From Cytophagaceae bacterium (GTDB lineage: Bacteria > Bacteroidota > Bacteroidia > Bacteroidales > Marinilabiliaceae): a DNA stretch of 32,803 nt. A model generated the notes under the pieces. It was not told where the DNA came from. It saw nothing but the letters and a program-made list of their open reading frames with translations, and made no database searches. The DNA lies in NCBI GenBank assembly GCA_031285765.1, contig JAITVO010000286.1:1-32803 (forward strand), given 5' to 3'. This document shows, in pieces, positions 1 through 32,803 of this stretch. The position numbers were made by a program, and so were the translations under genes. The stretch's first letter is position 1, and each line of letters opens with the position of its first letter.

Positions 1-66
1 CGAGATTAACGACCCGTCGTTGCGAAATCAACGACCCGTCGTTACGAGATCAACGACCCGTCGTTA
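1..66. repeat. Tandem 22-bp repeat array, three units, truncated by the window edge
   Basis: Three consecutive 22-bp units (1-22, 23-44, 45-66) differ at only a few positions. Each contains the core AACGACCCGTCGTT, an inverted repeat AACGAC/GTCGTT around a CC centre. The array probably continues to the left of the window. The unit length is not a multiple of three and no reading frame is kept, so it is not coding. The 8 bp between cores are themselves conserved, so these are not CRISPR spacers. Confidence 0.9.
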
Positions 67-254
67 CTGTATGCCTTTATATACAGCGGTAATAACGGGG
101 CAATAAAACAGACGAATCATAAAGCGGGTGGAAAAATTTCCGTCCCTGCCCAAATCGCAATTTGAACATGATTTTCAGGATAGCCCTGTGTATTTGATTG
201 TACCGTCCCTGCGGCATTTTATGAGTTTTGTGCAACATCAGTACATAAATATTG

Positions 255-286
255 TTTGCATATTTGCTCCATATAAATTACTTTTG
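255..286 (+). promoter_or_regulatory. Predicted Bacteroidetes promoter for nuoHI
   Basis: TTTG at 255-258 is followed after exactly 20 nt by TACTTTTG at 279-286. This matches the known Bacteroidetes vegetative consensus TTTG-N19-21-TAnnTTTG. Transcription would start near 293, giving a leader of about 70 nt before nuoH. The rest of 67-363 holds no gene; it contains two GTCCCTGC-type repeat motifs at 142-150 and 205-215. Confidence 0.6.
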
Positions 287-363
287 CCGCTTGTTGGCTC
301 AAATATCTTGACGGCATTTCTTACGAGCCATTGTAAAAAACAACTGCTTAAACATCTAAAAAT

Positions 364-1428
364 ATGTCAGGTATTTCAGATTTTATTCAATGGATTGACA
401 ATGCGCTGCATCAAAGCATGGGCGGCGGATGGGCGCTCTTTATAGAGTTTGTACTGATAGGGCTTTCCGTTATGTTGATATACGCCATTTTTGCGCTGAT
501 ACTGATTTATGCCGAGCGGAAAATATGCGCCTACTTTCAGTGCCGCATCGGTCCCAATCGTGTAGGCATCTTCGGCATACTGCAATCGGCAGCCGACATG
601 ATAAAAATTCTTTTGAAAGAAATTATCCGTATCAACCGTGCCGACAAATTTCTGTTTCGCGCGGCATCGTTTGTCGTTATCATCGGCTCCATCTGCACAT
701 TTGGAGCGTTGCCGTTTGCGCGTGGCGTACAGGTAATTGATTTCAATATCGGCGTGTTTTATCTGCTGGCAGTATCGTCGATTGGCGTTGTTGGAATCCT
801 TTTGGCAGGATGGTCGAGCAACAGCAAATACACCATGATTGGCGCCATGCGCAGCGGTGCGCAGTTAATCAGCTACGAATTGTCGTGCGGACTCTCGCTG
901 CTTACCATCGTAATGCTTTCGGGCACCATGCAGCTGTCCGAAATCGTAGAGCAACAGGCAGAAGCATGGTTTATATTTAAAGGACATGTTCCCGCCTTTA
1001 TTGCTTTCGTTATTTACCTGATTGCGGGACACGCCGAAACCAATCGCGGACCGTTTGACCTTCCCGAAGCCGAATCGGAACTTACGGCAGGCTATCACAC
1101 CGAATATTCAGGTATTCAGTTCGGCTTTTTTTACCTTGCCGAGTACATGAACATGTTCATCATTGGCGCCATTGCAGCCACGATGTTTCTTGGCGGATGG
1201 ATGCCGCTGCACATACCCGGGTGGGAATCGTTTAACGCAGTGATGGATTACATTCCGTCGTCCATCTGGTTTCTCGGGAAGACAGCCTTCTGCATCTTCC
1301 TTGCCATGTGGGTACGATGGTCGTTTCCCCGACTGCGCATCGACCAGTTGCTTGGTCTCGAATGGAAAATATTGATGCCCATCAGTCTTCTCAATATGAT
1401 TCTGATGGCGCTGTGTATTGTACTGTAA
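364..1428 (+). CDS. nuoH: NADH-quinone oxidoreductase subunit H
   Basis: NuoH (ND1 homologue) is a membrane subunit of respiratory complex I. It lies at the junction with the peripheral arm and helps form the quinone-binding chamber. The 354-residue product has the usual family length and about eight hydrophobic segments. Diagnostic stretches are visible: [19 protein letters not shown] near residues 49-67, and [20 protein letters not shown] followed by GYHTEYSG near 220-250, the acidic loop typical of NuoH. The ATG at 364 fits the family N-terminus. nuoI follows after 21 nt, so the two are probably co-transcribed from the promoter at 255-286. Unusually, no other nuo gene flanks the pair: upstream is a tandem repeat and downstream an unrelated secreted protein. 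In Bacteroidetes nuoH normally sits inside a longer nuo cluster. Confidence 0.96.
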
Positions 1429-1449
1429 TTTTAGATAACATCGAGCAAA

Positions 1450-1917
1450 ATGAAAATATTCAATTATATAAAAAGGATTTTAACGGGGCTGTACCGTCTG
1501 TTTCAAGGCATGTATATTTCGATGCTCAACATGATGCGCCCCAAAGTAACCGAGCAGTATCCCGAAAACAGAGGCAAATACGTTTATTTCGAACGCTTTC
1601 GCGGAATGTTAACGATGCCGCACAACGAAAACAACGAACATCGGTGTACCGCCTGCGGCATTTGCACCACCAACTGCCCTAACGGTACCATTCGCGTAAT
1701 CACCAAAAAGGAGACCGACGAAACCACAGGTAAGGAAAAGCGAGCGCTCGACCGATACATGTACGATTTGGGAAGCTGTACATTCTGTTCGCTTTGCACC
1801 ATCACCTGTCCGCAAAACGCTATTGTGTGGAACAATACTTTTGAACATGCCGTATTTACGCCCGCCAAACTGATGAAACAGTTGAACAGGGAAGGAGCGC
1901 GGCTGGAAAGTAAATAA
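1450..1917 (+). CDS. nuoI: NADH-quinone oxidoreductase subunit I (2x[4Fe-4S] ferredoxin-type)
   Basis: NuoI carries the two [4Fe-4S] clusters (N6a/N6b) that pass electrons along the peripheral arm of complex I toward the quinone site. The 155-residue product contains both CxxCxxCxxxCP motifs: CTACGICTTNCP near residues 64-75 and CTFCSLCTITCP near 107-118. The spacing between them is longer than in a minimal ferredoxin, as is usual for NuoI. The N-terminal 50 residues are basic and amphipathic, consistent with membrane association. It follows nuoH by 21 nt. nuoJ would be expected next but is absent, and the following 165 nt are non-coding. Confidence 0.95.
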   Translation: MKIFNYIKRILTGLYRLFQGMYISMLNMMRPKVTEQYPENRGKYVYFERFRGMLTMPHNENNEHRCTACGICTTNCPNGTIRVITKKETDETTGKEKRALDRYMYDLGSCTFCSLCTITCPQNAIVWNNTFEHAVFTPAKLMKQLNREGARLESK

Positions 1918-2082
1918 ATGTCCAACATTTTATCGATAAAGAATAATCATTTCTTGTTCATGTACATCAATACTCTTTCGCAAAGAAAACTATTATGAAT
2001 GATTAACATATTAAAATAAAACCTTATCCCCGATTATTCGTTGATAGGGCAGTTGATAACTTAATAAATTAATAACGATTTT

Positions 2083-2676
2083 ATGGAAAAGAACATTTTA
2101 ATTCGCGTTGTATTAAAAGCTGGTATCTGTATCATGCTTTTTGGGGGAATAACACATTCGGTTTCGGCACAGGCAAATAAAGCCGATGCACAGATAACGA
2201 AATTGAAAGCCCAAGTGGATAAGACTGAAGCCAATCAGCGAAAGTTTGAAGTGAAACTGGCTACTGCTGATTCGCTTATGACAAGGGGAGAAGAACTGGC
2301 TGAAGCCGGTTATGCTGAAATCAAAGCCATAAATGCTGAATTGAAGGCAAAAGATAAAGAGTATGCCACTCAAAAAAAAGCAATTGACAAACAGTTGAAG
2401 TCGAAAGACAAAACAACAGTTACCGAAGCAAAAGCCGAGATGAAAAAACTTGATACAGAGTATAAGGCTTTTGTAAAAGAGTGCACTGCAAAACTGAAAG
2501 CGCAAACAAAAATTGCTACCGATGGCGATAAAAATTACGAAAAGGGACGCGTGATGCAGAAAGAAAATGAAAAAGCAATGAAACAAGCCACAAAAGATGT
2601 GGAAGCTGCTCAAAAAGCGCTGGACAAAGCAACCGCTCCTCCCGATACCGGAAAAGCAAAGAAAAAGAAAAAATAA
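2083..2676 (+). CDS. Secreted Lys/Ala-rich coiled-coil protein of unknown function
   Basis: I do not recognise this 197-residue protein. It has a likely Sec signal peptide (hydrophobic core at about 9-24, cleavage near VSA-Q at residue 29). The remainder is almost entirely charged and helical, with very many Lys, Ala, Glu and Asp and no aromatic-rich domain. It should form a long coiled coil from about 35 to 180 and ends in a poly-Lys tail after a short Pro-containing linker. The composition recalls periplasmic coiled-coil or histone-like proteins, but length and charge pattern alone assign no function. The downstream gene is 514 nt away, so it appears monocistronic. The minus-strand frame over the same region is a Phe/Cys-rich shadow. 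Confidence 0.8.
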   Translation: MEKNILIRVVLKAGICIMLFGGITHSVSAQANKADAQITKLKAQVDKTEANQRKFEVKLATADSLMTRGEELAEAGYAEIKAINAELKAKDKEYATQKKAIDKQLKSKDKTTVTEAKAEMKKLDTEYKAFVKECTAKLKAQTKIATDGDKNYEKGRVMQKENEKAMKQATKDVEAAQKALDKATAPPDTGKAKKKKK

Positions 2677-3190
2677 TTGGTGCACTTGAAATTGGCAGAT
2701 TGTTTAAACATTACTAAGGTAAACGCTCAGAATTTTGCAGCAGTAACACTTCATGTTACGCAAAACATGGATTATACATCTGTATTAGTTCAAAACAGTC
2801 CCGCAGGAACGATACAAACGAATTGAAAATTTAAGAATTACAGGTCATTCATTTTCAATTCTCAATTCGTAAGGTGTCGTTGTTCCTTGCGGGACTTTGT
2901 GAGTTTTTCAGAGCATGAGTTACATTTATTTAAAATGCTTAGTGCATAAAACTCCATTAACAAATAAAAACAATCTATATAGAAACAGGGAATAAATCAA
3001 AGAAAATAGAGCTGATTTTCAATTCTCCTCCATTTACAGAAGTATTATCCCTGCGAGGCTATACAAACAACATGGCCCTATTATCATTTTAATATTATGG
3101 GTAGCAGTTTAGTATTAGGAGCTATTTAAAACATTCAACAACATTACTGAAAGGTATAATTTGCAAAACTTAAGTTGATGATTTTTATTT
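2677..3190. other. Gene-free spacer with palindromic repeats
   Basis: No credible reading frame is present in these 514 nt. The region holds the composite palindrome at 2798-2895. It also has outlying short repeats (CATGTTACGCA at 2752-2762, GCATGAGTTAC near 2913-2923) that resemble the ends of the 54-bp repeat seen at 15953 and 31956. Another TTTTCAATTCTCC fragment lies near 3016. A weak TATAATTTG at about 3156 could serve as the -7 element for the nif3-like gene. Confidence 0.6.
2798..2895. repeat. Composite palindromic intergenic repeat, copy 1 (GTCCCGCAGG / ACGAATTGAAAAT arms)
   Basis: The outer arms are GTCCCGCAGGAAC at 2798-2810 and GTTCCTTGCGGGAC at 2882-2895. The inner arms are ACGAATTGAAAAT near 2817-2829 and ATTTTCAATTCTCAATTCGT near 2851-2870. 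The whole folds as an imperfect cruciform or hairpin of about 98 bp. A second element with the same outer and inner arms lies at 4431-4543, which marks this as a dispersed family and not a single terminator. Confidence 0.75.
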
Positions 3191-4294
3191 ATGTCAAACA
3201 TAAAAGCACACAACATTGTCAATATTCTTGAAACATTTGCGCCGCCCGCTTTTCAAGAAGATTACGATAACAGCGGCTTGCAAACAGGCAGTCTCGACAG
3301 CGAGGTAACAGGTCTTCTTATTACATTGGATGTAACGCCCGAAGTAATTGAGGAGGCAATTGCCTGTAAAATTAATTTTATACTCTCGCATCATCCAGTT
3401 ACTCTTGCGGGAATAAAGAAGATGACAGGAAGCTCGTTGCCAGTTCGTATTTTTACCGAAGCCATACGAAATAACCTTATTATTTACTCGGCGCACACCA
3501 ATCTCGACAGCGTAAAAGATGGCGTAAGTGGCATCCTTGCCCGTAAAACAGGTCTGATTAACTGTCGTGTGCTATCCCCGCGCAAGCAGTTACTCACGAA
3601 ATTAGTAACATTTGTTCCTGTTGATTATGCCGGCAAAGTTCGCAATGCACTGTTCGAAGCAGGAGCGGGACACATCGGAAAGTACGACTGTTGCAGCTAT
3701 AATATCGAAGGCGAAGGCACGTTTAGAGGAGGCGAAGCAGCGCATCCATTTGTTGGTGAAAAAGGAAACGTTCATACCGAGAGTGAAATACGAATAGAAA
3801 CAGTGATTCCTGTCTTTTTGCAAAATAAGGTATTAAAAGCATTGCTTGCCACGCATCCTTACGAAGAACCGGCATACGATTTTTATTTGCTCGAAAATAA
3901 ATGGAACGAAGCAGGTTTCGGAATTATCGGCGAGTTGCCCGAACCACAATCGCCCGAATGTTTTCTTGCGCATCTGAAAAATGTTACGCAAACGGGCTGT
4001 ATCCGTCATACCGATACAATACGAAAAACAGTTAAAACCATAGCTGTATGCGGCGGAAGCGGCAGTTTTTTGTTGCACGAAGCAATCAATATAGGAGCCG
4101 ACGTGTTTGTTTCGGGCGACTTTAAATATCACCAGTTTTTTGACGCCCCCAATACGCTTATGATTGCCGATATAGGACATTATGAAAGCGAACAGTTTAC
4201 TAAAGAACTGTTATTAGATATTCTTACAAAAAGATTCCCCGACCTCACACTTCGCATATCTGGAATAAACAGCAATCCAATAAAATACTGCTAA
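3191..4294 (+). CDS. Nif3-like dinuclear metal centre protein (YqfO type)
   Basis: The protein belongs to the Nif3/DUF34 family, often labelled 'GTP cyclohydrolase 1 type 2 homolog'; its true cellular role is unsettled. Metal-ligand motifs are visible: SHHP at 66-69, AHTNLD at 101-106 and GHYESE at 329-334, the last carrying the C-terminal His and Glu ligands. At 367 residues it is the long form, with a PII/CutA-like domain inserted between the two Nif3 halves at roughly 130-235. The ATG at 3191 gives the family N-terminus with the expected DNSGLQ segment near 26. In many Bacteroidetes a zinc-ribbon coiled-coil gene follows this one; here the next gene is atpB after a 516-nt repeat-rich spacer, so it is probably transcribed alone. 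Confidence 0.9.
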   Translation: MSNIKAHNIVNILETFAPPAFQEDYDNSGLQTGSLDSEVTGLLITLDVTPEVIEEAIACKINFILSHHPVTLAGIKKMTGSSLPVRIFTEAIRNNLIIYSAHTNLDSVKDGVSGILARKTGLINCRVLSPRKQLLTKLVTFVPVDYAGKVRNALFEAGAGHIGKYDCCSYNIEGEGTFRGGEAAHPFVGEKGNVHTESEIRIETVIPVFLQNKVLKALLATHPYEEPAYDFYLLENKWNEAGFGIIGELPEPQSPECFLAHLKNVTQTGCIRHTDTIRKTVKTIAVCGGSGSFLLHEAINIGADVFVSGDFKYHQFFDAPNTLMIADIGHYESEQFTKELLLDILTKRFPDLTLRISGINSNPIKYC

Positions 4295-4430
4295 TTACCT
4301 GATGCCTTTCAGTATCTTATGTCCGAATGAATCTCATACTTTGTTCGCTCTATCGTAGAGGCTGTGTTTTTACATTTTTTTGCAGTCACATCTTGCTCCG
4401 ATAAACCAAACCACGACAATGTTGTTTGCA

Positions 4431-4543
4431 AAATCCTGCATAGAAGATATTTTACGAATTGAAAATGGAGAATTGAAAATTTACTTGATGGAAACATCAT
4501 TAATTTTCAATCTTCATTCAAATATGCTGCCCCTGCGGGACTA
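4431..4543. repeat. Composite palindromic intergenic repeat, copy 2
   Basis: The element has a left arm AAATCCTGCA at 4431-4440, inner arms GAATTGAAAATGGAG and ATTGAAAATTTACTTGATG, a short loop near 4490, the return arm CATCATTAATTTTCAAT, and a right outer arm CCCTGCGGGACT at 4531-4542. It shares its outer arms with the element at 2798-2895. Its inner part matches, in reverse orientation, the hairpin at 11965-12011. Confidence 0.7.
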
Positions 4544-4680
4544 CATTTTTCACTGCACTAAATACAGGATTAATCACCCCTCTTTTGTTTATAACATTTT
4601 TTATCACACAATATCTCCTTGATTTTATGTGCAATGAATTATGTTTTTCAAAAGATGCTATTTTTTATCATTTCTTTTTT

Positions 4681-4688
4681 TACTTTTG
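4681..4688 (+). promoter_or_regulatory. Predicted -7 element of the atp operon promoter
   Basis: TACTTTTG followed by CCGC is identical over 12 nt to the -7 region proposed for nuoH at 279-290. No good TTTG box stands at the expected distance upstream, where the sequence is a T-rich tract. The call therefore rests on the -7 element and its position. Confidence 0.45.
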
Positions 4689-4810
4689 CCGCAACATATT
4701 TGAAAGTTTAAGCGTAGAAAGTCGAGTTTGAACAAAAACCGAACTGTTTTGTTTTGCATGGAGTTTATGGTTTCGGGTTATCTTAGAATATCAAAAAAAA
4801 CACCTTGAAG

Positions 4811-5881
4811 ATGAGATTATTTATTTGTTTGTTTGTTTTGTTTTTTGCAGTCGGCGGCAGAGCTGTTGCCGAAGAATTGACGGAACATGGCGAAGAATTT
4901 AACGCTACCGAAATGATAATGCACCACATCGGCGATTCGCACGAGTGGCACATCATCTCCTTTAATGCGGGCGCCGAAAACGAATTTAGCGTAACAATGC
5001 CGTTGCCCGTAATTTTGTGGCACAACAACGGACTGCACGTCTTTATGTCGTCAAAATTTCATAACGAGAAAATTATTGCGCTTGGCGATGATTATGCCGT
5101 TCTTGAACACGGACACATCTATATTACCGATGCTTCGGGTACGCTTGTTCACGACGAAAACGGAGCGGTTACAAACGCCTCGCCGCTTGATTTTTCCATT
5201 ACCCGAAACGTTGCAAGTATGTTGCTGGGGTTTGCAATACTGTTGCTGCTGTTTGGAACGGCAGCAAACGGATATGCCAAACGCGGCGGTCTTTCGGTGC
5301 CAAAAGGGATTCAACTGCTGGTGGAACCTGCCGTACTTTTTATTCGCGACGACATTGTTCGCGAACAGATTCACAGCAAACGCAAAGCCGACTTTTTTAT
5401 GCCCTACCTGCTTACACTGTTCTTTTTTATATTGATAAATAACCTTATAGGGCTGGTTCCGTTTTTCCCCGGAGCAAGCAACCTTTCAGGAAACATATCG
5501 TTTACACTGACACTGGCGGTAATTTCGTTTTTAACAATCAATATTTTTGCATCAAAAAATTACTGGAAACACACGTTTCTTGCGCCCGGAATACCGCTTC
5601 CCATCAAAATATTTATTGTTCCTGTCGAAATAATTGGGCTTTTTACTAAACCTTTTGCCCTGATGCTTCGTTTATTTGCCAACATCACGGCAGGACACAT
5701 TATTATATTAAGTCTTACGTCAATTGTTTTTGTGTTGGGAACTGTGGCGGCGTCGCCACTGACAATCATTTTATCGCTGATGATGTATTGTCTTGAGTTT
5801 TTGGTTGCATTTTTACAGGCATATATTTTCACACTGTTAACAACCCTTTTTATAGGGATTGCAGTGAATGATGCACATTAG
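4811..5881 (+). CDS. atpB: F-type ATP synthase subunit a
   Basis: Subunit a forms the ion half-channels of the membrane Fo sector and works against the rotating c-ring. The product is about 356 residues from the ATG at 4811; an upstream in-frame TTG at 4805 is less likely. It has the long N-terminal extension common in Bacteroidetes: a signal-like hydrophobic stretch, then a hydrophilic region with HHIGDSHEWH. At least five membrane segments follow in the C-terminal two thirds. The essential arginine lies in LMLRLFANITAGH (Arg at about 287), facing the c-subunit carboxylate. It heads an operon followed by atpE, F, H, A and G with short gaps. atpD and atpC, which usually precede atpB in this phylum, are not here. 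Confidence 0.94.
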   Translation: MRLFICLFVLFFAVGGRAVAEELTEHGEEFNATEMIMHHIGDSHEWHIISFNAGAENEFSVTMPLPVILWHNNGLHVFMSSKFHNEKIIALGDDYAVLEHGHIYITDASGTLVHDENGAVTNASPLDFSITRNVASMLLGFAILLLLFGTAANGYAKRGGLSVPKGIQLLVEPAVLFIRDDIVREQIHSKRKADFFMPYLLTLFFFILINNLIGLVPFFPGASNLSGNISFTLTLAVISFLTINIFASKNYWKHTFLAPGIPLPIKIFIVPVEIIGLFTKPFALMLRLFANITAGHIIILSLTSIVFVLGTVAASPLTIILSLMMYCLEFLVAFLQAYIFTLLTTLFIGIAVNDAH

Positions 5882-5913
5882 TTAAACTTTGTTTATAAAT
5901 AAATTTTTGTATT

Positions 5914-6111
5914 ATGAGTACAGCATTAGGATTAGGAGTAATTATTCTCGGTCTTGGTCTTGGTATCGGACTGATTGGAAAAGGAGCTATGGAAGCAATG
6001 GGTCGTCAGCCCGAAATGAGTTCCAAAATTCAGACAGCGATGATTATTGCAGCCGCGTTGATTGAAGGCGCAGCTCTGTTTGCAATCGTTGTAAGCTGGT
6101 TAATATCGTAA
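5914..6111 (+). CDS. atpE: F-type ATP synthase subunit c
   Basis: This is the proteolipid of the rotor ring: 65 residues forming two membrane helices joined by the polar loop GRQPE (30-34). Helix 1 has the glycine-repeat pattern GLGLGIG needed for tight ring packing. The ion-binding carboxylate is Glu51 in AALIEGAALF. The residues after it are Gly-Ala, not the Ser/Thr found in well-studied Na+-binding rings, and helix 1 lacks the accompanying glutamine, so proton coupling is the simpler inference. It sits 32 nt after atpB and 24 nt before atpF. Confidence 0.95.
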   Translation: MSTALGLGVIILGLGLGIGLIGKGAMEAMGRQPEMSSKIQTAMIIAAALIEGAALFAIVVSWLIS

Positions 6112-6135
6112 TTTTTTTAACAAAATCTGTAAGTC

Positions 6136-6630
6136 ATGGGGATACTGACTCCCGATCCCGGACTGGTCTTTTGGACTACCCTCTCGTTTGTTATCCTGCT
6201 GCTTATATTGCGCAAAGTAGCATGGAAGCCTATTCTTCGTGCCTTGAAAGTTCGTGAAGAGTACATTGAGTTTTCACTTCGCGACGCCGCACAGGCAAAA
6301 ATGGAAATTGCCCGCATCGGTGAAAGGCAAAAAGAAATTGTTGAAGAAGGACGCCGCCAGCGAGACGATATAATCCGCGAAGCACGGGATCTTAAAGACG
6401 GAATAATTCGCGAGGCAAAAGAAGCCGCTCAAAAAGAGGCTGTCCGAATTATTCAGCAAACACACGAACAGATGGAACGTGAGAAAAAAGAAGCAATACT
6501 TGGAATTCAACAGCAAATCAGCGAACTGTCGCTCGAAATTGCAAGCAAAATTCTTCGTGAAGAACTTTCGTCCGACATCCGTCAGAAAAGTGTGATAAAG
6601 CAGCACTTGCAGGACTTTACATTTAATTAA
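6136..6630 (+). CDS. atpF: F-type ATP synthase subunit b
   Basis: Subunit b is the peripheral stalk that holds F1 static against the a subunit. The 164 residues show the standard layout: one N-terminal membrane helix at about 8-28 (LVFWTTLSFVILLLILRKVAW), then a long, highly charged helix from 33 to about 150 with RQKEIVEEGRRQRDDIIREA-type coiled-coil periodicity, and a C-terminal segment that docks to delta. The length is normal. Start ATG 6136 follows atpE by 24 nt, and atpH begins 18 nt after the stop. Confidence 0.94.
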   Translation: MGILTPDPGLVFWTTLSFVILLLILRKVAWKPILRALKVREEYIEFSLRDAAQAKMEIARIGERQKEIVEEGRRQRDDIIREARDLKDGIIREAKEAAQKEAVRIIQQTHEQMEREKKEAILGIQQQISELSLEIASKILREELSSDIRQKSVIKQHLQDFTFN

Positions 6631-6648
6631 TCCACCAGCAAATTTGTC

Positions 6649-7188
6649 ATGAACACAGGATTAATATCAATGAGATACGCGAAAGCATTACTGCAGGCAG
6701 GGCTGGCAAACAACACTTTAGATGCTTTGTACGGCAATGGCTCGAATTTTTACGAGGTATTGAACAAATCAACCGATTTCGATGCTTTTCTGAAAAATCC
6801 CATTATCAGCGGCGAAGCCCGAAAGAAATTCATACGAAAAGTTTTCGGTACAAGTTTTCATGGCATGATGCTGAACTTTATCAATATTATTATTGATAAT
6901 CGGAGAGAAAAGTTGATTGGAATGATTTTTCTCGATTTTATCAATCTTTACAGAGAAAGCAAAGGAATTAAAACCGTTAAGGTGATTACCGCAATCCCTG
7001 TGGATGATGAATATCGGAATGAAATCGGCGAAGTAATCGAAAAACGTCTAAATGCCAAAATCGAACTCGAATGTAAAGTCGATGCCGAAACAATCGGCGG
7101 GCTTGTAATCATGGTTGATGACAGGCTGGCAGACGGAAGTGTTGCAGGCGAATTGCGTGCATTGAAAAAGAAAATGATGATTTATTAA
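6649..7188 (+). CDS. atpH: F-type ATP synthase subunit delta
   Basis: The delta subunit caps F1 and connects it to the b stalk. The 179 residues match the family: N-terminal helical domain beginning ISMRYAKALLQAG (residues 6-18), the central FINIIIDNRRE segment near 76-86, and the C-terminal IGGLVIMVDDRLADGSVAGEL block near 146-166, which is the most conserved part of OSCP/delta proteins. It lies between atpF (18 nt) and atpA (13 nt) in the usual order. Confidence 0.94.
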   Translation: MNTGLISMRYAKALLQAGLANNTLDALYGNGSNFYEVLNKSTDFDAFLKNPIISGEARKKFIRKVFGTSFHGMMLNFINIIIDNRREKLIGMIFLDFINLYRESKGIKTVKVITAIPVDDEYRNEIGEVIEKRLNAKIELECKVDAETIGGLVIMVDDRLADGSVAGELRALKKKMMIY

Positions 7189-7201
7189 GAAGTTCAGCTA
7201 A

Positions 7202-8791
7202 ATGGAACAGATTAAACCTTCAGAAGTTTCTTCGCTGTTGAAAAAGCAGATAGAAGAATTTCAGTCAGGAACACAGCTCGAAGAGGTCGGCACAGTATTG
7301 CAGGTGGGCGACGGAACAGCGCGTATTTACGGGCTGTCGAACGTTCGTGCCAACGAATTGGTCGAAACCGACAAAGTAACAGGTGTGGTTTTAAATCTTG
7401 AGCAGGATAATGTAGGCATCGTATTATTGGGACCTACCTCCCTAATGGAAGAAGGCGACATTGTACACCGCACAGGGCGCATGGCGTCGCTTCGCGTGGG
7501 CGACGGAATGTTGGGTCGCGTGGTTGACCCTCTCGGAAATCCGCTCGACGGACGGGGTCCTATTGCAGGACAGCTTTACGAAATGCCACTGGAGCGAAAA
7601 GCGCCCGGCGTGGTTTTTCGTCAGCCTGTAAAAGAGCCTTTGCAAACAGGCGTAAAGGCAATTGACTCGATGACGCCTGTAGGACGCGGACAGCGCGAGT
7701 TAATTATCGGCGACCGCCAAACGGGAAAAACAGCCATTGCCATTGATACCATTATTAATCAGCGTTCGTTTTACGAAAAAGGCGACCCTGTTTACTGTAT
7801 TTATGTTGCTATCGGACAAAAAGGCAGCACCGTTGCACAAATCGTGAAAACGCTCGAACAGCATGGAGCGATGGCTTATACTACTGTGGTAATGGCAACC
7901 GCGTCCGACCCCGCAGCCATGCAGTTTTACGCGCCCTTTTCGGGAACAGCCATCGGAGAGTTTTTCCGCGACACGGGACGACACGCACTGATTGTTTTCG
8001 ACGACTTGTCGAAGCAAGCGGTTTCGTACCGCGAAGTTTCGTTGTTGCTGCGGCGTCCTCCGGGACGTGAGGCTTTCCCCGGTGATATTTTCTACTTGCA
8101 CTCCCGTTTGTTGGAACGCGCCGCAAAAGTCATCAATTCCGATGAAATTGCCGCAAAAATGAACGATTTGCCCGAATCTATCCGCTCTATCGTAAAAGGA
8201 GGCGGCTCGCTCACCGCACTTCCGATTATCGAAACACAGGCGGGCGACGTTTCGGCTTACATCCCTACCAACGTCATTTCGATTACCGACGGGCAGATAT
8301 TCCTCGAATCGAACCTCTTTAATGCGGGCATTCGTCCTGCTATTAACGTGGGTATTTCGGTTTCACGGGTAGGCGGAAACGCGCAAATTAAGCCAATGAA
8401 AAAAATTGCAGGTACGCTGAAACTCGACCAGGCGCAATACCGCGAACTGGAGGCATTCTCGAAGTTCGGTTCCGATATGGATGCAGCCACGATGCTTGTA
8501 ATCGACAAGGGACGCAAAAATGTTGAACTGCTCAAACAGCCGCAATATCAGCCGATGGATGTGGCAAAGCAGGTTGCTATTATTTATTGCGGGACCAATG
8601 GTTTGTTGCGTAGTGTGCCTTTGGATAAAGTAAAAGAGTTTGAACACGAATATATCGAAGCGATGGAACTGCGGCACAAACCCATTCTCGACAGAATAAC
8701 CACTGGCGAATTGGACGACGAAATAACAATGGTACTGAAAAAAGTTGCCAACGAACTTTCGTCAAGATACGAGAATAAAGAAGAAAATTGA
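7202..8791 (+). CDS. atpA: F-type ATP synthase subunit alpha
   Basis: Alpha is the regulatory nucleotide-binding subunit of the F1 hexamer. The 529-residue product has the beta-barrel N-domain, the Walker A loop GDRQTGKT at 170-177, the segment [22 protein letters not shown]-like around 263-285, and the alpha-specific arginine-finger region [10 protein letters not shown] near 390. The product is a little longer than the E. coli alpha subunit, as is usual in Bacteroidetes. It is 13 nt after atpH. The next gene, atpG, is separated by an unusual 118-nt repeat, whereas the other operon joints are only 13-32 nt. Confidence 0.97.
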
Positions 8792-8905
8792 GAAAATTTA
8801 GGAATTTAGGAATGAGGAAATTAAGAATGATAGAGTTTTAGATTTTGATGTCTAAATTTCTACATTTCTTAATTTCTAAATTTCTTAATTTCTTAATCCC
8901 CTATG
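8792..8905. repeat. Intra-operon imperfect palindrome between atpA and atpG
   Basis: The first half is purine-rich (repeated AATTTAGGAAT / GAAATTAAGAAT), and the second half (8851-8899) is its imperfect complement (repeated AAATTTCTTAATTTCT). The sequence can fold into a long AT-rich hairpin with a period of about 10-11 nt within each arm. It separates two genes that must be co-expressed. No T-tract follows the hairpin, so termination is not implied; mRNA processing or an inserted repeat are both possible. Confidence 0.65.
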
Positions 8906-8909
8906 TTAA

Positions 8910-9788
8910 ATGGCAAATCTAAAAGACATACGGACGCGCATCAACTCGGTAAAAACAACCCGTCAGGTTACGAGTGCCATGAAGATGGTTTCCGCCGCCA
9001 AGTTGAAAAAAGCGCAGGACGACATTTCGCATATCCGTCCCTACACGTCGCGTTTGGCAAGCATCATACACGATTTAAATAGTTCGCTCGACGACGATAT
9101 TTCGTGCGCTTACACCGACGAGAAAAAAGAGGGCAAAATACTGATTCTTGTAGTTGCCTCTAATCGCGGACTTTGCGGCGCTTTCAATACCAATGCGGTG
9201 AAGGAAACGCAGACGATGATTCAGGGTATGCTCAAGGACGAGTACAAAAACGGAGAAGTTGTTGTGGGCGTGATGGGCAAACAGGCTGAAAAAATGTTGA
9301 AATCACGTGGAATACGGATTGAATTTGAATTTAACGATTTAATTCAGGCACCCGCTTTCAGCAAAACCAAAGAGGTTGCCCAGTTGTTAATGAGTGGTTT
9401 TACCGAAAGGAAATACAAACGGATTTATCTTGTTTACAATGAATTTGCAAATGCGGCAGTTCAAAAAATACAAGCATACCAGTATTTGCCTTTTTCGATT
9501 CCTAAACTCGAAGCCACATCGCACCGAAGCCACTATATGCTTGAACCCGATGCCAACTCTATTATCTCGGCGTTGATACCCGAAATGTTGCAGGCAATGT
9601 TGTTTCAGGCACTGCTTGAGTCGCAGGCATCGGAGCACGGCGCACGAATGACCTCAATGCACAAGGCTACCGACAATGCTTCGGAACTGATACGCGATTT
9701 GCAGTTGAGTTACAACAAAGCACGCCAAACGGCCATCACCAACGAAATTATTGAAGTTACAGGCGGCGCCGATGCGTTGAGCGGGTGA
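8910..9788 (+). CDS. atpG: F-type ATP synthase subunit gamma
   Basis: Gamma is the central rotor shaft inside the alpha-beta hexamer. The 292-residue protein begins with the conserved coiled-coil helix MANLKDIRTRINSVKTTRQV (1-20) and TSAMKMVSAAKLKKAQ (21-36). It has the GLCGAFN motif near 86-92 and ends with the conserved ASEHGARMTSMHKATDNASE block and C-terminal helix (about 240-290). It closes the operon and is followed directly by a strong hairpin terminator. Confidence 0.96.
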   Translation: MANLKDIRTRINSVKTTRQVTSAMKMVSAAKLKKAQDDISHIRPYTSRLASIIHDLNSSLDDDISCAYTDEKKEGKILILVVASNRGLCGAFNTNAVKETQTMIQGMLKDEYKNGEVVVGVMGKQAEKMLKSRGIRIEFEFNDLIQAPAFSKTKEVAQLLMSGFTERKYKRIYLVYNEFANAAVQKIQAYQYLPFSIPKLEATSHRSHYMLEPDANSIISALIPEMLQAMLFQALLESQASEHGARMTSMHKATDNASELIRDLQLSYNKARQTAITNEIIEVTGGADALSG

Positions 9789-9792
9789 TGCG

Positions 9793-9824
9793 AAAATATA
9801 GATGTCATATAATCTATATTTTTT
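9793..9824 (+). terminator. Intrinsic terminator of the atp operon
   Basis: AAAATATAGAT (9793-9803) pairs perfectly with ATCTATATTTT (9812-9822) around an 8-nt loop, and the T run continues to 9824. It lies 4 nt after the atpG stop codon. The stem is AT-rich but 11 bp long. Confidence 0.75.
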
Positions 9825-9878
9825 AATTACGCAAATACTCATTACCTTTGCTTTCTCCAAAGCAAACAAAAAATAAAG

Positions 9879-10213
9879 ATGGGACGCAAAGTAAAACAAC
9901 TTAAAAATTACACAACTGAACAGGTTGAAGCAATTTTTAAAAGTAACGAAAATAATCTTATCGGCGTGAAAATGCACGCAGTACTGCAACTAACACAATT
10001 TTAATGCAATAACGAACAGAACACAATTTTTAGATCTGTTTGTCCGACACAAGGATATTTATTGCCGATGTTTGCTGAAAAAGGTAATAACCTGAGTTTT
10101 GGATAAATCTATTTCCTGATTTAGTCCGTCTGTACAGTTGAAACTCAAATCCGATATTGGAAGATATCAAAGCTAAGTATGGTATAATAGTCTGTAATAC
10201 AACATTAATCAGA
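9879..10213 (+). pseudogene. Decayed transposase, possibly IS630-like
   Basis: A 41-codon frame from ATG 9879 to TAA 10004 encodes MGRKVKQLKNYTTEQVEAIF followed by KSNENNLIGVKMHAVLQLT. This resembles, from memory, the N-terminal helix-turn-helix start of IS630-family transposases in Bacteroidetes (a 'YTxEQIExLFxSxExxxIGxRxxAVxQ' pattern). After stops and frame changes, a further fragment near 10159-10213 reads ILEDIKAKYGIIVCNTTLIR, like a second helix-turn-helix. No complete catalytic domain remains and no terminal repeats were found. The 127-bp palindromic element starts 13 nt later. The family assignment is tentative. Confidence 0.4.
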
Positions 10214-10226
10214 CCTCATTTTCATA

Positions 10227-10353
10227 TATACTCAAACAAAATTGATTTGCGAATAAAAGCAACAATGGGGCATGCCCCATTGCCGGTGCAGGACGGCAGT
10301 TGAACCTGCAACATAAACCTCTGTTATTTGCAATTCATTTCCTGTTGAGTATA
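10227..10353 (+). repeat. 127-bp palindromic mobile-like element, copy 1
   Basis: The ends are TATACTCAA and TTGAGTATA, inverted. Inside are TTGATTTGCGAATAAAAGC, then a perfect 20-bp palindrome CAATGGGGCATGCCCCATTG at 10263-10282, a second hairpin TGCAGG/CCTGCA, and CTGTTATTTGCAA before the right end. A homologous 127-bp copy lies in the opposite orientation at 28531-28657. It has no coding capacity. It looks like a MITE or a structured repeat. Confidence 0.8.
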
Positions 10354-10388
10354 AAATAACCTCAGTACAACATGTATTTTATCAAAAT

Positions 10389-10427
10389 TTACCCTATTAC
10401 CTAATTTCGTTTCATGTAATAGGGTAA
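10389..10427. repeat. Strong isolated hairpin
   Basis: TTACCCTATTAC (10389-10400) and GTAATAGGGTAA (10416-10427) form a perfect 12-bp stem with a 15-nt loop. No T-tract follows on either strand, so it is not a typical terminator. It lies 35 bp to the right of the 127-bp element, in the gap between the convergent atp and kinase transcription units. Confidence 0.6.
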
Positions 10428-10479
10428 TATCAAATTAATTTCGGCTAAAGTCAGATTTATTTTGTATTCTTTATCCGTT

Positions 10480-10557
10480 GGCTGACACCGACGAATGGAA
10501 GATGTACAAAAACGGTTTTAGCCAAAAACAACTATCCATTTTCCGAAGACGTCTAAT
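10480..10557 (+). repeat. 78-bp dispersed repeat, copy 1 (GGCTGA...CCGAAGACGTCTAAT)
   Basis: The segment aligns over the same length with 25312-25389 at about two-thirds identity. The ends are best conserved: GGCTGA..CCGACG at the left and TTTCCGAARACRTCTAAT at the right, with a shared ACGGYTTT..GCCAAAA centre. Fragments of the right end also occur near 12037-12062 and 28490-28510. Both full copies lie just beyond the 3' end of a minus-strand gene (the kinase and rimO). Confidence 0.55.
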
Positions 10558-10643
10558 GAGATTTTAACTCGCAACTCATCAGTCTAATAATAAGTATCTT
10601 ATGCGATTTTTATAATACATTGGCTGTTGTTCTAATAACAGTT

Positions 10644-11561
10644 TCAGAAAAACCATTTTTTCCAGCCTGTTTTTTTTGTCGTTGGATGCGTGTCAAGCCA
10701 AGCCTGTAAATCGGCTGCAAATTCCGAAGCGGTAGCATACCGTTTACGGATTCCTACTTGAATCGCAGTATCAATTTCGGCAATCGGCAATCTGCTTGGT
10801 GGCAGCCGGAATGCTTCCTTTTGAGTTGCTTTTTCTATAATTTTGAATAAATCGTCATCAATGCTGCCATTATTCAAAACAGGCAGATTCAATTGGATGT
10901 GAAGCATCATTTCGGGATCGTGAAACATAAATGCCTTATCGCGACAAAGCACTTCGTAAAGAGTGGTTCCCAGCGAAAAAATATCAGACCACGGACCGGT
11001 CAAGTGATTTCGGTTCAACAGTTGCTCGGGTGGTGCATATCCCAATGCAAAAGGGCTACGCTGTTCAGCATCGTCGGGAGGAAGCATCAGGGCTTGTTCA
11101 AAGTCAATTAACCTTATATTTGCGGGATCCCACTCTTTTACTGGCTCATCTCCATGTCCTAAAACAATATTCGATGGCTTTATGTCGCGATGCACCACAC
11201 CGTTTTTGTGCAAAAACTCCAATCCATCCAGAATACGGATAAATCCTTTAATCCAAAAGTCTAAAGGAACAGTTTTCCAGTTTTTTCTTTTAGTCAGAAT
11301 TATTTTAAGATTAGAACCTTCAACAAAATTCCTTACAATATAAACAGAGCTGTTCATGTAGGCAATTTCACCCGTTTGCAAAACAGGATGCGATATACTT
11401 GAAAGTTTAAATGCCAAATCAGTATGATTTTGCGAATACTGTTTGATGATTACTTTCTGCTGAGTTTTGGTATTCCGTCCAACCCATACGGGACCAAACT
11501 TCCCTGACGAAATAACCTCGTCGGCTTGGTAAAAATTCATATCATTTTGAAGAGAGAACAT
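10644..11561 (-). CDS. Serine/threonine protein kinase (Hanks type) with an altered DFG motif
   Basis: The 305-residue protein is a single kinase domain without membrane or sensor regions. Visible motifs are the glycine-rich loop SSGKFGPVW near 18-26, the ATP-anchoring Lys40 in KVIIKQY, the catalytic loop VVHRDIKPSNIVL with Asp126, and GYAPPEQL as the APE-like segment. The metal-binding DFG motif reads DFE (153-155), so the Gly is replaced while the Asp is kept; the kinase may still be active. A C-terminal stretch (ASEFAADLQAWLDTHP) resembles the last helix of other bacterial kinases. The ATG at 11561 starts just before the N-lobe. It is cytosolic by sequence, and its substrate is unknown. 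A small membrane protein gene lies 62 nt upstream on the same strand and may share its transcript. Confidence 0.88.
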   Translation of the reverse strand: MFSLQNDMNFYQADEVISSGKFGPVWVGRNTKTQQKVIIKQYSQNHTDLAFKLSSISHPVLQTGEIAYMNSSVYIVRNFVEGSNLKIILTKRKNWKTVPLDFWIKGFIRILDGLEFLHKNGVVHRDIKPSNIVLGHGDEPVKEWDPANIRLIDFEQALMLPPDDAEQRSPFALGYAPPEQLLNRNHLTGPWSDIFSLGTTLYEVLCRDKAFMFHDPEMMLHIQLNLPVLNNGSIDDDLFKIIEKATQKEAFRLPPSRLPIAEIDTAIQVGIRKRYATASEFAADLQAWLDTHPTTKKTGWKKWFF

Positions 11562-11623
11562 AGCTATATAATTTTATGTGAAAATAAATTGATGCAAACT
11601 CCATTAATAATTACTCGGTTTTA

Positions 11624-11815
11624 TCATTTTTGTTTTTTTGTGTTGTACAAGACATATACCGCCATCAGTACACCAAAAAGCAAAGACGTGATAAGGTAAA
11701 ACAAAAATCCATATTCCTTTTTTCTTAAAAAATAATTAACGAGAAAAGTAATAACACCATAGGACACCGCACCTGCAAAAAGAAGCAGCCATATACGCAA
11801 AGTCAATCTTTTCAT
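11624..11815 (-). CDS. Small two-helix membrane protein
   Basis: From the ATG at 11815 this encodes 63 residues; an upstream in-frame ATG at 11845 would add 10, but GAG directly before the 11815 ATG resembles a weak ribosome site. The sequence starts MKRLTLRIWLLLF and has two membrane helices (about 5-25 and 36-54) separated by a basic loop NYFLRKKEYG, ending in a basic tail. I do not recognise a family. It precedes the kinase gene on the same strand, so it could be a membrane partner, but that is inference. Confidence 0.55.
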   Translation of the reverse strand: MKRLTLRIWLLLFAGAVSYGVITFLVNYFLRKKEYGFLFYLITSLLFGVLMAVYVLYNTKKQK

Positions 11816-11964
11816 CTCAGTATAATTAATTAATTCAGTCGGCAATGATAATGAAAATTACTGAACTTATTTTAGATTTTGCCGAAAAAATGACAAGATA
11901 AATATGTAATTATATATAATTACTATCAAATAATTAAATTTATCTATGGTGTTGAATGAAGTGT

Positions 11965-12011
11965 TGAAAATTGAAAGTTAATGATGCCATCATCAAGTAA
12001 ATTTTCAATTC
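11965..12011. repeat. Hairpin repeat related to the element at 4431-4543
   Basis: ATTGAAAGTTAATGATG and CATCAAGTAAATTTTCAAT form an imperfect hairpin with a very short loop. The sequence closely matches the reverse complement of the inner part of the element at 4431-4543, including CATCAAGTAAATTTTCAATT. The GTCCC outer arms are missing here. Confidence 0.65.
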
Positions 12012-12172
12012 GTAATAACCTGAATTTAGCTTATAAATGATTTCCCGAAGATCTCTAATATTTTTTTGTTTGCTTATGAAAAACACCTGATTATACACCA
12101 AAGTATGGTTGCCATTGTCTGCATTTCGCATAAATAATTTACTCTTTTGTACGATTTGTTGTCGTTTTTCTT

Positions 12173-12180
12173 TATGTTTG
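12173..12180 (+). promoter_or_regulatory. Predicted -7 element for the SusC-type gene
   Basis: TATGTTTG fits the TAnnTTTG consensus. A TTTG at 12146-12149 lies 23 nt upstream, slightly more than the usual 19-21. The transcript would have a leader of about 105 nt. Confidence 0.35.
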
Positions 12181-12294
12181 CGCGTTGGTAATCGGAGTAA
12201 CAGAGTATTATTTTATTGTTACAACCTCAAAGCAATAATCTATTTGTTGAATGTCAAATATTTATAATAACACGTTTTTATAACAACACTACAA

Positions 12295-15200
12295 ATGAAC
12301 ACTACATCTTTATTTCAAATAGCCGGAATCAGAAACACGCTGCTTGGTTCTGTTCTGTTTTGCATGTCGGCATCGGTTGCGACTGCCGGTAATGCCGGCA
12401 AAAATATTTTATACACAATGCAGCCACATCCCGTAGTTTCTAAGAATTATCAAACTCCTGAAAAAACCATCACAGGTACCGTTACCGACGCAGCAGGTGA
12501 GTTGATGATTGGCGTTACCGTTGTTGTTGATGGTACAACCACAGGAACTGTTACCGATATTAATGGTAAATTTACGATTAAAGTTCCGGAAAACAGTGTT
12601 CTCAATTTTTCGTTTATGGGTTACCGGCAGCAGTCGGTAAACGTTGCAAATATTTCGGCACCACTGGTAATTACGATGGAAGAATTTTCGCACATTACCA
12701 ACGAAGTGGTTGTAACCGCGCTGGGTATTAAACGCGAAAAGAAACTGCTCGGCTATTCCATTCAGGAACTCAAAAGCGATGAACTGAATGAAACAGGCGC
12801 GCCTGTTGTTACCGAAGCCTTGCAGGGCAAGGTTGCCGGACTGCAAATGAATATTTCGCCTACGGGACTGAACGGTTCAACCAAAATAACCATTCGCGGA
12901 AACAGTTCGCTTACCGACAACAATCAGCCGTTGTGGATTATCGACGGCGTGCCGTTTAACGACAGTAGCAACGAAGGCGCTTCGGTTTACGGAGGTTATG
13001 ACCGTGGAGGTGTTTCGGCCGACATTAATCCCGAAGACATTGAATCCATTTCGGTGCTCAAAGGTCCCAATGCTGCTGCGCTGTACGGCTCACGCGCCGG
13101 TAACGGGGTTATTTTGATTACTACTAAAAAAGGAACCGGCAAAGAAGGCTTCGGCGTAAATTACAGCAACAACTTTACATGGACGCAAGTTACCGAAGCA
13201 CTCTACATGCAAGACAAATACGGACAGGGAATGAACGGCGTTCAGTCAGCCGGCGCATTGAGCTATGGCGCGCTGCTCGACGGACATTCGTACACGTCGT
13301 GGAACGGCGAAACGCGCGAATATCGCAGATATGGCAACAATATAAAAGACTATTTCAATACAGGCTTCTCGCAGTCGCACAATGTTTCTATCGGAAAAAA
13401 TACGGAGACGTCCGATTACCGGTTTTCGTTTGGAAGCATGGACAGCAAAGGCATTTTTGATAACGAAGCGCTGAATCGCCTTAACCTTGACATCAAAGCT
13501 GGAATGAAGATGAACAGCTACTTGAGTATGGACAGCAAAGTTTCGCTTTCGCGGACAAAGGCTTCGGGACGTCCGTACAATGGTAAATATGGCGAAATGT
13601 ACCAGCTCCTGACCATTCCAAACAACATTATGCTCAACGATTTAAAACAATATTCGACTGACGAACAGGTGCACGCCAACTGGTTTGGCCCTTCAATCGA
13701 AATAATGAATCCTTATTATGTAAATCACCAGCGTCCAAATATTGATGAACGGTGGAGGGCTTTTGGCTACCACAGTTTTCGGATTGATTTTGCCAAATGG
13801 CTCTACGGAACAGCAAAATATGCCTTTGACTATTACCGCACCGGCATCGAAGAAAAAGACTATACTAACGGCATTAACAAAACGACCGACACGGTGCACG
13901 AATCGTATAATTACACCACTTTCGAGGACAATTTTTATGAACACAATATGGAATTCTTTCTGTTTGGAAAACATACATTAATGCCCAAAATGGACGTCGG
14001 ATATTCCATCGGAGGCAACCGAATGTATCAGAAGAGCGACAGGCAGCAGGGAATGTCAACAGGAATGCCCAATGCCGACAAGGGATACTGGTCGCACAAC
14101 ATGGCAACCGTATTCAACGGAGCGCAGGAAAGTCATTTTCAACGGGCAACCAATTCGGTTTTCGGAACATTTCAGTTTGTGTACGATAATTATTTTGCAC
14201 TGGATGTTACGGGACGAAACGACTGGTCATCAACGCTGCCCATCAAAAACTGTTCCTATTTTTATCCTTCGGTAAACTTGAGTTTTGTGCTGTCCGATTT
14301 CTTAAATCGCAATGAACCGACTACACCATCGTGGCTTACTTTTGCAAAACTGCGCCTCTCCTTTGCCGAAGTGGGAAAAGATACCGAACCATACAAACTT
14401 ATGAGCTATTATACTTATTCGCAAACTTCAGGCGGATTGCAAATAACGCAGCCCAAAATAGAAGCCAATTCTAATCTGATGCCCGAAAAAGCCCGCGCGT
14501 ACGAAGCCGGATTAGACATCCGCTTCTTCAACAACCGGCTGGGATTCGATTTTACCTACTATCAAAATCTCACCCTCAATCAGATTATGGTACTTCAAAC
14601 CAGCGGTACTTCATCAGGATACGAAGGAAGTTATGTTAATGCAGGCGAAATTACCAACGAAGGATTTGAATTGATGATTAATTCAACGCCCGTATCCGCA
14701 GGCGATTTTACTTTCGATTTAGGCGTAAACTTGGCACACAACGTATCAAAAGCAAAGAAGTTGCACGAAAGCGCTAAAACTATGTCGTTCAATTTTGCCG
14801 GGCATGAAATGATTGCCGATGTGCGTGCCACCGAAGGAAAAAAACTTGGCGAAATATGGGGCGAACTGAATTACATGCGCGATGCGCAGGGACAAATTGT
14901 GGTAAACCGCATTACAGGCATCCCTGTTGTATTAACCCGCCAGAAATCACAGGGTCCCATAGGCAACATTCAGCCCGATTTGCTGATGTCGGTACTGCCC
15001 GCACTGTCGTACAAAAATGTGTCGCTCACAGCCCTGTTCGACGCTCAGATTGGCGGCGATATTATTTCGGCCTCCGAATCCTACGCCACGCTTCAGGGTA
15101 CGGCAAAAAAAACCGAAAACCGCGAAGACATTCTTGTTGCCGGCGTTTACTTGGACGGCGACGGCAATTCAGTTCCCAACACCCAAACCATCAGCGCCCA

Positions 15201-15495
15201 ATCCTACTATACCAACATTGCACGGATTGCCGAAGAGTTTCTGTACGACGCCTCTTTTATCCGCCTGAAAGAACTGTCGCTAAGCTACCGGCTCCCAAAA
15301 CGGATTCTGGACAAAACGCCGCTCACATCTTTCCGTATATCGCTGGTAGGACGAAATCTGTGTTATCTCTTTAAGAATACACCCGGCACAAGTCCGCAGG
15401 GAGGTTTCGACACAACAATGTTCTCGCAGGCATTCGACTACGCCGCCGTGCCTTATACAAAAACATTCGGCTTTTCGGTTAATTTGGGATTTTGA
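12295..15495 (+). CDS. SusC/RagA-family TonB-dependent outer-membrane receptor (orphan)
   Basis: SusC-type proteins are TonB-powered outer-membrane transporters, usually importing glycans or peptides with a SusD lipoprotein lid. The 1066-residue product has a signal peptide (about 1-32), then the carboxypeptidase-regulatory-like domain (ITGTVTDAAGELMIGVTVVV near 60-80 through FSFMGYRQQSV near 115). Next comes the NEVVVTALGIKREKK junction near 136-150 and the plug domain (ALQGKVAGLQ, TIRGNSSLTDNNQPLWIIDG, ISVLKGPNAAALYGSRAGNG). The beta-barrel ends in KTFGFSVNLGF with the terminal aromatic typical of barrel proteins. No susD gene follows: the next 750 nt are non-coding and the next gene is on the other strand. 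There is no adjacent sigma or anti-sigma pair. The substrate cannot be inferred from this window. Confidence 0.95.
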   Translation: MNTTSLFQIAGIRNTLLGSVLFCMSASVATAGNAGKNILYTMQPHPVVSKNYQTPEKTITGTVTDAAGELMIGVTVVVDGTTTGTVTDINGKFTIKVPENSVLNFSFMGYRQQSVNVANISAPLVITMEEFSHITNEVVVTALGIKREKKLLGYSIQELKSDELNETGAPVVTEALQGKVAGLQMNISPTGLNGSTKITIRGNSSLTDNNQPLWIIDGVPFNDSSNEGASVYGGYDRGGVSADINPEDIESISVLKGPNAAALYGSRAGNGVILITTKKGTGKEGFGVNYSNNFTWTQVTEALYMQDKYGQGMNGVQSAGALSYGALLDGHSYTSWNGETREYRRYGNNIKDYFNTGFSQSHNVSIGKNTETSDYRFSFGSMDSKGIFDNEALNRLNLDIKAGMKMNSYLSMDSKVSLSRTKASGRPYNGKYGEMYQLLTIPNNIMLNDLKQYSTDEQVHANWFGPSIEIMNPYYVNHQRPNIDERWRAFGYHSFRIDFAKWLYGTAKYAFDYYRTGIEEKDYTNGINKTTDTVHESYNYTTFEDNFYEHNMEFFLFGKHTLMPKMDVGYSIGGNRMYQKSDRQQGMSTGMPNADKGYWSHNMATVFNGAQESHFQRATNSVFGTFQFVYDNYFALDVTGRNDWSSTLPIKNCSYFYPSVNLSFVLSDFLNRNEPTTPSWLTFAKLRLSFAEVGKDTEPYKLMSYYTYSQTSGGLQITQPKIEANSNLMPEKARAYEAGLDIRFFNNRLGFDFTYYQNLTLNQIMVLQTSGTSSGYEGSYVNAGEITNEGFELMINSTPVSAGDFTFDLGVNLAHNVSKAKKLHESAKTMSFNFAGHEMIADVRATEGKKLGEIWGELNYMRDAQGQIVVNRITGIPVVLTRQKSQGPIGNIQPDLLMSVLPALSYKNVSLTALFDAQIGGDIISASESYATLQGTAKKTENREDILVAGVYLDGDGNSVPNTQTISAQSYYTNIARIAEEFLYDASFIRLKELSLSYRLPKRILDKTPLTSFRISLVGRNLCYLFKNTPGTSPQGGFDTTMFSQAFDYAAVPYTKTFGFSVNLGF

Positions 15496-15717
15496 TAAAC
15501 GATTGCTTGTTGTGAACTGCAATTTGAATACGATAAACGTAATGGGTAAAGATTTATAAACATTACCGGCAAAAGGATGTCCGAAATAATATTCGTCAAC
15601 GGCAAAAAAGAAGGCGTCCAAACCTTTGGGGACAAATCGGGTCGCAAACAGTGCAAAGAACATTACACAGCCAGAGCATTAACTGGCGAAAAAGAGTGTT
15701 GAAACTGAATTGAGAAA

Positions 15718-15759
15718 AAAAAATGGAGAATAGATTTAATTATCAATTCTCCATTTTTT
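15718..15759. terminator. Bidirectional hairpin terminator
   Basis: AAAAAATGGAGAAT (15718-15731) pairs perfectly with ATTCTCCATTTTTT (15746-15759) around a 14-nt loop. An A-run precedes it and a T-run follows, so it could stop transcription from either side. It lies 223 nt past the SusC-type stop. Its GGAGAAT core is shared with the AATTGAAAATGGAG repeats. Confidence 0.6.
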
Positions 15760-15952
15760 CATTGGCTAATGCATAACCTTATAAACGTTAAAAAACATCA
15801 TACAATAATATTTGTAACAACAGCCACATTACAGCTCATAATAACAAAAGCACTTGTCAACACCACAAAACAGCATACAAAGACCACAAATATATCTGCA
15901 AAAGCTACCAAGCCATATATCTAAAATATAAATGCGTAGAGTAGCAATGCAA

Positions 15953-16006
15953 TTAACTCTGGCTCCGCCAATTTTCAATTCAAGCCAATGCGTAACATGA
16001 GTTATT
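15953..16006 (+). repeat. 54-bp dispersed repeat, copy 1
   Basis: The segment is identical at 51 of 54 positions to 31956-32009 in the same orientation, 16 kb apart. It contains GGCTCCGCC, ATTTTCAATTCAAGCC and GCGTAACATGAGTTATT. The conservation is much higher than for the other spacer repeats, suggesting a recent copy or strong constraint. Confidence 0.85.
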
Positions 16007-16246
16007 GAAAAACAAAAATATTCAGAAGTAATTATGAAACATCAAAATCCAAATTTTATACATACAGAATACAGTTGACTGAAAACAATGACACCTCTCC
16101 CCCACTCTCTTTTATTGAAACCTGTTCAAAAAGAACGTGGATTCGCGTCGATAATATTACGAAACAGAATAAGTATATCATTATCTAAAAAAACCGCATC
16201 CGCGTTCAAAAAATTATTTTTAAACAGCCACCTGCGTCAATCGCCA

Positions 16247-17620
16247 CTAAATCGTTTCGGTAAAATTATTACCATTCTCTTTTTTAAACTTCCTCAGCTG
16301 CCTAATCAGCAATATTGACGTAATGCCCGTTGCAATAGCGTCGGAAACGGGCATACTAACCCACACGCCAATGGTGCCAAGTATTCGCGGCAGGATTATT
16401 AACAGCGGTATCAAAAAGAGGACCTGCCGTGTGAGCGACAAAAATATGGCTTTTTTCGACATGCCTATCGAAAGGAAAAAATTGGAGGCTACTGCCTGAA
16501 ATCCTACAACCGGAAACACAATAAAGACTATTCGCAAACCGTAAACCGATTCTTTTATCATTTCGGGGTCGGATGTAAAAAGTCCGGAAATAAGTCCCGG
16601 AAACAGTTCGCATACAACAAATCCTAACGTGGTAACGGCAACCCCGTATCCGATGGTTATTCGGGTAACGGCAGTAACCCTGCTGTAGAGTTTAGCTCCA
16701 AAATTGTAGCCGGCTATGGGTTGCATTCCCTGATTCAAACCCAGCACAACCATCACAAACAGCATAGCCACACGGTTAACAATGCCGTAGGCGCCTATTG
16801 CCAAGTCGCCGCTGTGTTCTTTTAATCCTCGATTGATTAATATTACGATAAGGCTCGAACAGATGTTCATCAAAAACGGCGAAAGTCCGATGGAGAATAT
16901 TCCTTTTATCAAATCAAGTTTCAGTTTGAATATTCCTTTTTGGAAATGGAGCAAATTGCTCTTTTTCGAGAAATGAACGATTTGCCATACAAGCGAAACA
17001 CTTTGTGAGAAAATGGTTGCCCATGCCGCCCCTTTGATTCCCATATCGAATATCCAAATAAATATGGGATTAAGAATACAGTTCAGCACTACCGACGTTA
17101 ATGTAGCTGTCATTGCCATGGTTGGATAACCCGACGACCGCAATATGGCATTCAATCCTAAATAGATGTGTGTGATTACATTTCCGAGAAGGATAACGCT
17201 CATGTATTCGCGTGCATATCCGATTGTGTTTTCGCCCGCGCCGAAAAAATAAAGAATGATATCGAGAAATGGCAGGCATACGGCGGTAAACAGTACGCCT
17301 GTTATTATATTAATTATTAATACATTCCCAAGTACTCTGTTGGCGCCTGCGTAATCTTTTTGTCCCAGTTTTACCGATACAAGCGTTGATGCGCCCACTC
17401 CAGCCAGCGACCCGAAAGCTGCCGCCAGATTCATCAGCGGAAAAGTGATTGCCAGCCCCGAAATAGCCAATGAACCCACTCCGTGTCCAATAAAAACACT
17501 GTCAATCATATTGTAAAGCGATGCAGCTGTCATCGCAATAATAGCCGGAATAGCATACTGCCTCAACAGTTTGCCAACACTCTCTGTCCCCAATATCAGT
17601 GGGGAATTTTGTTTCTTCAT
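16247..17620 (-). CDS. MATE-family multidrug/cation exporter
   Basis: MATE proteins export drugs or metabolites in exchange for Na+ or H+ across the inner membrane. The 457 residues give about twelve hydrophobic segments in two homologous halves, the usual family length. Recognisable stretches are LLRQYAIPAIIAMTAASLYNMIDS near 14-37, FIGHGVGSLAISGLAITFP near 38-56, and the second-half counterpart GLNQGMQPIAGYNFGA near 290-305. The start ATG 17620 lies 30 nt downstream of the gldB stop, so the two genes are probably one transcript with gldB first. Substrate specificity cannot be read from the sequence. Confidence 0.92.
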   Translation of the reverse strand: MKKQNSPLILGTESVGKLLRQYAIPAIIAMTAASLYNMIDSVFIGHGVGSLAISGLAITFPLMNLAAAFGSLAGVGASTLVSVKLGQKDYAGANRVLGNVLIINIITGVLFTAVCLPFLDIILYFFGAGENTIGYAREYMSVILLGNVITHIYLGLNAILRSSGYPTMAMTATLTSVVLNCILNPIFIWIFDMGIKGAAWATIFSQSVSLVWQIVHFSKKSNLLHFQKGIFKLKLDLIKGIFSIGLSPFLMNICSSLIVILINRGLKEHSGDLAIGAYGIVNRVAMLFVMVVLGLNQGMQPIAGYNFGAKLYSRVTAVTRITIGYGVAVTTLGFVVCELFPGLISGLFTSDPEMIKESVYGLRIVFIVFPVVGFQAVASNFFLSIGMSKKAIFLSLTRQVLFLIPLLIILPRILGTIGVWVSMPVSDAIATGITSILLIRQLRKFKKENGNNFTETI

Positions 17621-17650
17621 ATAAATGATGTTCTTATTTCAACTCTCTCC

Positions 17651-18679
17651 CTACGGTCTATACTTCGATTCGATAAATATTCGATGATAATCGCGTCGCT
17701 GCATTAATTGCGACAGTGTGGTTTCGGGATGCTGTTTCATATAAGTTTCAACAATGCGGTAGCCCATATAAATGCCCGCTTTCCCCGGTGAATCCTGTCC
17801 AAGATAATAGGAGTACGGAGCATCGCCCACATATTTCAACATCACCATGCGGTCGGTTGTGTACAGATGTTTCTGCTCCACCATCGACGCCCACACCATC
17901 CGTTCGTATTGGCGGCACCATTTTATTTCATCGACAGTCATATCCAGCAGATATTCGTTCGAAATATCGGGATTGATTTTCTTAACAAAATAAAGTGCCA
18001 TGCCATTGTAAACCATCTGGCTAAGCAAATCGTCAATCGAATCGTTGTAAGCAAATTCGCTCACGACGATGGCTTTCGCAATATCGGGCACAACCTTTTC
18101 GGGAATCATCTGCTTGCGCAGATAAATAGGCGTTTCGAGCCATTCGTAAAAGACGCACTCTTTGCCCAAATATTTTTCGATACTCACCGAAATCACTCCC
18201 GAATCAACAGCTATCGACTGGTTGAAGCCCGAAATATGCAGATAAACATCGGGAACAGCCTTTTCGGGAAAATAATAGCGGTAATACTGAAAGGCGTGAG
18301 TAATTTCATTCTCCAGACTTGCTAAATCGGCAAACACTTTGCGACAGGTATCCACAACTTCCCTATTGGCTTCGTAACTTAAGAACTTTGCCATGTTTAC
18401 CGAAAAATAAGGGTCGGCAGTAGCGCCTGCACCCACAATCCGCCTGCTGTACATTTCGAGGTAGCTGCCGTACTGCTCAATGAGCCGTTCTTTTTGTTGT
18501 TCAATGCTGGCGCTGTCGGGAACAATCGAAAACAAATCGTCGTAAAAAGGAATCAAACTGCTGTTAATTTCAATATGATCGACTTTTGGTCGCCGTTCGC
18601 CACACGAATGTAAGGCTGGCAGCGCAATCAGCGCCAATAAAACGGATATTAAACGATGGTTCGAAAATCTCATCTTCAT
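17651..18679 (-). CDS. gldB: GldB-type lipoprotein (gliding motility / type IX secretion-associated family)
   Basis: GldB is a membrane lipoprotein required for gliding in Flavobacterium. Related proteins occur in non-gliding Bacteroidales, and the family is distantly related to zinc peptidase-like proteins. The 342-residue product has a lipoprotein signal (hydrophobic 11-22, lipobox ALHSC, Cys26). Family-like segments are HISGFNQSIAVDSGVISVSI near 148-167 and the C-terminal YSYYLGQDSPGKAGIYMGYR, followed by IVETYMKQHPETTLSQLM. The start is ATG 18679 or the ATG two codons later at 18673. It is transcribed away from the beta-barrel gene at 18767 and likely precedes the MATE gene in an operon. 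Its presence agrees with the type IX cargo protein at 28681-30843. Confidence 0.85.
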   Translation of the reverse strand: MKMRFSNHRLISVLLALIALPALHSCGERRPKVDHIEINSSLIPFYDDLFSIVPDSASIEQQKERLIEQYGSYLEMYSRRIVGAGATADPYFSVNMAKFLSYEANREVVDTCRKVFADLASLENEITHAFQYYRYYFPEKAVPDVYLHISGFNQSIAVDSGVISVSIEKYLGKECVFYEWLETPIYLRKQMIPEKVVPDIAKAIVVSEFAYNDSIDDLLSQMVYNGMALYFVKKINPDISNEYLLDMTVDEIKWCRQYERMVWASMVEQKHLYTTDRMVMLKYVGDAPYSYYLGQDSPGKAGIYMGYRIVETYMKQHPETTLSQLMQRRDYHRIFIESKYRP

Positions 18680-18731
18680 TGCTTTTGTTATTTATTTTTG
18701 TAAAAATCACTTTTTGTATTTGGGATTTCAT

Positions 18732-18739
18732 TATGTTTG
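18732..18739 (+). promoter_or_regulatory. Predicted -7 element for the beta-barrel gene
   Basis: TATGTTTG fits TAnnTTTG and lies 27 nt before the ATG at 18767. The upstream TTTG boxes at 18697 and 18713 are at non-ideal distances. The element is only 12 nt from the opposing gldB -7 element, so the two divergent promoters nearly overlap. Confidence 0.4.
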
Positions 18740-18751
18740 CACTCGAATTTG

Positions 18752-18759
18752 CAAAAGTA
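18752..18759 (-). promoter_or_regulatory. Predicted -7 element for gldB
   Basis: On the minus strand this reads TACTTTTG, the same octamer as the proposed nuoH and atpB elements. The transcript would have a leader of about 65 nt before gldB. Confidence 0.45.
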
Positions 18760-18766
18760 TAAAAAA

Positions 18767-19390
18767 ATGAGAACATCAATCGTTATTTTAATCTTTATTA
18801 CAACACTCAGTTTTGCAGGAAGCGCACAGGAAAAGGGACATACACGCTTTTCGCTGCGAGTAGAACCCGTGCTTTCGTGGATGAAATCCGACATGGAAAA
18901 TGTGTCGTCGAAAGGCTCACTGCCGGGCTACAATCTGGGACTTGGCATCGACCATTTTTTTGGTGATAACTACGCATTTGCAACCGGATTGACCATTAAT
19001 ACAACTGGTGGTAAACTGTATTATCCCGTTGTGGGCGATATTCCCGCCTTCACGCAAACCTACCGCCTAAAGCACATCGAAGTTCCTTTGGGACTGAAAC
19101 TCCGCTCGGGCGATTTGTATCGAATCAATATTTACGGACGTTTTGGTTTATCACCACAAATTAACATTAAAGCATCGGACGAACACAGCCAAAAACTGAA
19201 TAGCGAAGTACGACTGCTTGAGTTAGGCTATCATTTGGGCGGAGGAATTGAATATTCGCTTGGCGGCAAAAATGCTCTGATATTTGGATTACTCTTTAAC
19301 AGCGGTTTTACCGACGTAACCAAACGATCCGGCTTTGACGACAAAGCCACATTAAGCCGCATCAACTTTGAGATAGGATTTATCTTTTAG
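18767..19390 (+). CDS. Outer-membrane beta-barrel protein (PorT-like / OMP_b-brl family)
   Basis: The product is about 207 residues from ATG 18767; a TTG 30 nt earlier is in frame, but the ATG directly starts the signal peptide MRTSIVILIFITTLSFAGSA. Alternating hydrophobic and polar strands follow (RFSLRVEPVLSW, YNLGLGIDHFFG, YAFATGLTINTTGG, IEVPLGLKLRSG, YHLGGGIEYSLGG, LIFGLLFNSGFTDV). It ends in INFEIGFIF with a terminal Phe, the usual barrel-assembly signal. The length and strand number suit an eight-stranded barrel of the type often annotated 'PorT family' in Bacteroidetes. That label covers many unrelated functions, so a role in type IX secretion is not shown. It is divergent from gldB. 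Confidence 0.82.
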   Translation: MRTSIVILIFITTLSFAGSAQEKGHTRFSLRVEPVLSWMKSDMENVSSKGSLPGYNLGLGIDHFFGDNYAFATGLTINTTGGKLYYPVVGDIPAFTQTYRLKHIEVPLGLKLRSGDLYRINIYGRFGLSPQINIKASDEHSQKLNSEVRLLELGYHLGGGIEYSLGGKNALIFGLLFNSGFTDVTKRSGFDDKATLSRINFEIGFIF

Positions 19391-19578
19391 ATTGATTGCT
19401 GAACAGTCCCTTAATCTTAGCTGGGTTCGCACTTTATTAACAGTAAATCTCATCAGCGGTTAATAAAGCGCCGTCTTTGTGCCGTCATTTGGGTATAATA
19501 TACGAAAATCATAAAACTATTATTCAAATCAGAGAAAATTCTCCAATATATTCTATCTATTTATATAAAAAAAACAAT

Positions 19579-20106
19579 ATGGATGAAAATATGATATTGT
19601 GGTTTGTACTGGGACTAACATTAATAACGGCAATTTATACATTGTTTCTGGTAAGGTTTTTCCTTAAAAAAACGGCTTACCGCGAAAAACTGGAAGTGCT
19701 TTCAAAATACGGCACCGACCTGTTTAAACTTCGTTTGCAGGCTTACGAAAGGCTAACGCTGCTACTTGAACGGATTTTGCCCGAATCGCTAATACTGCGC
19801 GAGCAAAGTCCTAAAATGAGCGCTTTGGCATTTCACTCGCATTTGCTGAAAATGGTACGGCACGAATTTAACCACAATCTTGCCATGCAAATATATATAA
19901 CTGCTAAAACTTGGAACAAAATAAAAACAGCCCGCGACCAGCTGTTAGTCCTGATCAACTCTTCGGCTGCAAAAACAAATCCCGAAAGTTCAGCCATTGA
20001 ACTGGGAAAGACAATTATTGAAGATGCATCATACGAAGTAAACTATCATATTACAGAAGCAGTTAACGCCATTCGAGATGAAATGGAATATTTGTACAGA
20101 ATGTAA
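19579..20106 (+). CDS. Membrane-anchored conserved protein of unknown function
   Basis: From ATG 19579 the protein has 175 residues; the frame is open for 34 codons further upstream, but that part is low in coding character and the ATG directly precedes the membrane helix. Residues 5-27 form one transmembrane segment (ILWFVLGLTLITAIYTLFLVRF-like), followed by a basic stretch. A soluble helical region follows with RLQAYERLTLLLERILPESL, HLLKMVRHEFNHNLAMQIY and a C-terminal YHITEAVNAIRDEMEYLYR. From memory this pattern belongs to a conserved but uncharacterised Bacteroidetes family with one N-terminal helix and a cytosolic helical domain. HEFNH looks like a zinc motif but lies in an otherwise non-peptidase context. 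Confidence 0.75.
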   Translation: MDENMILWFVLGLTLITAIYTLFLVRFFLKKTAYREKLEVLSKYGTDLFKLRLQAYERLTLLLERILPESLILREQSPKMSALAFHSHLLKMVRHEFNHNLAMQIYITAKTWNKIKTARDQLLVLINSSAAKTNPESSAIELGKTIIEDASYEVNYHITEAVNAIRDEMEYLYRM

Positions 20107-20180
20107 TTAATGGTTAATTGAACTCTTCATTATCAACTCATAAATTTTCTACAGATTCATGTGACTAAATAAATTTCATA

Positions 20181-20318
20181 TCACTTTTTTGATATTTGCA
20201 TTTCCTCATGCAATGAGTATTTGCCACCTGCAATATCCTTTACTGGTTTTGGAAAACAAACAGCGAGTTCTTCGGCTGATGCTAAACCGCTATCGGTAAT
20301 ATTAAAATAGAATAATAC
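20181..20318 (-). pseudogene. Possible remnant of a protein-coding gene
   Basis: A start-less minus-strand frame reads LFYFNITDSGLASAEELAVC, then FPKPVKDIAGGKYSLHEEMQ and ISKK, then a stop at 20181-20183. Its composition is protein-like, unlike the surrounding AT-rich spacer. The frame continues upstream only through the GTTTGCAAA/GTCCCGCAGGGAC repeat, with no start codon. It may be the 3' end of a gene truncated by repeat insertion. I do not recognise the family, and the frame may be chance. Confidence 0.25.
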
Positions 20319-20324
20319 AATGCC

Positions 20325-20360
20325 GTTTGCAAAGTCCCGCAGGGACGGAAGTTTGCAAAC
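20325..20360. repeat. GTTTGCAAA / GTCCCGCAGGGAC palindromic repeat
   Basis: GTCCCGCAGGGAC at 20334-20346 is a perfect GTCCC/GGGAC inverted repeat with a GCA loop. It is flanked by GTTTGCAAA (20325-20333) and the palindrome GTTTGCAAAC (20351-20360). The left part, ACAATG..GTTTGCAAAgTCCcGCA, also matches 4417-4440, at the left edge of the element there. Confidence 0.65.
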
Positions 20361-20527
20361 AATATCGCTCCTGTAGGACTTATTATGTATATCATTCTGT
20401 CCGTTAAAATATACAGTTAATAACGTTTTAACCCCTGTGAAACTTTACTTGCCGCAAATATTCTAAATTGTTTGACAGCGGCTTGGTATGAACACATAAA
20501 CGAAATATTCAATTCTCTGCACTCCAT

Positions 20528-21298
20528 TCACATTGCCGCCTCCAGCTGTTTCTCCAGCTCCTCCAGCGTAAGATTAAACGTTCCCTGTGCGCTGCTGAAT
20601 GCCGATATTTTACCTGTTTCTTCGGAAATAACAATCGCAAGTGCATCGGTGGTTTCGGTGATGCCCATTGCAGCACGGTGGCGAAGTCCGTACTTTTTGG
20701 GGAGGGTCATGTTTTGCGAAACTGGCAAAATGCAGCCTGCCGCCTTTACTTTGTTCCGACTGATGATTACAGCCCCATCGTGCAAAGGAGTGTTCTTAAA
20801 AAAGATGGTGGTCAATAACTGTTTCGAGATAATGGCGTCAATCGCTTCGCCGGTTGCAATAAAATCCAAGAGTTCCGATTTGCGCGTAACCACAATCAGC
20901 GCCCCCGTTTTGGTAGCGGCAAGACTTTCGCACGCCTGAAGCAGCGGTTTGATGTAAACACTTGCAATGCCGGCGTCTTTTTTTTCAAATATCTTTTCGA
21001 AATTCAAGCGTTGCGACAGGTTGTACCGGTTCCCCACCAACAGCAGAAAGCGGCGTATCTCTTGCTGAAAAAGTATGATAATGGCAATTACACCCACGTT
21101 TACCACGCTGTCGAGAATACTTGTGGAGAGCCGCATGTTGAGCGACTTTATAACCAACCAAAAGATAATAAAAGCAAATATTCCTATAAAAATATTCAGT
21201 GCCACCGTTCCTTTTATCAGTTTGTAGAGCTTGTATAAAAGATAGGCAACAAGTACAATATCAATAATATCAATCAGTCGTATGTCAAGAAAGGTCAT
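20528..21298 (-). CDS. cdaA: Diadenylate cyclase (c-di-AMP synthase), CdaA type
   Basis: CdaA condenses two ATP molecules to cyclic di-AMP, a second messenger that controls osmotic balance and cell-wall homeostasis in many bacteria. From ATG 21298 the product has about 256 residues; an upstream in-frame start at 21328 would overlap folP by 14 nt, but MTFLDIRLIDIIDIVLVAYL fits the family N-terminus. Three N-terminal membrane helices (about 8-80) are followed by the DAC domain. The active-site motifs are DGA at 174-176 (LHDGAVII) and RHR at 206-208 (GLRHRAAMGI). It lies 16 nt after folP, a pairing I know as common in Bacteroidetes. No c-di-AMP phosphodiesterase is in the window. Confidence 0.93.
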   Translation of the reverse strand: MTFLDIRLIDIIDIVLVAYLLYKLYKLIKGTVALNIFIGIFAFIIFWLVIKSLNMRLSTSILDSVVNVGVIAIIILFQQEIRRFLLLVGNRYNLSQRLNFEKIFEKKDAGIASVYIKPLLQACESLAATKTGALIVVTRKSELLDFIATGEAIDAIISKQLLTTIFFKNTPLHDGAVIISRNKVKAAGCILPVSQNMTLPKKYGLRHRAAMGITETTDALAIVISEETGKISAFSSAQGTFNLTLEELEKQLEAAM

Positions 21299-21314
21299 AA
21301 GGAAAAGAGTCAGT

Positions 21315-22169
21315 TTAATATTCGGCAATTTTGCGCGTCAAAGTTACACATTCTGCGGCTTCTTTTACATCGTGTACACGTAAAATATTAGCGCCACCAA
21401 GCAAAGCAAATGTATTCAGAATAGTTGTTCCGTTCAAACTCTGTTCGGGCGTTGTGTTCAACAGTCGATAAATCATCGACTTTCGTGATATGCCAACCAG
21501 CAGCGGCAGTTCAAAAATGACAAACTGACTGAGTTTGCTCATCAGCTCGTAATTATGTTCCACTGTTTTTCCGAAACCAAAGCCCGGGTCAATAATAATG
21601 TCATTAACGCCTCGCGCTTTTAATGCATCCACTTTGTGAGATAACCATAGCAGAATTTCATTCATTAAATGTTTATAAACAGGTTCGTGCTGCATGGTTT
21701 GTGGTGTGCCTTGCATGTGCATCAGAATGTAAGGAACATGCAATCGGGCAACAGTATCAAACATATTGCTGTCCATTTCGCCGCCCGAAATATCATTAAT
21801 CATGTCGGCGTCGCCCTCCGTTATCGCCTTTTGCGCCACATCAGCCCTGAAAGTATCAATGGAAACAGGCACGTCGGGATAATATTTTCTGATAAGATAC
21901 AACGATGGAAGCAATCGTGCAATCTCCTCATCTGCCGAAATATCCGCCGCTCCCGGACGCGACGAGTAGGCGCCAATATCAATCATACTTCCGCCTTCAT
22001 TCAAAATGTTTTCCACACGTTTTAACACTTCCGTTTCGTTGTCACAACGGCTTTGCGCATAAAACGAATCGGGCGTAATATTTACAATACCCATTACAGC
22101 TGGCGTCGATAAATCAAGCAGCTGTCCCCTGCAATTGATTGTATGTTTGGGTCGAAAAAAAGATTTCAT
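21315..22169 (-). CDS. folP: Dihydropteroate synthase
   Basis: FolP joins 4-aminobenzoate to dihydropterin pyrophosphate in folate synthesis and is the sulfonamide target. The 284-residue product has the family signatures: MGIVNITPDSFY near 26-37, GGSMIDIGAYSSRPGA near 55-70 (the Ser/Arg loop), DMINDISGGEMD near 116-127, IIIDPGFGFGKTVEHNYEL near 191-209 and the C-terminal LRVHDVKEA. The length is normal. It starts at ATG 22169 and is probably co-transcribed with cdaA; the divergent gene at 22288 starts 118 nt away. Confidence 0.96.
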   Translation of the reverse strand: MKSFFRPKHTINCRGQLLDLSTPAVMGIVNITPDSFYAQSRCDNETEVLKRVENILNEGGSMIDIGAYSSRPGAADISADEEIARLLPSLYLIRKYYPDVPVSIDTFRADVAQKAITEGDADMINDISGGEMDSNMFDTVARLHVPYILMHMQGTPQTMQHEPVYKHLMNEILLWLSHKVDALKARGVNDIIIDPGFGFGKTVEHNYELMSKLSQFVIFELPLLVGISRKSMIYRLLNTTPEQSLNGTTILNTFALLGGANILRVHDVKEAAECVTLTRKIAEY

Positions 22170-22262
22170 GCTAATACAATAATCATCAATAATTGAGATG
22201 CAAAAAAACAGAAAAATATCGATTATTTCAAACTCTTGTTCGTATTCTATTCATTTTTTTGA

Positions 22263-22270
22263 TAGCTTTG
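22263..22270 (+). promoter_or_regulatory. Predicted -7 element for the DUF1599-BT_3928-tpiA operon
   Basis: TAGCTTTG matches TAnnTTTG and is followed by CACCGC. Transcription would start near 22277, only about 11 nt before ATG 22288. This supports that ATG over the earlier in-frame start at 22198. The upstream TTTG box is weak. Confidence 0.45.
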
Positions 22271-22287
22271 CACCGCAAATATTTATT

Positions 22288-22848
22288 ATGGTACACGAAA
22301 CCAATCAACAGTTTGAACACATTATAAGCGTGTGTCTCGATATTTTTGACAAAAAGATGAAAGATTACGGTGCAGCATGGCGCATTTTGCGTCCTTCGTC
22401 GATGACCGACCAGATTCTTATAAAGGCGCAGCGAATCAGAAATCTCGAAACCAAAGGTTTTTCGAAGATTGACGAAGGCATACGTTCCGAGTACATCGGC
22501 ATTGTAAATTATGCAACAATGGCGCTTATTCAGATGGAAATGGGCGTTGCCGCCACTCCCGAGATGCCCTGCGACAAAGCAACCGAGCTTTACCTGAAAC
22601 ACATCCACGCCGCCAAACAATTGATGGATAACAAGAATCACGATTACGACGAGGCTTGGCGAAGTATGCGTATCAGTTCAATGACTGATTTAATTCTGAT
22701 GAAGATATATCGCACCAAACAGATTGAGGACAACAAAGGCGAAACGCTGCTATCCGAAGGCGTTGATGCAAATTATATGGACATGATTAACTATGCCGTG
22801 TTTGCGCTTATTAAAATGGAATACGGCGAAAAACAAATAATAGTATGA
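22288..22848 (+). CDS. DUF1599-domain protein with two tandem repeats
   Basis: From ATG 22288 the product has 186 residues; the frame is open further upstream, but that extension has no protein-like pattern and would cross the predicted promoter. The sequence is an internal duplication: MKDYGAAWRILRPSSMTDQI near 24-43 and NHDYDEAWRSMRISSMTDLI near 114-133, each followed by a helix (ILIKAQRIRNLE / ILMKIYRTKQIED) and an acidic segment ending YIGIVNYATMALIQME or YMDMINYAVFALIKME. This matches my memory of DUF1599, a nucleotide-modification-like family of unknown role in Bacteroidetes. Its stop overlaps the next start by ATGA, indicating translational coupling. Confidence 0.85.
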   Translation: MVHETNQQFEHIISVCLDIFDKKMKDYGAAWRILRPSSMTDQILIKAQRIRNLETKGFSKIDEGIRSEYIGIVNYATMALIQMEMGVAATPEMPCDKATELYLKHIHAAKQLMDNKNHDYDEAWRSMRISSMTDLILMKIYRTKQIEDNKGETLLSEGVDANYMDMINYAVFALIKMEYGEKQIIV

Positions 22849-24083
22849 ATACAACAATCCGTTTTATTTGCCGAATGGTAATAGCTTTCACCTTTATGTT
22901 TTCAGGTTTTGTGAAAGGTGTAGACCCGATGGGATTTACCATTAAAATTGAAGACTACCTGATTGCATTCCACATGGAATGGCTTTCGCCGATAGCGCTG
23001 CCTACCGCAATTTTTCTTATTGCACTCGAATTTTTGGTAGGATTTTACCTTTTTATCGGATTTCACATCCGAAGACTGTCGCCCATTGTATTAATTATGA
23101 TGATAATGTTTACGCTGCTCACGCTGTACAGCGCCGTGTTTAATCCTGTTTCGGACTGCGGCTGCTTTGGCGACGCCGTAAAACTCACCAACTGGCAAAC
23201 GTTCTGGAAAAATATTGCACTGATGGTGTTTACATTGGGACTGTTTTACCTGCGAAAAGGATACGATGCATCCCCAAGCCGCAATTTGGGGATGATTATG
23301 GCGGCAACGCTCGGACTTATATATATTGTAGGACTCGAAATTTATTCGTATCGCAATCTGCCCATACTCGACTTTCGCCCTTACAAAACAGGCGTCAGCA
23401 TTGCCGAAGGCATGAGCATTCCCGACGACGCCGAACAGCCTGTGCTCGAAACACTGTTCATTATGGAAAAAAATGGCGAACGGCAAACATTCACCACCGA
23501 GAATTATCCTTACACCGATTCAACGTGGGTATTTATCGACAGCGAAACCCGCACCATCAAAGAAGGTTATACGCCGCCACTCTACAATTTTTCGCTTACG
23601 CATCCCGAATTGGGCGATGTTACCGGCAGCGTTGCCCACCACAACGGAGCACAGTTTTTGCTGATAGCGCCTTATCTTAACAAAGTTGATAAAAAGTTGA
23701 TGCCAAAAATAGTTGAACTGGCAAACGCCGCCCGTCAGCACGAAATACCCTTTTACTGCATCACATCGTCGAGTATGACAGAGGCAACCCAATTCGATAT
23801 TGCCAACAATATGATGCTTGATTACCTGCAAGGCGACGAAACAATGCTCAAAACAATTATCCGTTCCAATCCCGGACTGGTATTACTGTACAATGGCGTT
23901 GTTGTGGGCAAATGGCATTATCGAAACATCCCCGAAAAAGAAATTGTTAACAATCCGCTTTCGGTTGCCGTAAAACAGCTTTACAGCAACCGAAACCTGA
24001 TGGTTATCTGGTTCAATATTTTAATAATGATTATTATTCCATCCCTATTTATTAATCGTAAAACAATAAACAGAAAAAAATGA
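22845..24083 (+). CDS. BT_3928-family DoxX/MauE-like membrane protein
   Basis: The 412-residue protein has an N-terminal DoxX/MauE-like four-helix membrane domain (about 5-135) with [20 protein letters not shown] near 20-39 and a conserved cysteine pair in [12 protein letters not shown] near 102-113. A periplasmic-type soluble region of roughly 200 residues follows, with thioredoxin-fold-like spacing but no CxxC that I can see, and a final hydrophobic helix near 385-405. MauE-like proteins are linked to disulfide handling; here that is inference. It overlaps the previous and next genes by ATGA. The order DUF1599, this family, tpiA is a gene neighbourhood I know from Bacteroidales. Confidence 0.85.
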
Positions 24084-24835
24084 GAAAAAACATCGTTGCA
24101 GGCAACTGGAAAATGAACAAAGACCTTAACGAAGGTATTGCGCTTGCCAAAGAAGTAAACGCTTTAGCAGCCCAAGCCGTACCAAAATGCGAAATCGTTT
24201 TGGGAACACCTTTCATTCACCTTGCCGAAGTTAGTAAAACAGTTGACGACTCAAAGATAACCGTTGCCGCTCAAAACTGTGCCGATAAAGTTTCGGGCGC
24301 ATATACGGGCGAAGTTTCAGCTGCGATGATAAAATCGACAGGCGCCGAATACGTTATTTTGGGGCATTCGGAACGCCGCGCCTACTACGGCGAAACAAAC
24401 GCCATATTGAAAGAAAAGGTAAACATTGCACTTGCCAACGGCTTAAAACCTATCTTCTGCATTGGCGAAGTTCTTGCCGAACGCGAAGCCGACAAGCATT
24501 TCGACGTGGTAAAAAGTCAAATAGAAGAAGGTGTTTTCCATTTATCGCCCACCGAGTTCGGAAAAATTGTACTTGCATACGAGCCTGTTTGGGCAATCGG
24601 CACCGGCAAAACGGCAACATCGGCGCAGGCACAGGAAATGCACGCCTTTATTCGCGGAATTATTGTTAAAAAATATGGCGCACAATTAGCCGACGATACA
24701 ACCATTCTGTATGGTGGAAGCTGCAACCCAACCAACGCCAAAGAACTGTTTGCCAATCCCGACGTTGACGGTGGACTGATTGGCGGCGCATCGCTCAAAG
24801 CCGGCGACTTTATGGCTATCATCAATGCGTTTTAA
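24080..24835 (+). CDS. tpiA: Triosephosphate isomerase
   Basis: TpiA interconverts dihydroxyacetone phosphate and glyceraldehyde 3-phosphate in glycolysis. The 251-residue product has all catalytic residues: Lys11 in GNWKMN, His96 in ILGHSERR and Glu168 in [15 protein letters not shown], which also begins the flexible loop 6. The phosphate-binding YGGSCNPTN and GLIGGASL segments are present near the C-terminus. It overlaps the upstream gene by ATGA and ends the operon; a hairpin terminator follows 28 nt after the stop. Confidence 0.97.
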
Positions 24836-24863
24836 AAAAAACATCTTTATCACCAAAAAAAGT

Positions 24864-24895
24864 AAGTCCCGAATAAATACGGGACTTTTCTTTTC
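24864..24895 (+). terminator. Intrinsic terminator after tpiA
   Basis: AAGTCCCG (24864-24871) pairs with CGGGACTT (24880-24887) around an 8-nt loop, followed by a T-rich tail. The stem contains the GTCCCG half-site found in the spacer repeats. Confidence 0.75.
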
Positions 24896-24944
24896 TAACA
24901 AGGCGTCATGTTTCCTTTGCCAATTGTCTTGAACCACAATTTTT

Positions 24945-25191
24945 ACAAGATTAGTAATCAGTATCTCTATTTCTCCGCTATCAAGCAACACCTTAACCAT
25001 ACGCACGTGAAACTTCGTATTTTTTTAAGCTATACGCCCATGCCAGACAGTCTTTTCAAAGATTTGCAAGACGGATTAACGACCTAAATTGCAATATCTT
25101 CGCTTGAATTACGAAATCTGGAAACGGCACGGTTGGCGTTTTTCTGTACACGCATCACAAAATACGCATTTCGCTGAGATAGCAAATGTAA
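24945..25191 (-). pseudogene. Decayed IS4-type transposase fragment
   Basis: On the minus strand one frame reads QRNAYFVMRVQKNANRAVSR then FRNSSEDIAI, followed by a stop, VVNPSCKSLKRLSGMGV, and another stop. After a frameshift comes FHVRMVKVLLDSGEIEILIT with NL. The order FVMRVxxN, FRNS, then RMVKVLLDSGEIEILITNL resembles, from memory, the part of IS4-family DDE transposases between the second Asp and the catalytic Glu region. Two in-frame stops and a frameshift make it non-functional. Neither the 5' part nor terminal repeats are visible, so the insertion has been largely lost. Confidence 0.6.
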
Positions 25192-25311
25192 GTACTTAAT
25201 ATAAATTAATTAATACAATTTTTCACCACAAAGCTCACAAAGAATACACAAGAAGTAATAGTTTTTTTGATTCAAACAATGGCTTTTTTATTGCTTAAAT
25301 TGACGACATTG

Positions 25312-25389
25312 GGCTGAAGCCGACGGATGAAGAATGCAAAAAGAACGGCTTTTGCCAAAATTATCGATCTGTTTCCGAAAACATCTAAT
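25312..25389 (+). repeat. 78-bp dispersed repeat, copy 2
   Basis: The segment aligns with 10480-10557 over the same 78 nt at about two-thirds identity. It starts GGCTGAAGCCGACGG, where GGCT/AGCC can pair, and ends TTTCCGAAAACATCTAAT. It lies 47 nt beyond the rimO stop codon. Confidence 0.55.
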
Positions 25390-25436
25390 CATTTATTAAT
25401 TCTAACAGCTTCTTGAATTAATTGATAGTGGTAGCA

Positions 25437-26729
25437 TCAACAACTTCCAAATAAATCGTAATCATCTGCACTGGTAATTTTTACATTGTAGAAATTACCA
25501 GTTATCAGTTTTTTTGTGGATGTTATCAATACTTCGGTATCAACATCGGGACTGTCGTATTCGGTACGACCGATATAATACTCGCCCTCCTTGCGGTCGA
25601 TGATGGTTTTAAGAATGGAACCTACTTTCTGCTCATTGATTTCATAACTGATACGGCTTTGAAGTTCCATCACAGCATCGGCTCTCAATTGCTTTACTTC
25701 GTCGGGCACATTATCCGTCTGATGTTTCCACGCATAAGTACCCTCTTCGTGCGAATAGGGAAACACGCCGAGTCGTTCAAAACGCATGTTTTCAACAAAA
25801 CGCATCAAACGAAAAAAATCAATTTCCGTTTCGTTCGGATAACCGGTAATCAATGTGGTTCGAAGATGAATTTCAGGTACTTTATCGCGAATTTGGTTTA
25901 TTAAATCGTAGGTTCGAGCCGTCGTAAACTTGCGTTGCATGGCTTTTAATATTGGATCCGAAATGTGCTGCAATGCAATATCAAGATAATTGCATACTTT
26001 TGAATTTTGTGCCATCACATCAAGTACATCCATCGGAAATCCGGCAGGATAGGCATAATGCAAGCGTATCCACTCAATTCCGTCAACTTCCGACAATCGT
26101 TCAACAAGTTTAGCCAGCGATCTTTTTCTGTAAATATCACTGCCATAATACGACAAGTCCTGCGCAATAATCTGCAACTCCTTAACGCCTTTCGCAGCAA
26201 GCCGGCGGGTTTCGTCAACAAGACTTGCGATGGGGCGCGACTGGTATTTCCCCGTAATAATTGGAATAACGCAATACGAGCAATTGCGGTTACAGCCTTC
26301 CGCTATTTTAAGATAAGCATAGTGACTCGGTGTTGTAAGCCTCCTTTCGTATTGCAAATCGGTACGGTATTCGTGCCCCAAATCGGCAAGCAACTCCTTC
26401 CAGTCAAATTTGCCGTAGAAATGGTCAACTTCGGGAATCTCGGCGTTCAACTGTTTAAAATAAAGTTCCGAAAGGCAGCCCATCACATAAAGTTTATCAA
26501 TGTCGCCATTTTTGCGCGCTTCCGCAAAATTCAGGATAGTATCGATAGATTCTTCTTTGGCGTCGCCAATAAAACCGCAGGTATTAATCACGACAATTTC
26601 GCCTTTTGGATTGGGCGAATCGTGTTCAACAAGGAATCCGGCAGCTTCAAACTGTTTTATCAGCATTTCCGAATCTACAAGATTTTTTGAACATCCAAGT
26701 GTAATGATATTAACAGATTTCTTTTTCAA
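25437..26729 (-). CDS. rimO: Ribosomal protein S12 methylthiotransferase
   Basis: RimO is a radical-SAM enzyme that adds a methylthio group to an aspartate of ribosomal protein S12. The 430-residue product has the three-domain layout. The N-terminal MTTase domain carries three cluster cysteines (ITLGCSKNLVDSEML with Cys13, VVINTCGF near 47-54, MGCLSELY near 83-90). The radical-SAM core motif is Cys146-x3-Cys150-x2-Cys153 in EGCNRNCSYCVIPIITGKYQ. A C-terminal TRAM domain follows from about 365. The opening and the GKYQSRP stretch separate RimO from the tRNA enzyme MiaB. It starts at ATG 26729 with a predicted promoter about 115 nt upstream, and appears monocistronic. Confidence 0.95.
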   Translation of the reverse strand: MKKKSVNIITLGCSKNLVDSEMLIKQFEAAGFLVEHDSPNPKGEIVVINTCGFIGDAKEESIDTILNFAEARKNGDIDKLYVMGCLSELYFKQLNAEIPEVDHFYGKFDWKELLADLGHEYRTDLQYERRLTTPSHYAYLKIAEGCNRNCSYCVIPIITGKYQSRPIASLVDETRRLAAKGVKELQIIAQDLSYYGSDIYRKRSLAKLVERLSEVDGIEWIRLHYAYPAGFPMDVLDVMAQNSKVCNYLDIALQHISDPILKAMQRKFTTARTYDLINQIRDKVPEIHLRTTLITGYPNETEIDFFRLMRFVENMRFERLGVFPYSHEEGTYAWKHQTDNVPDEVKQLRADAVMELQSRISYEINEQKVGSILKTIIDRKEGEYYIGRTEYDSPDVDTEVLITSTKKLITGNFYNVKITSADDYDLFGSC

Positions 26730-26843
26730 AATAGCAGTAAGAATTAGGTTATTAGCAAAAATTTTCAGCCGCTAAAATAAGTAATTTTTTTATGTTCATT
26801 TTTTTCTCTACTTTATTTCACAATTATGTAGATTTAACGATGA

Positions 26844-26851
26844 CAAATGTA
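26844..26851 (-). promoter_or_regulatory. Predicted -7 element for rimO
   Basis: On the minus strand this reads TACATTTG, matching TAnnTTTG. The leader to rimO would be about 107 nt. No clear TTTG box lies at the right distance upstream. Confidence 0.35.
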
Positions 26852-27016
26852 CGGAATATTGCAATAACTATATTTATTTTAGCATCTGGTTGTAAAGTGT
26901 TAATCACTTATCTAAAACTCAGGTTATTCATCGGTTGAAACAACGTAAAATCCTGCGCTTCTGCGTTTAACATCAAATAGCTGACCACAAAAATTTTTCA
27001 GAACGGTTTCAAACGC

Positions 27017-28420
27017 CTATTTTCTCGTCCGAAATTCCAAAATGTATGTATTTTGAACCGGAAGTCTGTCCTTCGTCATGAAAAACTGTGCGGGAAACGA
27101 GATGGAATACTCTGTATCAGGTTTGAGATTAACAAAAATTGTCCATTCTTTTTCTGTCCAAATAGCTTCTTTATTTTCATCAAAATCAGGAAAGAAATCT
27201 TTTCCTTTGGGACCGTAACTTGCGCCATTGTTTCCGTCAAACATTGATTTGTTAAACTTTACTGTGATGTGGTCGATGGTATAATCCACATTTTTTGCGC
27301 CATTTTTGATATTGCAACCAATTATTTTCCCGCATTTTTTATCAAATTCTTTTTTGATTTTTTTAGGATTAAGCGAATTTTGCAACTTGATAATTTCGGG
27401 CATAAAACATGCCAGTGTCGGATATTGCGAACGGTTATTCTGATACGTTGTTAATGCATTATAAAGCGCGTCAATCCACATAAAACCGCTTGATTTCAAC
27501 ATATTTAAGGTATATGATAACTGTTTGTCGGAATTAAATTCATTGTTAAAATATTGCAAAACACAAGTCCGTACCAATATTTCGTAAAGCATTGTTTCGG
27601 CAGTACCGTAAGCCTGCTGCAATAGCTTTTCGGCATCCAGCGCATGAAATTTTCGGGCTTGCGGAAGCAGCGCGTCAATATGTTCATCAATCAGCCGGTT
27701 GCAATAAGAGTGATTAAATTCGTGAATCAGCGTCTGTAAAATTCGTGGCGAATATGCCGGATTTCCTAAAGAATCGGTTTGCCAAGTTCCCATAACGGAA
27801 AAAACATCGCGTTTTCCATCTTTATATTCCAAACTTGGACCGTAATTTCCACCACCATTCAACAATCCTAAAATAATACGATAATTGTCGTCCGATTTTG
27901 TACCATAAAATTTTTCGAACCATTCAAAATCTACTTCTTCCAATACGGGTTGGAAATTTTCAGAAGCAGTTTCATACAGTTCGTTATGACTATCGAAAAA
28001 CGTTTGGAAATTCGATTTCTTATAAAAATCGTTTAACAACGCCAAAAATTCATCTGCGTTTTCCTTCGTCCAGCGAGCCTCCAAATCGCTCGTTACATTG
28101 GTATCAAAGATTATGTCGCCATTCCGAATTTCTATATGGATTGCATAATCCATCACCGCATCGTATCCAACGCCATACTCTTCGCGCAGTTTATGAATGT
28201 AGGGAATAATTTCATGCTCTTTCATTGGGGCAAAATAGTCGTCCACCTCTTTCGCGTAAGATGCAAAATGATTGTTCACATATTCTTGTGCTTCGGCTAA
28301 TCGAAACACAGCGCTCATCAATTCCACACGCGCATCCACAACCGGTTTTACAAGCGTAGTTTGAGCAGCAACATACAGCCACAAAGTGGTAAAACTGAAT
28401 AACAGGGTTATTTTTTTCAT
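27017..28420 (-). CDS. Secreted putative metallopeptidase (DUF4932-like) with C-terminal Ig-like domain
   Basis: From ATG 28420 the product has 467 residues and begins with a signal peptide MKKITLLFSFTTLWLYVAAQ; the frame is open for 41 codons further upstream, but that region lacks a secretion signal. The central domain contains HEFNH (233-237), an HEXXH zinc-peptidase motif in ILQTLIHEFNHSYCNRLID. Other segments are NFQTFFDSH, YGTAETMLYEILVRTCVLQY and GMWIDALYNAL-like helices. I associate this with the DUF4932 family of predicted metallopeptidases; activity and substrate are unknown. The last about 105 residues (from GCNIKNGAKNVDYTIDHITV) look like a bacterial SbsA-type Ig-like domain. It has no type IX C-terminal domain. 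The 127-bp palindromic element lies 111 nt upstream of its start. Confidence 0.75.
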   Translation of the reverse strand: MKKITLLFSFTTLWLYVAAQTTLVKPVVDARVELMSAVFRLAEAQEYVNNHFASYAKEVDDYFAPMKEHEIIPYIHKLREEYGVGYDAVMDYAIHIEIRNGDIIFDTNVTSDLEARWTKENADEFLALLNDFYKKSNFQTFFDSHNELYETASENFQPVLEEVDFEWFEKFYGTKSDDNYRIILGLLNGGGNYGPSLEYKDGKRDVFSVMGTWQTDSLGNPAYSPRILQTLIHEFNHSYCNRLIDEHIDALLPQARKFHALDAEKLLQQAYGTAETMLYEILVRTCVLQYFNNEFNSDKQLSYTLNMLKSSGFMWIDALYNALTTYQNNRSQYPTLACFMPEIIKLQNSLNPKKIKKEFDKKCGKIIGCNIKNGAKNVDYTIDHITVKFNKSMFDGNNGASYGPKGKDFFPDFDENKEAIWTEKEWTIFVNLKPDTEYSISFPAQFFMTKDRLPVQNTYILEFRTRK

Positions 28421-28530
28421 GATGTTAATTTTTATATTAGGCTTCTTTGCAAAATGTAACAATGCTTTCAGCCAAAACCAAGCATTCATTTTTCGATGAT
28501 GTCTATTTTCGATCTGGCATTTTAAATTTA

Positions 28531-28657
28531 TATACTCAAACAAAAATAGTTTGCAAATAACAGTGGCTTCCAGTTTTTAACTGTTCAGTTTTATTTATTG
28601 ACAAGGGGATTAATCCCCTTGTTGCTTTTATTCGCAAATCAATTCTGTTTGAGTACA
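28531..28657 (-). repeat. 127-bp palindromic mobile-like element, copy 2 (inverted relative to copy 1)
   Basis: The plus-strand ends are TATACTCAAAC and GTTTGAGTACA. Its reverse complement matches 10227-10353 at 37 of the first 39 nt and over most of the last 33 nt. The central perfect palindrome CAAGGGGATTAATCCCCTTG (within 28601-28622) stands where copy 1 has a different perfect palindrome. The segment between this and the far end has diverged but still has short inverted repeats (AACTG/CAGTT). It is non-coding. Confidence 0.8.
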
Positions 28658-28680
28658 ATTACAGAAATACGCTCATTGTT

Positions 28681-30843
28681 TCATAGTTTTACTACTCTCC
28701 TTGTAAATATTTCATCCTGCGACGAAAACCGCAGAATGTATATTCCCGCCTTCAGCGTTTCGATGTTGATGAAAGCTTTGCCGTTCCAAATGGTAACTTG
28801 TTTCGAAAGAACGCATTGACCCGACAGGTTGAATATATCTACGTCGCCGGCGCCGGTTGTGCCGTATTCTATTGTCATATTATCTGTCGCTGGATTGGGA
28901 TAAACGGCGAAAGGCAAAGGAACGGGTGGCAGGTATGCGCTGTCGGATAATTCCACGTTCTTTGCCAAAATATCAATCCAGAACGATGCTTTGCCGTTGC
29001 CGGATATTGCGTCGAACGACGTCCATTCATCACCGCTGTTTTTGAGCCATGCCGTGTTTTTCTTGTGCAAAGCGGATGGTTTGCTTTGAAATACAGCAAA
29101 TGTATCGACCCTGCTCGCGTTGTATTTCAAAACCAGTTCAACCCATACAACGCCTGTTGCGGTAATCGAATCATCGAGCATAACGAGGTTTTCTTTGTTG
29201 GCAGCAAGCTGACGAATGGAAATGTTTTCTTTTGAAGCAATCAGGTTCGCCGACGGCGAAGCGCCTGTTCTTATATTTATATCAATGGTTTGATTGCTTG
29301 CTATTCGTGATTTAGCGGTCATCAGGTAAATGCCGTGAATTTGTGCTGTTTTAATTTGGCTGAACTGTTCGGCAATGCGTTCGGTTGGCAGCGAATTGTG
29401 CCCCGACCATGTGCCACTGCCCGTATTTACCACAACCATTGATGCACTGTCGCTTTCTGCGAGGTTCGACAGGCGAACAAATTCGCTGTTGTTGAAATCA
29501 ATTCCGTCGCACTCCGTAACATCGGTGTTAAGCGGATCGAGCCAACAGGCAAGTTGCTTTTCGGGCTCGTTGGGAAATTCTTTCCAAGCTCTGTTGAGGC
29601 GGAAAAAGTAGTCGTTGCGAGGATTCGTGCAATTAGACGAGCCACCGCTCAGTCCGCCAATAATGTAACCGTTGCAAAACAGCGGGCATCCCGACGAGCC
29701 GCCTTCGGTTGCGCCCGAACTCCATCGGGCAATCTGCCAGTGCGCATTACTTGTAAACGTTTGCCCCTGAACTGTAAACGATTCTACTTTGGGAGCGCTT
29801 TCGGAATAAGTAATTTTTTTAACATCGCCACTGGGATGATGAATGGCGGCGGCGGGATTTTCAGCCGAAACAGCGAGTTGTGCAGTCCGGCTCCAGCCCG
29901 ACCAGTAAGGACGGTAGTCGGCAGGAATTGCTTCGTCAATTTCGAGCAACGCAAAGTCCATCTCTTTAACAAATGCCCGCAAATAGGAACCCGATACCGA
30001 TTGATTTTTATAACCTTCAATCGTAGCCTCGCATTTGGGCGCATCGTAATTAAACAGAAAGATAGCTCGCGCGGCGTCGCTCTCGTTTTTGATGCAGTGA
30101 GCGGCGGTAAGGAAATAAGGAGTGCCGTCGTTCGCAGTGTTGTTAACAAGCGCTCCGCTGCAAAGCTGATTGCTCACAATTAAACGGGCAACCGAACGGC
30201 GCTGCTGCTCAAAGCGGGGGTTGCAACTTGCTTCTGTGTGGCAGTCGTCGCTGTCGCCAAAGTTTCCGTTGCGCGTAAAGATGTCTAAATACCCATGATG
30301 TACAGCGCCAATTTTCAGTTCGGGCATTTGCGAAAAAGGTTCTCGTAACTGAAGCTCCACAATCGCCTCGTCGCCCTGCACTGGCGAAATGGGCAAAATG
30401 CCTGTAGCTTTGTTATTTTCGCTGGTAAAAGCGCCCAAAACCATGCTGCAAGCGGGATTGAATACAAATAGCGAAGCGTTGGGGGGCATCACATACCTGT
30501 CGAAAGTAATGCTAATAGATGTTGCACCTTCGGAATATATGCGCAGTCGCCAAATCATCATTCCGTTTTCGGTGCTCCATTCTCCCGAATTATCGGGTGT
30601 AAGGTTTACGTTGAACGAATGGGCAAACTGCAACGGCTCGCCCTGTTTATATTTGGCGGCGGCGGCAGTCGAATCGGCTGAACGATACGGCAGGGATGGC
30701 ATCGTTACAGCTGCAACCGGTTTCTTTACCAATGATTCGGGTATATACAGCGGTTTGCCTCCGTAACCAACCTGTGCACGAAGTGTTGCCGTCAATGCAA
30801 AAATCAGAAATATCAGAAAGAGTTTATTAATTGTCGAGTTCAT
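28681..30843 (-). CDS. Secreted lysyl-endopeptidase-like serine protease with a type IX secretion sorting domain
   Basis: From ATG 30843 (or 30849) the product has about 720 residues with a signal peptide (MNSTINKLFLIFLIFALTAT-like); the longer frame upstream to 30921 would read through a terminator. After an N-terminal region comes a trypsin-fold domain with an apparent catalytic triad: His249 in FLTAAHC, Asp296 in EMDFALLEID and Ser384 in TEGGSSGCPLF. The surrounding sequence resembles lysyl endopeptidase, but Lys specificity cannot be proved here. A middle beta-rich region (about 450-640) is followed by a C-terminal type IX sorting domain (VYPNPATDNMTIEY near 647, ending FTRRVVKL). The protein is therefore expected to be exported through the outer membrane by the type IX system. 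The lipoprotein gene lies upstream. Confidence 0.9.
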   Translation of the reverse strand: MNSTINKLFLIFLIFALTATLRAQVGYGGKPLYIPESLVKKPVAAVTMPSLPYRSADSTAAAAKYKQGEPLQFAHSFNVNLTPDNSGEWSTENGMMIWRLRIYSEGATSISITFDRYVMPPNASLFVFNPACSMVLGAFTSENNKATGILPISPVQGDEAIVELQLREPFSQMPELKIGAVHHGYLDIFTRNGNFGDSDDCHTEASCNPRFEQQRRSVARLIVSNQLCSGALVNNTANDGTPYFLTAAHCIKNESDAARAIFLFNYDAPKCEATIEGYKNQSVSGSYLRAFVKEMDFALLEIDEAIPADYRPYWSGWSRTAQLAVSAENPAAAIHHPSGDVKKITYSESAPKVESFTVQGQTFTSNAHWQIARWSSGATEGGSSGCPLFCNGYIIGGLSGGSSNCTNPRNDYFFRLNRAWKEFPNEPEKQLACWLDPLNTDVTECDGIDFNNSEFVRLSNLAESDSASMVVVNTGSGTWSGHNSLPTERIAEQFSQIKTAQIHGIYLMTAKSRIASNQTIDINIRTGASPSANLIASKENISIRQLAANKENLVMLDDSITATGVVWVELVLKYNASRVDTFAVFQSKPSALHKKNTAWLKNSGDEWTSFDAISGNGKASFWIDILAKNVELSDSAYLPPVPLPFAVYPNPATDNMTIEYGTTGAGDVDIFNLSGQCVLSKQVTIWNGKAFINIETLKAGIYILRFSSQDEIFTRRVVKL

Positions 30844-30853
30844 ATTCATACAA

Positions 30854-30895
30854 ACAAAAAAAAGCCGCTCAGTCAGTTCAAATAACCAAGCGGTT
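30854..30895 (-). terminator. Terminator after the lipoprotein gene
   Basis: On the minus strand AACCGCT (30895-30889) pairs with AGCGGCT (30869-30863, one G-T pair) around a 19-nt loop, followed by a run of T to about 30854. It ends only about 11 nt before the protease start, so the protease gene either has its own promoter or depends on read-through. Confidence 0.65.
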
Positions 30896-30923
30896 TTAAC
30901 AATCAGTGCACGTAAGTGCAATG

Positions 30924-31460
30924 TTACTTTTTAGTGCCGGTAAACTGAACTGTACCGATTACATCACCCAAAGGAATTGGTGCAATACCATTGTCCAAAG
31001 CCGGATTGAATGTGAGTGTAGCTGCATCGCCAACAATATCGCCTGTTATTGTCAAAATAAGCGGCAGTACATCCATTGTCTGTTCAGGATTAAGGGGGTT
31101 TGGCACATTAGTCACATTCACTTTAATCTCTCCTTTTACGCTATACTTGTTGCCACCTGACGTAACCTCGCAATCGGACGATGATACATCTTTCAACGGA
31201 ATCTTCATTCCCATGATGTTGAGGTCTTGGGTAATCTTCAGTGTTACCTTTTTATTATCCACGCCTTCGATATTAACTTCAACACCGCTTGCAATGATTT
31301 CGTCTTTGAGTTTGCAATCTCCGGTGTATGTGCCGGCTATTGCGGCAGCGTAATCGGCGTTGTCGCCATCATTGTTGCCTTTGTTTTTATTGCAACCGGT
31401 GAGCAACAATGCAGTCAGAGCAATCAGCAGAGCAAAAAGATTATTTGTAAGTTTCATCAT
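30924..31460 (-). CDS. Small lipoprotein with a calycin-like beta-rich domain
   Basis: The 178-residue product has a lipoprotein signal peptide (hydrophobic about 8-20, lipobox LLTGC with Cys23), then an acidic Asn/Asp-rich linker. The beta-rich domain starts IAGTYTGDCKLKDEI near 41-55 and ends GDVIGTVQFTGTKK. The opening 'AGTYTG' strand and the closing 'GTVQFTGTK' strand resemble the calycin-like lipoproteins common in Bacteroidales. The ligand is unknown. A second ATG directly follows the first, so the start is 31460 or 31457. It is upstream of the protease gene on the same strand, but a terminator separates them. Confidence 0.8.
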   Translation of the reverse strand: MMKLTNNLFALLIALTALLLTGCNKNKGNNDGDNADYAAAIAGTYTGDCKLKDEIIASGVEVNIEGVDNKKVTLKITQDLNIMGMKIPLKDVSSSDCEVTSGGNKYSVKGEIKVNVTNVPNPLNPEQTMDVLPLILTITGDIVGDAATLTFNPALDNGIAPIPLGDVIGTVQFTGTKK

Positions 31461-31498
31461 TAAAAGTTTTTAGTGAAAACAATTTTTAAATTCCGCCG

Positions 31499-31506
31499 CA
31501 AATGTA
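31499..31506 (-). promoter_or_regulatory. Predicted -7 element for the lipoprotein gene
   Basis: On the minus strand this reads TACATTTG, followed by CGGCGG, a purine-poor start region similar to the CCGC seen at other promoters here. A TTTG box lies 23 nt upstream. The leader would be about 35 nt. Confidence 0.5.
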
Positions 31507-31576
31507 CACAAAATAATTTGGAAACAATGCAAAAAGTGAGAAAAATTATGCGTTTAGCACAATAAACCCCTTCGGG

Positions 31577-31724
31577 AAATACAAAGGCGCTGTTCCCATT
31601 TTTTTACACAAAACTTGTTGCCGTCCCGTAAGGAACAAGTTACCGGATGTGCCGAAGTCGGAAGTCGGAACGAAACCTTTGCGTAATAATCAGGAAAAAA
31701 AACAGCAACAGCGCCTTTGTATTT
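31577..31724. repeat. 148-bp element with perfect 18-bp inverted ends and an inner hairpin
   Basis: AAATACAAAGGCGCTGTT (31577-31594) and AACAGCGCCTTTGTATTT (31707-31724) are perfectly complementary. Inside, AACTTGTT (31612-31619) pairs with AACAAGTT (31634-31641), and that hairpin loop carries GTCCCGTAAGGAAC (31623-31636), a variant of the GTCCCG..GGRAC motif seen in other spacers. The middle also holds a GAAGTCG direct repeat. It could be a MITE or a structured RNA. Confidence 0.7.
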
Positions 31725-31792
31725 TCTATAATAGTGTCCCTTGTGTTCCCTGTGATTTACTTTTAGTGTAAATTAATTTTTTATCTGTACTT

Positions 31793-32009
31793 ACTCATGT
31801 TGCGCAGTATTACTTTTATTTGCCTTGAAATGGCTACCACAAATAATTACGGCATAACATGTTTGCTCATTTACATTAACACCTGACGGTATTATAAAAA
31901 AATGCTGTGTAGCATGGGGTAATTACTTATATTAATACAGTTACATTAAAAAGGCTTAACTTTGGCTCCGCCGATTTTCAATTCAAGCCAATGCGCAACA
32001 TGAGTTATT
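31793..32009 (+). repeat. Element with 14-bp inverted ends containing the second 54-bp repeat
   Basis: ACTCATGTTGCGCA (31793-31806) and TGCGCAACATGAGT (31992-32005) are perfect inverted repeats 185 bp apart. The right end is part of the 54-bp repeat (31956-32009) that also occurs at 15953-16006, where I found no clear left partner. Similar half-sites occur around the element at 2798-2895. Confidence 0.6.
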
Positions 32010-32183
32010 AATTGTGTTCAACGTTTATATTATATACAGATAGCATTCATGTAAACTTCGCCATCTATTATCCACAGATTGCACAAATTAACACATGTTT
32101 TTTTTGCTTATCTATAAAAATATGTGTAATATGTTGACTGTAGTTTAAAAGTAAGTAAAATATCCTTTAATTACAGTAATATT

Positions 32184-32803
32184 ACAAAGCGTTTAGGTAA
32201 ACTCACAAAGCGTTTAGGCAAACTCACAAAGCGTTTAGGCAAACTCACAAAGCGTTTAGGCAAACTCACAAAGCGTTTACGCAAACTCGCAAAGCGTTTA
32301 GGCAAACTCACAAAGCATTTAGGTAAACTCACAAAGCGTTTAGGTAAACTCGCAAAGCGTTTAGGTAAACTCACAAAGCGTTTAGGCAAACTCGCAAAGC
32401 GTTTAGGCAAACTCACAAAGCGTTTCCGCAAACTCGCAAAGCGTTTAGGCAAACTCACAAAGCATTTAGGCAAACTCACAAAGCGTTTAGGCAAACTCGC
32501 AAAGCGTTTAGGTAAACTCACAAAGCGTTTAGGTAAACTCACCAAGCGTTTAGGCAAACTCACAAAGCGTTTAGGCAAACTCACAAAGCGTTTAGGCAAA
32601 CTCGCGGAGCGTTTAGGCAAACTCGCGGAGCGTTTAGGCAAACTCGCGGAGCGTTTCAGCAAACTCGCGGAGCGTTTCAGCAAACTCGCGGAGCGTTTAG
32701 GCAAACTCGCGGAGCGTTTCAGCAAACTCGCGGAGCGTTTCAGCAAACTCGCGGAGCGTTTCAGCAAACTCGCGGAGCGTTTCAGCAAACTCGCGGAGCG
32801 TTT
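32184..32803. repeat. 21-bp tandem repeat array, 29 full units plus a partial, truncated by the window edge
   Basis: Units of 21 bp begin at 32184. The first 20 units follow rCAAAGCGTTTAGGyAAACTC with rare variants. From 32604 the remaining nine units and the partial all start GCGGAG, and most have CAG in place of AGG, so the array has two blocks with a sharp border. Units 5-7 and 12-14 share the same unusual variants, suggesting a past 7-unit (147-bp) duplication. Because 21 is a multiple of three, a minus-strand frame stays open and reads KRFVSLP heptads; it has no start codon inside the window and ends at 32171. I regard the array as non-coding, but a protein entering from the right cannot be excluded. 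Confidence 0.9.

Follow-up and report, generated by a model that had tools for sequence, protein, structure and literature searches.

The two 127-bp repeats of the window, which is the whole 32,803-nucleotide stretch analysed (positions 1 to 32,803 of contig JAITVO010000286.1 in the Cytophagaceae bacterium MAG GCA_031285765.1), belong to a MITE family that is non-autonomous and duplicates TA at its target, an ordinary kind of element. The palindrome at the centre of each copy is best read as a tag-less, REP-like unit with an unusual partner. The account considered probable as a whole combines a burst of the MITE with an independent palindrome whose likely mobiliser is a Y1 domain embedded in Type IIG restriction-methylases. 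The MITE would have reached its about 170 copies in the Bacteroidales host in a burst, moved in trans by a TA-specific transposase. Its two subfamilies have the left arm and the terminal repeats in common and contain a different member of the palindrome family at the same place. The palindrome, which the MITE would have captured, is probably a passenger amplified along with it.

Copy A (10227-10353, forward strand) consists of a 123-bp core with TA on each side, 127 bp in total. In copy B one flank is TA; the other is TG, which derives from TA by decay. The features are as follows.

10229-10351, forward strand: MITE copy A, subfamily A, a 123-bp core with ends TACTCAA...TTGAGTA, from reading of the sequence
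10227-10228, no strand: TA, left target-site duplication of copy A, from the sequence, with the duplication proven on nested copies
10352-10353, no strand: TA, right target-site duplication of copy A, from the sequence, with the duplication proven on nested copies
10229-10253, forward strand: left terminal inverted repeat of copy A, from the TIR pattern
10327-10351, reverse strand: right terminal inverted repeat of copy A, from the TIR pattern
10263-10282, no strand: REP-like palindrome of copy A with a GCATGC centre, CAATGGGGCATGCCCCATTG
28533-28655, reverse strand: MITE copy B, subfamily B, a 123-bp core (whole repeat 28531-28657)
28631-28655, reverse strand: left terminal inverted repeat of copy B, in the orientation of the element
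28533-28557, forward strand: right terminal inverted repeat of copy B, in the orientation of the element
28602-28621, no strand: REP-like palindrome of copy B with an ATTAAT centre, CAAGGGGATTAATCCCCTTG, which extends to 22 nt

A first-pass annotation of this DNA had described paired 127-bp copies, nearly identical over the first 39 nt and similar at the far end, with a perfect palindrome in between that differs from one copy to the other. Direct reading of both copies bears this out. The left arms are identical at 37 of 39 positions (2 differences), the centres are two different perfect 20-nt palindromes and the ends of both copies form the inverted repeat TACTCAA...TTGAGTA; to the right of the palindrome, A and B have no similarity over roughly 45 nt until the right end is reached. 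RNA folding gives z = -4.1 for copy A and -8.2 for copy B. What the annotation did not contain is that A and B are two among about 170 copies, which fall into two main subfamilies.

The host genome is a 3.36-Mb MAG of 372 contigs, 89.6% complete, in which the assembly breaks at repeats, and many contigs end inside a copy of the MITE. Searches with blastn gave 52 matches with copy A and 76 with copy B. The TIR ends occur 334 times, compared with 5 for a reversed-pattern control, which is far more than chance would give and corresponds to about 170 copies. The copies compared are a sample of this set: 98 candidate pairs, 86 of them with a palindrome, comprising subfamily A (n = 29, mean pairwise identity 83%) and subfamily B (n = 57, 95%). 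TA is present on both flanks in 77 of 95 sampled copies. Duplication of the target is seen directly at locus L061, where an A copy is inserted within a B copy with TA on each side of the insert, and where uninterrupted B copies read ACAGT-TA-AAAACTGG; two further A-in-B nested insertions are found at L006 and L011. The family thus shows TIRs, short length, lack of coding capacity, many dispersed copies and TA target duplication, and the earlier suggestion that the ends are transposon ends is confirmed by the TIRs, the duplicated TA and the nested insertions. Two members of the TIR family, L086 (83 bp) and L102 (64 bp), have no palindrome.

The many copies in the host have no counterpart in 60 related genomes, in which the palindrome was all that matched apart from a single short coding match in G014 and another in G029. 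There was no match to the MITE in phages or plasmids, and its left arm was not found in viral contigs. Integron attC sites are ruled out by the TIRs, the TA duplication, the arrangement of the elements as single units in both orientations and the lack of a GTTRRRY core. ERIC elements, which are also about 127 bp, were dismissed as a coincidence of size only.

TA target duplication is typical of IS630/Tc1-type transposases. A DDE_3 search of the host gave 22 matches, and eight IS630-type loci were examined. The TACTCAA ends were found at none of these eight loci, two of which end in TATAGCTAACTC, and an autonomous element with TACTCAA ends was not found in the host MAG, which is incomplete and breaks at repeats. 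Since the IS630-like loci examined lack the ends of the MITE, what moved it has to be inferred; it was probably mobilised in trans by a TA-specific transposase of the IS630/Tc1 type.

Some other insertions involve copies of the MITE. An IS630-like element with TATAGCTAACTC ends contains an A copy (L261:954-1967), and a different TA-flanked MITE (TACTAAAGTGAAAGTGG...) is inserted into a B copy at L100:272-405. At about positions 500-750 of locus L062 (G000:C290) the palindrome AAGGGGATTAATCCCCTT of a B copy is exactly swapped for a unit of about 190 bp with the ends GAGGCTGTCC...GGACAGCCTC. A shortened A element lies inside another repeat with the ends TAAGTAGATGTTCATAATTATTTCACATAAGTAAG... at several contig ends of the host (L065-L073, genome G000), and the assembly breaks there indicate that this surrounding repeat is multi-copy.

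The palindrome has a distribution of its own. Both window palindromes belong to a wider family with the consensus RACAANGGG-N6-CCCNTTGTY. With a degenerate pattern, 205 CAANGGGRNNNNYCCCNTTG palindromes were found in the host genome compared with 0 for the controls, most of them in MITE copies. Elsewhere among 119 genomes the palindromes number 19 in G006, 10 in G096, 7 in G075 and 6 in G052, with at most one in each of the others. Among 85,000 species genomes that were scanned, the palindrome occurs in at least 100 stretches, and the taxa among the matches listed include Bacteroidales, Ignavibacteria, Beta- and Gammaproteobacteria, a Lachnospiraceae and the archaeon Methanoregula. Centres seen at 203 distinct places include GCATGC, ATTAAT, ACATGT, TTGCAA and TTGAAA, with 0 control hits.

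The flanks of the palindrome are random beyond 2 nt, namely two purines before CAA, which makes it a discrete unit of approximately RACAANGGGGCATGCCCCNTTGTY, about 22-24 nt long. Like a REP it is a palindrome of 20-40 nt dispersed through the genome, but the foot of its stem carries neither GTAG nor CGTC as an unpaired tag, and no base is conserved past the two purines. It is probably a mobile unit independent of the MITE. The layout of the repeats had been thought to match no named family; it is that of an ordinary MITE, and the part that stands apart is the palindrome, which resembles REPs without their tag. In the literature its sequence was found only in one unrelated mitogenome paper, and no paper on an untagged palindrome of this kind was found in a search that covered few subscription journals.

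In other genomes the palindromes lie within long open reading frames in all three frames, where they encode RGHAPL, KGACPLV and QGGMPPC, and outside the MITE it is mainly genes for Type IIG restriction-methylases that contain them, in frame. The CAAGGGGATTAATCCCCTTG 20-mer of copy B is itself found inside a Type IIG/Y1 gene of a different genome. Most of 20 palindrome-bearing open reading frames that were scanned have Eco57I or MmeI methylase domains, and that at L194 is an N6_N4 methylase; the rest code for proteins with no relation to these, among them DnaX, an ABC transporter and a protein with a sorting domain. PADLOC assigns three proteins of the Eco57I type and one of the MmeI type to Type IIG. 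A Y1_Tnp domain lies within the methylase in 8 of the 20, and the model NF047646, 'REP-associated tyrosine transposase', matches the Y1 domain at 7e-13, which is under the cut-off of that family.

This IS200/REP-type Y1 (HUH) domain sits between the DPACGSG and NPPY motifs of the methylase, and the palindrome lies in the linker between HUH and Tyr. Compared with the Y1-less homologue L219, which is 55-72% identical to the Y1-bearing homologues upstream of the Y1 position and has a short linker there, the domain is inserted between EFPxVF and GGFDVVIGNPPY. HUH is DHxH (DH[MLVI]H) and Tyr is YIxNNR, both conserved and intact in most of the Y1 domains compared, although part of the domain is lost in L207 and L320. 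The predicted fold (pLDDT 74) matches TnpA_REP 4er8 and the IS608/ISDra2 TnpA best, with the linker encoded by the palindrome predicted to be disordered. The HUH and Tyr motifs of TnpA_REP/RAYT proteins are thus present in a Y1 fold, but the NH[IFV]H and YIxNNP motifs of RAYT subclass 2.4 are absent and are replaced by DH[MLVI]H and YIxNNR. No paper on a RAYT-type or other Y1 domain inside Eco57I or Type IIG enzymes was found in a search that was thin in subscription journals.

The most likely mobiliser of the palindrome is this domain, which in many bacteria is an extra part of a Type IIG restriction-methylase and has the palindrome within its coding frame. One Type IIG/Y1 gene (L155) contains 10 palindromes, among which the exact B sequence occurs three times and the A centre GCATGC is present. 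Palindromes cluster in the Y1-bearing gene, with 10 of 29 in G120 and all three in both G109 and G162, and divergent Y1 domains pair with divergent palindromes (G109, G097). Palindromes are also present in Type IIG genes where Y1 was not detected (L219, L204). MmeI orthologs with palindromes are a net 15 nt longer than those without, and a clean insertion of 22-24 nt or an empty site for the palindrome was not found among them.

Of 119 relatives, 4 have a strong Y1 match, and three of these are among the five palindrome-rich genomes (hypergeometric ~1e-4, with kinship ignored). The fourth, G109, has variant palindromes only inside its Y1 gene. About 14 of 46 palindrome-bearing genomes, a set chosen by the palindrome, have a strong Y1 match. 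Palindrome-carrying Y1 genes thus occur in other genomes but none was seen in the host of the window: a matching Y1 gene was found neither in that 89.6% complete MAG nor in G075, nor in about 30 of the 46. Since both sets lack a correction for kinship, the second was selected by the palindrome and the host has no matching gene, cleavage and movement of the palindrome by a Y1 embedded in restriction enzymes is put forward as a hypothesis. In G096 a stand-alone Y1 gene has lost the Tyr region (L286, G096:C74), and the palindrome with a GCAAGC centre occurs there in 42-bp tandem arrays (L141/L151).

The matched arm changes between A and B had been taken as the signature of selection for a hairpin or cruciform. 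Within the MITE family this does not hold: among the 86 sampled copies the aligned arms (860 pair cells) carry 26 changes on one side alone and none on both. In each subfamily no part of the element is better conserved than the palindrome, whose mismatch rate is 0.034 against 0.125 in the rest of the element in A and 0.013 against 0.030 in B. Across the wider palindrome family the idea fares better, as structure is kept there while the sequence varies. The N-N pair of the consensus is complementary at 86 of 90 places in 50 genomes, where 25% is expected, and G-C, T-A, C-G and A-T are all seen, which is real compensated variation. The difference between A and B is one between two existing members of this family and need therefore not have arisen by stepwise compensation. 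Selection for a hairpin or cruciform as a terminator, RNase site or protein-binding site, with compensatory drift, agrees with the perfect stems in most copies, the low mismatch rates, the strong folds and the covariation across genomes; it is nevertheless improbable in view of the one-sided changes within the MITE, and a terminator fits poorly with palindromes that lie in coding genes in all three frames. Matched arms would also be possible without selection, by swapping of units or by quasipalindrome template switching at replication, a mutational bias that perfects the arms. One matched change, G..C to T..A at a single site, separates the orthologous MmeI genes L275 and L276, and carriers of another host repeat (L146 and L153) differ by the same kind of change; for single-site differences like that of L275 and L276, template switching is a competing reading. 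As the general explanation, template switching is unlikely: the same few palindromes at unrelated sites in unrelated genomes are unexplained by it, and a matched change is not seen among the 86 MITE copies. Matched arm changes between repeat copies are not readable as selection before the source of the palindromes has been checked.

It is quite improbable that the palindrome is just an ordinary internal stem of the MITE, with no tie to REP-like units, and that A and B differ by subfamily divergence. Most of the 205 host palindromes do lie within MITE copies, and strong secondary structure is common in MITEs (PMC10969869). This explanation is contradicted by identical 20-mers outside MITEs in other genomes, with unrelated flanks and in three reading frames of genes, by the TIR-family members that have no palindrome and by the lack of two-sided changes within subfamilies. 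The Y1 domain might instead be a dead passenger of the Type IIG genes, with palindromes merely gathering in permissive linkers of restriction genes, as the Tyr-less stand-alone Y1 of G096, the partly lost domains of L207 and L320 and the palindromes in Type IIG genes without detected Y1 could suggest. That is doubtful considering that most of the domains retain both the HUH and the Tyr motif, that palindrome variants follow Y1 divergence and that palindromes cluster in the Y1-bearing gene. The preferred reading, a mobile palindrome with the Y1 as its likely mobiliser, can be given a more specific form, which is offered tentatively as a serious possibility: Type IIG enzymes of several phyla with a built-in RAYT-like Y1 would spread the tag-less palindrome of about 22-24 nt, preferentially into their own and other restriction genes, adding an in-frame linker peptide (RGHAPL, KGACPLV or QGGMPPC), and in the host of the window the MITE would have captured and amplified it.

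As in the window, TA is the target that is duplicated by RUP of pneumococcus and Correia/NEMIS of Neisseria. These bacterial MITEs are likewise about 100-200 bp long with TIRs, high copy number, nested clusters and no coding capacity (PMC10969869). The MITE of the window differs from them in its TACTCAA... TIR, its Bacteroidales host and its central REP-like palindrome common to other genomes. REPs with TnpA_REP/RAYT subclass 2.4 (RAYT group 4) also combine short palindromes with a Y1 HUH transposase in Bacteroidetes hosts, and REPs are inserted in frame in the tnpA_REP genes of this subclass between the HuH and Y motifs (PMC6006769). The present system differs in the lack of a GTAG tag, in YIxNNR for YIxNNP and DHxH for NHxH, and in the location of Y1 inside a Type IIG restriction-methylase. 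Known TnpA_REP enzymes make use of a GTAG or CGTC tag, and cleavage that depends on GTAG has been described (PMC8266576). CGTC-tagged REPs are also short palindromic repeats of Bacteroidetes, some of them in genes, several of which are DNA-repair and replication genes (PMC3733652); the palindromes here have no CGTC tag and their genes are mainly those of restriction-modification. Rickettsia palindromic elements (named in PMC10969869) lie likewise in frame in protein genes but are about 150 bp long, whereas the present units are about 22-24 bp and spread over several phyla.

Less expected than the MITE is a tag-less palindrome common to distant microbes, in frame in restriction-enzyme genes and with a transposase domain set in the methylase. 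Should the palindrome be moved by the Y1, one polypeptide would unite a defence enzyme with a selfish repeat, and the spread of REP-like palindromes, a long-open question, would become testable with enzyme and substrate in one gene.

The palindrome was also seen in other settings. Two viral contigs from IMG/VR carry it (L254, L255, L256). In betaproteobacterial MAGs it lies within a dispersed repeat of their own, CTTCCCTCTGAAGTGGGGGATATA...TTCAGTGAAT (L157, L165, L169, L173, L178, L190, L195). In G006 and G075 intergenic palindromes come after repeated gene ends (VNGVKYDVTGRV...) and are themselves followed by a conserved GGCGACnnCAGCAATGTGGTCGCC hairpin (L123, L124, L129, L131, L137).
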